Part shown: positions 1-64,000 of the stretch, in pieces
Position numbering within the stretch: position 1 is the first letter of the stretch
Layout: each line of letters opens with the position of its first letter
Source: Sulfurimonas hongkongensis
GTDB taxonomy: Bacteria; Campylobacterota; Campylobacteria; Campylobacterales; Sulfurimonadaceae
Length of the DNA: 64,000 bases
Direction of reading: 5' to 3'
Assembly (NCBI RefSeq): GCF_000445475.1
Contig: NZ_AUPZ01000005.1
Location: forward strand, 62,001 to 126,000
Program-made: the position numbers and the translations under genes
The notes under the pieces: model-generated
Told to the model about the DNA's origin: nothing
Seen by the model: the letters and a program-made list of their open reading frames with translations, nothing else
Database searches by the model: none

Positions 1-2
1 TA

Positions 3-428
3 GGAACAAGAGCACCATTTTTTATGGATGTGGTCACACTTATAGTAGCGTTATTACCGCTTTTAGTAGCAAGTGTCATCTTTTTAGCTAGAGCTAAAAA
101 GTATAAACTTCACTCCTATGCACAGATATTTATATTTGCATTTTCTGTTATAATTTTAGGATATTTTGAGACTGGTGTGAGAATGGCTGGCGGATTTAAC
201 GTGTTTATGCAAGAGAGTTCAGTCTCACACAACTACGCTTTTATAGTCTTAGTGTTTCATATAGCAATCTCCATCATTACGCTAATAATTTGGGGTATGG
301 CTATTTTTATGGCCAAAAAGCTACTTCGTCAAAACAAACACAAAAAGATAGGGCTCATAACATTTATGGGAGTAACACTAACTTCACTAACAGGCATCTG
401 GGTTTACTTTTTGATGTTTGTTTATTGA
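3..428 (+). CDS. DUF420 family membrane protein, 5' partial
   Basis: The reading frame is open to the left edge of the window: the codons before the first ATG (position 24) read GTRAPFF and join smoothly to it, so the true start is probably outside the window. The visible part has about four hydrophobic segments and a basic loop (KKLLRQNKHKK) before the last one. Proteins of this type (DUF420, related to CtaM, linked to cytochrome oxidase maturation) are small four- or five-helix membrane proteins. No catalytic role can be read from the sequence. It is followed by a dispersed repeat and then bcp, with no sign that the two are cotranscribed. Confidence 0.7.
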   Translation, partial: GTRAPFFMDVVTLIVALLPLLVASVIFLARAKKYKLHSYAQIFIFAFSVIILGYFETGVRMAGGFNVFMQESSVSHNYAFIVLVFHIAISIITLIIWGMAIFMAKKLLRQNKHKKIGLITFMGVTLTSLTGIWVYFLMFVY

Positions 429-482
429 GGTGTTAAGTGTTGAGAAATGTGAGATTTTGAAGCTTGTCAAGATTTTTGCAAG

Positions 483-580
483 CGAGGCTTCAGCCTCGCC
501 TAGTATGGCTTGAAAGCTTTTTTGCGGGACTCATCTTGAAGAACGCCATAGGTTAGTATTCCTAAAAGACGCACTTCCAG
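483..580 (+). repeat. Dispersed hairpin repeat, family A, copy 1
   Basis: Begins with the short palindrome GAGGCTTCAGCCTC and continues to ACGCACTTCC. It shares a block (GGGACTCATC, then AACGCCAT, GGTTAG, TTCCTA) with copies near 24350, 37860 and 56910. It lies downstream of the DUF420 gene. This copy is the most degenerate in its inner stem (542-546 against 556-560, one mismatch). Confidence 0.65.
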
Positions 581-634
581 GGTGTATTGAGTTTTGAGAA
601 AGCTGCAAGGTTAAAAAAATAAAGGAAAATAATT

Positions 635-1105
635 ATGTTAAAAATAAATGACAAAGCACCAGAGTTTTGCTTGGCAAATCAAGATGATATTGAGATATGT
701 TTAAGAGATTTAAAAGGCAAATGGATAGTTTTATACTTTTATCCAAAAGATAATACTCCAGGATGTACAACTGAGGCTTGTGAATTTACCGAGGCTGCGC
801 CTGACTTTAGTGAGTTAGATGCCATCATCTTAGGCGTTAGTGCAGATTCTACTAAAAAGCATCGCAATTTTATAGAAAAAAAAGAGCTTGGCATTACACT
901 TTTGAGTGATGAAGAGACTACTATGATGCAGGAGTACGGCGTTTGGCAAAAGAAGAAAAATTTTGGCAAAGAGTATATGGGGATAGTTCGCACTACTTTT
1001 ATTATAGATCCCCATGGAGTTATAAAAGCTGTGTTTGAAAAAGTAAAAGTAAAAGATCATGTTGCAAAAGTTAAAGTTGAACTTCAAGAGTTGCAAAAGC
1101 TTTGA
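635..1105 (+). CDS. bcp: Thioredoxin-dependent thiol peroxidase, Bcp/PrxQ type peroxiredoxin
   Basis: Cytoplasmic peroxiredoxin that reduces hydrogen peroxide and organic peroxides using thioredoxin. The AhpC/TSA fold is clear: the active site NTPGCTTEAC carries the peroxidatic Cys at residue 44 and a resolving Cys at residue 49, the spacing typical of the PrxQ/Bcp group. At 156 residues it has the usual family length. The start ATG follows a good AAAGGAAA ribosome-binding site. It appears to be a single-gene unit, with a repeat upstream and the rpsB promoter directly downstream. Confidence 0.95.
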   Translation: MLKINDKAPEFCLANQDDIEICLRDLKGKWIVLYFYPKDNTPGCTTEACEFTEAAPDFSELDAIILGVSADSTKKHRNFIEKKELGITLLSDEETTMMQEYGVWQKKKNFGKEYMGIVRTTFIIDPHGVIKAVFEKVKVKDHVAKVKVELQELQKL

Positions 1106-1112
1106 GAAAAAG

Positions 1113-1140
1113 TTGTTTTTAAATTAAACTTTAGTATAAT
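1113..1140 (+). promoter_or_regulatory. rpsB-tsf promoter
   Basis: TTGTTT (1113-1118) and TATAAT (1135-1140) separated by 16 nt, just past the bcp stop codon. Transcription would begin near 1147 and give a leader of about 240 nt before rpsB. Confidence 0.6.
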
Positions 1141-1146
1141 TCGCGG

Positions 1147-1390
1147 ATTTTTCTTTTATAAAAGAAAATATTAACAGATTGTGTCAAAAAGTTAGTGCAA
1201 CTCTCTTTTTTAAGAGATGCTTGTTCGGGCACTCTCAAAGCTAACTAACTACTATTTAAACGCAAGTCGGGACAAAGTTCCGCTTTGCTTCGCTAGTCGC
1301 TAAGACACTAAAGCTTGTCTCTCTTGTAGAGACAAAAACTTGCATAGCAAGTAAAAAAACTCTGGCTGAAAAAGCCTTTAAGGATACCTA
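1147..1390 (+). promoter_or_regulatory. Long rpsB leader RNA, possibly regulatory
   Basis: About 240 nt without a convincing ORF lie between the promoter and rpsB. Several hairpins are possible, for example TTGTCTCT (1315-1322) with AGAGACAA (1327-1334) and CTTGC with GCAAG (about 1339-1351). The stretch from about 1265 to 1325, read on the minus strand, resembles the repeat found beside rpmF and rsfS (gctttagtg, then ttagcgac, then gcgaag). Ribosomal protein operons are often controlled by leader RNA binding their own product; whether this leader does so is inference. Confidence 0.4.
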
Positions 1391-2173
1391 ATGGTAACTA
1401 TGAAAGACCTATTGGAATGTGGTGTACACTTTGGACACCAAACTCGTCGTTGGAACCCGAAAATGAAAAAATACATCTTTGGTGTTCGTAAAAATATCTA
1501 CATCATTGACTTACAAAAGACTCTTCGTTATTTTCGTAATACATACACTATTGTTATGGACGCGGCACACGAGGGCAAAACTGTACTTTTTGTTGGTACA
1601 AAAAAACAAGCTCGTAACTCAGTTAGAGATGCAGCTATCGCTTGTGATATGCCATATGTTGATAACAGATGGTTAGGTGGAATGCTTACAAACTTTCCAA
1701 CTATTCAAAAGTCTATCCGTAAACTTGATGTTATTACTGAGATGCAAGAGAGTGGTCAAATCGATCTTTTAACTAAAAAAGAAGCTTTAATGCTCTCAAG
1801 AAAAAAAGATAAACTTGAAACATACTTTGGTGGTATTCGTAAGATGAAAAAACTACCAGATATGCTTTTTGTTGTAGATGCTGTAAAAGAGCATATTGCA
1901 GTTTTAGAAGCAAGATGTTTAGGCATCCCTGTTATTGCTCCACTAGATACAAACTGTGACCCAGATCTTATAACTTACCCAATCCCTGGAAATGATGATG
2001 CTATTCGTTCTATCCAACTTTTTTGTCGTGAGATGACTGCTGCAATCAACGAAGGTAAAGCTCTAAGAGATGCACCAGAGCAAGAAGAAGTAGCTGAACA
2101 AGATGCTCCAGAGCAAGAAGAAGCTGTAGCAACTGAGGAAGCGGCCCCAGCAACAACAACAGAGGAAGCATAA
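1391..2173 (+). CDS. rpsB: 30S ribosomal protein S2
   Basis: Small-subunit ribosomal protein needed for S1 binding and subunit assembly. The N-terminus ([20 protein letters not shown]) and the blocks [14 protein letters not shown] and [12 protein letters not shown] are classic S2 signatures. At 260 residues it carries a C-terminal tail of about 35 residues made of Ala and acidic repeats (APEQEE twice). The gene is two bases ahead of tsf, the common rpsB-tsf operon, and is driven from a promoter about 250 nt upstream. Confidence 0.97.
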
Positions 2174-2175
2174 CT

Positions 2176-3231
2176 ATGGCAGATATAACAGCAGCAATGG
2201 TTAAAGAGTTACGCACGGCAACTGATGCTCCTATGATGGATTGTAAAAAAGTTTTAGTTGAGGCTGATGGAGACATGGCAAAGGCAACTGAACTTCTAAA
2301 AGAGAGAGGAATCGCAAAAGCAGCTAAAAAAGCTGACAGAGTTGCAGCTGAGGGTCTAGTTGGTTTTAAAATCGCTGATGATTTTTCAAAAGCTACTATA
2401 GTTGAGATTAACTCAGAGACTGATTTTGTGGCTCAAAATGATGGTTTTAAAGACCTAATTTTAAAGACAACAGAAGAGATATATAGTAACTCTCCTGCTG
2501 ATGTAGATGCTATTAAGTCTAGTTCATTTGGCACATATTTTTCAGAATCAGTTGCAAAGATTGGTGAGAAGATAGATATCCGCCGCTTTGCTACACTTAG
2601 TGCTGATGATGATACTGTAGCACTAAATGGTTATATCCACTCAAACAACCGTATAGCAGTTATTGTCCTTGCAAAATGTGATAGTGCTAAGACTGCTGAG
2701 GGTATGCGTGATACTCTTAAGCAAGTTGCTATGCATGCATCTGCTATGAAGCCTACAACTCTAAGCTACAAAGACTTTGATGCTGAGTTTGTGGCTAGTG
2801 AGACTATTGGTAGAATTGAAGCTATAAAAAAAGAGAATGAAGAGTTAGCTCGTTTAGGAAAAACTCTTAAAAATATACCTCAGTATATCTCTATGAGTCA
2901 ACTTACAGATTCAGTGTTAGCTCAGGCTGAGGCTGATATCAAAGCGGAACTTAAAGCTCAAGGTAAACCAGAGAAAATTTGGGATAAAATCATCCCAGGT
3001 TCATTAGCTCGTTTTATCGATGATAATACTACACTAGATAAAGAGCAAGCTTTACTAGATCAAACTTATGTTTTAGATGATAAAAAGACAGTAGCCGAGG
3101 CTGTAGAAGCCGCAGCTAAAAAACTTGGCGGAAGTGCTGAGATTGTTGAATTTATTCGTTTTGAAGTAGGTGAGGGAATCGAGAAAAAAGCTGATGACTT
3201 CGCTGCAGAAGTTGCAGCACAGATGGGATAA
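2176..3231 (+). CDS. tsf: Translation elongation factor Ts
   Basis: Nucleotide-exchange factor that recycles EF-Tu-GDP to EF-Tu-GTP. The N-terminal UBA-like domain ([19 protein letters not shown]) and the TDFVAQND motif that contacts EF-Tu are present. At 351 residues it is longer than the roughly 280 of E. coli and carries extra sequence in the second dimerisation subdomain, which is usual in Campylobacterota. It directly follows rpsB and ends the operon at a strong hairpin. Confidence 0.96.
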
Positions 3232-3240
3232 ATCTACCTT

Positions 3241-3266
3241 TATTCTTACGCTTTGGCGTAAGAATA
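3241..3266 (+). terminator. Hairpin downstream of tsf
   Basis: Perfect 11-bp stem, TATTCTTACGC (3241-3251) with GCGTAAGAATA (3256-3266), and a 4-nt loop, 9 nt after the tsf stop. No T-run follows, so it may be a processing or pausing hairpin rather than a classical intrinsic terminator. Confidence 0.55.
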
Positions 3267-3308
3267 ATGCTTCTACATTAAATATTTTCATATAATTATA
3301 AATGATGA

Positions 3309-3314
3309 TATACT
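3309..3314 (+). promoter_or_regulatory. -10 box of the NADH dehydrogenase-like gene, leaderless layout
   Basis: TATACT ends 6 nt before the ATG at 3321; the gap (ctcatc) holds no Shine-Dalgarno. Transcription would begin at or next to the A of the ATG. Confidence 0.5.
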
Positions 3315-3320
3315 CTCATC

Positions 3321-4517
3321 ATGGAAAAATCAAATAAAATTATTATTATTGGTGGCGGTTATGCTGGCCTTCGTACCATTGAATATTTAGCCAAAAACAA
3401 ACAAAATCAAATCATACTTTTTGATAAAAATCCATATCACTACATGCAAACAGAAGTTTATGATCTTATAGCAAATGAAGAGGATTTTGCTCAAGTCACA
3501 CTTGATCTCTATACTTTTTGCATGGGTTTTGATGAGAATGTAGTTTTTTACAAGCAAGAAGTTACAAGTGTTGATTTTGATAATAAAAAGGTTATCACTC
3601 AAACTCAACGGTATAGCTATGACTATCTTGTTATTGCAGTAGGATCTAGAACAAAGTTTATGCCAAGTATCAAAGGTTTAGAATATGCCTATGGTGTAAA
3701 ATCACTACATCGCGCAATGTACTTTAAGCAAAAGTTTGAGATGTCACTTTTTAACAAAGTGCACGAGGGTGGAACTCACGCTAAACCTTTAAATATAATA
3801 GTGGCAGGAGCTGGACTTAGCGGTGTAGAAATCGTTGCACAGATGGCCTCTTACTCAAGAGAGTTTTATAATAATAACAACTTTATATGCAGAACGCTAA
3901 ATATAGTGCTGGTTAATTCTGCAAAAAACATACTAAAAGGTATGGATGAGAAGCTAGTACAAAAGTCAAAAAAAAGACTAAGAGAGCTTGGCGTTTTAGT
4001 AAAAAATGAGAGAAAAGTTGTAGGGCTTGATGGAGTTAGTGTAAGCTTAAGTGATGGAGAGGTTTTACCTATGGATTTTATGATATTTGCAGGTGGAATA
4101 GAGCCAAATACCTTAGTTTATAAACTCAAATTAGAAAAAAATAGTCGTGGTTTTATTGAAACAAATGAGTTTTTGCAAGTAAAAAAATATGATGAAGTCT
4201 TCGCTATTGGAGATTGCACTACAATATACAACGATGGCAAAGTTGTTCCAGCAACAGCAGATGTATCAGAACAGATGGCAGAGTTTTGTGCTAAAAATAT
4301 AGAGAATTTGGTTTTAGATAAAGAGCTCCAAGCATACAAGATTGCATCTCGTGGTGTACTTATAGCACTTGGAAGAAACTACGCTGCATCTAAACTTTTT
4401 GGTCTATACTTTAATGGTTATCTTGCATATATAGTTAAAAAGATAGTAGAGAGAGTCTATGCAAAGAGGCTCGATAGAGTTGCAAAGAGAGGTTGCGAGA
4501 AAATATTTAAAAGCTAA
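3321..4517 (+). CDS. Type II NADH:quinone oxidoreductase-like FAD protein
   Basis: Pyridine nucleotide-disulfide oxidoreductase fold. The first Rossmann motif IIIIGGGYAGLRTIEYL binds FAD, a second (IIVAGAGLSGVEIVAQ, about residues 159-174) binds NAD(P)H, and a late FAD motif reads VFAIGDCTT. No redox-active Cys pair and a C-terminal amphipathic basic stretch fit a monotopic NDH-2 that passes electrons from NADH to quinone. Sulfide:quinone oxidoreductases share the fold, but the catalytic Cys pattern expected of SQR is not visible. It is monocistronic with a leaderless-type start. Confidence 0.75.
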   Translation: MEKSNKIIIIGGGYAGLRTIEYLAKNKQNQIILFDKNPYHYMQTEVYDLIANEEDFAQVTLDLYTFCMGFDENVVFYKQEVTSVDFDNKKVITQTQRYSYDYLVIAVGSRTKFMPSIKGLEYAYGVKSLHRAMYFKQKFEMSLFNKVHEGGTHAKPLNIIVAGAGLSGVEIVAQMASYSREFYNNNNFICRTLNIVLVNSAKNILKGMDEKLVQKSKKRLRELGVLVKNERKVVGLDGVSVSLSDGEVLPMDFMIFAGGIEPNTLVYKLKLEKNSRGFIETNEFLQVKKYDEVFAIGDCTTIYNDGKVVPATADVSEQMAEFCAKNIENLVLDKELQAYKIASRGVLIALGRNYAASKLFGLYFNGYLAYIVKKIVERVYAKRLDRVAKRGCEKIFKS

Positions 4518-4542
4518 AAGAGATATTTTTAGCAATACTTGA

Positions 4543-4548
4543 TATAAT
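4543..4548 (+). promoter_or_regulatory. -10 box of the lolD-like gene, leaderless layout
   Basis: TATAAT, preceded by TGA as in an extended -10, ends 7 nt before the ATG at 4556. The gap (cactctt) is pyrimidine-rich with no ribosome-binding site. Confidence 0.55.
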
Positions 4549-4555
4549 CACTCTT

Positions 4556-5200
4556 ATGAATCTACTATCGGCAAAAAATATATCACACACTTTTGAATAT
4601 GAACTCTTTAGAGATGTCTCTATAGAGCTTGATGAGGGTGACTCTATTGCTATTATAGGCATAAGCGGGAGTGGCAAATCAACTCTACTTCACATTCTCT
4701 CAACTCTGTTAACTCCAGATACTGGGAGTGTTGAGCTTTTTGGTAAAAACGTAGAGTTGATGAGCAAAAAAGAGTTAGCAAAGATAAAAAGAGATGCTTT
4801 AGGCTTGGTATTTCAATCACACTATCTCTTTAGAGGTTTTAGTGCGAGAGAGAATCTTGAAGTAGCTGCTATGCTCTCAAAACAAGAGATAGATGATGAG
4901 GTGTTAAAAAGGCTTAGCATCTTAGAAAATATGGAACAAAAAGTAACCCAGCTTTCAGGTGGACAACAGCAAAGAGTCTCAATTGCCAGAGTTCTTACTA
5001 AAAAACCTCGTGTTTTGTTTCTTGATGAACCAACTGGAAATTTAGATAAAACAACCGCAAATGAAGTTATGGATATATTTTTTGACTTTATAAGAGACAA
5101 TAATGCAGCTATGATTTTAGTTACTCACGATGAAGAACTCGCATCTAGATGCAGACGAGTCTATAGACTGCAAAACAAAGAACTTATAATGGTTAAGTGA
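4556..5200 (+). CDS. ABC transporter ATPase, LolD/MacB-like
   Basis: ATP-binding subunit of 214 residues. Walker A is GISGSGKST (about residues 36-44), the Q-loop LVFQSHYLF, signature LSGGQQQRVSIAR, Walker B VLFLDEPTGNLD, and the switch His in LVTHDEE. The LDEPTGNLD and LFR segments place it with the LolD/FtsE/MacB class, which powers lipoprotein release or related mechanotransmission. No permease gene lies beside it; fliR follows after 7 nt. A LolD role is likely but not proven. Confidence 0.8.
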   Translation: MNLLSAKNISHTFEYELFRDVSIELDEGDSIAIIGISGSGKSTLLHILSTLLTPDTGSVELFGKNVELMSKKELAKIKRDALGLVFQSHYLFRGFSARENLEVAAMLSKQEIDDEVLKRLSILENMEQKVTQLSGGQQQRVSIARVLTKKPRVLFLDEPTGNLDKTTANEVMDIFFDFIRDNNAAMILVTHDEELASRCRRVYRLQNKELIMVK

Positions 5201-5207
5201 GCAAAAG

Positions 5208-5972
5208 ATGTCTTGGGCGGGGATTTTTACTGACACATATATAGTTGGTTTTGTGCTTCTGTTTTTTCGCTTTGGGGCACTTTTTTTAGCTGCACCAATC
5301 TTTTCACACAGCAATATTCCTATGACAATAAAAGCTACTATGGCTTTTTTCTTTACTATAGTTTTTTACTCATCTATGCCGCCTTTACAAATAGAGATAA
5401 ATGTTGCAACTATAGTTTTAGCCATACTTAGTGAGCTTTTCTTTGGTTTAGCCATAGGTGTGATTTTGCTCTTAGCTTACAATGTTATCACTTTTGCTGG
5501 CGGACAAATCTCTTTTATGATGGGTTTTTCAATGGCTAGTGCTATTGATCCACAAAGTGGTGTCTCTATGCCAATCATCTCGCAGTTTTTGTCACTACTT
5601 GGTCTTATGATCCTTCTCTCTATTGATCTGCATCATTGGTTATTGCTTTTTATAGATGGCTCATTAAGCAACATTCCTCTTGGTGGTTTTTTGATGGAGA
5701 AAAATCTTTTTGACTATACAATACAAGCGGCTTCAAATATGTTTTTAGTAGGTTTTATGATAGCCTTTCCTATCGTAGCGCTAACATTCTTACAAGACAT
5801 AATATTTGGAATGCTTATGAAGACAATGCCACAGTTTAACTTACTTGTTATTGGTTTTCCTATAAAAATTGCTGTAGCCTTTATGGTTTTGATAGCTACA
5901 CTAACTGCTACAATGTTGATTTTAAAGACACAAATGCAAGGTGCATTTAACTACTTAGAGATGTTTTTTTAG
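5208..5972 (+). CDS. fliR: Flagellar biosynthesis protein FliR
   Basis: Integral membrane component of the flagellar type III export gate, working with FliP, FliQ and FlhAB. The family layout is visible: several hydrophobic helices, the block LFRFGALFLAAPIFSHSNIP near the N-terminus, and KTMPQFNLLVIGFPIK near residue 205, typical of FliR/SpaR. At 254 residues it has normal length. No other flagellar gene is in the window; the acidic protein that follows starts about 45 nt downstream. Confidence 0.92.
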   Translation: MSWAGIFTDTYIVGFVLLFFRFGALFLAAPIFSHSNIPMTIKATMAFFFTIVFYSSMPPLQIEINVATIVLAILSELFFGLAIGVILLLAYNVITFAGGQISFMMGFSMASAIDPQSGVSMPIISQFLSLLGLMILLSIDLHHWLLLFIDGSLSNIPLGGFLMEKNLFDYTIQAASNMFLVGFMIAFPIVALTFLQDIIFGMLMKTMPQFNLLVIGFPIKIAVAFMVLIATLTATMLILKTQMQGAFNYLEMFF

Positions 5973-6018
5973 TTTTTTTTGATACAATGATAAAATTTAT
6001 GCCCTCAAAGGAATGCTC

Positions 6019-7680
6019 GTGAAAATTTTACTTCTAAATGAAAATCCAGTGGTTACTAAGCTTGTCACGCTAAGTGCCCAAAAAACATCTGATGAACTAG
6101 ATATAATCACCGACATACAAGATTTAAAATCTCAAGACTATGACCTTTTTGCAGTAGATGATACTCTCTATACACAAGAGATTTTTGATGAGGTTAAAGC
6201 AAAAGTAAACTTTAGTAAATCACTATATATATGTTCACGGGATGCTGAGGCTGTAGAGGGTTTTACAGAGACTTTGATAAAACCATTCCTACCAACTGAC
6301 CTGGTTGAGCTTTTTGCAAATCTAGATAGCACCCAAGAGAAGGCTGAGGAAGTTCAAGATGAGATAGACTTGAGTGAATCACAAGAGAGTGAATTAGATA
6401 CTCAAGATGATGAAGAGATTTTAGACTCAGAAGGTGATGAAGCGGGTGTTGATGAGATTGATTTGGATGATGCTGATGAGCTTGAAAATTTAGATGGCAT
6501 TGATGAGGTAGAAGAAGATGCTCAAGTAGAGCCTGAGCAAGAAGATGATGTAGATCTTGAGGACGATGGACTTGATGATTTAGAGCTAGATGACTTACAA
6601 GAAGAAGATTTAAGTGAAGAAGACTTGAATGAAGATATAGATCAAAGTACCCAAGAGAAGAGTGAAAGTGTTTTAGACAAAGATGAGGTTCAAGAGGTTC
6701 AAAATCTTCTACAAGAGACAGAAAAAGAAGATGATGATAACTTGGATGATTTAGATCTTGAAGATTTTGACTTAGAAGATGAGCTGGATGAAGATGAATT
6801 AAATCTTGATGACTTTGAAGATGAAGATGAACTTAGTCTTGGTGAGTTAGATGATTTAGAGCTTGATGATATTGAAGAAAATGCAGAGCAAGAAGGCAAA
6901 GTACAAGAGAGTGAAGAAGAAAAAGATGAAGCAGTTGGTGAGCTAGAAGATTTTGATCTTGAAGATGAAGAGATTCAAGAAACACAAGAAGAAGTGGCTG
7001 ATGCGCTTGATAGTGAGGTTGATAAAGAAGAAATGACAGAAGAGCCTCAAGAAGATAAAGTTATAGAAGCTGACGAGTTTAGTCTTGATAATTTAGATGA
7101 GTTAGAAGATTTTGATCTTGAAGATGAAGAAGCCCAAGAGGAAGAGGCTAATGATGATGTTGAGAGTGATGAAGAAGAAACGATAGAAGAGCCTAAAAAA
7201 GAAGAAGTGTTAGAAGACGAAGTAGATGCAAAGCAAGATGAGCCTGATGAAATGTTAGAGTCTGATGAGGAGGAATTAACTCAAGAAGATGATCTAAATA
7301 TTGATGAAATAAGTGATGATGATTTGGAGAGCACAATAGAAGATGCAGTGCTAGGGCTTAGTAAAGAGGACTTAGAGAGTGAGCTTGATGAGGATGCGCT
7401 TATGGATATAGATATGAGTGATATTGATGGACTAGAGTCTCTAAACAGTAGAGATATTAAACTAGCTATTGGCGAGGATATGGACGAAGAACTCGAAGAT
7501 GAACCTCAAGAAAAGAGTGTTGATGAATCTAAAGAGTTAGATGTGTCACAAGAGATAAGTTCTGATGATGAGGGCGTAGAGTCTCTTAAAAAACTTTTAA
7601 AAGCACTCTCAGATAAAGATGTAGCTGCTTCATTAAAAGGTATGAAGATAAATATCAATATAACATTGGGCGATAAATGA
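6019..7680 (+). CDS. Very acidic protein with pseudo-receiver N-terminus
   Basis: Not a recognised functional family. I chose the GTG at 6019: AAAGGA (6007-6012) sits 6 nt before it, whereas the ATG at 6013 touches that site. Residues 1-100 look like a degenerate response-regulator receiver (KILLLNENPVV, DLFAVDDTLY, LIKPFLPTDLVELF, keeping the KPF element). The next 400 or so residues are almost entirely D, E, L and S in irregular repeats such as LEDFDLEDEE, so the chain must be extremely negative. A short folded tail (LKKLLKALSDKDVAASLKGMKININITLG) ends the protein. Its stop codon overlaps the gmk start, suggesting cotranscription. Confidence 0.7.
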   Translation: MKILLLNENPVVTKLVTLSAQKTSDELDIITDIQDLKSQDYDLFAVDDTLYTQEIFDEVKAKVNFSKSLYICSRDAEAVEGFTETLIKPFLPTDLVELFANLDSTQEKAEEVQDEIDLSESQESELDTQDDEEILDSEGDEAGVDEIDLDDADELENLDGIDEVEEDAQVEPEQEDDVDLEDDGLDDLELDDLQEEDLSEEDLNEDIDQSTQEKSESVLDKDEVQEVQNLLQETEKEDDDNLDDLDLEDFDLEDELDEDELNLDDFEDEDELSLGELDDLELDDIEENAEQEGKVQESEEEKDEAVGELEDFDLEDEEIQETQEEVADALDSEVDKEEMTEEPQEDKVIEADEFSLDNLDELEDFDLEDEEAQEEEANDDVESDEEETIEEPKKEEVLEDEVDAKQDEPDEMLESDEEELTQEDDLNIDEISDDDLESTIEDAVLGLSKEDLESELDEDALMDIDMSDIDGLESLNSRDIKLAIGEDMDEELEDEPQEKSVDESKELDVSQEISSDDEGVESLKKLLKALSDKDVAASLKGMKININITLGDK

Positions 7681-8306
7681 TGTATAAAAAAAATGGAGTA
7701 GTTTTAGTACTCTCTGGTCCTAGCGGTGCTGGGAAAAGCTCTTTAATAAATGCAATAATAGATGATATAGGGGATTACTATTTTTCTATCTCTACAACTA
7801 CACGTCCTATGCGAAAGGGAGAAGTAGAGGGAGTTCATTACTATTTTGTAAGCAAGGAGGAGTTTCAAAAAGATATTGAGCAAGATCTTTTTTTAGAGTA
7901 TGCATTAGTGCATGGAAACTACTATGGAACATCTCTAAAGCCTGTTAAAGAAGCTTTGAGTCAGGGCAAGTTAGTAATCTTTGACATTGATGTACAGGGA
8001 AATACCGCTATAAAAAATAGGTTAGGGGATATTACAACATCTGTATTTATAACTCCTCCCTCTCTTTCAGAGCTAAAAAAAAGACTTATAAATCGCTCAA
8101 CAGACTCTAAAGAAGTGATTGAAAATCGAATTAAAATGGCTAAAAGAGAGATTCAAAGAACTTCTGAATATGACTTTGTAATCATAAATGATGATTTTGA
8201 TGTGGCGGCTAGTGTACTAAAGCAAATTGCAAAAACGGCAAGGATAAAAGTCCCTACTGACAGAATAAATGAATTTGTCCAAAAATGGGAAGATATTGAG
8301 CAGTAA
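7677..8306 (+). CDS. gmk: Guanylate kinase
   Basis: Phosphorylates GMP to GDP with ATP. The P-loop LSGPSGAGKSSLI is at about residues 12-24, the GMP-binding region TTRPMRKGEVEGVHYYFVS follows, and the lid has RLINRSTDS. At 209 residues it is standard length. Two consecutive ATG codons begin the frame; the first overlaps the stop of the acidic protein. The next gene, tatA, has its own -10 box. Confidence 0.96.
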   Translation: MMYKKNGVVLVLSGPSGAGKSSLINAIIDDIGDYYFSISTTTRPMRKGEVEGVHYYFVSKEEFQKDIEQDLFLEYALVHGNYYGTSLKPVKEALSQGKLVIFDIDVQGNTAIKNRLGDITTSVFITPPSLSELKKRLINRSTDSKEVIENRIKMAKREIQRTSEYDFVIINDDFDVAASVLKQIAKTARIKVPTDRINEFVQKWEDIEQ

Positions 8307-8353
8307 CCCCTGCTTTGATTGAGGTGATAAGAGTAATTACAGCAAATTGTAGC

Positions 8354-8359
8354 TATACT
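8354..8359 (+). promoter_or_regulatory. tatA-argS -10 box
   Basis: TATACT between gmk and tatA, followed by a leader of about 25 nt with an AAAAGGAAA ribosome-binding site before the ATG at 8392. Confidence 0.45.
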
Positions 8360-8391
8360 CTCGCATTAATTTTATAAAAAAAGGAAATAAC

Positions 8392-8631
8392 ATGGGAATG
8401 CCTGGTGGAACTGAACTACTAATAATATTTGGAATTATTGTGCTTTTATTTGGTGCAAAAAAGATACCTGACTTGGCAAAAGGGCTTGGTAAGGGAATCA
8501 AAAACTTTAAAAGCGAGATGAAAGAGGTTGATGAAGCTGAGGTTGCTTCAACTGATGACCCTAAAAAAGTAGAAACAGAAACAACAACTACTGCTTCAAC
8601 AGAAGCTCCAAAAACTACAACACAAGCGTAA
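8392..8631 (+). CDS. tatA: Sec-independent translocase protein TatA
   Basis: Pore-forming component of the twin-arginine translocase. A single N-terminal helix ([34 protein letters not shown]) shows the FGAKKIP hinge and amphipathic helix typical of TatA. The hydrophilic tail is rich in Thr, Glu and Lys and poorly conserved, as is usual. At 79 residues it has normal length. It is followed after 3 nt by argS, the tatA-argS pairing seen in related genomes. Confidence 0.95.
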
Positions 8632-8634
8632 ACT

Positions 8635-10227
8635 TTGAAACAGCGAGTATCTTCACTTCTGCGCGAAAAATTTGATCGCGATGTAGTTCTAGAGAAGCCA
8701 AAAGATAGAAGTTTTGGACATTTTTCTACTCCAATAGCGTTCTCTTTAGCAAAAGAGCTTAGAAAATCTCCAATGCTTATAGCTGAGGAGATTGCATCTT
8801 CATTTGATAATCATGAAATTTTCTCTAGTGTTGAATCTTTAAAGGGATATCTAAACTTCCGCCTTAGTGAAGATTTTTTAGATGAATATGCTTCTTGGGC
8901 ACTAGAGAACGAAAAAGAGTTTGCTAGGCAAGAGAAAAAGAGTAAAATTCTCCTAGAATTTGTAAGTGCAAACCCAACTGGACCACTACATATTGGTCAT
9001 GCTAGAGGTGCTGTCTATGGGGATACTCTCTATAGATTAGCAAAACATCTGGGTTATGACATCACTGCTGAGTATTATGTAAATGATGCTGGCAATCAGA
9101 TAGATTTACTTGGGCTTTCTATCCAACTCTATGGCAGAGAAAATATCTTAGGCGAGAATGTTGAATATCCCCAGAGTTACTATAGAGGCGATTATCTAGA
9201 TGCTTTAGCGCATGATGCTGTAGCTAAGTTTGGCAAAGAGATACTAAGCGATGAATCTCGTCAAAAAGAGCTTGCACTTTGGGCTAAAGATGGAGTTATG
9301 AAGATTATAGTTGACACACTAGCCGCTACAAACATTCATTTTGATAGCTTTGTTAATGAGTCATCTCTCTATGCTGATTGGCAAAGAGTTATGAAAAAGA
9401 TGGGTGATGGCATCTATGAAAAAGATGGTAAAGTCTGGATAGCTTCACAAGCAAAAGGTGACGATAACGATAGAGTAGTTGTTCGTGAAGACGGTAGAGA
9501 GACTTACTTAGCTGGCGATATAGTCTATCACAACCAAAAGTTTGAGAGGGGTTATGATCACTACATAAATATCTGGGGAGCTGACCATCATGGCTATATC
9601 CCTAGAGTAAATGCAGCTGTAGAGTATCTAGGGTATGATAGTAAAAGACTCGAGACTCTGCTTTCTCAAATGGTGAGTTTGCTAAAAGATGGTAAACCAT
9701 ACAAGATGAGCAAACGTGCTGGAAATGTCATACTTATGAGTGATATTATAGATGAGATAGGCTCAGATGCACTTCGTTTTATCTTTGCCTCAAAAAAGAG
9801 TGATACTGCACTAGAGTTTGATCTTAGTGAATTTAAAAAGCAAGATAGTTCAAACCCTATTTTTTATATACAGTACGCTCATGCGAGAATTCAAACCATT
9901 CTCTCTAAGAGTAACTTTAGTAAAGAAGAAATTATGGTATCTTCATTAAAGGGACTTAATGAGAGTGCGGATGCACTTCTTTTTGATGCACTTTTACTGC
10001 CAGAAGTCATTGAAGATGCATTTGCTTCTCGCCAAGTTCAAAAACTTCCAGAATATTTAAAATCCTTAGCAGCATCACTACATAAGTTTTACTATGATTG
10101 TAGAATCATTGGAACTGCTGATGAAGCAAAACTTTTAAAACTTTTAGAAGTTGTAGCACTCTCACTCAGAGTAGGGCTATCACTGCTTGGTATTTGTGCA
10201 AAAGATAGAATGACAAAAGAGGACTAA
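8635..10227 (+). CDS. argS: Arginyl-tRNA synthetase
   Basis: Class I synthetase that charges tRNA-Arg. The HIGH motif is in SANPTGPLHIGHARG (about residues 109-123) and the KMSK motif in PYKMSKRAGN (about residues 355-364); the N-terminal additional domain (FGHFSTPIAFSLAKELRK) and the C-terminal anticodon-binding helices (FYDC region) are present. At 530 residues it is full length. The start is TTG at 8635, 3 nt after the tatA stop; no better in-frame start lies near. Confidence 0.96.
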   Translation: MKQRVSSLLREKFDRDVVLEKPKDRSFGHFSTPIAFSLAKELRKSPMLIAEEIASSFDNHEIFSSVESLKGYLNFRLSEDFLDEYASWALENEKEFARQEKKSKILLEFVSANPTGPLHIGHARGAVYGDTLYRLAKHLGYDITAEYYVNDAGNQIDLLGLSIQLYGRENILGENVEYPQSYYRGDYLDALAHDAVAKFGKEILSDESRQKELALWAKDGVMKIIVDTLAATNIHFDSFVNESSLYADWQRVMKKMGDGIYEKDGKVWIASQAKGDDNDRVVVREDGRETYLAGDIVYHNQKFERGYDHYINIWGADHHGYIPRVNAAVEYLGYDSKRLETLLSQMVSLLKDGKPYKMSKRAGNVILMSDIIDEIGSDALRFIFASKKSDTALEFDLSEFKKQDSSNPIFYIQYAHARIQTILSKSNFSKEEIMVSSLKGLNESADALLFDALLLPEVIEDAFASRQVQKLPEYLKSLAASLHKFYYDCRIIGTADEAKLLKLLEVVALSLRVGLSLLGICAKDRMTKED

Positions 10228-10237
10228 AGCTCTGAAA

Positions 10238-10263
10238 TTAGGTAAGACTCAGCTCTTGCCTAA
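10238..10263 (+). terminator. Hairpin downstream of argS
   Basis: TTAGGTAAGA (10238-10247) pairs with TCTTGCCTAA (10254-10263) with one G-T wobble and a 6-nt loop, 10 nt after the argS stop. A T-rich but interrupted stretch follows. Confidence 0.5.
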
Positions 10264-10425
10264 GTAAAATCTACTCTATTTTTAAAATATCGTAAATCCT
10301 ACAAAATCAAATCTATTTTTGCTTCAAATAACGAATTTTGCAAAATACCTTAGATTAAGAATGTTTTTATCATAATATATGGTACTATTACCACTAAATG
10401 AATATAAATAATTTTGGATGAAAAT

Positions 10426-11049
10426 ATGAGCATAAAAATAAGAAAAGCTTTAAGTGAAGACGCCCCTTTTTTGGCAAAAATGATACTGCAAAGTTCTCGT
10501 GCTGAGAAAAAGTACGGAATGTTTGATCTTATATTTGCAACTAAAAAAGATGAAGAAACTTTAAAATATATAGAAAAATTAACTACTACAAATGTTAAAA
10601 ATCAATGTCATTACACTAATTTCTTAATAGCAGAGATAGATGGAAAAAAAGTTGGTTCACTCTGTTCTTATGAGCCTAGAATTGCTACAAGAGAGACTTT
10701 TATAGAAGCGATAGATGAGATAGAAAGAGAAAATGGTAGTGATGAGTATGTAGAGATATTAGAATCTTGTGATTTTGAACTAAACAAAAGAACACTTGTT
10801 TTTGACTTTATGGAAGAGATAGAAGGTTTTATAGATGTTGGGGTACTAAAAGCTCTTATGCAAAAGAGTCTTTTAACTGCAAGATTAAAGGGTTATAGAA
10901 TAGCCCAAGCTATGGTAGAGATTGGCTCACTAGAGACTCTACTGTACTACAAAAAACTAGGCTTTAAAGAGGTTCGACAAAAAGAGTGCGAAATCTATAA
11001 AGAGAAGTTTGGTAGAGCTGGTTTGGTGCTTTTAGCTATAGAGTTCTAG
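10426..11049 (+). CDS. Putative GNAT-type N-acetyltransferase
   Basis: About 207 residues. I take the ATG at 10426 (MSIKIRKALSEDAPFLAKMI) because GGATGA sits just ahead of it; a TTG at 10414 is the alternative. The N-terminus (IRKALSEDAPFLAKMILQSS) and the segments FLIAEIDGKKVGSLCSYE and ETLLYYKKLGFKEVRQKE match the first strand, central strands and last helix of GNAT enzymes. The acetyl-CoA P-loop (RGxGxG) is not clear, so activity and substrate are unknown. The NhaC-type gene overlaps or abuts its 3' end. Confidence 0.55.
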   Translation: MSIKIRKALSEDAPFLAKMILQSSRAEKKYGMFDLIFATKKDEETLKYIEKLTTTNVKNQCHYTNFLIAEIDGKKVGSLCSYEPRIATRETFIEAIDEIERENGSDEYVEILESCDFELNKRTLVFDFMEEIEGFIDVGVLKALMQKSLLTARLKGYRIAQAMVEIGSLETLLYYKKLGFKEVRQKECEIYKEKFGRAGLVLLAIEF

Positions 11050-11051
11050 CT

Positions 11052-12437
11052 ATAGAAACATCTGCCCTTTCTCTTCTTCCCTCGCTTATTGCAATCTTCT
11101 TAGCACTCTACACTAGAAGTGTTCTTCTTTCTTTATTTGGTGGAGTAGTCTTAGGACTTTTTATACTTTATGATTTTTCCATCACACTTAGCATCAAAGC
11201 TCTTTTTGAACTTTTTGTTTCGCTTTTGCAAGAGCCTTGGATCTTAAAGACTCTTGGTTTTGCTATCTTGGTTGGAAGTATTATGGCTCTCATAGAGCAA
11301 AGTGGTGGCATCGAAGGTTTTGTAGAGTTTATGCAAAAAAGACTAGGACTTGTAAAGTCAGAGAGATCTGCATTAATGCTTAGTTACGTTATTGGTGTGG
11401 TTATCTTTATAGAGTCTTCTATCACATCACTAATAGCGGGAGCAGTAGGTCGTGGATTTGTTAAAGAGTATAAAATCCCAGCTGCTAAACTAGCTTTTGT
11501 TTGTGACTCCACATCAGCTCCCATCAGCTCTTTGATAGTTTTAAATGGCTGGGGAGCACTTCTTTTAGGACTCATCGCGACACAGATTCAAAGTGGCGTT
11601 ATAGAGGGTGATGCTATTACGATACTCTTAGAGTCCCTGGTGTTCAATTTTTATGCAATGGTAGCCCTTATTGTTACCTTTGTAGCTATCTGGTTTAACA
11701 TAGATATAGGTGCAATGAAACATGCCAAATATGTAAATACTAAAACTAAAGAAGACGAGTCCTTAGTTAAAAAATCACAAAGTATGTACTTTATGATAGT
11801 TCCAATCGCTTTAATGGTTTTTTTTGTTTTTGCCTATCTCTATATAACTGGAGATGGAGATTTACTAAAAGGTAGTGGCTCTAGTGCCATCTTTTACACA
11901 GTTGTTACGACTCTAATATTTATGTTTTTTTATTATACATTAAAAAAAAACATGACATATAAAATTTGGGGTATAAATTCATTTAAAGGGGCTGTAAAGC
12001 TCTTTCCTATCGCTATGATTTTACTTTTTTCTTTTGCGATAGGTGAGGTTACAAGTGAGTTGAAAACGGGAGAGTATTTAGCATCTTTAGCACAACAAAG
12101 TCTAAATATTTATCTGCTAGCTTCTGTTATCTTTTTACTAAGCTCGCTAATATCTTTTTCAACTGGAACTAGCTGGGGAACTTTTAGCATTATGGTACCA
12201 ATAGCTGCTTCAATGGCAATAACTTTAGATGCAAATATAGCCTTAGTTATAGGAGCTGTTATCTCTGGCGGTATTTTTGGAGATCACTGTTCGCCTATCT
12301 CAGATACTACCATTATATCTTCGATGGCGAGTGATTGTGAGGTGGTTGAGCATGTAAATACTCAACTTCCATATGCCTTAATTAGTGGTGCTATTGCACT
12401 AATTTTATTTTTTGTGACTTCCTTGTTTTTTTATTAG
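11052..12437 (+). CDS. NhaC-type Na+/H+ antiporter with probable ATA start
   Basis: Multi-helix antiporter. The segments SFSTGTSWGTFSIMVPIA and GGIFGDHCSPISDTTIISSMASDC are characteristic of the NhaC family. The frame is clearly coding upstream of the first usual start (TTG at 11226): the codons from 11052 read IETSALSLLPSLIAIFLALY, a typical first helix. No ATG, GTG or TTG exists between the stop at 11013 and 11226 in this frame. The likely start is ATA at 11052, 8 nt after a weak AGAG, just past the end of the GNAT gene. A point mutation of ATG or a sequencing error is equally possible. Confidence 0.75.
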   Translation: METSALSLLPSLIAIFLALYTRSVLLSLFGGVVLGLFILYDFSITLSIKALFELFVSLLQEPWILKTLGFAILVGSIMALIEQSGGIEGFVEFMQKRLGLVKSERSALMLSYVIGVVIFIESSITSLIAGAVGRGFVKEYKIPAAKLAFVCDSTSAPISSLIVLNGWGALLLGLIATQIQSGVIEGDAITILLESLVFNFYAMVALIVTFVAIWFNIDIGAMKHAKYVNTKTKEDESLVKKSQSMYFMIVPIALMVFFVFAYLYITGDGDLLKGSGSSAIFYTVVTTLIFMFFYYTLKKNMTYKIWGINSFKGAVKLFPIAMILLFSFAIGEVTSELKTGEYLASLAQQSLNIYLLASVIFLLSSLISFSTGTSWGTFSIMVPIAASMAITLDANIALVIGAVISGGIFGDHCSPISDTTIISSMASDCEVVEHVNTQLPYALISGAIALILFFVTSLFFY

Positions 12438-12593
12438 ATTGAACCATATGATTAATCTCTAAAGAAACATTTTGCATAGCAAAAAGCGATTCTCTTGTTT
12501 TGACTCAGGATCCAACTTAATAATTCTTTAGAGCATTCAACTATAAACTTTAAAATCCTAACTTCTTACAAAGCTAGGAGCAACTTAAAAGAG

Positions 12594-13337
12594 TTAGGTT
12601 TCTAAAACTTTGTTGATGGAGTAGCGCATATCTTCATCAAGATTTTCCATGTTTTTAAGCATCCATCTAAGATAAGCGGCATCTGAAATTGCTACTTCTT
12701 TTAGAGCTTTTCCTCTGTACTTTCCAAATCTGAAGTAGTGTTCAAAGATAGGTGTTTGAGTAAGTTCTACCATCTTCTCAACAGGGTTTTCTCCTACAAA
12801 GGTAGAAGTCACTACATCTTTGAGTTTTGATAAAAATAGTTTTAAAATTAAAACATCACCTATAGCATCGTGAGCTTTTACTACAATACCAAGCTTGTCA
12901 GCCTCTTTTTGTTCCTCTTTGTAAAGCCCCATTTTATAGCGAAAATATTGAAGTCTATGTGATTCTTCATCAGGAAGCACATGTTTTGCGACTCTTAGAG
13001 TATCTATAACCCTCATCTTGTTTACAAAGCCCTCCTTCTCAAGCATCCCAATATCAAAATCAGCGTTGTGGATGATGAGGTAGTTCTCCTCAAGATTTAG
13101 CTCGCCTAGCCTCCTATAAGCTTGACTATCAACACAAGAGGGTTTTCCCTCTAACATATCTGGGGTGATGCCATGAACTTCCATAGCCTCAAAACTGATA
13201 TCTACCTCGCTAGAGTAAAATTCGTTGTGAACTTCTATCTCTTTGGCACCTAGGACCATAAAACCTAGTTGTATTATCCTATCGTTTTCACCTATACCTG
13301 TTGTCTCGGTATCAAGTATTACATATTTTTTTGCCAA
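12594..13337 (-). CDS. 3'-5' exonuclease, DnaQ/DNA polymerase III epsilon-like
   Basis: DEDDh exonuclease domain: DTETTG (D9, E11) gives motif I, HNADFDIGML motif II and HDAIGDV motif III with the catalytic His. After the exonuclease domain comes FGKYRGKALKEVA and YLRWMLKNM, a C-terminal module often fused to such nucleases. Length 247 residues. The start is TTG, preceded by AAAAGGATG. It could be a proofreading subunit or a stand-alone DNA/RNA trimming exonuclease. It ends in a convergent arrangement with the NhaC-type gene. Confidence 0.8.
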   Translation of the reverse strand: MAKKYVILDTETTGIGENDRIIQLGFMVLGAKEIEVHNEFYSSEVDISFEAMEVHGITPDMLEGKPSCVDSQAYRRLGELNLEENYLIIHNADFDIGMLEKEGFVNKMRVIDTLRVAKHVLPDEESHRLQYFRYKMGLYKEEQKEADKLGIVVKAHDAIGDVLILKLFLSKLKDVVTSTFVGENPVEKMVELTQTPIFEHYFRFGKYRGKALKEVAISDAAYLRWMLKNMENLDEDMRYSINKVLET

Positions 13338-13394
13338 AAATCATCCTTTTAATATCTTTTTACTTATAAAATTAACACTAAATTCTATAAATAT

Positions 13395-14729
13395 TTAAGC
13401 TGCTCTCTTTGCTACAAATCTTAGCCAAAAATAACCAAAAAGTCCCGCAAAAAGAGAAGCGGCGATAATTCCAATCTTCGCTTGAAATATAAGTTCAGGA
13501 TTTCCAACAAAAGCTAAATCTGCTATAAATATGGACATTGTAAAACCTATGCCACCTAAAAAAGAGACACCAAAGACTTGACTCATCGTGCTCCCCTCTG
13601 GAAGTTTAGCGATGCCAAGTTTTATAGCCAACCAGGCAACTCCTGCAATGCCTAGAACTTTACCAAGGATAAGCCCTGCTACAATGCCCAAAGAGACACT
13701 CTCTACTATAGTGTCTCCAACCGAAGAGAAATCTATAGAGATGCCAGCATTTGCAAGAGCAAAAAGTGGTATAACAATTAAGCCAACAGATAGATGCAAC
13801 TTTTGTTCAAGCCTTGCAGAAGGAGATTCTACAGCGATTATTCTGTCTTTTATATTTGTAAGTATCGCTTTTTGCTTATCATGCATAGTGCAGTCAGTTG
13901 CTATGGGGTAGTTATCGTACTTATCGAGTAGATCTCTAGTGTCATTTGTAAAATCAAGTGGAGTAAGTTTTGGTTTAGATGGAATGGCCATCGCTGCAAC
14001 TACTCCAGCAATGGTAGCATGTATACCAGATTCAAGCATAAAAAACCATAGAATAAGACCAATTATAAAGTAAGGAAGTATCATACGAATACCAAGGCGA
14101 TTAAAAATAACCATCACTAAAAAAGATGCAAAAACTAAAGTAAGAGAGATCATATTTATATCATCTGTATAAAAAATAGCAATAACCACAACAGCGCCGA
14201 GGTCATCAACAATAGCAAGTGCTACTAAAAATGTTACAAGTGCAGGTGAGACTCTGTTTCTTAGAAGTACTAAAGCACTAATGGCAAAGGCAATATCAGT
14301 TGCCATTGGGATTCCCCAACCCTTCGCTCCAGCTTCATTATAGTTAAAAGCCATGTAGATAAGTGCAGGAACAACCATACCACCAATGGCTGAGAGGATT
14401 GGTAATATGGCTACTTTTATGTTTGAAAGCTCTCCAGTTAAGATCTCTCGTTTTATCTCAAGTCCGATAATAAAGAAAAAGATAGCCATCAGTCCATCAT
14501 TTATCCAGTGATGTATGGTGTGAGAGAGTTCCCACGAGCCAATACTTAACTCAACTTGGGTGTGAAAAAAATCAGCATAAGCTTGTGTTAGTGGAGTATT
14601 TGCCAAAAGCAAAGCAACTACGGTCATAAAAAGTAAAATCATACCAGTAGTAGTTTGAGCATGTATAAACTCTTCAAAAGGAGTAGAGATTCTATTAAAT
14701 GCTCTCTCCCAAGGTGCGTAAATTCTCAT
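13395..14729 (-). CDS. nhaA: Na+/H+ antiporter NhaA
   Basis: Electrogenic antiporter of the inner membrane, exchanging Na+ for H+ for pH and salt balance. The opening INRISTPFEEFIHAQTTTGMILL, the segment FFFIIGLEIKREIL, the ATDIAFAI motif and the paired aspartates in LVALAIVDDLGAVVVIAIFYT are diagnostic. At 444 residues it is longer than E. coli NhaA because of a hydrophilic loop at about residues 250-305. A TATAAT (minus strand, 14738-14743) lies only 8 nt from the ATG, with GGAGC in the gap. Confidence 0.95.
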   Translation of the reverse strand: MRIYAPWERAFNRISTPFEEFIHAQTTTGMILLFMTVVALLLANTPLTQAYADFFHTQVELSIGSWELSHTIHHWINDGLMAIFFFIIGLEIKREILTGELSNIKVAILPILSAIGGMVVPALIYMAFNYNEAGAKGWGIPMATDIAFAISALVLLRNRVSPALVTFLVALAIVDDLGAVVVIAIFYTDDINMISLTLVFASFLVMVIFNRLGIRMILPYFIIGLILWFFMLESGIHATIAGVVAAMAIPSKPKLTPLDFTNDTRDLLDKYDNYPIATDCTMHDKQKAILTNIKDRIIAVESPSARLEQKLHLSVGLIVIPLFALANAGISIDFSSVGDTIVESVSLGIVAGLILGKVLGIAGVAWLAIKLGIAKLPEGSTMSQVFGVSFLGGIGFTMSIFIADLAFVGNPELIFQAKIGIIAASLFAGLFGYFWLRFVAKRAA

Positions 14730-14737
14730 ATTGCTCC

Positions 14738-14743
14738 ATTATA
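14738..14743 (-). promoter_or_regulatory. nhaA -10 box, extremely short leader
   Basis: TATAAT on the minus strand, 8 nt from the ATG. The gap GGAGCAAT contains a Shine-Dalgarno-like GGAG, so the mRNA would be leaderless or keep only a few leader bases. Confidence 0.45.
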
Positions 14744-14792
14744 GATTTTTAAGTTATTATAACTAAAAAAGACAATGCTAAAAAAATATGAG

Positions 14793-14798
14793 TATAAT
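14793..14798 (+). promoter_or_regulatory. -10 box of the BRCT-like/helical-repeat gene, leaderless layout
   Basis: TATAAT ends 7 nt before the ATG at 14806; the gap (ctacctt) has no ribosome-binding site. The box lies inside the longer ORF that would start at 14788, arguing against that start. Confidence 0.5.
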
Positions 14799-14805
14799 CT
14801 ACCTT

Positions 14806-16155
14806 ATGAATTTAGAAAAACTTAAAAATAAGACTATTTTACTTTTTGGAAAAACGCGTTCGTTTAGTTGGGACGAATTTAACTCTCAATTAAAGTTTCA
14901 TAAAATAAAGCTTGCAGATAAATTTAGCGATAGTGTAGAGCTAATTGTAGATGCAAAGATGATGACTCCTTATGAGCAAAATGAGAGCGAGAGTCTATAT
15001 GAGAGTAAAAAAGATTTAGAGTTTATCTCCATAGATGCGCTTGAGAGAGAACTTGCAAAACACATAGATGCAGATACGCTTATGATGAGTCTAAAGCTCT
15101 CAGGAGACAAAACAAGGCTAAAAGACTTTTTAACAAATCCGATGATAAGTGATGAGTTGTATTTAAAGCTCATAAAGATGTACAATTGGGGCGGTGAGAA
15201 CTTTTTTGATAATGATGATAACAGAGATATAAGTGCAGCTTTAATAGTGCGGTTTTATAAAAACATAGAGAGAAACCACAATGTTGAGTATGCAGCTTTA
15301 GGTATCATGCATCTCGCATCTCAAAGCAGTAACTCTTTGGTTTTAGAAACCATTGCAAACTTAGAGCCACTTCATTTGAGCATGAGTGATGAAACAAATA
15401 GATCAAACTACAAAATCATCTCAAGCCTTGCTAAAAACAGCTCAACTCCAAAGAGTGTTTTAAAAATGTTTATAAAAAAAGGACCGCTTGAGATAAAAGA
15501 GATAATAGCCATGCGAGAAGATTGTGATGGAGAGATGCAAAACGCGCTTTTAGAGATAAGTGAAGTTCATAAGGCTCTCTCACATAACAAAAATCTGACA
15601 AAAGAGACGATAAAAACTCTTATGCAAGAGAGTGAATTGGCTAGAAATATGGCAAGATATGTAAAGTTAGATGCTGAACTCTTTGAGACTTTTTTAGATG
15701 CAAACCTTGTAGAGCTAGCACAAAATAGTTCTCTAACTAAAGAGATGCAAAAGAGGATTTTAGGACTTAAAAACCGAGATGCAAACCTAGCTTTATCAGT
15801 AAATGAGCAAATAGACAGAGATGTAGTGGATAGTTTGCTCGGTCAATCTTCACAAGAGATTTCTGATGCCTTATATCAAAATAGAGCGACTCCAAAAGAG
15901 ATACTTAAAGTCGCTTTTGAGGATGAGAAAAACCATCAAGGGCTTGCTAAAAATTCTAACACGCCTAGTGAGATTTTGGAACTCTTAGCAAAGAGTGGCG
16001 ATGCAGAGATTTTGCTCTCTTTGGCAAAAAACTCTAACACACCAGTTGATATTTTATATCAGCTTCAACTTGATTCTCGGTATGAGCGAGCAGTCAAAGA
16101 AAACCAAAATTTTGGCAGGCATATTATGAGTGAAAATATAGGATGGCAAGTTTAG
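14806..16155 (+). CDS. BRCT-like plus leucine-rich-variant helical repeat protein
   Basis: About 449 residues, soluble, no named function. The start at 14806 (MNLEKLKNKTILLFGKTR) is favoured over the ATG at 14788 because the -10 box overlaps the latter. Residues 1-80 resemble a BRCT fold (NKTILLFGKTRSFSWDEF, SDSVELIVD, LEFISIDALEREL). The rest is helical repeats of about 24 residues with the phrase LAKNSNTP or LAKNSSTP followed by an ILE/ILY helix (three clear, several diverged), as in leucine-rich repeat variants. It abuts a MoxR-type ATPase gene with no spacing, so the two probably work together. Confidence 0.6.
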   Translation: MNLEKLKNKTILLFGKTRSFSWDEFNSQLKFHKIKLADKFSDSVELIVDAKMMTPYEQNESESLYESKKDLEFISIDALERELAKHIDADTLMMSLKLSGDKTRLKDFLTNPMISDELYLKLIKMYNWGGENFFDNDDNRDISAALIVRFYKNIERNHNVEYAALGIMHLASQSSNSLVLETIANLEPLHLSMSDETNRSNYKIISSLAKNSSTPKSVLKMFIKKGPLEIKEIIAMREDCDGEMQNALLEISEVHKALSHNKNLTKETIKTLMQESELARNMARYVKLDAELFETFLDANLVELAQNSSLTKEMQKRILGLKNRDANLALSVNEQIDRDVVDSLLGQSSQEISDALYQNRATPKEILKVAFEDEKNHQGLAKNSNTPSEILELLAKSGDAEILLSLAKNSNTPVDILYQLQLDSRYERAVKENQNFGRHIMSENIGWQV

Positions 16156-17151
16156 ATGAGAGCATCAAGATTAACACAAACACTTAAAGCTTTAGTAGAG
16201 CAAAAGGTACCAGTTTTTTTATGGGGAGCACCTGGGATTGGGAAGTCTTCTATAGTTAAGCAGATTGCACAGAGTAAGAAAATCGGCTTTATAGATTTAA
16301 GGCTCGCACTTATGGACCCAACGGACTTAAAAGGGATTCCATTTTATGATAAAGAGTCACACACTGCTCTTTGGGCGCCACCTGCTTTTTTACCAAAAGA
16401 TGGCGAGGGGATACTCTTTTTAGATGAGCTAAACACCGCCGCACCAAGCGTTCAAGCCTCTGCATATCAGCTCATACTTGATAGATGTGTAGGTGAGTAT
16501 GAGTTGCCTGATGGTTGGGCTATAGTTGCTGCTGGAAACCGTGAGAGCGATAGAGGTGTGACATATAGGATGCCATCACCACTTGCCAATAGATTTGTTC
16601 ACTTTGAGATGGAAGTTGATGTGGATGATTGGAAGTTTTGGGCTTTTAAAAAAGCTCTTGATGAGAGAATCATTGCTTATATCTCTTACAAAAAAGAGCA
16701 TCTATTTACTTTTGATGCAAAGAGTGATGCAAAAAGCTTTGCAACTCCTAGAAGTTGGGAGTATGTTCATAATATCTTAAATGCAAATCTGGATGGGACA
16801 CTTTTGCTTGATGCTCTTAGTGGTGCTGTCTCTCGTGAAGTTGCAGTTGGATTTTTAAGTTTTATAAAAGTTATGCATAAACTTCCAGATATAGAAGCTA
16901 TCTTAGAGACAGGAGAAGGCGAATATAGCGATGAAGTAGATGTTTTGTACGCTCTTAGTATAGGACTTGTAAGCGCTTTGCTTAAAGACTATAGCGATGA
17001 AAGGCTTGATAATCTTCTTAGATATACACTAGAGTTAAAGAGTGAGTTTGCGGTTTTGTGTGTGCAAGATTTGCAAAAAAATGGGCAAACGATGGAACAC
17101 TCTGATGTTTTTAGGGAGTGGGTAAAAAAATTTGCTTACCTTTTGGCGTAA
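16156..17151 (+). CDS. MoxR-type AAA+ ATPase
   Basis: AAA+ ATPase of 331 residues. Walker A FLWGAPGIGKSSIVKQ is at about residues 20-35, Walker B GILFLDELNTA near residue 92, sensor 1 in IVAAGNRE, and the arginine-finger region in MPSPLANRFVHFEM. These features match the MoxR/RavA group, which usually acts as a chaperone together with a von Willebrand factor A protein. No VWA gene follows; the partner on offer is the repeat protein upstream, whose stop codon touches this ATG. Target unknown. Confidence 0.75.
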   Translation: MRASRLTQTLKALVEQKVPVFLWGAPGIGKSSIVKQIAQSKKIGFIDLRLALMDPTDLKGIPFYDKESHTALWAPPAFLPKDGEGILFLDELNTAAPSVQASAYQLILDRCVGEYELPDGWAIVAAGNRESDRGVTYRMPSPLANRFVHFEMEVDVDDWKFWAFKKALDERIIAYISYKKEHLFTFDAKSDAKSFATPRSWEYVHNILNANLDGTLLLDALSGAVSREVAVGFLSFIKVMHKLPDIEAILETGEGEYSDEVDVLYALSIGLVSALLKDYSDERLDNLLRYTLELKSEFAVLCVQDLQKNGQTMEHSDVFREWVKKFAYLLA

Positions 17152-17178
17152 GCATTGTAAAATAATGGAAAATTAAAC

Positions 17179-18567
17179 TTGATAAATAAACTAAAATCCC
17201 TACAAAATAATCAAGGCTTTATGAAGTACTTCAAAAACACTTCTTGGCTCTTTGGTGAGAAGATTCTTCGCATGATAGTAGGGCTTTTTGTTGGCATCTG
17301 GGTAGCTAGATATCTGGGACCTGAGCAGTTTGGGCTTTTTTCTTATGCTCAGAGCTTTGTGGGACTTTTTACTGCCATCGCTACTCTTGGGCTTGATGGC
17401 ATAGTAGTTCGTGAGCTTGTAAAAGATAAGAGCATAAGAGATGAGCTTATAGGCACAGCTTTTTGGCTAAAGCTCATGGGAGCCTTTGGAGTTTTACTCG
17501 TGCTAGCTGTTGCAGTAAACTTCACTTCAAATGATAGCTATACAAATCTACTCGTATTTATCATCGCATCTGCTACAATATTTCAGTCTTTTAATGTCAT
17601 AGACTTATACTTCCAAAGCAAAGTGTTAAGTCGTTATGTAGTCTATGCAAATATTATTTCACTTTTTATAAGCAGTATAGTAAAAGTGGTACTTATACTT
17701 AGCGGTGCTCCACTTATTGCTTTTGCATGGGTAGTTTTGTTGGATAGTTTTGTATTGGCATGTGGATTTGTCTATTTTTATATATATCATTTTTATCATT
17801 TCACACCCGATACAAAATCTCAAGCCATTCGTCATTTTGCACTTCGATATAAAATCCCATTTAAAATTCAAAATCTAAAATTTAAAAAATCTACAGCAAT
17901 CTCTCTTTTGAAAGACTCATGGCCACTCATACTTAGCGCAATTGTTATCTCTATATATATGAAGATAGATCAAGTTATGATAAAAGAGATGCTAGATAGC
18001 CAGGTAGTAGGACAATATGCCGCAGCAGTTAGAATAAGTGAGCTTTGGTATTTCATACCTATGGTTATAGTATCTTCTCTGTTTCCTGCCATCATCAATG
18101 CTAAAAAACAGAGTGAAAAACTTTACTATATAAGACTTCAAAAGCTTTATAATATGATGGTTTGGTTGGCGATAGCTATAGCACTTCCTATGACATTTCT
18201 CTCTGACTGGGTTGTGGATTTGCTCTATGGAGAGCAGTACAATCAAGCCGGAAGTGTGTTGATGATACATATTTGGGCAGGGGTTTTTGTGTTTTTGGGA
18301 GTTGCTAGTGGGAAGTGGTTATTAAGTGAAAATCTACAGATATTTTCTACTATTAACACATCTATTGGCGCAGTTATTAATGTTGGTCTAAATTATATAC
18401 TAATTCCAAAGATTGGAGTAGATGGTGCTGCTTGGGCTACTCTGTTTTCTTATTTTATAGCAGCTTATTTTAGCTTGCTATTTTGGAAACAGACAAGGAT
18501 AAATTTCATACATTTATCAAAAACTATATTAATTACAAAGATGTTTAATGCTAAAAAAAATACTTAA
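17179..18567 (+). CDS. Polysaccharide flippase, Wzx/RfbX-like
   Basis: 462-residue membrane protein of the MATE/Wzx superfamily, with about 12-14 helices. The N-terminus (KNTSWLFGEKILRMIVGLFVGIWVARYLGPEQFGLFSYAQS) is typical of O-antigen or exopolysaccharide flippases that move undecaprenyl-linked units across the inner membrane. The start is TTG at 17179 with GGAAA upstream. Its 3' end overlaps the FkbM-type gene by 20 nt. No glycosyltransferases are nearby, so the glycan is unknown. Confidence 0.85.
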   Translation: MINKLKSLQNNQGFMKYFKNTSWLFGEKILRMIVGLFVGIWVARYLGPEQFGLFSYAQSFVGLFTAIATLGLDGIVVRELVKDKSIRDELIGTAFWLKLMGAFGVLLVLAVAVNFTSNDSYTNLLVFIIASATIFQSFNVIDLYFQSKVLSRYVVYANIISLFISSIVKVVLILSGAPLIAFAWVVLLDSFVLACGFVYFYIYHFYHFTPDTKSQAIRHFALRYKIPFKIQNLKFKKSTAISLLKDSWPLILSAIVISIYMKIDQVMIKEMLDSQVVGQYAAAVRISELWYFIPMVIVSSLFPAIINAKKQSEKLYYIRLQKLYNMMVWLAIAIALPMTFLSDWVVDLLYGEQYNQAGSVLMIHIWAGVFVFLGVASGKWLLSENLQIFSTINTSIGAVINVGLNYILIPKIGVDGAAWATLFSYFIAAYFSLLFWKQTRINFIHLSKTILITKMFNAKKNT

Positions 18568-19264
18568 AGCTGTACTACCAAAAAGTATAGTAGAAAAACT
18601 AATTGATGTTAAAAAAAACTGCTTGGATGGTTATGCTTTAAAATCATACTCACAAGAGGGCGAAGACATGATTTTAAGGCGACTGTTTGAAAAGCAATCA
18701 ATAGGTTTTTATGTTGATGTTGGAGCACACCATCCAAAACGATTTTCAAACACTTACTTTTTTTATAAAAAGGGTTGGAATGGTATAAACATAGATGCTA
18801 TGCCAGATAGTATGAGAGCGTTTAATAAAATTCGTCCAAGAGATATTAATATAGAAAAGCCTATTTCAGATAAAAAGCAGATTTTAACTTACCATGCTTT
18901 TAATGAACCAGCACTTAATGGATTTTTAAAAGAACTCTCAGAACAAAGAGAAGCTAAAGAGAGCTATTTTGTGCAATTTACAAAAGAGATAGAGACTTCA
19001 ACACTAGAAGATATACTTGATAGTAAATTGCCTAAGGGACAACAAATAGATTTTTTATCAATAGATGTTGAGGGGATGGATTTTATGGTTTTAAAATCAA
19101 ATAATTTTGAAAAATACCAACCAAAAGTTATCTTGATAGAAGTTCTTGGAAGTAGTTTGTCAGATCTTGAAAATAATAAAATATCAAAATTTTTAAAAGA
19201 AAAAAATTATTCTATATATGCCAAAGCTGTCAATACTGTTATTTTTATTAGTGATAAATTCTAA
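18548..19264 (+). CDS. FkbM family methyltransferase
   Basis: SAM-dependent methyltransferase of 238 residues. The motif FYVDVGAHHPKRFSNTYFFYKKGWNGINIDAMP is the SAM-binding core of the FkbM group, and IDFLSIDVEGMDFMVLKS is the second conserved block. Such enzymes often methylate sugars of surface polysaccharides, which fits its overlap with the flippase gene. The region is more AT-rich than its neighbours, consistent with, but not proof of, transfer. metK, which makes the methyl donor, follows but has its own promoter. Confidence 0.85.
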   Translation: MLKKILKAVLPKSIVEKLIDVKKNCLDGYALKSYSQEGEDMILRRLFEKQSIGFYVDVGAHHPKRFSNTYFFYKKGWNGINIDAMPDSMRAFNKIRPRDINIEKPISDKKQILTYHAFNEPALNGFLKELSEQREAKESYFVQFTKEIETSTLEDILDSKLPKGQQIDFLSIDVEGMDFMVLKSNNFEKYQPKVILIEVLGSSLSDLENNKISKFLKEKNYSIYAKAVNTVIFISDKF

Positions 19265-19367
19265 AAAAGTACTCTTTATTTAAAGAGATAATATACATTT
19301 TGTGGACTTATTTATGCATAATTGTTCAAACTGTTATGTGACTACATAATATTTAACCCTATTTTGT

Positions 19368-19373
19368 TATACT
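19368..19373 (+). promoter_or_regulatory. metK -10 box and short structured leader
   Basis: TATACT about 50 nt before metK. The leader contains the small hairpin TATAGG / CCTATA (19383-19401) and a TAAGGAAAA ribosome-binding site. It is too short for a known SAM riboswitch. Confidence 0.45.
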
Positions 19374-19421
19374 TCTAGCGATTTATAGGACAAGAGCCTA
19401 TACTTCAATAAGGAAAAATCG

Positions 19422-20579
19422 ATGACTAAAGAGTATATATTTACCTCAGAGTCTGTAACAGAAGGGCACCCTGATAAGATGGCAGATCAGATTAGCGATG
19501 CAATTTTGGATTATATTATTGAGCATGATACCTCCGCGCGAGTGGCGTGTGAGACGATGGTGTCAAATGGTTTTTGTGTAATCGCAGGCGAGTTAAAAAC
19601 AACGGCTTATGCACCGATGCAAGAGATTGCTAGACGTGTTGTCCAGGAGATTGGTTATACAGATGCGACTTATGGTTTTGATTATAGATCTGCAGCAGTG
19701 TTAAATACAATAGGGGAACAATCCCCAGATATAAATCAAGGTGTTGATCAGGCTGATGGCGAGATAGGAGCAGGTGATCAAGGTTTAATGTTTGGTTATG
19801 CTTGTAGTGAGACACCAGTTTTGATGCCTCTTCCTATCTACTTAGCACATCGCATAACACGAAGATTAGCAGAAGTTAGAAAAGAGTGTATAGTCCCATA
19901 TCTTCGCCCAGATGGAAAAGCACAGATAAGCGTTAAGTATATTGGGGATAAACCAGTCTTTGTAGATACTATAGTTATCTCAACTCAACATGCTCCAGAT
20001 GTATCTCAAGAGCAGATTAGAAAAGATATGGTAAGCGAAGTTATAGAGCATGTTATACCAAAAGAGCTGATGGGCGAGGCTACTAAGATACATATAAATC
20101 CTACAGGAAAGTTTGTTATAGGCGGACCACAAGGAGATGCAGGACTGACAGGCAGAAAAATCATAGTAGATACTTATGGTGGAAGTTGTCCACATGGCGG
20201 TGGAGCATTTAGCGGAAAAGACCCAACTAAAGTAGACAGAAGTGCAGCTTATGCGGCTAGATGGGTTGCTAAAAACTTAGTTGCTTCAGGAGCTTGTACA
20301 AAAGCGACTATACAGATATCTTACGCTATTGGGATAGTTCAACCAACTTCGATATATGTAGATACTCACTCAACTGGTGTGGTTGATGAGCAGGTGATAG
20401 AGAGTTGTGTAAAAGAACTTTTTGATCTCTCTCCAAAAGGCATCATAGAGTCTTTGGATTTACTTCGCCCAATATATAGAAAAACAGCCTCATACGGTCA
20501 CTTTGGAAGGGAAGAAGAGGGCTTTACATGGGAGCTAACAAATAGGGTAGATGAGATTAAAAGGTATTTAGGTATTTAA
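19422..20579 (+). CDS. metK: S-adenosylmethionine synthetase
   Basis: Makes SAM from methionine and ATP. Signatures: [20 protein letters not shown] near the N-terminus, [12 protein letters not shown] at about residues 113-124, and [19 protein letters not shown] for ATP and methionine binding. At 385 residues it is full length. A palindrome of about 9-bp arms (20576-20602) just after the stop may end the transcript. Confidence 0.97.
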
Positions 20580-20602
20580 AGATATATTTTAGCTATCTTT
20601 AA
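20576..20602 (+). terminator. Hairpin downstream of metK
   Basis: TTAAAGATA (20576-20584) pairs with TATCTTTAA (20594-20602), overlapping the metK stop codon. The stem is AU-rich and no long T-run follows. Confidence 0.4.
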
Positions 20603-20649
20603 AAATCTTGTGATAAACTTACCTCGAAAATTAAAATAAGGAAAATTTT

Positions 20650-20934
20650 ATGGCAGTTATTATTAATGACACTTGCATCAATTGTGGTGCTTGTATAGAT
20701 GAATGTCCAGTAGAAGCAATCGTTGATGAAGACGATAATCCGACAGGTGAAGAAATTTACTATGTATATGGTGACAAATGTGTAGAATGTGTTGGTCATC
20801 ATGATGAACCAGCTTGTGCTACTGCTTGTCCAACTGAGGGCTGTATAACTTGGGATGCTATCGGAGATAGTCCGTCGCACCGTGAAGATGTAACAGAAGA
20901 ACAACGCTCTAACCATGAGAATGTTATAGACTAA
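20650..20934 (+). CDS. 2x[4Fe-4S] ferredoxin
   Basis: 94-residue electron carrier. Two cluster motifs are visible: CINCGACIDECP, with spacing C-x2-C-x2-C-x3-C, and CVECVGHHDEPACATACP, where the second cluster has a longer 8-residue gap after CxxC. That expanded second motif and the roughly 30-residue acidic tail match YfhL/Alvin-type ferredoxins with very low potential. It is preceded by AAGGAAAA. In Campylobacterota such ferredoxins serve pyruvate and 2-oxoglutarate oxidoreductases of the reductive TCA cycle; that role here is inference. Confidence 0.9.
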   Translation: MAVIINDTCINCGACIDECPVEAIVDEDDNPTGEEIYYVYGDKCVECVGHHDEPACATACPTEGCITWDAIGDSPSHREDVTEEQRSNHENVID

Positions 20935-21036
20935 TTCTCTACTTAAAATATTTTGCAAGGTGCATATTTTGCACTTTGTAAACTCTCCACTTTTTACAAA
21001 TCTTACAATTTAAACTACAACTAGCTATTTTTTAGA

Positions 21037-21042
21037 TATAAT
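21037..21042 (+). promoter_or_regulatory. ndk -10 box
   Basis: TATAAT within TAGATATAATTCC, about 35 nt before the ndk start. Confidence 0.5.
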
Positions 21043-21076
21043 TCCACTCTAATTTTATGAATATATAGGAGATTTG

Positions 21077-21490
21077 ATGGAGCGTACACTATCAATAATA
21101 AAACCAGATGCGGTTGCTAAAGGCGTAATTGGTAAGATTTTAGATCGTTTTGAGAGCAATGGCCTTAAAATTGCAGCAACTAGAAAGATACAACTATCAC
21201 GCGCTGAAGCTGAAGCTTTTTATGCTGTTCACTCTGAGAGACCTTTTTTCAATGACTTAGTTGATTTTATGATCAGCGGACCAGTTGTTGTAAGTGTTTT
21301 AGAGGGTGAAAATGCTATGCAAAAAAACCGTGATTTGATGGGTGCTACTAACCCCAAAGAGGCTGAAGTTGGTACAATTCGTGCAGATTTTGCTCAAAAT
21401 ATAGATGCAAATGCAGTTCACGGAAGTGATTCTGTTGAAAATGCAGCTATAGAGATAGCATTCTTTTTCTCAGAAAGAGAAATTTCATAG
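21077..21490 (+). CDS. ndk: Nucleoside diphosphate kinase
   Basis: Transfers the gamma phosphate between nucleotides. I chose the ATG at 21077 ([16 protein letters not shown]) over the TTG one codon earlier because AGGAG is well placed. The catalytic His lies in [19 protein letters not shown], the signature block of the family. 137 residues, standard. yceD begins about 55 nt later. Confidence 0.97.
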
Positions 21491-21544
21491 ATTTACAAAA
21501 AGAGCGAATTAATTTGTCTAATTATCTTGTAAAAAGCTTGTTTT

Positions 21545-21901
21545 ATGAAGATTAAGCTTATAAAAATAGGAAAGACACCTGTAGACTTTGAAGTAGGATC
21601 AGATGAAATGACTTTTAAAGGTTATTTAGTGTATGATTCTGGCAAATTAATTTTGCTAAAAGCAAATTTAAGTGGATTCACATTATGTGAATGTAGTCGA
21701 TGTGGTGAAGAGTTTAAACTAAAAGTAGATGAAGAAGTAGAGTTTTTTATCTCTGATGGTATTTTTGATTCAGATGCAAATATCGACTTAGATGTTGTTG
21801 AGTCTTTTGACTCTATGGCAAATTTAGATGAGCTTTTAATCTCAGAAATAGAGCTTATAAAAAGTGACTATCACAGTTGCAAAAATTGTAAAACAGAGTA
21901 A
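21545..21901 (+). CDS. yceD: YceD/DUF177 family protein
   Basis: 118-residue protein of the DUF177 family, which is nearly always encoded just upstream of rpmF and is linked in plants and bacteria to 23S rRNA or ribosome maturation. It carries CECSRC and a C-terminal CKNC pair, which could bind a metal. An acidic stretch (DSDANIDLDVVESFDSMANLDE) precedes the C-terminus and is typical. About 245 nt of structured leader separate it from rpmF. Confidence 0.8.
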   Translation: MKIKLIKIGKTPVDFEVGSDEMTFKGYLVYDSGKLILLKANLSGFTLCECSRCGEEFKLKVDEEVEFFISDGIFDSDANIDLDVVESFDSMANLDELLISEIELIKSDYHSCKNCKTE

Positions 21902-21917
21902 TCAAAAAAACTCAAAA

Positions 21918-22092
21918 GAAGTAAAAGGGACTCAGGAAACATCGGCTAAAGCCGAGCGTGTTACTTGTTTTGTTCCTTTTACGGACTAATAGGAGCACAG
22001 CTTCTAAATTCTGCTCTTTGAAAAAGAGCTAGCTTTAGTGGCCCGAGCGGCCTTAGCGAAGTAAAAGGGACTTGTTCCTTTTACGGACTAAT
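21918..22092 (+). repeat. Two hairpin repeats of family B between yceD and rpmF
   Basis: The first copy has arms GTAAAAGGGAC (from about 21929) and GTTCCTTTTAC separated by an insert with its own CGGCT/AGCCG hairpin. The second is compact: GTAAAAGGGA (22061-22070) with TTCCTTTTAC (22075-22084). Both are followed by GGACTAATA. The sequence ahead of the second (gctttagtggcc..agcggccttagcgaag, 22032-22060) recurs almost exactly at 46720-46747. Confidence 0.65.
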
Positions 22093-22095
22093 AAA

Positions 22096-22145
22096 ATGAA
22101 TTCTTCATTTTATTTATGAAACAAATCAAATTAAGGAATGAAAAT
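22096..22145 (+). promoter_or_regulatory. rpmF leader with short upstream ORF
   Basis: A 7-codon ORF begins at ATG 22096 and ends at TGA 22117-22119, overlapping an ATG at 22116 as ATGA. That second ATG runs in frame into rpmF (ten codons), but TTAAGGAATGAAA before 22146 indicates the normal rpmF start. The arrangement parallels the leaders of fabI and the HP0268-like gene. Confidence 0.4.
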
Positions 22146-22295
22146 ATGGCAGTACCTAAGAGAAGAGTGTCTCACTCTCGTTCAGCAAAAAGAAGAACTC
22201 ACTACAAGATTTCTTTAGCTCGTCCAGTAAAAGATAAAGATGGGACTTACAAACTTCCTCACCATATCAACCCAACTACTGGTGAGTATAAATAG
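22146..22295 (+). CDS. rpmF: 50S ribosomal protein L32
   Basis: 49-residue basic protein read directly from the sequence. The N-terminus [17 protein letters not shown] is the invariant start of L32; the C-terminus ends NPTTGEYK. The Cys residues of zinc-binding L32 variants are absent. It lies 3 nt ahead of plsX, giving the common yceD-rpmF-plsX-fabH cluster. Confidence 0.95.
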
Positions 22296-22298
22296 TAG

Positions 22299-23297
22299 AT
22301 GATAAAGATTGCAATTGATGCAATGGGAGGGGACTTCGGTCCCAGACCAATTGTTAAAGGTGCTATGTTAGCACTAAAAAGAAAACTTTTTATTCCAATA
22401 TTTGTCGGCAATAAAGATGAAATTTTAGCTCTGTTACCAAAGCGTTATAGAGCTAAAGTTTCTATAGTTGAAGCTAGCGATGTTATCTTAATGTCTGATG
22501 CTGCGACGGATGCAGTAAAGAAAAAAGAGAGCAGTATATATAAAGCCATAGAGCTAGTGAGAACTGGCGAAGCACATGGTGTGGTCTCAGCTGGACATAG
22601 TGGGGCTACTATGACTCTTGCAACTCTTAGACTAGGTCGCCTTGATGGTGTTGCTCGTCCTGCGCTTGCAACGCTTATGCCAACTAAATCAGGCCGTCGT
22701 TCTATTATGCTAGATGCTGGAGCAAATGTTGACTCTAAGGCCATTCACATAGCTCAGTTTGCTATTATGGGTGGATGCTATGCAGAAGATTTGCTTAAGA
22801 TACCAAATCCTAGCATAGGAATATTGGCGAATGGAGAAGAACCTTCTAAGGGCAATGAGATCACAAAAGAGGCTTTTAAAATTTTAAATGGCTACAAGGG
22901 ATTTAAGGGAAATGTAGAAGGTACAGATATCTTTAACGGAAGCTGTGATGTAATTGCTTGTGATGGCTTTATAGGCAATTTAGTCCTAAAGGCTAGTGAA
23001 GGTGTTGCAGCTACAATTAGCCAACTAATTAAAGACTATATAAGAAAGTCCCCTGTGGCTATTACTGGTGCACTTCTGATGAGAAAGGTTTTTAAACTTC
23101 TCAAAAAGCAGATCGACTATGCTGAGATTGGTGGGGCTCCACTTATTGGCATAAAAGGTTGTGCTATTGTTAGTCACGGAAAGAGTAACTCAAAAGCTAT
23201 AGAAAATGCTATATATCAAGCTATAACTTATGTAGATACTGGTGTAAATGAGCATATTGTCTCAAGACTAAAAGAGTTAAAAAATAAGGAAGTTTAA
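22299..23297 (+). CDS. plsX: Phosphate acyltransferase PlsX
   Basis: Converts acyl-ACP to acyl-phosphate for phospholipid synthesis by PlsY. The N-terminus [20 protein letters not shown], the block [21 protein letters not shown] and the C-terminal [17 protein letters not shown] are diagnostic. 332 residues. It overlaps the fabH start by one base, so both are cotranscribed with rpmF. Confidence 0.96.
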
Positions 23298-24310
23298 TGG
23301 CATATGCTGCATTTCGCTCTATTGGGGCTTACGTTCCTGCTGATATACTTAGCAATGATGACTTGTCAAAAATGGTTGATACTACAGATGAGTGGATTAC
23401 TAAAAGAACAGGTATCAAAGAGCGTCGCATAGCAGCAAAAGATCAAACTACTAGTGATATGGGAGTTGAAGCTGCATCTTTAGCTATAAAGAGAAGTGGC
23501 ATAGATAAAGAAGATATCGATATGGTGATTTGCGCTACTATATCGCCTGATTACTTCTGTATGCCATCAACTGCTACTATCATTTCAAACAAACTTGGAC
23601 TTGGAAATGTTACAGCTTTTGATATCTCAGCAGCTTGTACAGGATTTGTCTATATTTTATCTATTGCCAAAGCTTTTATAGAGTCTGGAATGAAGAAAAA
23701 TGTTCTAATCATTGGAGCTGAGAAGCTATCTGCTATAACTGACTATAGCGATAGAGGTACTTGCATCCTTTTTGGTGATGGTGCTGGTGCTGCTATGATT
23801 AGTGCGACTGATGAAAGAAGAGAAGCTATCATAGATATTCACACTGCAGCTGATGGCACTTACGCGGACTTACTAATGACTCCAAATGGTGGAAGCGGCT
23901 CAATTCACGACTCACTTGACCAAGAAGCAGGTAGCTGTTTTATGCAGATGAAGGGAAATGAGACCTTTAAAGTAGCGGTCCGCACACTTACAAAAGATGT
24001 TATAGATATACTAAAAGAAAATAAGATACAAAGCGAAGATATAACTCACTTCGTGCCACATCAAGCTAACTATCGTATCATAAAGGCAGTTGGCGATGCA
24101 CTAAAACTAAAAGATGAGCAGGTTGTCATGACAGTTGCAAAGTATGGAAATACTTCAGGCGCATCTATACCAATGGCAATCAATGATATATATGAGCAGG
24201 GAAAGTTAAAGGGTGGAGATTTGATGTTACTTGATGCTTTTGGCGGAGGCTTAACATGGGGCAGCGCCTTAGTCCCTTTTTCACCTCTTTCAGAACTAAA
24301 GCAAAATTAG
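23297..24310 (+). CDS. fabH: 3-oxoacyl-ACP synthase III
   Basis: Starts fatty acid synthesis by condensing acetyl-CoA with malonyl-ACP. The catalytic triad is visible: Cys114 in SAACTGF, His in PHQANYR and Asn in YGNTSGAS. The C-terminal [11 protein letters not shown] is typical. 337 residues, slightly longer than E. coli FabH. Last gene of the operon; repeat family A copy 2 follows. Confidence 0.97.
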
Positions 24311-24347
24311 AATTTTAATTATGAAAAATCAAGCTCTTTGGCTCTAA

Positions 24348-24433
24348 CGGAAGTGAGGCTTTAGCCTCGCCTTTTTTTTGGGACTTATCGTGGAGAATGT
24401 CATTGGCTAGCATTCCTAAAAGCATCGCTTCTG
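24348..24433 (+). repeat. Dispersed hairpin repeat, family A, copy 2
   Basis: GGAAGTGAGGCTTTAGCCTCGCC followed by an inner stem AATGT (24396-24400) with GCATT (24410-24414). It lies between the convergent fabH and HIT genes. The inner stem differs from copies 3 and 4 by compensating changes. Confidence 0.7.
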
Positions 24434-24441
24434 AAAAACAG

Positions 24442-24813
24442 TTAAGAATTTAACGCTTTAACAAGTCTCTCAAAAAACTCTTTATCATCTGGTAGCTCTA
24501 TAGTTGCCTCTCTTAGTTTTTCGCCCCACATTGGGTTTGGATAGTGTGAATCATCTTCAAATCTCGCCATAACATGGATATGAACTCTTGACACTATATT
24601 TGCAAAAGAAGCCATATTGATTTTTGTAGGCTTATAATAACTCTTCATCTCGCTCTCTACGATATCGTAAATATCCCAAAGTCTTACTCTTAGCTCTTTT
24701 GGCAGATCACCTAACTCTTTGTATGGCTCTGTTGTGAAGATCTTTAGCCACGGTATTTGGCTCTCTTGTTTTTCTATATAGATATCTCTATCTTTGTAGA
24801 TCACATTTTGCAT
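24442..24813 (-). CDS. HIT-like nucleotide-binding protein
   Basis: 123 residues. The segment RVHIHVMARFEDDSHYPNP resembles the histidine-triad motif of HIT hydrolases, but the third His of HxHxH is Met, so it belongs to a diverged branch. HIT proteins hydrolyse nucleotide phosphoramidates or dinucleotides. The start ATG follows TAGGACAAC, a good ribosome-binding site. It is convergent with fabH. Confidence 0.6.
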   Translation of the reverse strand: MQNVIYKDRDIYIEKQESQIPWLKIFTTEPYKELGDLPKELRVRLWDIYDIVESEMKSYYKPTKINMASFANIVSRVHIHVMARFEDDSHYPNPMWGEKLREATIELPDDKEFFERLVKALNS

Positions 24814-24908
24814 TAGTTGTCCTATATATTTTTTAAGCTTGCATTATACTCTATTGTTTGATGCTTTGGTTACTTGAATGATGTTTCTGTAACTTGCTTT
24901 ACATATCC

Positions 24909-24980
24909 GTCATTGCGGGCTTGACCCGCAATCTCATTGTGTTTTTAAAGTCTCAAGAGACCCTGAATCAAGTTCAGGGT
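24909..24980. repeat. Two REP-like palindromes
   Basis: ATTGCGGGC/TTGACCCGCAAT (24911-24932) and CCCTGAA/TTCAGGG (24961-24979, 5-nt loop) lie between the HIT gene and the helicase gene. The wording (gtcattgcgggcttgacccgcaatc, ccctgaatcaagttcagggtgac) is a type of palindrome scattered in many bacterial genomes. They are unlike families A and B. Confidence 0.6.
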
Positions 24981-25035
24981 GACAAGCTGGGAGTTTAGGG
25001 TGACTAGTTAGAGGATTGATTTGTTTGAGAGGGAT

Positions 25036-25059
25036 ACTCTAAGCATCTTTGCTTAGAGT
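25036..25059 (-). terminator. Hairpin downstream of the DEAD-box helicase gene
   Basis: Perfect 9-bp stem, ACTCTAAGC (25036-25044) with GCTTAGAGT (25051-25059), 6-nt loop, about 20 nt past the helicase stop. No T-run on the minus strand. Confidence 0.5.
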
Positions 25060-25077
25060 GTGTGTTGTCTGTAAGTA

Positions 25078-26604
25078 TTATCTAGCTCTGCTTGAGCGGT
25101 TTTTATCACGGCTTGTGGTACCACGATATCCACCTGAGCGGTTTCTATCTGGACGAGATTTGCTTGAGCGAAATGAGCCACTTCTTGAGCGACCTCTCCC
25201 TCTTGTGTCTTTTCTCTGTGCAGCTCTAGCAAGTATTGCTTCTATCTTATCAGCCGGGATACCAATGCTATTTGGTCCTTTTATATCTTGTTGATCAAGA
25301 AGCATTGAGATAAGCTTGTAAGCCATTTGCTCTTCATCTATATCTTGGCGAAGTTTATCTAAAACTTTGTGGGCTTCATCATAGATTTTATGATCTTCTA
25401 CTTTTTTAACAAGATTGTCAATAGTAGTGCTTCTTAAGTCAGTTTTACTTGGTACATAAGCGTGAGCCATTGATGTTCCCACTTTTTGCTTGATGCGTTG
25501 AAGCTCTTTGAACTCTAGAGGAGTTAAAAGTGTTATAGCCTTACCTTTAGTCCCAGCTCGACCAGTTCTACCGATACGGTGAACATAAGACTCTGGGTCA
25601 AAAGGAATATGGTAGTTAAAAACATGAGATATGTTGTTTACGTGAATTCCACGTGCTGCAACATCAGTTGCGACTAAAACTTTTACAGAGTTGTTTTTAA
25701 AACCTTTTATAACAGTCTCACGTTGACGTTGCTCCATGTCTCCATGAAGTCCATTTGCTAAGTATCCAGCGTTTGAGAGAACATTTGATAGTCTATCAAC
25801 TTCGCTTTTTGTTCTACAAAACACAACTGACTTTGTAGTCTCTTCTGAATCCATAAGGCGAATGATTGCATCATCTCTCTCAGACTCTTCTATAACATAG
25901 TAAAGTTGTTCTATATCTGTGTTTGTTGTCTCTCCTTGAGTGATAGAGATAAACTCAGGATTGTTTAAAATTCTCTCTGCTAATAATTTTATAGGCTTTG
26001 GCATTGTTGCTGAGAATAGTAGAGTTTGACGGTTTGTAGGAAGGTATGAAAATATCTCATTGATATCATCTAAAAAGCCCATATCTAGCATCTCATCTGC
26101 TTCATCTAAAACAACTACGCTAGGTGTAAAGTCTTTGATTAGGTTTTTCTTTAGGATATCCAAAAGACGTCCTGGAGTAGCAACAACTACACTAGCACCT
26201 CTACTTATTAGGTCGATTTGACGCTTATATGAGCTTCCGCCATAGACTGTAACAGTTCTAGCGTTCATGCCTCTACCATATTTGAAAAGTTCATCGCTTA
26301 CTTGAGTAGCAAGCTCTCTTGTTGGAGTTATAACGAGTATCTCAACTCCAGATTTAGGGTCTATATTGTTTAGTGCAGGAAGTCCAAAGGCTGCAGTTTT
26401 ACCTGTTCCAGTGTGAGCTTGACCTACAATATCACGACCTTGAAGTATAAATGGAATTGAAGCGACTTGTATAGGGCTTGGGATGGTAAAACCAGCCTCT
26501 TTTACGCTTCTGAGCATATTTTTGTTTAAACCTAAGTCATCAAAAGTGATTAGGTTCTCCTTTCTGGGTACGTTTAGTTCTGTTTGTGCATTTTCTTGCA
26601 TCAT
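25078..26604 (-). CDS. DEAD-box ATP-dependent RNA helicase
   Basis: Cold-shock or ribosome-assembly type RNA helicase of 508 residues from the ATG at 26604 (MMQENAQTEL), which follows AAGGAAA; a longer frame to 26652 lacks such a site. Motifs in order: Q motif FDDLGL and PSPIQ, Walker A AHTGTGKTAAF, PTRELATQ, DEAD in VVLDEADEML, SAT, then VATDVAARGIHV and HRIGRTGRAG. The C-terminal 45 residues are rich in Arg, Gly and Ser, a likely RNA-binding tail as in CsdA/DeaD-like or RhlE-like proteins. Confidence 0.93.
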   Translation of the reverse strand: MMQENAQTELNVPRKENLITFDDLGLNKNMLRSVKEAGFTIPSPIQVASIPFILQGRDIVGQAHTGTGKTAAFGLPALNNIDPKSGVEILVITPTRELATQVSDELFKYGRGMNARTVTVYGGSSYKRQIDLISRGASVVVATPGRLLDILKKNLIKDFTPSVVVLDEADEMLDMGFLDDINEIFSYLPTNRQTLLFSATMPKPIKLLAERILNNPEFISITQGETTNTDIEQLYYVIEESERDDAIIRLMDSEETTKSVVFCRTKSEVDRLSNVLSNAGYLANGLHGDMEQRQRETVIKGFKNNSVKVLVATDVAARGIHVNNISHVFNYHIPFDPESYVHRIGRTGRAGTKGKAITLLTPLEFKELQRIKQKVGTSMAHAYVPSKTDLRSTTIDNLVKKVEDHKIYDEAHKVLDKLRQDIDEEQMAYKLISMLLDQQDIKGPNSIGIPADKIEAILARAAQRKDTRGRGRSRSGSFRSSKSRPDRNRSGGYRGTTSRDKNRSSRAR

Positions 26605-26754
26605 TTTCCTTGTAATTAAGGAGATGATACAATTTTGCCTAACGCAAAGCACCTTCCCCTTAAACTGTTTGGCGGATTATACCCAAGTTAAACAAAATTT
26701 AGCTTGAAGTTGATTGTTTGTTTGATAAAATAAGTTTGTATTGAGTAAAAAAGT

Positions 26755-28929
26755 CTAGTTCTTTTCATAAATAACGCTACAATTTCTTCCAGAGTTTTTA
26801 GCTTCATAGAGCGCTTTATCTGCTCTTTGTAGTATGCTCTTAACATCTTTGTCACCAGCTTGCTTTGAGGTTATTCCTATACTCAGAGTGTATTTTATAG
26901 TTTTTCCATCAATGTTTAGCTCCGAATTAGAAATCTTTTGGCGAAATCTCTCAGCAAAGATAAAAGCACCCATCGTGTCGGTCTCTCTTAGCATCACTAC
27001 AAACTCTTCACCACCAACTCTAGCTACAATATCTAAGCTTCTTGCCATCTTTAAGCATACGCTAGAGAAGTGCTTAAGGACTTCATCGCCAATATCGTGC
27101 CCATAGGTGTCATTAATACTTTTAAAGTGGTCAATATCTAACATCAAGAAGCTTAGCTCACTTTTGTAACGGTTTGAACGCTCAAGCTCAGCTTCGGACA
27201 ACTCATCAAATTTACGGCGATTAATTGCTCCTGTGAGTGGGTCAATATACGCCATCTCTTGAAGCTCAACATTTTGTTTTTGATGAGTTTGGAGCTCTAA
27301 CTCTTTTTTGTTAAGATATAGTTGAGTGTAGATATCACCTTTTAGGAGCTTTTGCCTAGTTGTCTCATACGCATCATACATAAAAGCCAACTCATCTCTG
27401 TTGATATTTATAGGAGAGAGCCTAAGTGATCTTCCCCCCTTAGCTAAATCCCTCATGGCATCTGTAAGTTGATGGATTTGATACTTTGTACTTGTTCTAA
27501 AGGTGTAGAGAATAGAGAGTGTAACTATCAAGATAATCGTAGCAAAAGATAGCCATAAAAGAAGATTTACTATGGAGTCATCTATGCTTGCATCTACTAA
27601 AGAATTAATCTTAGAGAGCAGGGTATCTTCAAAATTTTTTACCTCATTTATAAGCTCTGTGATAGAGTCAAACCAGACTTGCGAATCAAGAGAGTCAAAC
27701 TTCCTTAAATATATGCTCATCTTATATTCATCGACTCTTTTTGCTATGCTTGAGGCTTTTATGAGGTTGTACTCATCTTTTTGTAGGGCAGTTGCACTCT
27801 GTTTAAACGTTTCTAAAAAAGCTTTTTGTGATCCATCTAGTTTTGCAAAGTGTAGATACTCATCTATAGAACCACCATTTTTTTCAATAAGCATAATTGC
27901 ATAGGCTCTTTGTTGTCCTAATGACTCTTTTAGATGTTGCAAAGAAGATAGTGTGGCGATGTTAGAAGATATCTCTCTATCGTAGTTTAAGAAGGCTATC
28001 TTTGGTGTGATGTTTAGGATGTTTTTTATAATTTTGGTATAAGAGTCTATCGCTTGAGTTTGAGTAATGCTTTTTGTATCTATTTTATCTCTAAGCTCTT
28101 TTAGTGAAGAGAACTCTGTTTGAAATGTCTTTATATGAGGCTGTATCACACTTATACGTTTTATATTTGCTGTGTTGATTTTTTCTAAAAATTTTTTTGC
28201 CGAGATATCAAGGTTAAGTCTTTGTTCTCTTAGAGTCTCTTTAAACTTACCATCTATGCAGGTGATATGCCCACTACTGAGCCCTCTTTCAATCTGCATA
28301 TCGTGAACAACTCTGTCTACGCTTGATACTATCTGAGTGATAGTAGATGTTTTTTTCATATTTGTGTATTTTGTAAAATTATTAAACAATATGATGGTTC
28401 CAAAGAGTAGCATTCCAAGGAGTGGGATGATGGCAGAGAGAAAGATTCTCTTTGTAAAACTGAAATTTTCTATAGTTTTTTTTGTTATTGTAGAGATAAA
28501 ACTTCTCTTTTTACTCTTTTTTTGTTCTGTATATCCACACTGCTCAAAAAGGCCAATAGTCGGAATATCTTCTTCTATGATGTGGTTAAATAACCAGTCT
28601 GTTAGAAAGTAGCTTACCTCTTGTGCATTAGCACTACTTTTTGTATCGGTTAGTTTAGCTTTTAGCTCAGGAATTTTTTTGCTAAACTTTCTATGTTGAA
28701 CTATATGCTCTTTTATATTTTTGCATCCACATTTCTTTAGTAGTGCCTCCTCTCTACGAAAATGCTCTATGACATACTTCTGTAAGTCTTCAAATATCTC
28801 ATCTATGATTTGTTGAGTATTATCATCCCTTATAGCAATAGAGAGCCTATTAATAATGTTTAGTAGTTGTTTATGGTCATCGTCAAGAGTTTTTACGCCA
28901 AGACTTAAACCTTCATGCCATTGGATCAT
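26755..28929 (-). CDS. Hemerythrin-NIT-HAMP-GGDEF diguanylate cyclase
   Basis: 724 residues from the ATG at 28929. Residues 1-125 form a bacteriohemerythrin domain with iron ligands in DDDHKQL (H19), EHFRREE (H56, E60), EHIVQH (H75, H79) and NHIIEED. A membrane helix is followed by a periplasmic helical region with ERGLSSGH, typical of nitrate/nitrite-sensing NIT domains, a second helix, and a HAMP-like segment. The C-terminal GGDEF domain has an intact active site GGEEF and an I-site RSLD five residues before it, so it should make c-di-GMP and be product-inhibited. It likely joins oxygen and nitrate signals to lifestyle control; that is inference. Confidence 0.85.
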   Translation of the reverse strand: MIQWHEGLSLGVKTLDDDHKQLLNIINRLSIAIRDDNTQQIIDEIFEDLQKYVIEHFRREEALLKKCGCKNIKEHIVQHRKFSKKIPELKAKLTDTKSSANAQEVSYFLTDWLFNHIIEEDIPTIGLFEQCGYTEQKKSKKRSFISTITKKTIENFSFTKRIFLSAIIPLLGMLLFGTIILFNNFTKYTNMKKTSTITQIVSSVDRVVHDMQIERGLSSGHITCIDGKFKETLREQRLNLDISAKKFLEKINTANIKRISVIQPHIKTFQTEFSSLKELRDKIDTKSITQTQAIDSYTKIIKNILNITPKIAFLNYDREISSNIATLSSLQHLKESLGQQRAYAIMLIEKNGGSIDEYLHFAKLDGSQKAFLETFKQSATALQKDEYNLIKASSIAKRVDEYKMSIYLRKFDSLDSQVWFDSITELINEVKNFEDTLLSKINSLVDASIDDSIVNLLLWLSFATIILIVTLSILYTFRTSTKYQIHQLTDAMRDLAKGGRSLRLSPININRDELAFMYDAYETTRQKLLKGDIYTQLYLNKKELELQTHQKQNVELQEMAYIDPLTGAINRRKFDELSEAELERSNRYKSELSFLMLDIDHFKSINDTYGHDIGDEVLKHFSSVCLKMARSLDIVARVGGEEFVVMLRETDTMGAFIFAERFRQKISNSELNIDGKTIKYTLSIGITSKQAGDKDVKSILQRADKALYEAKNSGRNCSVIYEKN

Positions 28930-28936
28930 AAGATGG

Positions 28937-28942
28937 ATTCTA
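28937..28942 (-). promoter_or_regulatory. -10 box of the GGDEF gene, leaderless layout
   Basis: TAGAAT on the minus strand ends 7 nt before the ATG at 28929; the gap (ccatctt) has no ribosome-binding site. An in-frame ATG at 28959 lies upstream of the box. Confidence 0.45.
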
Positions 28943-29033
28943 GCATAAAAAAATGGCATTTTGCCTTATATTGAGACATTACAAATACAAATACTGTATA
29001 ATTTACTAAAATAAAATTTAGGATTTTTTTAAC

Positions 29034-30218
29034 ATGGATTTATATTTGGTTCTTTTACTTGTTTGTGGCGTAGTTATGTTAGTATTGCTATATCTTTATA
29101 TCTCGACTCTTCAAACTAAAAATGACTTAAGGATGAGATACGCCATCTTAAGTAGCAAGTATGAACAAAATATAAAATCACATCAAGAAAAGATAGAGAT
29201 ATTGCAAAATGCAAAAGAGCAACTCTCAAAAGAGTTTAAACTTCTAGCAAATGAAATTTTTGAGACAAAAGCAAAAAGCTTTAATCATACACACAAAGAG
29301 CACTTTGAGATGCTACTTCGTCCATTTCGTGAGCAGATAACAAACTTCTCAAACCAAGCAAAAGAGCAGTTTAGTTATGAGATTAAAGAGAGGCATCTTT
29401 TAAAAGATGAGCTAGTAAGACTAAAAGAGATGAATGAACAACTCTCAGAGGATGCACTAAATCTTACAAATGCTCTAAAGGGTCAAAACAAGACTCAAGG
29501 AAACTGGGGTGAGATAGTTTTAGCTAGAATATTAGAAGAGTCAGGACTTAGAGAAGGAGTTGAATATAAAACACAAGTGAGTCTTAAGTCTAGTGATGGG
29601 AAGAATTTTCGTCCTGATGTAGTCATTCATATGCCACAGCAAAGAGACATTATCATTGACTCTAAAGTCTCTCTTGTAGCTTATGAGAGATTTATAAAAG
29701 AGAGTGATGAGCAGTTAAAAAGACTTGCATTAAAAGAGCATTTAAACTCAATAAATACGCATATAAAAGAGCTGAGTGCTAAAAAGTATGATACACTCGA
29801 AGGTGTAAACTCGCTTGATTTTACTCTTTTGTTTATGCCTATAGAAGGAGCGTTTCACCTAGCATTAGATGGAGATGAAGAGTTTTTCAAACGTGCATAT
29901 GATAGTAATATCTTAGTCGTTTCACCATCAACTCTTTTGGTAACTCTTAGAACTATAGAGCATATTTGGCGAACTAAAAACCAAGAAGAACACGCTCAAA
30001 AGATAGTGAGTGAAGCTGAAGCTATGTATGAAAAACTTGTTTTATTTGTAGATGAGATGTTAAAGGTAAAAGAGCATCTACTAAAGGCTCAAGACTCTTA
30101 TGATACTTCTATGAAGAGATTAAAGAGTGGTAAAGGAAATATTATAAAGCGGGCCCAAAATCTTGTGGAGTTGGGCTTAAAGCCTAAAAAAGAATTAAGT
30201 ATAGTGAGCCAAGAATAA
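29034..30218 (+). CDS. rmuC: DNA recombination protein RmuC
   Basis: 394 residues: an N-terminal membrane helix (LYLVLLLVCGVVMLVLLYLYI), a coiled coil to about residue 150, then the nuclease-like RmuC domain with GNWGEIVLARILEESGLREGVEY and RPDVVIHMPQQRDIIIDSKVSLVAYERF. RmuC limits inversions at repeats and is predicted to be a PD-(D/E)XK-type nuclease; D and K are present in DSKVS. The sensor kinase starts 2 nt after its stop. Confidence 0.93.
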   Translation: MDLYLVLLLVCGVVMLVLLYLYISTLQTKNDLRMRYAILSSKYEQNIKSHQEKIEILQNAKEQLSKEFKLLANEIFETKAKSFNHTHKEHFEMLLRPFREQITNFSNQAKEQFSYEIKERHLLKDELVRLKEMNEQLSEDALNLTNALKGQNKTQGNWGEIVLARILEESGLREGVEYKTQVSLKSSDGKNFRPDVVIHMPQQRDIIIDSKVSLVAYERFIKESDEQLKRLALKEHLNSINTHIKELSAKKYDTLEGVNSLDFTLLFMPIEGAFHLALDGDEEFFKRAYDSNILVVSPSTLLVTLRTIEHIWRTKNQEEHAQKIVSEAEAMYEKLVLFVDEMLKVKEHLLKAQDSYDTSMKRLKSGKGNIIKRAQNLVELGLKPKKELSIVSQE

Positions 30219-30220
30219 AA

Positions 30221-32074
30221 ATGAAGATAAATGAAAAGAGAGTAATCTCATACCTTATAGTAGTAGTTCCATTAGCATTAGTTTTAACGGCTAGTTTTTT
30301 TATAACTACTTTCTATATAGAAAAAGTCAATGCTTACTTTATAAAGGTAAAAGAGATATCTATAGCTGAGCATATAGAGTCTAAAAAAGCTAAGAGTGAG
30401 ATCTGGGTTGACCAGCTAAATCTTCTTTTTGACTACAAGAACAATCGTTTAGTTGATGGCATAAAAGCAGAGCTAAAGCACAGTGTTGATATGGCTTATG
30501 ATAGTGCTAGATATATCTATGAAAAGTATTATTCTAAAAAATCAACAAGAGATATAAAGCAGAGAATAATAGACTCTCAGATGGCATTTAACACAAGTAA
30601 AAATCCTGTTTTTATGGTGAGTTTCAATGGTGATAATATTCTTCCAAGAAGCCTAAAACTAGCTCAAAAAAATATTTTAGCTTATGAAGATGCCAATCAC
30701 AGAGCTATAATACTCGAAGAGATACAAAAGGTAAGAAAACATCAAGAAGGTTTTTTAGAGAGCGACTTTTATGAGCAATATCAAAGCTATATTACTTATG
30801 TTAAAAACTTAAATATGTATGACTACTATATAGGTTCATCAACAAATGTTGAGATGCAAAGAGACTCTCTAAAGTCTGAACTCTTAAAGATGCTAAAGAG
30901 TATTCCTATGGATAGAGCTGACTTTATGGGCTTGTATGATGCTAAAGAACCGATACTGATATCTAAAAAAATGTCATCGTTTTTAGGAGATGATTCATTT
31001 GCACTTATCTCTGCAAATCTCTCAAAAGAACCAAAGTGGTATAAAGATACACTAGATAACTTTTACTATTACTCTAAATATTATGAGCCACTTGATTGGT
31101 ACCTAGTCTACGGTTTTGATACATCTAAGATGAGCAAAAAAGAGTTACAGAAGCAAAATGAGCTTGAAAAGATGCTAGATGATGAATTAGATTTTATCCT
31201 AAGTGCGTCAGCTGCGATAGTTATTTTTGTAGTTGTTCTTTCGTTGCTTCTCTCAAGAAAAATAAACCGTATATTTTTAGAGTATCAAGATGAGGTGCAA
31301 GAGAGAGCTGATGAGCTAGAGAGACTAAATGAGTCACTAGAGCAAAGAGTCGCTGATGGATTAAAAGACCAAAGACAAAAAGATAAGATGCTGATTCAAC
31401 AGTCAAAGATGGCAGAGATGGGGGATATGTTAAGTATGATAGCCCATCAGTGGAGACAGCCTTTAAATCAAATGTCATACTTGATTATGAATATAGACTC
31501 AGCTTATGAGTATAAAGAGCTTACAAAAGAGTATCTTGATGAAAAACTAGCTGAAGCGAATGATATCTTAGAGTTTATGTCGGTCACTATAGATGACTTT
31601 AGAAACTATTTTAGACCAGATAAATCAAAAGAGTTCGTGCTTGTTAGTGATGTAGTAAATACTAGTGTGAACTTGATGCAGAAGTCGCTTGAGCTTAGCG
31701 GTGTAGAAATTGAGCTCGATGCACAAGGGAGAGACTTGACTCATATATATAAAAATGAGTTTATTCAAGTTATGCTAAATCTTATAAAAAACGCAAAAGA
31801 TATCTTAGTAGAAAAAGATGTGAAAAACCCTAAAATAATCATCAAAACAAGATGCCAAAAAGAGAAACTTATAGTTGAAGTTTGTGACAATGGTGGAGGA
31901 GTTGACGAGTCTATAAAAGAGAAAATTTTTGAGCCGTACTTCTCTACAAAAGATAAGCATAACGGAACAGGTTTGGGGCTTTATATGTCAAAGATGATTA
32001 TAGAAGAGCATTTGGGTGGAAGTTTGAGCCTTAGCAATCATGAAGACGGGGCTTGCTTTAGGATTGAGATATAA
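30221..32074 (+). CDS. Cache-domain sensor histidine kinase
   Basis: 617-residue membrane sensor. One helix near the N-terminus and one near residue 330 flank a periplasmic region with cache-like features (NPVFMVSFNGDNILPR, WYLVYGFD). A coiled coil then leads to the H-box MIAHQWRQPLNQMSYL, an N-box FIQVMLNLIKNAKD, and G-boxes CDNGGGV and GTGLGLYMSKMIIE. The HQWRQPL form is common in Campylobacterota orphan kinases. No response regulator is adjacent on this strand; the regulator at 37920 is a remote candidate. Ligand unknown. Confidence 0.9.
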   Translation: MKINEKRVISYLIVVVPLALVLTASFFITTFYIEKVNAYFIKVKEISIAEHIESKKAKSEIWVDQLNLLFDYKNNRLVDGIKAELKHSVDMAYDSARYIYEKYYSKKSTRDIKQRIIDSQMAFNTSKNPVFMVSFNGDNILPRSLKLAQKNILAYEDANHRAIILEEIQKVRKHQEGFLESDFYEQYQSYITYVKNLNMYDYYIGSSTNVEMQRDSLKSELLKMLKSIPMDRADFMGLYDAKEPILISKKMSSFLGDDSFALISANLSKEPKWYKDTLDNFYYYSKYYEPLDWYLVYGFDTSKMSKKELQKQNELEKMLDDELDFILSASAAIVIFVVVLSLLLSRKINRIFLEYQDEVQERADELERLNESLEQRVADGLKDQRQKDKMLIQQSKMAEMGDMLSMIAHQWRQPLNQMSYLIMNIDSAYEYKELTKEYLDEKLAEANDILEFMSVTIDDFRNYFRPDKSKEFVLVSDVVNTSVNLMQKSLELSGVEIELDAQGRDLTHIYKNEFIQVMLNLIKNAKDILVEKDVKNPKIIIKTRCQKEKLIVEVCDNGGGVDESIKEKIFEPYFSTKDKHNGTGLGLYMSKMIIEEHLGGSLSLSNHEDGACFRIEI

Positions 32075-32110
32075 TTTTGAATCTTAACACTCATGTAATA
32101 GAAATTTGTG

Positions 32111-32116
32111 TAAAAT
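32111..32116 (+). promoter_or_regulatory. -10 box of the metal-efflux operon, leaderless layout
   Basis: TAAAAT ends 7 nt before the ATG at 32124; the gap (gaccatt) holds no ribosome-binding site. It argues against the in-frame ATG at 32106. Confidence 0.4.
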
Positions 32117-32123
32117 GACCATT

Positions 32124-32423
32124 ATGAAAAAGATTAAAAAAAGAGTCTTAACTCTGCTACTTCTTACTTTTGCTTTTTTTGTGGTGCATGACTATGTTGT
32201 GCAAGATTTGCACCATGATGCCAGCTATGAACTTAGTTACAAGGTCTTCGATAAAGCGGATATGCAAAGTAAGATTCATGATACTATCCACAATATCTTT
32301 AACTTTAATCTAAAAGAGACTTTTTTTGTAGAGACAAAACTCTTAGATGCAACTCCATCAAGCATAATCCTCAGCTTAATTTCAAACACATCCCAAGTTC
32401 CACAAAGGCCGCCGCTCATATAG
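32124..32423 (+). CDS. Small exported or membrane-anchored protein ahead of RND operon
   Basis: About 99 residues from the ATG at 32124. The N-terminus KKIKKRVLTLLLLTFAFFVVHDYVV is a signal peptide or anchor. The exported part is rich in His and Asp (QDLHHDASYE, KIHDTIHNIF) and could bind metal ions. I recognise no family. It heads a run of TolC, adaptor and RND genes on the same strand and probably belongs to that operon. Confidence 0.55.
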   Translation: MKKIKKRVLTLLLLTFAFFVVHDYVVQDLHHDASYELSYKVFDKADMQSKIHDTIHNIFNFNLKETFFVETKLLDATPSSIILSLISNTSQVPQRPPLI

Positions 32424-32462
32424 ACTTTTTTATAAACTTAAAATTTTAAAAAAGGTCAAACT

Positions 32463-33638
32463 ATGAAAATAAAAATATGTTTACTTCTCTTTGCTTCTAC
32501 AACTCTTTTTGCACAAAACCTGAGCGAAATAATCCAAGCATTAGAGATGAGTAAAAGAGTAACTTCAATGAAAGAGCAGAGCAAATCAAGCATAGCTCAA
32601 ACAAAGCTTTTAGGTGCTTATGATGCGCCATATTTGGGGCTTAGTATATCTCATGCTGATGAGAGCAGTGATAAGGGAGAAGAGTATGCAGTTGGCATTT
32701 CTCAAGATATAAGTCATCCTTTTACAAACAAAAGTGTAGCAGTAGATGCAAAGACAAAAGCTATAGAATTAGGCTCATCTTATAACCTTGATATGTTGAG
32801 TTTGGATATAGCAAAAATATATCATCAAGCTTGCATAAGAAAAGAGATAAGCTTATCTCTAAAAAGCCTCTATGAGGAACAAAATGAGGGTTATTTGCGA
32901 CTACAAAGAGCCCACGCACTTGGAGAGATTTCAAAAAAAGAGCTACTTTTTAATAAGCTAGACCTAGCAAAAACAAAGCAAAGCGTAAGAACTTATAAAA
33001 GAGCTTATCTTGCGAAGCTCTCAAGTCTTAACGAATCAGTTGACAATCTCACAATAAATGATTTGGCGTGTGATGATTTGATAAGAATTACAAAAGAGGT
33101 AGAACTAAAAGAAGTTCAAGAGCACGCCCTTATAAAGAAGATATCTTATGAGCAAAGCTCTGCAAACTCTTTTTATAATGTGTATAACTCAACATTTAGC
33201 ACCATCGGATATGAGCTGCTTTATGAAAAAGAGCTAGACAAAGATCGCTACACCTTTGGGCTGAGTCTTCCTCTTGATTTTTTAAGCTCAAAAGCCCAGA
33301 TGCAAAGAACTGAGCTAATGCATCTTGATGCTTCACTTATGGCAAAAAAAGACGCACTAAGTATTGAAATACAAAACTATCTAAGTGCATCAAGCATAAG
33401 ACTAAAGGCTCTTTATGAGGAGTTTGTTGTTTTAGAAGAGGAAATCTTGCCTTTGAGTTTAGAGCTAAAAGATTTAGCAAAGAAGTCTTTAAAAGAGGGG
33501 CATAGCAGTGTCTTAGAATATCTAGATGCAACGCGCTCGTACACAAAAATAGTCTTAGAACTCCAAGAGATTAAAAAAGATTACTACAATGAGCTAATTG
33601 AGCTTTACAAAAAAGCTGATATGAGGGAGAGATTATGA
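32463..33638 (+). CDS. TolC-family outer-membrane efflux protein
   Basis: 391 residues with signal peptide KIKICLLLFASTTLFAQ. The long amphipathic helices and the duplicated layout (ISKKELLFNKLDLAKTKQSVRTYKRAYLAKL and the matching C-terminal LKEGHSSVLEYLDATRSYTKIVLELQEIKKDYYNELIELYKKAD) fit a TolC/CusC-like channel. Shorter than E. coli TolC, as usual for metal-efflux partners. Its stop overlaps the adaptor gene start (ATGA). Confidence 0.85.
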   Translation: MKIKICLLLFASTTLFAQNLSEIIQALEMSKRVTSMKEQSKSSIAQTKLLGAYDAPYLGLSISHADESSDKGEEYAVGISQDISHPFTNKSVAVDAKTKAIELGSSYNLDMLSLDIAKIYHQACIRKEISLSLKSLYEEQNEGYLRLQRAHALGEISKKELLFNKLDLAKTKQSVRTYKRAYLAKLSSLNESVDNLTINDLACDDLIRITKEVELKEVQEHALIKKISYEQSSANSFYNVYNSTFSTIGYELLYEKELDKDRYTFGLSLPLDFLSSKAQMQRTELMHLDASLMAKKDALSIEIQNYLSASSIRLKALYEEFVVLEEEILPLSLELKDLAKKSLKEGHSSVLEYLDATRSYTKIVLELQEIKKDYYNELIELYKKADMRERL

Positions 33639-34693
33639 AAATATTAACACTTTTAACACTTGTCTTTATGAGTCTTTTTGCAACTATAGAAATGAGTCAA
33701 AAACAAGAGAGTGAACTTGGCATAAAAACTACAAAGCCAAAAAAAACCACAAGTATAGAGTTTGGAGCATATAATGCGAAAGTAAGCTTAGATGAAAAAG
33801 ATATTATCTCTGTTGGATTAGCAGTTGATTCGGTTGTGATAGATATTTTCGTCACAAAACTCTCATCTATAAAAAAAGGAGATAAGCTTATCTCTTTAAG
33901 AAGTAGTGAGCTTTTAAATCTTCAAAAAGAGTATATTAACGCCCTTATAGAGAAGCAAAATATACTTAAAAACTACAAAAGAGATGAGAGGCTGTTTGAT
34001 GAGGGAATCATCTCACAAAAAAATCTACTTATCTCACAAAAAGAGAAACTAAACTCCGAGTTAAAAGTGAAATTAAACGAGAGTCAACTTCTTATGAGCG
34101 GCTTTAATCAGACTCTTTTAAAGAGAGTTAGAGATACTTACACACTTGTAGAGTTTATAAATATCTTAGCACCAAGAGATGGTTTAGTAGATGCTATAGT
34201 TGTAAATGTTGGACAAAAAGTAGGGTCAAACAAAACTATGATGAAAATCTACGCAGACGCAAAGAGATATCTGGAGTTAAATGTGCCTCTTGTTGTAGCA
34301 AACAATATAGCTCTTGGAGATAGATGCTACTTTGAATCAAAGAGTGCTAAAATTGTAGCCATCTCAAACATTGCAAATGAGGAGACTCAGTCTGTAAAGC
34401 TAAGAGCTGTCATAGAAGATGCAACAGGTGTGATGATAAATAGAGTCTATTTTGCAAAGATAAAAAAGAGCGTAGATAATGCTTTTGTGATTAAGAAGAG
34501 TGCTTTGGTTTATGAGCAAAACAAGCCTATAGTTTTTAAAAAAGTATCAAAGGGATACGAGCCTTTGAGTGTTTTGGTACTTAAAGAAGATCCACAAACA
34601 TATACTATACAAGCAACATTAAATGAAAATGATGATTTGGCTTCAAGTTCTACTTCTGCACTTCTAAGTGCTTTGGAGCATTCAGATGAGTGA
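33635..34693 (+). CDS. RND efflux periplasmic adaptor (membrane fusion protein)
   Basis: 352 residues. Signal peptide LTLLTLVFMSLFATIEM, then paired lipoyl-like segments separated by a helical hairpin (SSELLNLQKEYINALIEKQNILKNYKRDERLFDEGIISQKNLL), then ILAPRDGLVDAIVVNVGQKVGSN, typical of CusB/CzcB. It bridges the permease and the TolC-type channel. It overlaps both neighbours, indicating translational coupling. Confidence 0.85.
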   Translation: MKILTLLTLVFMSLFATIEMSQKQESELGIKTTKPKKTTSIEFGAYNAKVSLDEKDIISVGLAVDSVVIDIFVTKLSSIKKGDKLISLRSSELLNLQKEYINALIEKQNILKNYKRDERLFDEGIISQKNLLISQKEKLNSELKVKLNESQLLMSGFNQTLLKRVRDTYTLVEFINILAPRDGLVDAIVVNVGQKVGSNKTMMKIYADAKRYLELNVPLVVANNIALGDRCYFESKSAKIVAISNIANEETQSVKLRAVIEDATGVMINRVYFAKIKKSVDNAFVIKKSALVYEQNKPIVFKKVSKGYEPLSVLVLKEDPQTYTIQATLNENDDLASSSTSALLSALEHSDE

Positions 34694-37600
34694 AAGACTC
34701 ATTAGTTTTGCACTTTCGCAGAGGTTTTTAGTTCTATTAGTAGCTTTTGGAGTTTTGTTTTTTGGTGCATCTTCAATGTTAAAACTACCAGTTGATGCAT
34801 ATCCTGATATAGCACCAACTCAGGTAAAAATCATACTAAAATCTTCAGGAATGACACCAGCAGAGATGGAATCTCGTGTGATGATTCCAGTAGAGCAAAA
34901 TCTACAAAGCATACCAAACCAGACGATAGTTCGTGCACTTGCAAAGTATGGACTTTGTGATATAACTATTGACTTTGAGGAGGGAGTCGATATTTACTGG
35001 GCTAGGCAACAAGTGGCACAAAGGCTTAGTGAAGTAAAAGATATACTTCCTCAAAATATCACAGGTGGATTAGCTCCAATTACTACACCACTTGGTGAAG
35101 TTTTGATGTTTACTATAGAGTCCCAGACGCTAGACCTTATGCAAAAGAGAACACTTCTTGACTGGGTTATAAGCAAAAGAATCCGTTCTATTGATGGTGT
35201 TGCAGGTATCAATGCTTTGGGCGGATATGTCAAAACTTATGAGATAGTTCCTGATTTTGCTAAGATGAAACTTCATAAAATTACAATGCAAATGCTCGAG
35301 AGTGCAGTTAGAAAAAATAATAAAAATGAGGGAGTTGGAAGACTCTCTATAGGCGAGCAGAGCCTTTTTATAAGAACAGAGGGGAGACTCAAAAATCTTG
35401 GGAATATCTCAAGACTCATTATAAAGAATGAAGATGCAAGAGATGTAAGAATCTCTGATATTGCCGAGGTAAGGATTGGTTCACTTACAAGAGGTGGCTT
35501 TGTAACAAAAGATGGTAAAGAGGAAGCTGTTCAAGGCTTGATTCTCTCAAGAAAAGGAGCTGATGCTTCAGGAGTTTTAAAAAGAGTAAATGCAGAACTT
35601 AAAAAGATAGAAAAAGACTTGCCAAAGGACACAACTTTAAATATCTTTTATGATCGTTCAGACTTGGTCTCAAAAGCTATATATACAGTTACAAAAGCAC
35701 TACTAGAAGCTATGGCACTTATCATAATAATCTTGTATATCTTCTTGGGAAGCTTTGCCTCCGCTTTTAGTGTTGCCATTATCCTTCCATTTGCCGCTAT
35801 GATGACTTTTATAGCTATGAGTTACTTTGGTATTAGTGCAAATCTTATGAGTCTTGGAGGGCTTGCTATTGCTATTGGGATGCTAGTAGATGCTGGGGTT
35901 GTGATGGTTGAAAACATCGCAGAGCATCTTCAAGATGAGAAGTACAAAGATGAGTCAAAACTAAACGTGGTTTTAGCTTCTGCAAAAGAGGTTGCGACAC
36001 CAGTTTTTACGGGAATTTTAATCATCATCATAGTTTTCTTACCTCTTTTAACATTAGAAGGCTTAGAGGGAAAACTCTTTGTTCCTGTGGCTCTTAGCAT
36101 TGTTTTTGCACTAACTTCTTCACTTATACTTGCACTTACTTTTATCCCTGTAATAAGCTTTTATGTGCTAAAAAAAGCTTCCCAGAAACAAGTAGCTTTG
36201 ATGACTTTTTTAGAAAACAGATATGAGAAAATCTTAAGATTTTCTCTCTTTCATCAAAAGAGTGTATTTGTTGGAGTTGGAGTTTTATGGATAGTTGCAG
36301 TTATGGCTTATGTAGGAGTTGGAAAGACATTTATGCCAACACTAGATGAGGGGAATATAATAATCGGTATCGAGAAAAATCCATCTATCTCACTTGAGGC
36401 TAGTCGTGATATTGACTTAAAAATCCAAAAAGCTCTTATGCGAGATGTACCAGAAATTCTCTCTATTGTAGCTCGTGGTGGAAGTGATGAGATAGGACTT
36501 GACTCTATGGGCTTAAACGATACAGACACATTTTTAGTCTTAAAACCAAAAGAGGAGTGGAGAGTGCCATCAAATGAGTGGCTGCTTGATGAGTTTAGAG
36601 GAGTGCTAGATGAATTTGTGGGTATCGAGTACAGTTTTACGCAACCCATAGCAATGCGAGTATCTGAGATGCTAAGTGGTTCTCGTGGGGATATAGTTGT
36701 AAATATCTATGGCTCAGATATAGATATGCTCGAAGAGATGGCAAAAAAAGTAGCCAAGATAACAGAGTCAATAGAGGGTAGTAGTGATGTTTACAAGAAA
36801 GCAAATGAGGGAGTTGCTTACTGGGAGCTAGAGTTTAAAGAGGAGGCCATGGCAAGACATGGAGTAAACAAAGATGAACTCTCAAACTATTTAAAGGCTA
36901 GTGTTGATGGGATTGAAGTAGGGATAATTCAAGAAGATTTAAGACGCATTCCTTTGATGATAAAAGGAGATAAAACTCTTCAAACTACTATGAGTGAAAA
37001 TAAAAACCTGAAATATGTGCTTCCTAGTGGGGAGAGTGTTGAGATAAACGAGCTAGTAGAGTTTAAAATGACACAAGGTCCAGTGCAGATTAATCATGAA
37101 AACACTATGAGAAAGTCTCTTGTGCAAACAAATGTAGTAGGACGAGACTTAGTTGGTTTTGTGGATGAACTTAGCTCTTTAGTAGAGGCAAAACTTGAGC
37201 TTCCACAGGGCTATTTTATAGAGTACGCAGGTGAATATAAAAACCAACAAAGGGCATCCAAAAGACTCTCTATCATAGTGCCTATTAGTATTGTTCTTGT
37301 TTTTATTTTGCTTGTTGTAACATTTAAATCAGCCCTGCAAGCATTTTTAATATTCTTAAATATACCTTTTGCTCTTATTGGTGGAGTTTTTGGACTCTAC
37401 TATACGGGTGAATATATGAGTGTGCCAGCTAGTGTTGGTTTTATCGCACTTATGGGTATTGCAGTGTTAAATGGAGTTGTGATGCTGGAGTATTTTAACA
37501 AACTAAGAGGAAGTGTAGGAGATTCAGAGGAGTTAGTTATTCAAGGAGCTCTTAGAAGACTTAGACCAGTTTTGATGACAGCTTCTATTGCAGCTCTAGC

Positions 37601-37751
37601 TCTTATACCAATGCTCTTTGCAACAGGTCCAGGTTCAGAGATACAAAAGCCTTTAGCTATAGTTATTATAAACGGTTTAGTCTCATCAACCTTTTTAACG
37701 CTAGTTCTTTTACCGATTTTGTATCATAAGTTTGTAGCGAAAAAAGGGTAG
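34686..37751 (+). CDS. Heavy-metal efflux RND permease, CusA/CzcA family
   Basis: 1021 residues from the ATG at 34686 (MSERLISFALSQRF), with GGAG 8 nt upstream and overlapping the adaptor stop; the ATG at 34668 is less likely. The LPVDAYPDIAPTQVKI start, the loop PVEQNLQSIPN, the helix GLAIAIGMLVDAGVVMVENIAEH carrying the conserved Asp and Glu of proton relay, and a repeat of this design in the C-terminal half match HME-type RND pumps. The DA..VMVEN form is close to Cu/Ag CusA and also CzcA, so the metal cannot be fixed. Confidence 0.9.
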   Translation: MSERLISFALSQRFLVLLVAFGVLFFGASSMLKLPVDAYPDIAPTQVKIILKSSGMTPAEMESRVMIPVEQNLQSIPNQTIVRALAKYGLCDITIDFEEGVDIYWARQQVAQRLSEVKDILPQNITGGLAPITTPLGEVLMFTIESQTLDLMQKRTLLDWVISKRIRSIDGVAGINALGGYVKTYEIVPDFAKMKLHKITMQMLESAVRKNNKNEGVGRLSIGEQSLFIRTEGRLKNLGNISRLIIKNEDARDVRISDIAEVRIGSLTRGGFVTKDGKEEAVQGLILSRKGADASGVLKRVNAELKKIEKDLPKDTTLNIFYDRSDLVSKAIYTVTKALLEAMALIIIILYIFLGSFASAFSVAIILPFAAMMTFIAMSYFGISANLMSLGGLAIAIGMLVDAGVVMVENIAEHLQDEKYKDESKLNVVLASAKEVATPVFTGILIIIIVFLPLLTLEGLEGKLFVPVALSIVFALTSSLILALTFIPVISFYVLKKASQKQVALMTFLENRYEKILRFSLFHQKSVFVGVGVLWIVAVMAYVGVGKTFMPTLDEGNIIIGIEKNPSISLEASRDIDLKIQKALMRDVPEILSIVARGGSDEIGLDSMGLNDTDTFLVLKPKEEWRVPSNEWLLDEFRGVLDEFVGIEYSFTQPIAMRVSEMLSGSRGDIVVNIYGSDIDMLEEMAKKVAKITESIEGSSDVYKKANEGVAYWELEFKEEAMARHGVNKDELSNYLKASVDGIEVGIIQEDLRRIPLMIKGDKTLQTTMSENKNLKYVLPSGESVEINELVEFKMTQGPVQINHENTMRKSLVQTNVVGRDLVGFVDELSSLVEAKLELPQGYFIEYAGEYKNQQRASKRLSIIVPISIVLVFILLVVTFKSALQAFLIFLNIPFALIGGVFGLYYTGEYMSVPASVGFIALMGIAVLNGVVMLEYFNKLRGSVGDSEELVIQGALRRLRPVLMTASIAALALIPMLFATGPGSEIQKPLAIVIINGLVSSTFLTLVLLPILYHKFVAKKG

Positions 37752-37774
37752 CAACAGTGAACTCTCTGGCTCCC

Positions 37775-37841
37775 ATGCTCTGCGTGGGAGTCTATATATG
37801 TACAACACTCAAGAATATATATGAGTTTTAACGCAGAGCAT
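37775..37841. repeat. Long-range palindrome with ATGCTCTGCGT arms
   Basis: ATGCTCTGCGT (37775-37785) and its perfect inverse ACGCAGAGCAT (37831-37841) enclose 45 nt that also carry CTCCCA/TGGGAG and two ATATAT boxes. The wording (gctcccatgctctgcgtgggag) resembles a palindromic repeat dispersed in many proteobacteria. It lies between the RND gene and the convergent regulator. Confidence 0.55.
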
Positions 37842-37853
37842 TGGAACTAGTAA

Positions 37854-37923
37854 AGTGAGGCTTCTAGGAGTGCTAACCAATGGCACTCTCCACGATGAGC
37901 CTCGCCTATTTTACGGGACTCAT
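37854..37923 (-). repeat. Dispersed hairpin repeat, family A, copy 3 (inverted)
   Basis: Read on the minus strand it matches copies 2 and 4 (GACTCAT/ATCGTGGAGA, CATTGGTTAG, CCTAGAAG). The inner stem is AGTGC (37869-37873) with GCACT (37883-37887) where copy 4 has AACGC/GCGTT: compensating changes. It reaches the end of the convergent regulator gene. Confidence 0.7.
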
Positions 37924-38606
37924 TTGTTATAGATGTGAAGTTTATAACCACTTCCTGAGACGTTTTCTATAGAGTTGTGAGGCACTTTTTTTCTTAGACC
38001 TCTTACAAGGGAACGGACGGCATCTTGACTCATACCATCGTATGGCCAAATGGCACTCTCTATCTCTTCATACTTTACTACTCTTGTGTGATGATGTGCT
38101 AATAGATCTAAAAACAGGGTTTCATTTTTTGTTAGTTTTATCTCTTTGTCATCTTCATAGATTACTTTTTCAAAGGCGTTGTATTTTGTATTTTTTGAGA
38201 GTGCTAGGCTAAATTTACTTTTATCTTCTATGAGTTCTATGGACTTCTCTAGTGCTTCTATGAGTTTTTCTTTTGTTATGGGTTTTATGATGTACTTAAC
38301 AAGTTGAAGTTCTACTGCTTTTAGTAAGTACTCTGTGTCTGAGTGAGCAGTTGCTATAATGATTTGAACATCTTTATCATGAGACCTTATGTAGCTTGCC
38401 ATATCGATGCCATTTAAGCGCGGCATACTTATGTCAGAGATGATGATATCGGGCTTATGTCTCTTCCAAACCTTGATAGCATCTTTGCCATCTTTTGCTT
38501 CTAAAACCTCTTTTGCAACGCGACTAAGATATTCTACCGCACCAGCTCTTACCATTTCATCATCTTCTACATATAAAATAGTGAAGTTTTTTAGCATATT
38601 TTTCAT
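37920..38606 (-). CDS. OmpR-type response regulator
   Basis: 228 residues. The receiver domain has the acidic pair in LYVEDDEMV, the phospho-acceptor Asp in DIIISDISMPRLNG, Thr in IATAHS and Lys in YIIKPI. The C-terminal winged helix (LTKNETLFLDLLAHHHTRVVKYEEIESAIWP, then VRGLRKKVPHNSIENVSGSGYKL) is of the OmpR/PhoB kind. A TATAAT lies at 38622-38627 on the minus strand with a 15-nt leader. No kinase is adjacent. Confidence 0.9.
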   Translation of the reverse strand: MKNMLKNFTILYVEDDEMVRAGAVEYLSRVAKEVLEAKDGKDAIKVWKRHKPDIIISDISMPRLNGIDMASYIRSHDKDVQIIIATAHSDTEYLLKAVELQLVKYIIKPITKEKLIEALEKSIELIEDKSKFSLALSKNTKYNAFEKVIYEDDKEIKLTKNETLFLDLLAHHHTRVVKYEEIESAIWPYDGMSQDAVRSLVRGLRKKVPHNSIENVSGSGYKLHIYNK

Positions 38607-38637
38607 AAACTGCCTTTATCGATTATAGATTTTTGGC

Positions 38638-38643
38638 TATTAT
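38638..38643 (+). promoter_or_regulatory. -10 box of the small gene at 38651, leaderless layout
   Basis: TATTAT ends 7 nt before the ATG at 38651 (an overlapping TATACT ends 4 nt before). The gap is actcttt, without a ribosome-binding site. Confidence 0.35.
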
Positions 38644-38650
38644 ACTCTTT

Positions 38651-38842
38651 ATGAATATACAAACACAATATAATTATGAAAAAACATGGACAACTATAGA
38701 TGAAAAAGACACTCTTCGGATCATAGAAGAAGAGGTTGGAGATGCAGACCCGCAAGGCACGCTTTTATATGTAAAAGAAGCTATCAAAAATGGCAGAGTT
38801 ATAAGCGTTGGAAGTTGTAAATTTAGAAAAAGTGATATATAA
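38651..38842 (+). CDS. Small uncharacterised soluble protein
   Basis: 63 residues from the ATG at 38651. Charged, soluble, no Cys pair and no membrane segment; the middle reads RIIEEEVGDADPQGTLLYVKEAIKNGR and the end GSCKFRKSDI. I do not recognise a family. It is followed after 8 nt by the DoxX gene, so the two are probably cotranscribed. Confidence 0.55.
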   Translation: MNIQTQYNYEKTWTTIDEKDTLRIIEEEVGDADPQGTLLYVKEAIKNGRVISVGSCKFRKSDI

Positions 38843-38850
38843 GGAATAGA

Positions 38851-39240
38851 ATGTTTCAAAATATAGATGTAGCAAAACTCATCATTAGGCTAAGCCTTGG
38901 TATCATGATGCTCTTTCATGGAGTAGATAAGATAAGAAATGGTATAGGCGGAGTTAAGCACCTAGTCACAACGGCAGGATTGCCTGAGTTTTTGGCGTAT
39001 GGAGTCTATGTTGGCGAGGTTTTAATGCCTCTTTTTATCATTCTAGGGCTTTATGCAAGAGTTGCCTCAGTTATTTTAGGCTTAACTATGGTATTTGCCA
39101 TATTTTTAGCTTATGGAGGAGCTTTCTTAGCCCTAACAAAACACGGTGCACCTGCGATGGAACTTCCATTTTTGTATCTTGTCTTATCTCTAGGTGTCTT
39201 TTTTCTAGGTTCTGGGAGATATGCTCTAAACTCTAAATAA
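38851..39240 (+). CDS. DoxX family membrane protein
   Basis: 129 residues with four hydrophobic helices. IRLSLGIMMLFHGVDKIRNGIGG, YGVYVGEVLMPLFIILGLYARVASVIL and FLYLVLSLGVFFLGSGRYAL are the usual DoxX blocks. DoxX proteins are small quinone-interacting or redox-linked membrane proteins of varied roles. The next transcription unit, the small RNA candidate, begins directly after the stop. Confidence 0.8.
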   Translation: MFQNIDVAKLIIRLSLGIMMLFHGVDKIRNGIGGVKHLVTTAGLPEFLAYGVYVGEVLMPLFIILGLYARVASVILGLTMVFAIFLAYGGAFLALTKHGAPAMELPFLYLVLSLGVFFLGSGRYALNSK

Positions 39241-39243
39241 GTT

Positions 39244-39272
39244 TTGACAAATTATTTATACTTTGATATAAT
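39244..39272 (+). promoter_or_regulatory. Consensus sigma-70-type promoter of the small RNA candidate
   Basis: TTGACA (39244-39249), 17 nt, TATAAT (39267-39272): a perfect match to both hexamers with ideal spacing. None of the other promoters I examined in this window has such a complete -35. Confidence 0.75.
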
Positions 39273-39278
39273 TTTTGT

Positions 39279-39368
39279 GTTGAGATGTATGAACCTTTTA
39301 TATCTGCCTAACTAGCAGGTATCTAAAAGGATGAGGCTAAGACTTACGAGTCTTGGCCTTTTTTTTTG
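39279..39368 (+). ncRNA. Candidate small RNA with two hairpins
   Basis: The predicted transcript of about 90 nt runs from the consensus promoter to a T-run. Hairpin 1 pairs CCTTTT + ATATCTGC with GCAGGTAT + AAAAGG (about 39294-39330, 2-nt bulge). Hairpin 2 is the terminator. No ORF of useful size fits inside. It could be an independent sRNA or a terminated leader for the short peptide gene downstream. I do not recognise a known family. Confidence 0.6.
39331..39368 (+). terminator. Intrinsic terminator of the small RNA candidate
   Basis: AGGCTAAGAC and GTCTTGGCCT form a 10-bp stem (one G-T wobble) with loop TTACGA, followed by nine T. This is the best intrinsic terminator I found in the window. 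Confidence 0.75.
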
Positions 39369-39422
39369 CCAATTTTTTGGTAAGGCTAGGGTGAGAGTGG
39401 ACTTTTAGACTAAAGGTTCATT

Positions 39423-39485
39423 ATGTCTCACAAAACAATAGTAGTCTTTTTAATGTTGATGGTGTTTACGCCCTCTTTTCATTAG
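39423..39485 (+). CDS. Putative 20-residue hydrophobic peptide
   Basis: The ORF starts at ATG 39423 with AAAGG 6 nt upstream and ends at TAG. Residues 5-16 (TIVVFLMLMVFT) would span part of a membrane; the start is MSHK. The length and layout recall Ibs-type type I toxin peptides, and it lies 55 nt downstream of the small RNA terminator. A chance ORF of this size is quite possible. Confidence 0.3.
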   Translation: MSHKTIVVFLMLMVFTPSFH

Positions 39486-39933
39486 TCAAAACAGAGAGAT
39501 TAGTTACCCCTCTGGCTACTATTAAAATACTCTACTTTTAAATTAGCTTTATCCTTCAAATGAATTTTTCATCTTACTTTTTTAAAAAAGTAAGCAAAAA
39601 AGCTAAAATCCAAAGTGATAAGAAGACTAACTTACTTTGATAGCCTTGAATCATGGAACCGCAAACTTGTTCTGGGGATAAACTTCTTAAATGTAGATGC
39701 AAAGCCTTATCAGCCTCTAATAAGTTCGTGATTTTGCAGTTGTTAAACCTTACTTTCTCAAACTACACAAACACTTAAAAGCTTATGCGTCAGTTGCAAC
39801 ATTTTGGGAACCTCACAAAGTGAGGCTCGAAGCCGTTGCAAGAGTTTTTGTTTACTTTTTGCGAACAAAAAGTAAGAAGAAAGTATTAAATCAACTAAAT
39901 TACTAGATTCCAAATAAATTTTTTACAAAATCT
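39486..39933. other. Gene-free stretch with possible degenerate element
   Basis: No credible gene of normal length. From about 39570 to 39875 the sequence is bounded by ACTTTTTT/AAAAAAGT (39577-39592) and TTACTTTTTG..CAAAAAGTAA (39851-39873), both palindromic. Inside are CCTCA/TGAGG (39812-39825) and, on the minus strand, an ORF ending at 39574 whose last 26 codons (from ATG 39654) encode a hydrophobic, lysine-ended peptide. It looks like a degenerate dispersed element rather than a promoter region. Confidence 0.35.
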
Positions 39934-40491
39934 TTACGGATGTCTAACTTTTATAGTAGAGTTTAGGCTCCAACCTACAATAACCATAAGAACTACCACA
40001 ACTATAGCTGGTAAGATATCATAGGCGTGAGTTAGATAGGCTAGCCATAGTAAAATCGCTCCTAGTGGAGTTGGTACGCCTGTAAAATACTTATCTACTT
40101 CGCCTGCATCTGTATTTAAGTTAAAATGAACAAGTCTTCTAAGTCCGCTAATAACATAGTAGATGCTTACAGCTGAGGCAAAGAGAAGTGATATACTTGA
40201 GAGCGAAGTCGCATATACAGCTTGAAATAATAAGAACACTGGAACAAGCACAAAAGTTAAAAAGTCTGCAAAACTGTCAAGTTGAACCCCAAACTCATTT
40301 GAGAGTTTAAACTTTCTAGCAATCTTGCCATCAAAGATATCAAAAGCACCGCCAATCCATGCTAAGATGATGGCTAAAACAAAGTTGTTTTGAGTGATAA
40401 AGTAAGTAGCAAGAAGACCAGCAGTAATATTTACAAAGGTAAAAAGATTTGCAAGGTTGAAGTGAGAACGAGGATTGTACAAAAATTTCAT
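39934..40491 (-). CDS. pssA: CDP-diacylglycerol-serine O-phosphatidyltransferase
   Basis: Makes phosphatidylserine from CDP-diacylglycerol and serine in the inner membrane. The CDP-alcohol phosphotransferase motif is complete (FDIFDGKIARKFKLSNEFG, then QLDSFAD). About 185 residues from the ATG at 40491, chosen because AAGG lies 6 nt ahead and a TATAAT at 40520-40525 precedes it; the longer frame to TTG 40548 would start upstream of that promoter. Other CDP-alcohol enzymes (PgsA) share the motif, but the GLRRLVHFNLN segment fits PssA. Confidence 0.8.
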   Translation of the reverse strand: MKFLYNPRSHFNLANLFTFVNITAGLLATYFITQNNFVLAIILAWIGGAFDIFDGKIARKFKLSNEFGVQLDSFADFLTFVLVPVFLLFQAVYATSLSSISLLFASAVSIYYVISGLRRLVHFNLNTDAGEVDKYFTGVPTPLGAILLWLAYLTHAYDILPAIVVVVLMVIVGWSLNSTIKVRHP

Positions 40492-40519
40492 AAAGAGCCT
40501 TGAGCTAAATTTAGGTGTG

Positions 40520-40525
40520 ATTATA
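40520..40525 (-). promoter_or_regulatory. pssA -10 box
   Basis: TATAAT on the minus strand, about 28 nt from the ATG at 40491, followed by a leader carrying AAGG. Confidence 0.5.
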
Positions 40526-40574
40526 TCTCTAAAAATATTTTTAATCAAACTATCATGTACATTAAATCTTTTTT

Positions 40575-40593
40575 GATAACATTTATCATTATT
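40575..40593 (+). promoter_or_regulatory. Fur-like box upstream of feoAB
   Basis: GATAACATTTATCATTATT matches the classical 19-bp Fur box at 14 of 19 positions. It lies 65-85 nt before feoA, a typical iron-repressed operon. Confidence 0.5.
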
Positions 40594-40658
40594 AAGATGC
40601 TTTTAAATTAAAAAAGACTATCCTTGTGAATATAAAAAAATTAAAATTAAGAACATAG

Positions 40659-40886
40659 ATGAAAACATTAAAAGATTGTCAAAAAAGTCAAAAGGTAAGA
40701 GTTGTAAAACTTCACGCTCCAAAAGAGCTTAAACAGAGGCTTATCTCTTTTGGCATCATGAAAGATACGATTTTACAAGTCATGGAATATGCACCTGCAA
40801 AATCTACCATAAAGATTAAAATTGGCAAGATGAGTTTAGCCTTAAGAGCTAAAGAAGCCGAATTTATAGAAGTGGAGTTAATATGA
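40659..40886 (+). CDS. feoA: Ferrous iron transport protein FeoA
   Basis: 75-residue SH3-like cytoplasmic protein that assists FeoB. The core LKQRLISFGIMKDTILQVMEYAP and the end LALRAKEAEFIEVEL match the family. Its stop overlaps the feoB start (ATGA), so the two are coupled. A Fur-like box upstream suggests iron control. Confidence 0.92.
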   Translation: MKTLKDCQKSQKVRVVKLHAPKELKQRLISFGIMKDTILQVMEYAPAKSTIKIKIGKMSLALRAKEAEFIEVELI

Positions 40887-43021
40887 ATGATACACAAGAC
40901 AAAGCTTGCCCAGTCATAGCAAAGCACATAAAAGTAGCGCTTGTGGGCCAACCAAATGTTGGAAAAAGCATGCTTATCAACTCAGTATCAAATGCACATC
41001 TTCATGTGGGAAACTTCTCAGGTGTAACTGTAGATAAGACCGAGGTTTTGTTTGACTATAAAGGTTATCATTTTACGGTGGTTGATCTACCTGGAACTTA
41101 TGCCTTTACGGACTACTCCATAGAAGAGAGAGTTACCCATAAGTATCTCTCTAGTGGTGGATATGACCTTATTATAAATGTAGTGGACTCTACAAACTTA
41201 GAGAAAAACCTACAACTTACCTCTGAGCTTATGAGCATGAACAAAGATATAGTCATTGCCTTAAATATGAGTGATGAGGCTAAAAAAGAGGGTATAGAGA
41301 TAGATGCAGAGTATATGTCTGAGCTTCTTGGTATACCTTGTGTAAAAGTCTCCGCTGTTACAAAAGAGGGTATAGTGGAGCTTTTAGATGCAGTGGTAGA
41401 AGTTGGTTCAAAGGAGAGACAAGAGTCAAAGCTTATCTTTAGTGAAGCGGTTGAAGAAGAGATAGTAAAGATAGTTGAGTACTTGCAAAAACATAAGTAT
41501 GAAGCACCAAATTCATATAGAAACATAGCTATAAATCTTTTGAAAAACAATAAAAAAACTTATGAGAGACTTCATGATGAGCCAATCTGGACGGAACTTC
41601 AACCCATCCTTATTGAGGCTACAAAACATATAGAGTTGCATCATGATAGTGATGATATTAAAGAGGCTTTTGCAGAAGAGTACGCTGCTTTTAACAAAGG
41701 TATCATCACAGAAGTTGTAAAACAAGCTCATACTCAAGAAGAAAAATCCGTTACTCAGAAAATAGATGATATCTTGATTCATCCACTCTTTGGCATCCCG
41801 ATATTTCTTTTTCTTATGTGGGGACTTTTTCAGCTTACTTTTGAAGTAGGTTCTATCCCAATGGAGTGGTTAGAAGCCTTTTTTGGTTGGCTTGGCGACA
41901 CTATAGGAGCTACTATTGCAAATGAAGATATCCGCTCACTTATAGTTGATGGTGTGATTGCTGGTGTTGGAGCTGTTGTTTTGTTTGTCCCAAATATTAT
42001 TATACTTTTTATTGGGATTGCGCTCTTAGAGAGTACTGGCTATATGTCAAGAGTCGCTTTTTTACTTGATGGCTTTTTTCATAAATTTGGACTTCATGGG
42101 CAGTCTTTTATCCCACTTGTCACTGGTTTTGGATGCTCCATCCCCGCTTATATGAGTGCTAGAATACTAAAAAATGACAGGGATAGACTACTAACTCTTT
42201 TTATCATAGGTTTTATGAGTTGTGGGGCTAAACTTCCTGTTTATGTTCTTTTTGCAGGTGCTTTTTTCTCAGCTGAGATGGCTGGAAATGTTTTGTTTGC
42301 TATCTATATAGGCGGTGCTTTTCTTGGTCTAATTGCTGCAAAGATTTTAAAACTAACTGCGTTTAAAGGAGCTGACGAGCCTTTTGTTATGGAGATGCCA
42401 AAGTATAGACTTCCATCAGTAAAACTTATTTGGCATACAGTTTTAACAAAAACTATGATGTATCTAAAAAAAGCGGGTACTTTTATAGCAGCTGCATCTA
42501 TGCTTATTTGGTTTTTGAGCAACTATCCGCACAACCTAGAGCTTGAAGAGGAGTTTGCAACCAAAATTGAGCTTGCATCTACACAAGAGAATAAGACTAA
42601 ACTAAGAAATGAGTTTGCCGTTTTGCACTTAGAGCAGAGTTATTTGGGAAGTGTTGGAAAGTTTTCTGAGCCTCTCTTTACGCCACTTGGTTTTGACTGG
42701 AAAATGAGCGTCGCACTTCAAACCGGACTTGCAGCTAAAGAAGTAGTGGTCTCAACTCTAGGGGTTCTTTACGCTCTAGGCGATGAAGTAGATGAAGAGA
42801 GTAGCACCTTAGTAAATGCTATTAGTAAAAATATATCTTTTGCATCTGCTGTTGCTTTTATAGTAGTTGTTATGATATATCTTCCATGCTTGGCGGCATC
42901 TATAGTCTTTACTCGTGAGGCTGGCGGTATAAAGTACTTCTTTTACCTCTTTACTTTTACTTCAATCGCGGCTTATTCGCTAGCATTTGTAGCGTATAAC
43001 ATCGCTTTGATGTTTTCTTAG
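40883..43021 (+). CDS. feoB: Ferrous iron transporter FeoB
   Basis: 712-residue GTP-dependent Fe2+ permease. N-terminal G domain: G1 VGQPNVGKSMLIN, G2 region GVTVDKTE, G3 DLPGTYAF, G4 LNMSDEA. The membrane part has the GFGCSIPAYMSARIL gate and FMSCGAKLPVY, and the C-terminal half AGLAAKEVVVSTLGVLY, all typical. It follows feoA with overlapping codons. A hairpin (43041-43061) lies just downstream. Confidence 0.97.
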   Translation: MNDTQDKACPVIAKHIKVALVGQPNVGKSMLINSVSNAHLHVGNFSGVTVDKTEVLFDYKGYHFTVVDLPGTYAFTDYSIEERVTHKYLSSGGYDLIINVVDSTNLEKNLQLTSELMSMNKDIVIALNMSDEAKKEGIEIDAEYMSELLGIPCVKVSAVTKEGIVELLDAVVEVGSKERQESKLIFSEAVEEEIVKIVEYLQKHKYEAPNSYRNIAINLLKNNKKTYERLHDEPIWTELQPILIEATKHIELHHDSDDIKEAFAEEYAAFNKGIITEVVKQAHTQEEKSVTQKIDDILIHPLFGIPIFLFLMWGLFQLTFEVGSIPMEWLEAFFGWLGDTIGATIANEDIRSLIVDGVIAGVGAVVLFVPNIIILFIGIALLESTGYMSRVAFLLDGFFHKFGLHGQSFIPLVTGFGCSIPAYMSARILKNDRDRLLTLFIIGFMSCGAKLPVYVLFAGAFFSAEMAGNVLFAIYIGGAFLGLIAAKILKLTAFKGADEPFVMEMPKYRLPSVKLIWHTVLTKTMMYLKKAGTFIAAASMLIWFLSNYPHNLELEEEFATKIELASTQENKTKLRNEFAVLHLEQSYLGSVGKFSEPLFTPLGFDWKMSVALQTGLAAKEVVVSTLGVLYALGDEVDEESSTLVNAISKNISFASAVAFIVVVMIYLPCLAASIVFTREAGGIKYFFYLFTFTSIAAYSLAFVAYNIALMFS

Positions 43022-43040
43022 TGAGATACTTATTTTACTG

Positions 43041-43061
43041 GCAGGGACAAATGTCCCTTGC
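43041..43061 (+). terminator. Hairpin downstream of feoB
   Basis: GCAGGGAC and GTCCCTTGC pair around AAAT, 20 nt past the feoB stop; no T-run follows. Confidence 0.4.
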
Positions 43062-43162
43062 AACCCCTTAAAGCTACGAAAAATTATTTTCGAAAATCAC
43101 AAGGTATTTATGGCTTTTTTATAAAAAGCACATAAGAAAATAATCTATTAGTTTAAATAGGA

Positions 43163-43168
43163 TAAAAT
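43163..43168 (+). promoter_or_regulatory. -10 box of the response regulator gene, leaderless layout
   Basis: TAAAAT ends 6 nt before the ATG at 43175; the gap (ttcatc) has no ribosome-binding site. Confidence 0.4.
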
Positions 43169-43174
43169 TTCATC

Positions 43175-43837
43175 ATGAAAAAAATATTAATGATTGAAGA
43201 TGACTTGGAATTAGCGGAGATATTGACTGAATATCTTGAGCAGTTTGATTTTGAGGTTATTACAGAAGATGATCCATTTAAAGCGGTGAGCATACTAAAG
43301 TTAGAGAAGTATGACTTAGTTATACTAGATCTTACTCTTCCTGGTATGGATGGACTTGAGGTTTGTGAAGCGATTCGTGAGAGGCAAGATATCCCAATTA
43401 TCATCTCATCAGCTAGAAGTGATGTGACAGATAAAGTAAAAGCACTAGAACTCGGTGCGGATGACTACTTGCCAAAACCTTATGATCCAAGAGAACTTGA
43501 AGCTAGAATCCACTCAGTTTTAAGAAGATATGCTGCAAAATCAGAAGCAAAAGAGGAATCAAAGAGCGACTTTAGATGCGATATGTCTTCTATGATGATA
43601 ACTTATAAAGGTAGAAATATAGACCTTACAAACGCAGAGTTTGGAATCCTTGCATATATGATAGCAAAACAAGGGCTTGTGGTATCAAGAGAAGACCTTA
43701 TTCACAATGTAAATGCAATAAACGAAGACTCATCAAACAAAAGTATAGATGTGATGGTTGGCAGAATCAGAAATAAACTAGGCGATAAAACTCTTATAGA
43801 ATCAGTTCGTGGAGTTGGATATAAGCTTTTAAAATAA
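43175..43837 (+). CDS. OmpR-family response regulator, ArsR/CpxR-like
   Basis: 220 residues. Receiver: IEDDLELAE, phospho-acceptor Asp in LVILDLTLPGMDG, ISSARS, and the KPYDPRELEARI end. The winged-helix domain reads IDLTNAEFGILAYMIAKQGLVVSREDL and IDVMVGRIRNKLG. It is paired with the kinase gene about 90 nt downstream. The layout recalls the H. pylori ArsRS acid-response pair, but the stimulus here cannot be told. Confidence 0.92.
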   Translation: MKKILMIEDDLELAEILTEYLEQFDFEVITEDDPFKAVSILKLEKYDLVILDLTLPGMDGLEVCEAIRERQDIPIIISSARSDVTDKVKALELGADDYLPKPYDPRELEARIHSVLRRYAAKSEAKEESKSDFRCDMSSMMITYKGRNIDLTNAEFGILAYMIAKQGLVVSREDLIHNVNAINEDSSNKSIDVMVGRIRNKLGDKTLIESVRGVGYKLLK

Positions 43838-43839
43838 TA

Positions 43840-43925
43840 AATAATGATAATTTTTCTCTTGGCTATAAGCAAAGCTTCAGTGAGAGAAATTAGTAAAGAA
43901 ATTTACTTTCTTTACTAGGGAGACA
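43840..43925 (+). promoter_or_regulatory. Hairpins between regulator and kinase genes
   Basis: TAGTAAAG and CTTTACTA (about 43891-43917) form a perfect 8-bp stem, preceded by TTCTCTTGG..GTGAGAGAA pairing. The 3' hairpin ends just before the AGGGAG ribosome-binding site of the kinase gene and could tune its translation. Confidence 0.35.
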
Positions 43926-43928
43926 ATA

Positions 43929-45203
43929 TTGCGTAAACACGCCGTTTTAATAACTGTACTCTTTGCATTAACTGTTACGCTCTTTAGCGTTAGCGCAGTT
44001 TTTTGGGAGTTTTATAAGTTAAATAAAAATCAATATATAGAACATATTTTTACAAAACATGAAATAATCACTCAAATATATCGTGAGCATCTTCAAAAAA
44101 AGACTTCACAAATCATGCTTGAAGCAAACTTGGCAGTCTATAAATTTGTTATAGAAAAAGATAAGCATGAGCAAAAAGCAATTTTAAAAAAAGCAAAAAC
44201 TCTAAAACAAAAAAATTTACAAAGAGTTGATGAAGCTGTTATGCTCAACAAAAAGGGCATTTTTACTCAGAAAATTGTTCGTGATGTTAGAATATCTATG
44301 CTTGAGCTAAATAAAACCATATACTTTTATATAGAAGGACCAATAGGTTCTGTACTTATTGAGGATGAGGGCTTAAAACCATTTACGTACTACTCTATTG
44401 CCTACTCTTACTTAACAATCATTTTGATAATCTCTATCTCTTTTGTTTTGATACTTCAAAGATTAAAGCCACTTATCCGTCTTAGAAGAAAGATAGCACT
44501 TTTTGGAAATGGAGATATGAACATATCTTTTAAAACCTCAGGAAGTGATGAGATAGCACTTGTTTCTAATGAGTTAGAGTACACAAGAGAGAAGATAAAC
44601 ACACTTCTAGAAGCAAGGACTCTTTTTTTAAGAAATATTATGCATGAGTTAAAGACACCCATAGCTAAAGGAACTATAGCTACTCAGATGCTTGGTACTC
44701 AAAAAGAGAGAGATAGGTTTAGCTCTATTTTTGGAAGACTAGAGTCTTTGGTTGAGGATTTTGCACTTATAGAAGAGGTAACTAGTATCAGCGACAAGAG
44801 CAATTTTAATGAGTATAGGCTTGTAGACATTATAGATGGTGCAATAGATATGGCTATGGTGGATAGAAAATGTGTAACTGTAGATGTAGATGCAGGAGTT
44901 AAGTTGCGAGCAAACTATAGACTCTACACTACAGCCATAAAAAATATGATAGATAATGGGATAAAATATTCAACAGATTCGCATGTAAAAATAGTTATGA
45001 AAAATGATGAGTTGTGTTTTGAGAGTAGGGGTGAGTGTATTGCACATCCACTTCAATACTACATAGAACCTTTTACGAAAGACAATCCAGCTAAAAATAG
45101 TTTTGGCTTAGGTCTCTACCTTGTCGACTCAATACTTAAAGTTCATGATAGAGTTTTAGCACACGAGTATGAAAATGGTGTTAACCGTTTTATATTTGCA
45201 TAA
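43929..45203 (+). CDS. Sensor histidine kinase, ArsS-like
   Basis: 424 residues from TTG 43929, with AGGGAG 7 nt upstream. Two membrane helices (about residues 5-25 and 155-175) flank a periplasmic domain; a HAMP-like region follows, then the H-box RNIMHELKTPIAKG, N-box IKNMIDNGIKYS and G-box FGLGLYLVDSIL. Its partner is the regulator just upstream. Confidence 0.9.
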   Translation: MRKHAVLITVLFALTVTLFSVSAVFWEFYKLNKNQYIEHIFTKHEIITQIYREHLQKKTSQIMLEANLAVYKFVIEKDKHEQKAILKKAKTLKQKNLQRVDEAVMLNKKGIFTQKIVRDVRISMLELNKTIYFYIEGPIGSVLIEDEGLKPFTYYSIAYSYLTIILIISISFVLILQRLKPLIRLRRKIALFGNGDMNISFKTSGSDEIALVSNELEYTREKINTLLEARTLFLRNIMHELKTPIAKGTIATQMLGTQKERDRFSSIFGRLESLVEDFALIEEVTSISDKSNFNEYRLVDIIDGAIDMAMVDRKCVTVDVDAGVKLRANYRLYTTAIKNMIDNGIKYSTDSHVKIVMKNDELCFESRGECIAHPLQYYIEPFTKDNPAKNSFGLGLYLVDSILKVHDRVLAHEYENGVNRFIFA

Positions 45204-45223
45204 GTTTTTGTATGTAAACTAAC

Positions 45224-46672
45224 ATGATGAGTAAATTAGATAGAAACATCAGAGCTTTGCTAACAGTTGCTTTTGCTTTGAGCTTTTTTGTTTTTGGTTG
45301 GCTTAGCCACTCTGCTTATGAGCCAGGGAAAAGGATACAAAAGCCATCTACTTTAGATGAGATTAAAAAAACTAAAAAATTAAATGTTGTTTTACTAAAT
45401 GCACCATCAACCTATTATATAGGTGTAGAAGGCCCACAAGGCTTTGAGTATGACTTGCTTAGTGCTTATGCCAAGCATCTAGGAGTAACATTAAATATAA
45501 CAACTGCAAACACTATCAAAGATGCCATCAGGCTCTCAAGACTACCTCATATTCATATAACTTCAGCATCACTTGCTAAAACAAAAGAGAGAGAAGAAAA
45601 GTTTAACTTTGGACCATCATACTTTGAAGTGCAAGAACAAGTTGTTTGTAATCGTGGGATGATTATCGGTGGAAATTTTCCACGAAATGTAGAAGAATTA
45701 GCAGGGCTTCGTATAAAAGTTGGAGAAGAAACAAGTTACAGCGAAACTTTGCGCTCACTTCAAGCGGATGGTTATGATATAAATGCCTCATTTGATGCTG
45801 AGTTATCAACTGAAGAACTTCTAGAGATGGTTGCATCACATGAGATAGACTGCACTGTGGCAGACTCAAACATATATACACTAAATCAAAGGTATATGCC
45901 ACAGATTGAATCAGCTTTTATCATAAGTGGAAGAGAACAGTTGGCATGGGTTCTGGCCCCAAACTCTAAAAAACTTGAAGCTGATATGTACTCATGGCTT
46001 AACAACTTTAATCAAAGTGGTAAATTAGCTCAATTAAAAGATCACTACTATAGCTATATGCTTTTCTTTGACTACTACGATAACACAATGTTTTATAAAC
46101 GGGTAAAATCAAGACTTCCTAAATACAAAAAATATTTTAAAGAGTATGGAGAGATGTATGGTATTCCTTGGACACTACTAGCTGCACAGTCTTATCAAGA
46201 GTCGCACTGGAATCCTAAAGCAAAGAGCTTTACGGGAGTTCGAGGTTTGATGATGTTAACGCTAAAAACAGCAAAGCTCTTAGGTGTAAAAAATCGTCTT
46301 GACCCCAAACAGAGTATAAAAGGTGGAACTAGGCATATCAACCAGATGCTAAAAAATGTTCCAGATGAAGTAAAGGGAGAGGACCGTTTAAAGTTTGCAC
46401 TAGCTGCTTACAACGTAGGCATGGGGCACATTATAGACGCACAAAGTTTAGCTACAAAAATGGGACTTAATAAAAATATCTGGAGTGACTTGAAAAAGGT
46501 TTTACCGCTCTTATCTCAAAAAAAGTACTACAAAACTCTAAAACATGGTTACGCTAGAGGAAGTGAACCCGTTAGATATGTTGACTCTATCTATGATTAT
46601 AGAGACATTTTACAAAATATAAATGAAGAAGCTAAAGAAATAAAAGAGCAAAAAATAGATGAGGAGAAGTAA
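45224..46672 (+). CDS. MltF-like membrane-bound lytic transglycosylase
   Basis: 482 residues. An N-terminal anchor ([21 protein letters not shown]) precedes an extracytoplasmic solute-binding-protein fold ([36 protein letters not shown]), then an SLT domain with catalytic Glu in [26 protein letters not shown] and [10 protein letters not shown]. This two-domain order is that of MltF, which cleaves peptidoglycan glycan strands. It follows the sensor kinase by 20 nt and may be in the same transcript. Confidence 0.9.
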
Positions 46673-46714
46673 AAGGAACATTTTTTATATGAACACTCTG
46701 AGTTTTTTTAAAAC

Positions 46715-46775
46715 CTTAGCTTTAGTGGCCTCAGCGGCCTTAGCGAAGTAAAAGGAACTTGTTCCTTTTACGGAC
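46715..46775. repeat. Hairpin repeat of family B between mltF-like and rsfS genes
   Basis: Contains gctttagtggcc..agcggccttagcgaag followed by a perfect stem of 11-bp arms GTAAAAGGAAC (46748-46758) and GTTCCTTTTAC (46761-46771), then GGACTAAT. It is nearly identical to the copy before rpmF. Placed between convergent genes, it may end both transcripts. Confidence 0.65.
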
Positions 46776-46778
46776 TAA

Positions 46779-47114
46779 TTAAAGAGTATTGCCTTCCTTG
46801 CCATCAGAGAGTGAAGTTAAAAAACTCTCCATGTCGTACTTGACTCTATATTCAGGTGTCATGATGTGGATTAGTATATCGCCAAGATCTATAACTACCC
46901 AGTCCTCGCTCTCATCAACATGCATAAAAGTCTCAGTTGGTTTTAGGTCAGTTTTTATGTGATTTAAAAGAGCACTTGTGTGCTTTGCACCTAATGATGA
47001 AGCTATGATAGCATACTCCACAAAGTAGTTTTTCTCTCTTAAGTCAAAGACTTCTATGGACTCTGCTTTGTTTTTATCTAGTGAGTTTACTATTGTTTGT
47101 ATTCTTGATTGCAT
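46779..47114 (-). CDS. rsfS: Ribosomal silencing factor RsfS
   Basis: 111 residues of the DUF143 family that binds L14 and blocks subunit joining. Blocks IEVFDLREKNYFVEYAIIASS and SEDWVVIDLGDILIHIMTPEYRVKYDMESF are typical. The gene overlaps the 3' end of nadD by 25 nt, with AAGGAAACAA before its ATG inside nadD. This nadD-rsfS pairing is common. Confidence 0.93.
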   Translation of the reverse strand: MQSRIQTIVNSLDKNKAESIEVFDLREKNYFVEYAIIASSLGAKHTSALLNHIKTDLKPTETFMHVDESEDWVVIDLGDILIHIMTPEYRVKYDMESFLTSLSDGKEGNTL

Positions 47115-47647
47115 TTGTTTCCTTGGTAAAATTCTATTATCTCATCTGCACATCTTGATGGCAGTTTTGTTATGTCTAAATTTTTTCTTAACATAGTAGA
47201 TGAAACATCTATGTCAATATTAATACTCATATACCCATCTGGTATATCTATACTGTTTCTTTTGGCTACTATAAATGTAACTAAACTATTTAGTTCATCA
47301 AAATTTGTCCATTTACGTAGTGTGGCAAGATTATCTGCACCTATGACTAAGTATACCTTTTTATATCTTTTTAGAAGATATTTTACGCTTTGCACGCTTG
47401 GAACTTTTCTGTTTTGCTTAACTTCATAGTCACTTACTTCCACCTTTTTTGTGTCACTAAAAATCTCTTTTAACCATTTTAATCTTAACTCTGATGGTGC
47501 AAAGAAATGTGATTTAAAAGGGTTTAAATATGTCGGCATCACTACTACTTTGTCAATCTCTTTTATCTCCAAAAGAGCTTTTACAAGAGCCTCGTGAGCG
47601 ATGTGAGGTGGGTCAAAAGAGCCACCAAAAAGTGCGATAGTTTCCAT
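47090..47647 (-). CDS. nadD: Nicotinate-nucleotide adenylyltransferase
   Basis: Adenylates nicotinate mononucleotide in NAD synthesis. The nucleotidyltransferase motif ALFGGSFDPPHIAHE is at the N-terminus and the ISSTxxR-like DVSSTMLRKN near the C-terminus. I start at the ATG 47647 (METIALFGG), with GGAT 6 nt ahead, rather than the TTG four codons upstream. About 185 residues. Confidence 0.93.
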   Translation of the reverse strand: METIALFGGSFDPPHIAHEALVKALLEIKEIDKVVVMPTYLNPFKSHFFAPSELRLKWLKEIFSDTKKVEVSDYEVKQNRKVPSVQSVKYLLKRYKKVYLVIGADNLATLRKWTNFDELNSLVTFIVAKRNSIDIPDGYMSINIDIDVSSTMLRKNLDITKLPSRCADEIIEFYQGNKCNQEYKQ

Positions 47648-47724
47648 ATGCTTATCCAAATTTAAAGCGAATTATAGCTAATTTTAGATAAAATAATCCA
47701 ATTTTTTTAATTTTAGGAAATATA

Positions 47725-48729
47725 ATGGCACTTAAGATAGCAATAAACGGATTTGGTAGGATTGGTCGTTGTGTAGCTCGCATTGCGGCTAGTAGAAGTG
47801 ATGTAGAAATTGTAGCAATAAATGATATGGCTACAATCGATATGATGCTTTATCTACTTAAAAATGATTCAGTTCACGGAACGTTTAAGAGTGAAGTAAT
47901 TCAAGTTGATGAAAACAATATTCTCATAGATGGTAAAAATGTTAGAGTTTTTAGTAATCGTGACCCTAAAAAACTTGCCTTTGCTGATTGCGGTGCTGAC
48001 ATAGTTTTAGAGTGTACAGGAGTTTTTTTAACTCAAGAGAGCGCACAGATTCACATAAACAATGGTGTTACTAAAGTTCTCTTTTCTGCTCCATCAAAAG
48101 ATAAAGAGACAGCTACTTTTGTTATGGGTGTAAATGAGCATCTATACGATGGGCAAAAAATAGTCTCAAATGCTTCTTGTACTACAAACTGTTTAGGTCC
48201 TATTGCTAAGACTCTAGATGATGCTTTTGGGATAGAAAAGGGCCTAATGACTACGATTCACTCTTATACGAATGACCAAAATATTTTAGATGTAAAACAC
48301 TCAAAAGATAGACGTCGCGCAAGAGCAGGGGCTATAAATATGATACCTACTACAACAGGTGCTGCAAAAGCGATAGGACTAGTTCTTCCTCAGCTTGTTG
48401 GAAAACTCCACGGTCAAAGCGTTCGCGTTCCAACTCCTAATGTTTCTATGGTTGATTTGAATGTCGTAGTTAGTAGAAAAACTAGCAAAGAAGAGGTGAC
48501 AGCTGTATTTAACGAGATGGCAGAGACTAAACTAAAGGGGCTTTTGCTTATTGACAAAGAGATGAGAGTGTCTCAGGACTTCGTTGGATGTCAGTATAGC
48601 TCGATAGTTGCAGAGGACTTAACTCAAGTTATAGCAGGCGATATGGTAAAAGTTATGGCATGGTATGATAATGAGTGGGGCTACTCTATGAGACTTCTTG
48701 ATATGGCACTTCATATCTCATCTAAATAA
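47725..48729 (+). CDS. gap: Glyceraldehyde-3-phosphate dehydrogenase, type I
   Basis: Interconverts GAP and 1,3-bisphosphoglycerate. NAD-binding INGFGRIGRCVARI at the N-terminus, catalytic Cys in NASCTTNCLGP, and the phosphate-site region HSYTNDQNILD. Asp in AINDMA suggests NAD over NADP. 334 residues. First of gap-pgk-tpiA; in an autotroph these probably run toward sugar synthesis (inference). Confidence 0.96.
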   Translation: MALKIAINGFGRIGRCVARIAASRSDVEIVAINDMATIDMMLYLLKNDSVHGTFKSEVIQVDENNILIDGKNVRVFSNRDPKKLAFADCGADIVLECTGVFLTQESAQIHINNGVTKVLFSAPSKDKETATFVMGVNEHLYDGQKIVSNASCTTNCLGPIAKTLDDAFGIEKGLMTTIHSYTNDQNILDVKHSKDRRRARAGAINMIPTTTGAAKAIGLVLPQLVGKLHGQSVRVPTPNVSMVDLNVVVSRKTSKEEVTAVFNEMAETKLKGLLLIDKEMRVSQDFVGCQYSSIVAEDLTQVIAGDMVKVMAWYDNEWGYSMRLLDMALHISSK

Positions 48730-48793
48730 TACGCAAGAGTACTTTTAGTAGTAAGCTCACAATCTAGCATTGTAAAAGAAATTAAGGAACTAA

Positions 48794-49996
48794 ATGGAAT
48801 TATTAAACATAAAAAACTTAGATTTAGCTGGTAAAAAAGTCTTTATAAGATGTGACTTTAATGTACCTATGGATGAGTATGGAAATATATCTGATGATAG
48901 AAGAATCCGCTCAGCTCTTTCTTCCATAAACTACTGTCTTGACCAAGAGTGTGCAGTTATCTTAGCATCACACTTTGGTCGCCCAAGAGGCAAGGTAGAT
49001 GAAAAATACTCTTTAGTTCCAGTAGCAAGAAGGATTCAGCACCTTCTAAAAAGAGAAGTAATAATAGCAAAAGATGTTATAGGTCCAGATGCAATATCTA
49101 AGGCAGCTGCACTTGAGAAGTCTCAAGTACTACTTCTAGAAAATCTTCGTTTTGAAGAGGGGGAGACTAAAAACGATAGAGAGCTCTCAGAAAAACTAGC
49201 ATCAATGGCAGAATTTTATATAAATGATGCTTTTGGAGTTAGCCATAGAGCCCACGCCTCAGTAGAGGGGATAACGCATTTTTTTGATAATGAGCATAAG
49301 GCTGCTGGCTTTTTACTGCAAAAAGAGATAACATTTTTCTCCAAACTTATAAACAATCCAGTTCGACCTTTTGCCGCAATAATTGGAGGCTCAAAAATCT
49401 CTGGAAAATTAGAAGCTCTTATAAATCTACTTCCAAAAGTAGACAAGATGTTTCTAGGAGGTGGTATGGCGTTTACATTTTTAAAAAAGATGGGTTACAA
49501 CATAGGTGCGTCTTTAGTAGAGGATGATTTGCTCGAAGAAGCTGGGCAGATTATGGAAGAAGCAAAAAGATTAGGCGTTAAATTTTACCTGCCTGTAGAT
49601 GTTATAGTGGCTGATAAATTTTCAGAAGATGCAGTTAGTAAGATTGTAACTACACAAGAGATTCCAAACTCTTGGATGGGGCTAGATATTGGACCTGCTA
49701 CTGTTAGACTTTACCGTGAGGGACTAAGTGATGTGCAAACTGTTCTTTGGAATGGACCAATGGGTGTATATGAGATGGAAAAATTTGCAAGAGGTTCTAG
49801 TAAAATTGCTAACTTTGTAGCTGATAGTTATGCTACAACTGTAGTTGGTGGTGGAGATACAGCTGACCTTGTTCAAAGAATTGGAGTAGATGATGAGATG
49901 AGTTTTATCTCTACAGGCGGTGGAGCATCACTAGAACTTTTAGAGGGAAAAATGCTTCCAGGTGTTGAGCCTTTAATTGTTAATAAAGAGGCTTAA
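48794..49996 (+). CDS. pgk: Phosphoglycerate kinase
   Basis: Transfers phosphate between 1,3-bisphosphoglycerate and [40 protein letters not shown] and the C-terminal [11 protein letters not shown] and [13 protein letters not shown] are diagnostic. 400 residues, full length. A 64-nt gap separates it from gap, and tpiA starts one base after its stop. Confidence 0.97.
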
Positions 49997-49997
49997 A

Positions 49998-50705
49998 ATG
50001 ATAATTGCAGCAAATTTAAAAACAAACTTAACTAGAGCACAGACACTAGAATATCTTAAAAATTTAGAATCATGTTTAAATGAAAATAGTATCACTCAAG
50101 AAGTTATGGTATTTCCATCTCCAACTTCCCTAAATGCTCATGATGGAAAAATTATAATAGGCACTCAAAATGCTTATGGAACTAGTAGTGGCGCATTTAC
50201 TGGAGAGATAGGAAGTATGCATCTTGATGAATTTGGCATAAAAACCATCCTCATCGGTCACAGCGAGAGAAGACATATATTAGGTGAGACGCAAGAAGAG
50301 ATTGTAAATAAATTTAACTTTTATAAAAATCTCGGGTTTAAGATAGTCTATTGTGTAGGAGAACCTCTTGAAGTCAGAGAAGCTGGATTTGAATATATGA
50401 TGGAGTATATCTCAAAACAGTATGAGGGCATAGATTCAAACTATGAGAGCCTTATAATAGCCTATGAGCCAGTTTGGGCAATAGGTACAGGACTTACTCC
50501 AACTAGCGAGGATATAGCGTTACTTCATAAAGAGCTAAAGAAAAAATTACCTGCTCCACTTCTTTATGGTGGAAGTGTAAAAGTAAACAATGCCAAAGAA
50601 GTTTTAAGCATAGATGCAGTTGATGGCATCTTAGTAGGAGGTGCTGCACTAAATGTAGAAGACTTTTGCACAATGTGTGAAATAGCACAAGGATTGAGTG
50701 GTTAG
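49998..50705 (+). CDS. tpiA: Triosephosphate isomerase
   Basis: 235 residues from ATG 49998 (MIIAANLKTNLTRA); the longer frame from 49977 overlaps pgk and lacks the family N-terminus. Catalytic residues: Lys in AANLKTN, His in IGHSERRHILGE and Glu in AYEPVWAIGTG. The phosphate loop LYGGSVKVNNA and GILVGGAAL are intact. Shorter than the usual 250 residues, as in other Campylobacterota. Confidence 0.95.
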   Translation: MIIAANLKTNLTRAQTLEYLKNLESCLNENSITQEVMVFPSPTSLNAHDGKIIIGTQNAYGTSSGAFTGEIGSMHLDEFGIKTILIGHSERRHILGETQEEIVNKFNFYKNLGFKIVYCVGEPLEVREAGFEYMMEYISKQYEGIDSNYESLIIAYEPVWAIGTGLTPTSEDIALLHKELKKKLPAPLLYGGSVKVNNAKEVLSIDAVDGILVGGAALNVEDFCTMCEIAQGLSG

Positions 50706-50741
50706 CACTCGTTACACTTACTCTAAGACTGTGAAACAACT

Positions 50742-50809
50742 CGGAAGTGATTTAGGCCTCGCAGAAATACTTTAAGGCCCTACAGGGCGAGGCTAAAGCC
50801 TTACTTCCA
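50742..50809. repeat. Imperfect long palindrome after tpiA
   Basis: GGAAGTGATTTAGGCCTCGC (50742-50761) and GCGAGGCTAAAGCCTTACTTCC (50788-50809) pair imperfectly around an inner AAGGCCCT. It shares the GGAAGTGA and GAGGCT words of family A but lacks the CATTGGTTAG core, so it is a related or partial element. Confidence 0.5.
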
Positions 50810-51934
<1,125 letters not shown>

Positions 51935-51951
51935 TTTTACGAATATAATGG

Positions 51952-52644
51952 TTATAAAATCATTGGAAATTCCAGTTTTATATAACCATTGATTTCAAAT
52001 ACATTTATATGAGACTTTAAAGCTTGTCTTTCTAAATTGTGGCTCGCTTCTATAGGGGTATTGGCTTTACATTTTATATATGCAATGCTATACCTCTTAG
52101 CATCTATGACCTCATATTCTCCAACTTTTACATGGACGGAAATTTTAACCTGCTTTGACTCTATAAAGAGTTTAAAACATTCATTTAGAGTAAGCAAAAA
52201 ATTGTTTATATTGACTTTTATCTCAGGTATCGATGTATCGTACTCTCCAGTGATAGTTGTTTTTGTAAAGTCAAAGTTTGTATTTTTTGCTATATCTATA
52301 AGACTAAAAATATTTGTTTGTTGTACATCTTCAATTTTAGCTACCTCTTTTTCTATATCTACTTGCTTATACAACTCTATAGCTATATGTTCATCATCTA
52401 GATACCCTATAAGAATCGCATAATATTTCATCTTTGCATATTTTAGATGGATATATTTTCTCTCAAATCCAAAGTTGTAAGGTGAGTGTTTTAAAGTTAA
52501 TTCAAATATCTCTTTAGGAGATATACTATTAAAAAGAATTTCAGCCTCATAGTTGAAATCGAGAAGTTTACCCTCATTGTTAAATAGAATAAAAGGATTT
52601 ATAGATTCATTAATAAATGATTTATAAAAGTTATCACTATACAT
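51952..52644 (-). CDS. Degenerate PAS/sensor-like protein paired with NtrC-like regulator
   Basis: 230 residues, soluble. Residues 1-90 resemble a PAS domain (INPFILFNNEGKLLDFNYEAEILFN). The later part has the position of a histidine-kinase dimerisation and ATP-binding region (TNIFSLIDIAKNTNF, VNINNFLLTLNECFKLFIESKQVKISV), but I find no phospho-acceptor H-box and no clear N, G1 or G2 boxes. It overlaps the upstream regulator gene by 8 nt. It may be an NtrB-derived partner that senses or binds without kinase activity; that is inference. Confidence 0.5.
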   Translation of the reverse strand: MYSDNFYKSFINESINPFILFNNEGKLLDFNYEAEILFNSISPKEIFELTLKHSPYNFGFERKYIHLKYAKMKYYAILIGYLDDEHIAIELYKQVDIEKEVAKIEDVQQTNIFSLIDIAKNTNFDFTKTTITGEYDTSIPEIKVNINNFLLTLNECFKLFIESKQVKISVHVKVGEYEVIDAKRYSIAYIKCKANTPIEASHNLERQALKSHINVFEINGYIKLEFPMIL

Positions 52645-53404
52645 TTTTATCTACTTCAAAATAACTACTTAGCTTTTTTCTAAGCGTCATTCTATTTATA
52701 TCTAAATGGTTTGCCATCTGAACCTGAGATTTATATGTCTCTTTAGATGCCCTTAAAAGTGGGATTTCAAAAATTTCTAATAAATCTTTATAGGAGTTTT
52801 TTTTATTTTTTAAGTCATTTATAAAATATGTATATAAAATATCCATAAGTTCATCCTTAGAAATAGAGTTGAGTAAAATGCTTTTATATATAGACTGTTT
52901 TAAAGAAACTCCATTTTTAGATATATCTATCTTTACATCAGCTACATTTTTATTGGAGAAATAGACTTTATTTGCCTCATTTATATAGATGCTAGTCAAC
53001 TCCTCTAAGTCCTCTTTTCGCTTAGATAAAGATTCTAACTTAATCTGAATAGGAAATGTGTTTAAATCATCTCTATAGTTTGGTGAGGCTGTAGCTATAA
53101 CTCTTACAGTTTTTAACTTTTGGAAAAATTGTTTTTTATTTATAAGAGAATCAATATTAAAAATCATCAAAGATTTGAAACTATGTATATCTAGTTGTTT
53201 ATTTAGTATCAACTTCTCTATCTCTAAAGCTTCAAAACTTTCACAATTTTGTAAAATTTCCTTAGCTAAAGTTTTCTTTCCCACACCAACTTCACCATAT
53301 ATTAAAATATTAACTGGCAAGCCCGCTGACATTTTTGCAACATGTAGAGCTTTTTTTGAAGATTCTGATAATGCTATAAAATTTTTCATGTCTAATTTTA
53401 TCAT
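52637..53404 (-). CDS. NtrC-like regulator lacking GAFTGA, with Fis-type HTH
   Basis: 255 residues, no receiver domain. The AAA+ core has Walker A ILIYGEVGVGKKTLAKEIL, but loop 1 is shortened and the GAFTGA motif that contacts sigma-54 is absent; Walker B is weak (SLMIFNIDSL). The C-terminus is a Fis-type helix-turn-helix (QVQMANHLDINRMTLRKKLSSYF). It probably binds DNA but should not activate sigma-54 polymerase in the usual way. Divergent from amt-glnK, so control of ammonium uptake is a reasonable guess. The ATG at 53389 is an alternative start. Confidence 0.6.
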   Translation of the reverse strand: MIKLDMKNFIALSESSKKALHVAKMSAGLPVNILIYGEVGVGKKTLAKEILQNCESFEALEIEKLILNKQLDIHSFKSLMIFNIDSLINKKQFFQKLKTVRVIATASPNYRDDLNTFPIQIKLESLSKRKEDLEELTSIYINEANKVYFSNKNVADVKIDISKNGVSLKQSIYKSILLNSISKDELMDILYTYFINDLKNKKNSYKDLLEIFEIPLLRASKETYKSQVQMANHLDINRMTLRKKLSSYFEVDKNV

Positions 53405-53470
53405 AAACTATTTAAGCTATAAGACTGTATATAAAATACTCATTTATATGTATAAATAATACTCAATTGA

Positions 53471-53479
53471 TGATATAAT
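53471..53479 (+). promoter_or_regulatory. amt-glnK extended -10 promoter
   Basis: TGATATAAT (TGn-TATAAT) 27 nt before the chosen amt start. No sigma-54 type GG-N10-GC element was seen in the 100-nt divergent region, which is AT-rich with several GTAT/ATAC palindromic words. Confidence 0.5.
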
Positions 53480-53506
53480 TTTTAGATGTCAAGTAAGGGA
53501 GATGAA

Positions 53507-54718
53507 ATGGAAAGTTTCACAGATATTAAGTATATTTTAGACAGTTTTTTAATGTTGTTTGGTGGCATATTAGTTATGTGGATGGCAGCAGGGTTTGCTA
53601 TGCTTGAAGCTGGACTAACAAGAAGTAAAAATACAGCGACTATTTTGACAAAAAATGTAGCCTTATATGCTTTGAGCTGTATTATGTTTTATTTTATAGG
53701 TTATAACCTAATGTATGGCGAGGGAAGCTCATTCATGGGTGGAGGCTTTGCCCTTAGTGGTTTTACAAGTGAAGGTTTAGGTCATTCTGTAATGGCAGAT
53801 TTTTTCTTTCAAGTTGTCTTTGTTGCAACTGCTTCATCTGTAATTTCAGGGACGTTAGCTGAGAGAATGAAACTATGGCCATTTTTGATATTTGTAGTTA
53901 TATTATCATCTGTGATTTATCCTATTCAAGGTCACTGGAGTTGGGGTGGCACATCTTTGGGAGGTCTAATAGAAGGTTTTTCTGACTTCGCTGGTTCTAC
54001 AATAGTTCACTCAGTAGGTGGATGGGCGGCACTAGCTGGTGTAATAATCCTTGGAGCAAGAAAAGGTAAGTATGACAAAGAGGGTCATGTTAGACCAATT
54101 CCTGGATCAAATATGCCACTTGCAACTATAGGTACACTAATACTTTGGATGGGATGGTTTGGTTTTAATGGGGCTTCTCAACTGACCATGGGTTCAAGCA
54201 ATGATATAGATGTAATCGCTACGATAATGGCTTCTACAAATATGGCTGCAGCTGTAGGAGCTATAGCAGCAGTAGCACTTACTCAGCTTTTATACAAAAA
54301 AGTTGATTTGACAATGGTTTTAAATGGTGCATTGGCTGGTCTTGTTTCTGTCACAGCAGCTCCTAATACTGGTATGGGGTATGCAACAACAGTTGGAGCA
54401 GTTGGTGCAACTTTAGCAGTATTTGCAGTACCTTTTTTTGATAAGCTAAAACTTGATGACCCAGTTGGTGCGCTTTCAGTTCACTTAGTAGCAGGTATTT
54501 GGGGAACTTTGGCTGTAGGCATCTTTGGTAATGGTAAATTTATGCCACAACTTATAGGTGTCTTAGTTATAGGTGCATTTGTTTTTACAACTTCATTTTT
54601 TGTGTGGAAAGTCTTGGATATGCTTTTAGGATTAAGAGTAGGTGAACAAGAAGAGACAGAGGGTCTTGATATACATGAACTTGGACTTGAAGCGTATCCA
54701 GAGTTTAAAAGACATTAA
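53507..54718 (+). CDS. amt: Ammonium transporter
   Basis: 403 residues from ATG 53507 (MESFTDIKYILDS), which follows GGGAGA; the ATG at 53486 lies almost on the promoter. About 11 helices. Features: GFAMLEAGLTRSKN, the pore His region DFAGSTIVHSVGGWAAL, and the second pore His in GALSVHLVAGIWGTLA. It imports ammonium and is gated by GlnK, whose gene is 33 nt downstream. Confidence 0.95.
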   Translation: MESFTDIKYILDSFLMLFGGILVMWMAAGFAMLEAGLTRSKNTATILTKNVALYALSCIMFYFIGYNLMYGEGSSFMGGGFALSGFTSEGLGHSVMADFFFQVVFVATASSVISGTLAERMKLWPFLIFVVILSSVIYPIQGHWSWGGTSLGGLIEGFSDFAGSTIVHSVGGWAALAGVIILGARKGKYDKEGHVRPIPGSNMPLATIGTLILWMGWFGFNGASQLTMGSSNDIDVIATIMASTNMAAAVGAIAAVALTQLLYKKVDLTMVLNGALAGLVSVTAAPNTGMGYATTVGAVGATLAVFAVPFFDKLKLDDPVGALSVHLVAGIWGTLAVGIFGNGKFMPQLIGVLVIGAFVFTTSFFVWKVLDMLLGLRVGEQEETEGLDIHELGLEAYPEFKRH

Positions 54719-54748
54719 GCAGATTAAACAAATTTATAGTAGGAGTAA

Positions 54749-55090
<342 letters not shown>

Positions 55091-55123
55091 TAGCTTCTCC
55101 TAAATTTATAAAATAAGGAAAAA

Positions 55124-55786
55124 ATGAAAAAGGTAGTAATTAGTTTATTAGCAGCAGTAGCAACTACAGGCGTATATGCTGATAGTATAGTGTCAGGAGT
55201 TAAAGTAAGTGCAAATATAGCATTAACTAGTAACTACATATGGAGAGGTATGACTCAAAGTGAAAATTTACCTGCAATTGGGGGTGGATTTGACTTGGAT
55301 TATAAAGGTCTATATCTTGGAACATGGGGTTCTAGTGTTAGTTATGAAGGAAGCGATGCTTCTATGGAACTTGATGCTTATGCAGGATATAAAAACGAAG
55401 TTTATGGAGTTGGGTATGATATAGGATACATTTATTATGCTTATCCAAACGACTCACAAGCGCTAAACTTTAGTGAAGCGTATTTAGGACTTAGTTATGA
55501 TTTTGAAGTAGTTGAAATCGGAGCAAAATATAACCTAGGTATAAAAACTGATGATGGAGATCTAGAAGATGTGTATGAAGCTTATGTTTCTCTTGCTTTA
55601 CCTATGGATATCAGCCTAGATGCAAGTGTTGGTAAGTATGAACATATAGGAGTTTATTATCTTGTTGGTGTTACTAAAACTATCTCTAGTTATGACTTTA
55701 GTCTTGCATATACTGAAATGGATTTTGAAGCTTCTAAGACTAAGAAGCAAGATAGTGTTGTAGCTACAATCTCTGCTAGTTTCTAA
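55124..55786 (+). CDS. Outer-membrane protein of the TIGR02001/TorF type
   Basis: 220 residues with signal peptide KKVVISLLAAVATTGVYA. The mature part alternates hydrophobic and polar residues in beta-strands (NIALTSNYIWRGMTQSENLPAIGGGFDLDYKGLYLGTWGSSV) and ends in Phe (ISASF), as expected for a beta-barrel. The start of the mature chain is characteristic of the TIGR02001 group. It follows glnK by 33 nt, suggesting an outer-membrane route for nitrogen compounds. Confidence 0.75.
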   Translation: MKKVVISLLAAVATTGVYADSIVSGVKVSANIALTSNYIWRGMTQSENLPAIGGGFDLDYKGLYLGTWGSSVSYEGSDASMELDAYAGYKNEVYGVGYDIGYIYYAYPNDSQALNFSEAYLGLSYDFEVVEIGAKYNLGIKTDDGDLEDVYEAYVSLALPMDISLDASVGKYEHIGVYYLVGVTKTISSYDFSLAYTEMDFEASKTKKQDSVVATISASF

Positions 55787-55833
55787 GAAGTTTTTAACTC
55801 TTTTTTCTATTTTAAGAAGAGTTAAAATTTCGA

Positions 55834-55839
55834 TATAAT
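55834..55839 (+). promoter_or_regulatory. -10 box of the DppB-type gene, leaderless layout
   Basis: TATAAT ends 7 nt before the ATG at 55847. The gap (ctctctt) has no ribosome-binding site. Confidence 0.55.
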
Positions 55840-55846
55840 CTCTCTT

Positions 55847-56797
55847 ATGATAAAAAAATTCTTTTATATAATCTTTATGTTACTACTTATATCAATCATC
55901 TCATTTTTAGCGATTCACGCTGCACCAAATAGTTTTTTTGCAGCTGGAGAGTTAAATCCTAACATGACAGAAGAAGCGATACAACAGTTAAAAGCGGTAT
56001 ATGGCTTAGACAAATCTCTCACAGCTCAATACTTAGACTGGATAAAAAATATACTCACACTAAACTTTGGCATCTCATTTGTAACTGGTCAGGATGTTAG
56101 TAGTGAGATATTAAAGAGACTCCCTATCACACTAATTATGAACTCAATAGCTCTTGTTGCAGTCTTTATTATCTCTCTATATCTTGGGATAAAAGCGGCA
56201 CTAGAGTATGAGAAAAAAGCAGACTATATTATCCGTCAAATATCTTTAGTCTCTTTTTCTATGCCATCTTTTTATTTAGCACTTTTGTTTATTATATTTT
56301 TATCTCTAAATCTAAATCTTTTTCCTATCGCTGGACTTCACTCTATTGAACCTAAAGAGGGATTTGCTTATTATACTGATATGGCTTGGCATCTAGTGTT
56401 GCCAGTTGGTGTTATGATATTTGTAGGGCTTGGAAGTATGATAATCTATGTCCGCTCACTAACTCTTGAGATACTAAAGAGTGATTACTACTTTTTTGCA
56501 CTCTCTCGTGGGCTCTCACAAAGGCAACTGCTTCGCTACTATATACTGCCAAATCTACTACCTCCAATCATCACGCTTCTTGGATTATCTCTTCCCGGGC
56601 TTATTGGTGGGAGTGTTATTTTAGAGTCTATCTTTGGTATAGATGGAATGGGACAACTCTTTTTTATGAGTGCGCTGAGCCGTGACTATCCCATAATAAT
56701 GGGAACTTTGATAATAACAGCTTTTTTGACACTTTTGGGAAATATGATAGCGGATTTGATTTTACTAAAACTAAACCCATACATCAAACGCGGGTAA
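55847..56797 (+). CDS. ABC transporter permease, DppB/OppB family
   Basis: 316 residues with six helices. The first helix and periplasmic loop (LLISIISFLAIHAAPNSFF), the EAA loop LSRGLSQRQLLRYYILPNLLPP and the end GSVILESIFGIDGMGQLFFMSALSRDYPIIMG define peptide/nickel-type permeases. No second permease, ATPase or binding protein lies nearby, so its partners must be elsewhere. Leaderless-type start. Confidence 0.88.
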   Translation: MIKKFFYIIFMLLLISIISFLAIHAAPNSFFAAGELNPNMTEEAIQQLKAVYGLDKSLTAQYLDWIKNILTLNFGISFVTGQDVSSEILKRLPITLIMNSIALVAVFIISLYLGIKAALEYEKKADYIIRQISLVSFSMPSFYLALLFIIFLSLNLNLFPIAGLHSIEPKEGFAYYTDMAWHLVLPVGVMIFVGLGSMIIYVRSLTLEILKSDYYFFALSRGLSQRQLLRYYILPNLLPPIITLLGLSLPGLIGGSVILESIFGIDGMGQLFFMSALSRDYPIIMGTLIITAFLTLLGNMIADLILLKLNPYIKRG

Positions 56798-56905
56798 AAG
56801 CTTAATTTAGAACTTATACTAGAATGAGGATTATATAAGCATTTCTATGCAGAGAGTGTGAAGGAACCCACACTTTGAGAACGATAGCAGTTTGTCAGAT
56901 CTTCT

Positions 56906-56990
56906 GGAAGTGAGGCTTTAGCCTCGCCTTTTTGCGGGACTCATCGTGGAGAACGCCATTGGTTAGCGTTCCTAGAAGTCCCACTTCCGG
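56906..56990 (+). repeat. Dispersed hairpin repeat, family A, copy 4 (best preserved)
   Basis: Outer arms GGAAGTG (56906-56912) and CACTTCC (56982-56988), the GAGGCTTTAGCCTC palindrome, then GGGAC/GTCCC and AACGC (56952-56956) with GCGTT (56966-56970). Confidence 0.75.
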
Positions 56991-57082
56991 GATAAAACTA
57001 TAGTTATTTCATAGTCTCAAAAGAGATGGAAGAAGAGAATTTTTTTAGGAATTTATCTCTGCCTCGAAAGAGGCAAATTTTA

Positions 57083-57126
57083 GTGCCTAAGCGGCTAGCT
57101 TAGCAAAAGGGACAAGTCCCTTTTGC
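57083..57126 (-). repeat. Hairpin repeat of family B downstream of nusA
   Basis: Perfect arms GCAAAAGGGAC (57103-57113) and GTCCCTTTTGC (57116-57126), preceded by agtgcctaagcggctagcttag. It starts 9 nt past the nusA stop and may end that transcript. The stem is changed at both arms relative to the copy at 46748, keeping pairing. Confidence 0.6.
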
Positions 57127-57134
57127 ATTTTAAA

Positions 57135-58268
57135 TTATGAAAACAGTGCCTCTAGTGCACCAACACCATCTTTTGATTCTTGTGTTTCACCTTGTTCATC
57201 TGTTACTTCATCGTTTTCTACAAGTTCTATGTTTAAGCCAGTTAGCATAGATGCAAGACGGATATTTATACCACTCTTGCCTATGGCTTTTGATTTTTGA
57301 TCAGCTGGTAGTGTTATGATGGCTTTTTGAGGCTCTTTATTTTCATCTTTAATTATCTCAACATGAGAGATAATAGCAGGAGACATAACTCTTGAGATAA
57401 AAAGCTCAGGTATAGTTGTGTACTCAACACAGTCAATGTTTTCGCCTATAAGCTCACGACTAACCGCATTGATTCTAACACCTTTTACACCAACAGTAGC
57501 ACCGACTGCATCGACTTGAGGATGTGTACTTATGAGTGCTATTTTAGCTCTCTCTCCTGGGATTCTTGCACTTTTTTCAATGATGACTGCTCCATCAGCA
57601 ATCTCAGGAACCTCAAGTGCTAAAAGCTCTTCTAAAAATTTAGGAGAAGTACGAGATAGTTCTATTTGGATACCATTTTCTTTATCCATTATAACACGGC
57701 GAACAACAGCTTTTAGATGATCCCCTTTTTTAAATACTTCACCCTTTATACGACTCTTCATTGGCAAAACTGCACGAACTTCATCTACCTCTATATATGT
57801 AGCATTGTTTGAGTCAACGCTAGTTACGCGACCATTTACAAGTGTACCTATTTTAGAGTTGTATTTGTTAAAAAGCTCATCTTCTACAAGCCTTTGAACA
57901 TGATACTCTATCTCACGATGAAGATGCGATGCAGCAGTCCTTCCATACTCTTCTAGGTCATGTGGGATTTGAAGTTGGTCATCAAGTTCTACTTGATCAT
58001 CATACTCTTTCGCATCAGTTAAAGATATGTACGCAGGAGCAATCTCTTCATCTTGAAGTCTCTCATCATCGTCAGCTACAACTGTGATAGTTTGAACAAT
58101 ATCCACACTTCTTTTTGCTTTATCTATATTAGCTTCAAAAGCAAATCTTTTATCAATAACTCTTTTTGCAGTTTGAATAAAAGCAGTCTTTAGAGCTTCT
58201 ATAACCTTATCAGGTTGAAGACCTTTTTCATGTGCAATAGCATCAACAATATCTAAAATTTTTTCCAT
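57135..58268 (-). CDS. nusA: Transcription termination/antitermination protein NusA
   Basis: 377 residues from the ATG at 58268 (MEKILDIVDAIAHEKG), which follows AAGGAAG; the longer frame to 58331 lacks a site. N-terminal polymerase-binding domain, S1 domain (IGTLVNGRVTSVDSNNATYIEVDEVRAVLP), KH domains (RVNAVSREL-like region and AIGKSGINIRLASMLTGLNIELV). The extra C-terminal acidic repeats of E. coli NusA are missing, as is normal outside gamma-proteobacteria. Confidence 0.94.
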   Translation of the reverse strand: MEKILDIVDAIAHEKGLQPDKVIEALKTAFIQTAKRVIDKRFAFEANIDKAKRSVDIVQTITVVADDDERLQDEEIAPAYISLTDAKEYDDQVELDDQLQIPHDLEEYGRTAASHLHREIEYHVQRLVEDELFNKYNSKIGTLVNGRVTSVDSNNATYIEVDEVRAVLPMKSRIKGEVFKKGDHLKAVVRRVIMDKENGIQIELSRTSPKFLEELLALEVPEIADGAVIIEKSARIPGERAKIALISTHPQVDAVGATVGVKGVRINAVSRELIGENIDCVEYTTIPELFISRVMSPAIISHVEIIKDENKEPQKAIITLPADQKSKAIGKSGINIRLASMLTGLNIELVENDEVTDEQGETQESKDGVGALEALFS

Positions 58269-58516
58269 ATCAACTTCCTTGATTTTTGCATAAGCAATGG
58301 TTTTTTTAAGTCTCATAAAAAACAGTTGCAATAATATTTGTTTGGGATTTCTTATGAAGTATGAGATTATATCTAAAATTATCTTTAATATGACTTTTAG
58401 TAGTTTTCATATATAATGCAAGACTTTTTAATAGTAGTAAAATAATCACTTTTAGTGATGTGGGTATTTGTAATCTCGAACTTGTTTTAGGCTTGTGCGA
58501 CATTAAAGACTAATGG
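58269..58516. other. Intergenic stretch upstream of nusA
   Basis: Divergent region between nusA and the leader of the HP0268-like gene. It probably holds promoters for both directions (AT-rich, TATAAT-like words on both strands near 58400), but I cannot choose one with confidence. Confidence 0.3.
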
Positions 58517-58888
58517 CCCCGAACAAGTTTGGGGTTCCAAAGTTTTGCAAAAAGCGTTAGATGAGATGCTTTGGAGTAATATAAGTTATCATCCAAGAGC
58601 AACAAGGTTGCGAGAGCCTTGCGCTGAAGCTTGTCGTAAGACTCTCTGTGAGAAAACCAAGCGTTAGCGTAGTCAAAGGAATTACTTCCTTTGGCGTGAT
58701 AAATGAATAGGGAAAAGGTTCCCTTAAATTTATGAAATAAAATTAAGGAAGAGGCACTAGTGCCGAGGGCTTCCCGCCGAGGGAAACCAAGCGTTAGCGT
58801 AGTCAAAGGAATTACTTCCTTTGGCGTGATAAATGAATAGGGAAAAGGTTCCCTTAAATTTATGAAATAAATTAAAGGAAATAGAGAG
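58517..58888 (+). promoter_or_regulatory. Structured leader of the HP0268-like/miaB operon
   Basis: Homologous to the fabI leader: CCC/GGG hairpin (58518-58533), CGAGAG..CTCTCTG, hairpin CAAAGGAA/TTCCTTTG, then the two overlapping mini-ORFs (10 codons, then ATG AAA TAA at 58862-58870) and CCTTAAATTT (58852-58861) able to pair with AAATTAAAGG (58869-58878) over the ribosome-binding site. The mini-ORF block occurs twice, 130 nt apart. Confidence 0.5.
58655..58870 (+). repeat. Tandem duplication, 130-nt period, in the leader
   Basis: Positions 58655-58740 and 58785-58870 are identical over 86 nt; the 44 nt between carry GGCACTAGTGCC and CCGAGGG palindromes. Both copies contain the complete mini-ORF pair. 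Confidence 0.8.
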
Positions 58889-59134
58889 ATGGATTTAAAA
58901 TTTGCAAGAACAGATATCGAGACAAAACCAAAAAAAGTTGATTTAGATAAATTAGAGGCTAGTGTTGAGAAAGAGGGGAGTATGATTTTTTATTTTGATA
59001 AAGAGAACTCTCACAAAGATTTGCTAGAGCTTCAAGATCATTTTGAGCAAAAAGGTAAGAGTTTTTATATGAGTGAAGTAAAATATGGTCTCTCAGACGG
59101 TGAGTATATGTATCAAGTACATATTATTAGCTAA
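58889..59134 (+). CDS. HP0268-like small protein
   Basis: 81 residues. Segments [51 protein letters not shown] resemble H. pylori HP0268, a small protein reported as a nicking endonuclease and RNase, and like HP0268 it lies immediately upstream of miaB. Recognition is by recall of sequence and gene order. It heads the operon whose leader resembles that of fabI. Confidence 0.7.
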
Positions 59135-59139
59135 AGACT

Positions 59140-60441
59140 ATGAGTAAAAAGTTATTTATCGAGACTCTAGGTTGTGCCATGAACTCACGAGATAGTGAGC
59201 ATATGATAGCTGAGCTTACAGAGAAAGAAGGTTACAAGAGTGTATCTGACTTTAGAGATGCTGATCTTATTTTGATAAATACTTGTTCAGTAAGAGAAAA
59301 GCCTGTCTCTAAACTTTTCTCAGAGTTAGGAGTCTTTAACAAGAAGAAAAAGCCAGATGCGAAGATTGGTGTTTGTGGTTGTACAGCATCGCATCTAGGC
59401 GAAGAGATTATAAAAAGAGCACCATATGTAAACTTTGTACTAGGTGCTAGAAATGTCTCTAAAATCAGTGAAGTTTTACACAAAGATAAAGCAGTTGAGA
59501 TAGATATAAACTACGATGAGAGCGAATTTGCTTTTAACGACTTTAGAACATCCCCCTATAAAGCTTTTATCAATATATCCATCGGTTGTGATAAATCTTG
59601 TACATACTGCATAGTTCCAAAAACTCGTGGCGATGAGATCTCTATCCCTGATGAACTTATTTTAAATGAAGCTCAAAAAGCAGTTGATTCTGGAGCAAAA
59701 GAGATCTTTCTTTTAGGTCAAAATGTAAATAACTACGGACGTAGATTTTCAGGTGAACATGAAAAGGTAAACTTTACAGAGCTGCTTCGAAGACTTTCAA
59801 AGATAGAAGGGCTAGAGCGTATTAGATTTACATCTCCACACCCTTTTCACATGGACGATGAGTTTATAGAAGAATTCGCTACTAATCCTAAGATATGCAA
59901 ATCCATGCATATGCCACTTCAAAGTGGATCTACTAAAGTACTCAAAGAGATGAAGCGAGGCTATACAAAAGAGTGGTTTTTAAATCGTGTAGAAAAACTT
60001 CGTAAAGAGTGCCCAGAGGTTAGCATATCTACTGATATTATTGTTGCTTTTCCAGGTGAGAGTGATGAAGATTTTGAAGATTCTTTAGATGTTATGCGTC
60101 AAGTTCGATTTAACCAGATTTTTTCTTTTAAATATTCGGCTCGACCGGAGACGGAAGCTGAGCACTTTACAAATACAGTTGATCAAAGCGTTGCATCACA
60201 AAGGCTAACAACCCTTCAGAATCTTCATACTGAGATTTTAGATGAGATAAATGCTACCTCTTTAGGAAAGACTTACAGAGTGTACTTTGAAGATCTTATC
60301 CAAGACTACTATGTGAGTGGTAGAAGTGATGATAATATTGTTATTAAAGTAAAAGGCTCTGATGAGCTTTTAGGACAGTTTAGAGATGTTTTGATAACAT
60401 CAATCTCAAGGACAATCTTAGAGGGAGAAATAGTTGCTTAA
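59140..60441 (+). CDS. miaB: tRNA-2-methylthio-N6-dimethylallyladenosine synthase
   Basis: Radical SAM methylthiotransferase acting on tRNA A37. Three N-terminal cluster Cys ([31 protein letters not shown]), the radical SAM motif [15 protein letters not shown], and a C-terminal TRAM-like domain. 433 residues. Five nt after the HP0268-like gene and overlapping the acyltransferase by 8 nt. Confidence 0.96.
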
Positions 60442-61057
60442 AAAGCTGTTTCGTTATATCGCCTTGATAGCTGTACCTTTTATAGCGTCGCTATTTATAC
60501 GCCTCTTATATCTAACAAACAAAAAAGAGTTTCATGCTCCTTCGACCATAGGAGATGAACCAACTATTTTTGCTTGTTGGCATGGAGAGCTTCTTATGCT
60601 TCCATATCTCTACTCTTACTACAGAAAAACTCCATATGCAAAAGTTTTAATATCGCCTCACTTTGATGGGCTGCTAATCTCAAAAACTATAAAATACTTT
60701 GGGCTAGGGACAATAACAGGATCTACACACAAAAATGCAGCAAGAGTTCTTTTGCAAGCTATGAAATCTTTAAAAGTTGGTTATGATATTGGAATAACAC
60801 CTGATGGTCCAAAAGGTCCAAGACATGAAGTAGCAGATGGTATAATAGTAATGTCACAAAAAACAAAGGCTAAAGTTGTCTTAGTTCGCATACTTCCAAC
60901 TAAATTCTGGAAGCTTAAGAGTTGGGACAAGTTTATAATCCCTAAACCCTTTGGGACCATACATTTTTGGGCATCAGAACCATTGGATATAAGTGGGACA
61001 GGGATGGAAGAGGCTAGAACTTTTTTAAAAAAGAGGTTAGATAATTATGAGAAGTAG
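60434..61057 (+). CDS. Lysophospholipid/lipid A-type acyltransferase, DUF374 family
   Basis: 207 residues from TTG 60434, preceded by GGGAG. N-terminal membrane anchor, then [19 protein letters not shown] and the DUF374 block [23 protein letters not shown]374 proteins act as inner-membrane acyltransferases on lipid A or related lipids. Coupled to miaB by overlap. Confidence 0.82.
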
Positions 61058-61502
61058 AGTACTGATCCTAGCTGTAGCTTTCTTTCTACTTCTTTTTATG
61101 GCACTCTATTTTCTTATAAACCCATCCTATGAAAAATCATTAAAAGCAAAATATTACTACGAAATAGGCGAGTATAAAGAAGCTCTTGTCTTTGCAAAAG
61201 AAGCCTTTAGTATGGATATATATAATCGTATGGCTTCAACTGTGATGGCCCAGTCTATTACCTCACTTAAATATGTAACTTACATAGAAGAAGCAAGAGC
61301 ATTTATGCAAGATATAAACAAAATTGCCACGCATGAAGTAATCTCTAACGCTGATAAAGCGAAGATAAGAACCATCTGTGAGATAATGATAAGTTCATAT
61401 AAAAAATTAGCTCCAAGTGTTGTAACCGATAAGGAGTTAGTAAAACAAGCGGCAAAATATCATAAAGATTTTGAGAAGTTACTTGAAAAAGTCAGTAAGT
61501 AA
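61047..61502 (+). CDS. Membrane-anchored TPR-like protein
   Basis: 151 residues: N-terminal helix (VLILAVAFFLLLFMALYFLI) and a soluble helical part with one tetratricopeptide-like repeat (KAKYYYEIGEYKEALVFAKEAFSMD). No further family match. It overlaps both neighbours, so it belongs to this operon. Confidence 0.6.
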   Translation: MRSRVLILAVAFFLLLFMALYFLINPSYEKSLKAKYYYEIGEYKEALVFAKEAFSMDIYNRMASTVMAQSITSLKYVTYIEEARAFMQDINKIATHEVISNADKAKIRTICEIMISSYKKLAPSVVTDKELVKQAAKYHKDFEKLLEKVSK

Positions 61503-62316
61503 AAAAAGAGTAGCGTTCTTAGAGCATTTAGAAGATTTTAGAGGCTACTCAGATTTGACCATAAAGAGCTATGATGAGGCTATAAAAGAGGCTTTAAGAT
61601 ACGTAGAAATATTTGAAGAAGATGATAAAATCATCATTAACCTTATGCCGTATCGTATAAAAATAGCAAAACTAAATCCTAAAAGTATAAGTAAAAAATT
61701 AAGTGCCATAAGAGGCTTTGTAGAGTTCTTAAATGATAATGAGATGAGTGTATTTTTAAAAGCAGATGAGAGCATTAAGGTGGCAAAAACTTTGCCAAAA
61801 CCTATATCGCATAAACATATAAGTGAGGCACTACAACATGCGGATGAATACGAGACTCTAATCGTTGTGATGCTCTACTCCCTAGGGCTTAGAATATCTG
61901 AGCTTGCGGCTTTAAAATTAAGTGATATCTCAAGCGAATGGATAAGAGTCTTGGGTAAAGGAGATAAGCATAGGGATGTGCCACTTTTAAAATCAACTAA
62001 GAAACTTATAGATGATTATTTAACAAAAAACTCCCCAAAAATATTTCTTTTTGAGGCAAATGATGAAAGATTAAGCCAAAACACTCTAAGATATAGGGTT
62101 AATAAAGTCTTTAAAAGAGTGGGGTTAAAAGTGTCGCCGCATCAACTTCGTCACTCTTATGCGACAGAGTTACTAAATAGTAGTGCATCTATTGCTGATG
62201 TTAGTGAACTTCTAGGACACTCTAGTATGGCTACTACACAAATATATACAAAATTAGGCAGTGCATTGAAACAACAAAACTATAACAAAGCACATCCTCT
62301 ATGTGGAGATGAATAG
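61483..62316 (+). CDS. Tyrosine recombinase, Xer-like
   Basis: About 277 residues. All catalytic residues are visible: Arg in YSLGLRISELAALKL, Lys in GKGDKHRDVPL, HxxR in SPHQLRHSYATELL, His in LLGHSSMATTQIYTKL with the nucleophile Tyr. The SAM-like N-terminal domain is LEHLEDFRGYSDLTIKSYDEAIKEAL. TTG 61483 is my choice; TTG 61471 is possible. Embedded in a conserved operon without flanking repeats, it looks like a Xer recombinase rather than a phage integrase. Confidence 0.85.
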   Translation: MKKSVSKKRVAFLEHLEDFRGYSDLTIKSYDEAIKEALRYVEIFEEDDKIIINLMPYRIKIAKLNPKSISKKLSAIRGFVEFLNDNEMSVFLKADESIKVAKTLPKPISHKHISEALQHADEYETLIVVMLYSLGLRISELAALKLSDISSEWIRVLGKGDKHRDVPLLKSTKKLIDDYLTKNSPKIFLFEANDERLSQNTLRYRVNKVFKRVGLKVSPHQLRHSYATELLNSSASIADVSELLGHSSMATTQIYTKLGSALKQQNYNKAHPLCGDE

Positions 62317-63323
62317 TGCTCGGCAAACTTTTTGAATCCATATACAGCAAGATATTTGTAGCTATTGTTATTGAACGCTCAAAGAGTGTTGTCTACATTC
62401 ATATAAGCAGTAGAAAACACACACCTAAAAACTATCACAAAAGTTTTGACTCTACAGAGTTTGGAGAAAAAATCAAAGAGTATATAGACTCTTTTATAGG
62501 TGAGTCACCTTTTTCTTATATCTGTGTTTTAGACTACTCAGAGGAGCAAGGTGCTATTCCAACATGCTCAACTAAAGATATGTCTACCTTTGGTGACTTT
62601 AGTGCTTCAAAAATGATGTGTCATAAAAATGGTTGGGCTTACTACACATCCGCATCAGATATTGAGACAATCAAAAAAACTTATGCACAAGTTGGTGTTG
62701 ATTTTATATTTTCTTCTTTTAGCGTTTTGTCTAGCTTTTTTAAAGACAAGATAGATTCTCACCTAGGACTCTTTGTTCTTGTAGAAAATAGCTATATAAC
62801 ACTAGGTGTTTTTGATAATTGTAAACTCTTGTTTGCAGAGCACCTAAATATTGAACATGACAACAATCAAGATGAGTTGATGATGGACTCATCAGATGAA
62901 GAAATTGACCTTGATTTGGGCTCTAGTATTGATTTAGATGATATTGATGCTATGAGTGACATCGATGGTTTGGATGATTTTGGAGATATTGAAGATCTTG
63001 ATACTATAGATGAGATAGATGAGTTTGCACAGTCTCAAGATGATGAATTTTTAGATGAAGAGGAGGAGCTCTTAGTTCAGGATCCAAGTAGCTTCAATGA
63101 GGATTATCAAAGATTTTTAGCTATTCAAAGCTCTGTAAATAGATTTTATAAAGACTCCAAATATCAAAGCAAATTTATAGAGACTGTTTATATTGCCGAT
63201 GCGGTAGGCGTAAGTAGTGACTTAAAAACTTATCTTGAAGAAGAGATGTTTTTTAGTGTTTTTGTTAGACATATAGACTTAGGCAGTGAGATTATTGACC
63301 TTGCAAAGGCAGAGCTAAAATGA
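62316..63323 (+). CDS. PilM/GspL-like protein with acidic insert
   Basis: 335 residues from GTG 62316, which overlaps the recombinase stop. The first 170 residues look like an actin-type fold (SKIFVAIVIERSKSVVYIHIS, LGLFVLVENSYITLGVFDN) of PilM or GspL. Residues 190-260 are an acidic low-complexity stretch (IDLDDIDAMSDIDGLDDFGD). A PilN-like gene overlaps its end, supporting a pilus or secretion/transformation assembly role. Confidence 0.5.
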   Translation: MLGKLFESIYSKIFVAIVIERSKSVVYIHISSRKHTPKNYHKSFDSTEFGEKIKEYIDSFIGESPFSYICVLDYSEEQGAIPTCSTKDMSTFGDFSASKMMCHKNGWAYYTSASDIETIKKTYAQVGVDFIFSSFSVLSSFFKDKIDSHLGLFVLVENSYITLGVFDNCKLLFAEHLNIEHDNNQDELMMDSSDEEIDLDLGSSIDLDDIDAMSDIDGLDDFGDIEDLDTIDEIDEFAQSQDDEFLDEEEELLVQDPSSFNEDYQRFLAIQSSVNRFYKDSKYQSKFIETVYIADAVGVSSDLKTYLEEEMFFSVFVRHIDLGSEIIDLAKAELK

Positions 63324-63883
63324 AGTATAGCTACATAAAACCACGCAAAAAAAGTGTAATATCATCAGAGTTGCATCTTATTTTTAGCTTTTTTACCATC
63401 ACACTTCTTATGCTTTTTTTAACCTACTCTTTTTTACTTTTTAAAGATTATAGATTTGCCCAAAATAAAAAAGATATAGACCAAAAGATGCTTGAACTAG
63501 AGTCAAGCGTACAAAAGATGAACGCACAAATAACTTTTATAGAAAAAGAGGTACTTCTAAGTGAGAGAATTTCAACCAAAAATACAGTGTTAAAAGACTC
63601 CATTGCAAACCTCTTTGACCTTGTGCCACAAAGGATAACCCTCTCACAAGCTACACTTTTAAAAAATGGGCTTATACTTCATGGTGTAACACCTAACAAA
63701 GATGTGTATAACTTTATGCTTCAAGCTCCTCTTCGTTCTATCTTTCATAGGACTTATAGTAGTTTTTATGAGAGTGATAACGGCTGGCTAAGGTTTGTCT
63801 CAACAAACTATATAGATGAAGAAGAGTTAGCATTAGAGTCTCCTAGCTATGAGGAAAAAAAGGAGGTAGGTGATGAAGATTAA
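63320..63883 (+). CDS. PilN-like membrane protein
   Basis: 187 residues: short cytoplasmic basic start (YIKPRKKS), one helix (LIFSFFTITLLMLFLTYSFLLF), coiled coil, then a periplasmic ferredoxin-like domain with LVPQRITLSQATLLKNGLILHGVTPNKDVYNFM, the layout of PilN/GspL C-terminal domains. It overlaps the PilM-like gene and the next gene. Confidence 0.6.
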   Translation: MKYSYIKPRKKSVISSELHLIFSFFTITLLMLFLTYSFLLFKDYRFAQNKKDIDQKMLELESSVQKMNAQITFIEKEVLLSERISTKNTVLKDSIANLFDLVPQRITLSQATLLKNGLILHGVTPNKDVYNFMLQAPLRSIFHRTYSSFYESDNGWLRFVSTNYIDEEELALESPSYEEKKEVGDED

Positions 63884-64000
63884 TATTACAAAACAGAGTT
63901 TATACCTTCTTTTTTTATCGATTATACTGCTTCTTTTTGTGCTAATATTTTCATTTTTAGTTCTTATACCTGAGGGAAAAAACTATAGAGAACAAAGAGG
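63873..64000 (+). CDS. PilO-like membrane protein, 3' partial
   Basis: Starts at ATG 63873, overlapping the PilN-like stop, and runs off the window. The visible 42 residues are MKINITKQSLYLLFLSIIL and on: a short polar start and one long helix, followed by LIPEGKNYREQR. Position and topology suggest PilO, the usual partner of PilM and PilN. Confidence 0.5.
   Translation, partial: MKINITKQSLYLLFLSIILLLFVLIFSFLVLIPEGKNYREQR

Follow-up and report, generated by a model that had tools for sequence, protein, structure and literature searches.

A previously unnamed two-part module of sulfur bacteria, probably a type I-like toxin-antitoxin system

The small RNA and the adjoining reading frame

The window, meaning the whole 64-kb stretch of Sulfurimonas hongkongensis DNA analysed here, carries between doxX and pssA an insertion that holds a small RNA gene and, on the same strand, a 20-codon hydrophobic ORF that starts 55 nt beyond the terminator of the RNA and is followed by a structured 3' end (Table 1). 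Past that terminator come first a G-rich leader and a Shine-Dalgarno sequence, then the ORF, and after it a hairpin with, last, a CUACUAUU tail. Together the two parts form a module of sulfur bacteria that has had no name so far.

Table 1. Features of the module and its surroundings (positions in the window)
Feature	Position	Strand	Remarks
Insertion	39241-39933	.	About 697 bp between doxX (38851-39240) and pssA (complement 39934-40548)
Sigma-70 promoter of the putative antitoxin RNA	39244-39272	+	-35 TTGACA and -10 TATAAT; -10 kept in homologues
Small RNA, predicted antitoxin	39279-39367	+	Start approximate, 6-7 nt past the -10; end is the T run
Segment A	39280-39299	+	Antisense to the Shine-Dalgarno/start-codon region of the putative toxin ORF; duplex in the window -21.0 kcal/mol
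Hairpin 1	39300-39322	+	Kissing loop CTAACTA 39308-39314, hexamer TAACTA 39309-39314; every stem pair covaries
Segment B	39322-39329	+	Antisense to the leader immediately 5' of the Shine-Dalgarno; B:B' pairing
Intrinsic terminator	39333-39367	+	12-pair stem and T9 (39359-39367); separates putative antitoxin from putative toxin
Small hairpin immediately 3' of the terminator	39368-39381	+	GCCAA-TTTT-TTGGT; covarying (helix 5)
G-rich leader of the putative toxin message	39379-39401	+	Conserved
Segment B'	39402-39409	+	Pairs with B; in-cis pairing with the Shine-Dalgarno also possible
Segment A'	39412-39431	+	Shine-Dalgarno AAAGG (39412-39416) through codon 3; predicted antitoxin target
20-codon ORF, hydrophobic peptide, putative toxin	39423-39485	+	MSHKTIVVFLMLMVFTPSFH; 20 codons in 44/44
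Long-range helix, 5' half	39438-39447	+	AATAGTAGTC, codons 6-9; helix 6, 95.6% paired, compensatory changes
3' hairpin of the putative toxin mRNA	39492-39514	+	Loop hexamer TAGTTA 39501-39506, kissing partner; helices 2 and 8
Long-range helix, 3' half	39514-39523	+	GGCTACTATT; helix 6

The promoter of the small RNA agrees with the consensus at 12/12 positions, TTGACA (39244-39249) and TATAAT (39267-39272) being separated by 17 nt, and a TG precedes the -10 element; the two boxes and their spacing had been read correctly from the sequence before. It is the sole site in the window that comes within one mismatch of the consensus, against 1.0 expected by chance, and it has no mismatch at all. This perfect -35 element is untypical of the small RNA family: TTGACA is present in only 7 of the 42 homologues, while the -10 element is matched at five or more of its six positions in 41 of them. 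The sequence-only reading held that the promoter should be very strong; it may be so, on the strength of a -35 box that is unconserved across the family.

The predicted RNA has a length of about 88-90 nt and folds, as hairpin 1 and the terminator hairpin, at -31.0 kcal/mol, against -17.5 +/- 2.9 kcal/mol in shuffled sequences (z -4.7). Folding thus bears out the first hairpin with its exposed 7-nt loop CUAACUA, followed by a terminator hairpin, that had been described from the sequence. The nine T of the terminator stand as well, but its stem has 12 pairs and not the 10 that had been counted. A terminator with at least eight T closes the small RNA in 42 of 42 units. It is mainly because the entire arrangement is conserved in more than 60 loci that we do not regard the feature as a product of chance, and a small RNA of about 90 nt with its own promoter, terminator and pairing loop is well supported at the level of sequence comparison. 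No family in Rfam scores as high as its gathering threshold in the window, in agreement with the earlier remark that no known family fits; sbrA (RF01489) was rejected, its 31.6 bits against a gathering score of 45 reflecting a general hairpin-plus-terminator resemblance. The search for tRNA and tmRNA gave none, and Pfam and NCBIfam hold no credible match for the 20-aa peptide.

The sequence-only reading had overlooked the adjoining ORF and hence the role of the small RNA, whose 5' segment is antisense to the start region of that ORF. Judged by its conservation the ORF is coding. Among 44 units compared, it has 20 codons in every one and no internal stop, and it begins with ATG, GTG or TTG in 43. 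Codons 5-18 are 95% hydrophobic, and the second codon position is the most constrained, with an entropy of 0.33 versus 0.86 and 0.91 for the others. Relative to non-synonymous differences, synonymous ones are about twice as frequent as they would be in the absence of selection; the synonymous count understates selection at the protein level, since RNA structure also drives part of the nucleotide conservation. The predicted product, a 20-aa membrane peptide, looks like a toxin and may be toxic.

The message itself is structured. A 10-pair long-range helix ties codons 6-9 to the 3' tail and encloses the remaining ORF and the 3' hairpin. The G-rich leader, of the GGGGUGGG(U/A)GGGA type, is kept in nearly all units including those of distant families; no partner or function was found for it, and a ribosome standby site is one idea. 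A G-quadruplex in this leader was considered and rejected, the four G-runs being unconserved.

Pairing between the small RNA and the message

Three complementarities link the small RNA to the message: segment A with the Shine-Dalgarno and start codon, segment B with the stretch just upstream, and a loop-loop contact with the 3' hairpin. Within the window, segment A finds a 10-nt perfect match at 39412-39421 and no second match as long as this. Across 42 loci the duplex of small RNA and cognate message has a mean of -26.8 kcal/mol, versus -16.4 kcal/mol for non-cognate combinations. When partners were re-dealt among the 42 units, the mean for A:A' weakened from -20.0 to -9.3 kcal/mol and that for B:B' from -10.8 to -8.1 kcal/mol, and 0 of 20000 permutations was as strong in either case; because the loci are related, such permutation and shuffle counts are not exact probabilities. 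The A and A' sequences are almost wholly different between many loci, with their complementarity retained.

The kissing helix behaves in the same manner. In an alignment of 36 sequences 97.2% of its cells are paired and two-sided compensatory changes occur at 4 of 6 positions, and the covariation score of the whole structure is 0.320, versus 0.174 after shuffling and no more than 0.098 when the structure was slid along the alignment. The pairs of hexamers found are UAACUA/UAGUUA, UGAUUA/UAAUCA, UUACUA/UAGUAA, UGAUGA/UCAUCA, UGACUA/UAGUCA, UAAUUA/UAAUUA, UGGCUA/UAGCCA, UGGUUA/UAACCA, UAGUUA/UAACUA and UAGCUA/UAGCUA; they were parsed automatically, except for a few rows, that of the window included, which were read by eye from the aligned units. 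The loop had been proposed earlier as a seed for target pairing. It does appear to pair, with one specific conserved partner, the loop of the 3' hairpin in the mRNA of the adjacent ORF.

Two further comparisons are less affected by the kinship of the loci. In 20 loci beyond the main set, mostly from other genera or families, A:A' averages -19.4 versus -10.5 kcal/mol with 0 of 20000 permutations as strong, and the loops are likewise complementary. Moreover, where one genome carries two or three units, these paralogues are orthogonal, each RNA scoring -18 to -27 with its own partner and -4 to -11 with the other. The predicted pairing is strongly supported by comparison and covariation. Exceptions are the locus L022, the only one of the 42 with a broken kissing pair, and L134, where segment A mismatches its own message.

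Some units are unusual in their layout. At L022 (around 1200-1587) two tandem RNA units precede one ORF, the broken kissing pair being that of the ORF-proximal unit, and the -10 element of the second promoter overlaps the small hairpin 3' of the first terminator. L128 and L134 lie about 1 kb apart on one contig and have near-identical putative toxin ORFs; one RNA of the two has a segment A that fails to match its own message and a loop that still matches.

Distribution and insertion

The unit, of about 280 nt, has a patchy spread over Sulfurimonas, further genera of its family and two more families of the order. In the search of related genomes, similarity between homologues extends beyond the terminator of the small RNA. 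Pattern searches found one to three copies in 25 of 100 genomes of the genus, a single match (L020) being due to chance. Most named records with the unit are Sulfurimonas; others are Sulfuricurvum and Campylobacterota MAGs. The sequence-only reading had named a covariance search in Campylobacterota as a check: a model of the ORF part gives one copy in the genome of the window and matches in 31 of 151 genomes of the family and in 9 of 249 genomes sampled across the phylum, the latter including two other families of the order. The order of the parts is unchanged in members from distant families.

Several groups of matches were discarded. Among the first BLAST matches, some covered the terminator only (3' of tsf, L008, L013) and others the promoter only (L009, L010, L012). 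Pattern matches in Bacillota, Bacteroidota and archaea (e.g. L047, L048, L057, L077-L080) have no 3' hairpin and were taken as chance. A phage or plasmid origin was also rejected, the unit being without match in phage or plasmid records; one IMG/VR contig carries it.

In 16 relatives that retain doxX and pssA together, the 3' ends of the two genes lie 5-190 bp apart, compared with about 697 bp in the window, where the insert consists of the module and a dispersed non-coding repeat. Pieces of this repeat (39540-39930, the downstream half of the insert) recur at 85-100% identity, clustered on three other contigs (C4, C9 and C13) that do not carry the toxin-antitoxin unit there. Copies of the unit elsewhere lie in unrelated gene contexts. 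In addition, partial units exist: L004 (match 1501-1619) has an intact-looking RNA and no ORF, L011 is decayed, and L053 and L065 have the ORF without a recognisable intact RNA upstream. In L002, L027 and L032 an ORF that by eye resembles a RelE/ParE-type toxin sits upstream of the unit, which suggests a clustering of toxin-antitoxin modules.

Proposed mechanism and comparison with known systems

We propose, with a probability of roughly 80%, that the locus is a type I-like toxin-antitoxin module in which the small RNA is the antitoxin, encoded upstream on the same strand and set off by its own terminator as in type III. The constitutive-looking promoter would produce an RNA of about 88 nt, mostly ending at the T9 terminator. 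Occasional read-through from the same promoter, followed by processing, would provide the toxin message, so that an excess of antitoxin would be built in. The RNA would recognise the message of the 20-aa peptide by kissing of CUAACUA with the UAGUUA loop of the 3' hairpin, and with segments A and B paired to the start region ribosomes would be unable to start, which would amount to repression in vivo. If the RNA disappeared, because of stress or because the locus is lost, translation of the more persistent folded message would set in and the membrane would be damaged by the peptide, a form of addiction.

The toxin mRNA probably arises by read-through of the terminator from the single upstream promoter; we favour this because the ORF has no conserved sigma-70 promoter ahead of it, no common -10 element being found across 42 leaders. 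Between terminator and B', 18 of these lack any TANNNT and only one matches TATAAT at 5 of 6 positions, and a search by eye for sigma-54 and sigma-28 promoters 5' of the ORF gave none. In L026 and L081 the leader ahead of B' is just GTGGGTGTGTTGGGTGGGA. Moreover, helix 5, between the terminator and the ORF, covaries, which fits transcription of that stretch. The same module could instead have a toxin promoter of its own, perhaps of an unrecognised kind, between the terminator and the ORF and need no read-through; T-rich tracts, a promoter feature in Campylobacterota, do precede the leader. The reviewed type I loci also transcribe toxin and antitoxin separately (PMC4147584). However, strong conservation of this G-rich leader does not extend to any -10 element and, given the counts above, we consider a separate promoter unlikely, if the most serious of the competing views.

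A read-through RNA could form the A and B pairings just as well in cis, and the 5' RNA might accordingly act as a leader or attenuator that folds onto the start region of its own transcript and controls the small peptide gene purely in cis. The two pairings, A:A' and B:B', are nested, and both form in cis when the 250-nt transcript is folded in full (-79.4 kcal/mol). This is improbable in our view, since the strong terminator of all 42 units would sever such a leader from its own gene, the leader would block itself permanently with no evident switch, and the orthogonal paralogues and the intact-looking solo RNA of L004 fit a diffusible RNA; the conserved terminator, these paralogues and solo copies are the reasons why we favour action in trans. 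Far less probable still is an ordinary trans-acting small RNA whose ctaacta loop serves as seed for many chromosomal targets, as was first supposed. The strong promoter, the terminator and the exposed loop would suit it, yet the loop covaries with a single partner, the 3' hairpin belonging to the adjoining ORF, segment A has its longest antisense match within the window at the start of that same ORF, and the unit, being sporadic, inserted, multi-copy and of shifting specificity, is unlike a core regulator.

Returning to the toxin-antitoxin interpretation, we lean, with clearly less assurance than for the module as such, towards an undescribed family organised as an operon in the manner of type III, with one promoter, an RNA antitoxin, a leaky terminator and a toxin, and acting by antisense pairing in the manner of type I. 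Its antitoxin would be the 5' portion of the toxin transcript, cut short by termination, so that stoichiometry would be set by one terminator, and specificity would be rewritten by paired changes in segment A and the kissing loop. Literature searches on type I systems in Sulfurimonas, Campylobacterota or Arcobacter brought up no such system, and a prior description in other type I surveys is possible. If the interpretation holds, it adds a type I-like family in environmental Campylobacterota, one invisible to annotation because its ORF has 20 codons and mostly starts with TTG. Its naturally covarying RNA pairs, of which there are more than 60 and which are orthogonal to one another wherever paralogues allow a comparison, would then be a resource for the evolution of antitoxin specificity and for orthogonal regulators.

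The module is not assigned to any named family, because it shares the mechanistic features of type I where they can be judged and none of the gene arrangements of the named type I systems considered, and because it has neither the repeats nor the nuclease of type III. As in type I, the putative toxin is a small hydrophobic peptide in 44 of 44 ORFs, and pairing of an RNA antitoxin with its mRNA is indicated by complementarity, covariation and orthogonal paralogues. The reviewed type I systems are described as having genes that overlap, converge or diverge (PMC4147584). This layout is usual but not strictly defining, and in all 42 aligned units the putative antitoxin lies upstream on the same strand.

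Several type I systems offer partial parallels. In par of pAD1 (RNA I/RNA II, Fst) a loop-loop contact is involved too, and Fst is longer than the 20-aa peptide and unrelated in sequence. There, as is proposed here, two separated antitoxin segments pair with the toxin message and block ribosome binding (PMC4147584). However, the par genes converge on a common terminator and have repeats in common, whereas the present genes are in tandem and their matching segments are inverted repeats. The Sib RNA is transcribed antisense to ibs, from the opposite strand, and overlaps it, unlike the upstream, same-strand and non-overlapping RNA gene found here; an opposite-strand antitoxin of this kind was rejected because the stretch 3' of the 3' hairpin is unconserved between loci. 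IbsC, a hydrophobic membrane peptide of 19 aa, is recognised by SibC, which has two target-recognition domains for this (PMC8309996). The present peptide is similar in size and hydrophobicity to Ibs-like peptides of 18-19 aa; it has no NCBIfam or Pfam match and is too short for a test of homology. In hok the toxin message is held inert and stable by folding, and AapA/IsoA of Helicobacter and Campylobacter is a type I system from the same phylum whose antitoxin, IsoA, is a cis-antisense RNA of the opposite strand. Message folding likewise keeps AapA3 mRNA inert and stable, and a long-distance intramolecular interaction controls translation (PMC6733600); the fold of the present message may act similarly. 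The gene arrangement of the present module is different, with no overlapping cis-antisense RNA and no Rfam match. TisB/IstR-1, ShoB/OhsC, Zor/Orz and DinQ/AgrB share non-overlapping genes and limited complementarity (PMC4147584), but their genes diverge and their pairing lies in the 5' UTR, off the start site, whereas the genes here are in tandem and the start site is covered.

The arrangement is closest to that of type III (ToxIN, CptIN, TenpIN), where antitoxin RNA, Rho-independent terminator and toxin gene also follow one another on one strand, under one promoter in type III and perhaps here too, no -10 element being conserved before the ORF. Unlike in type III, the RNA consists of one hairpin and a terminator without tandem repeats, the putative toxin is a 20-aa hydrophobic peptide and not an endoribonuclease of the ToxN fold, and it is to the message that the RNA shows complementarity, whereas type III RNA binds the protein. 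In type III the inter-gene Rho-independent terminator limits toxin synthesis (PMC5086642, PMC4147584). Such a terminator was described as unique to type III (PMC5086642), and the module, if our reading is right, would blur the boundary between types I and III.
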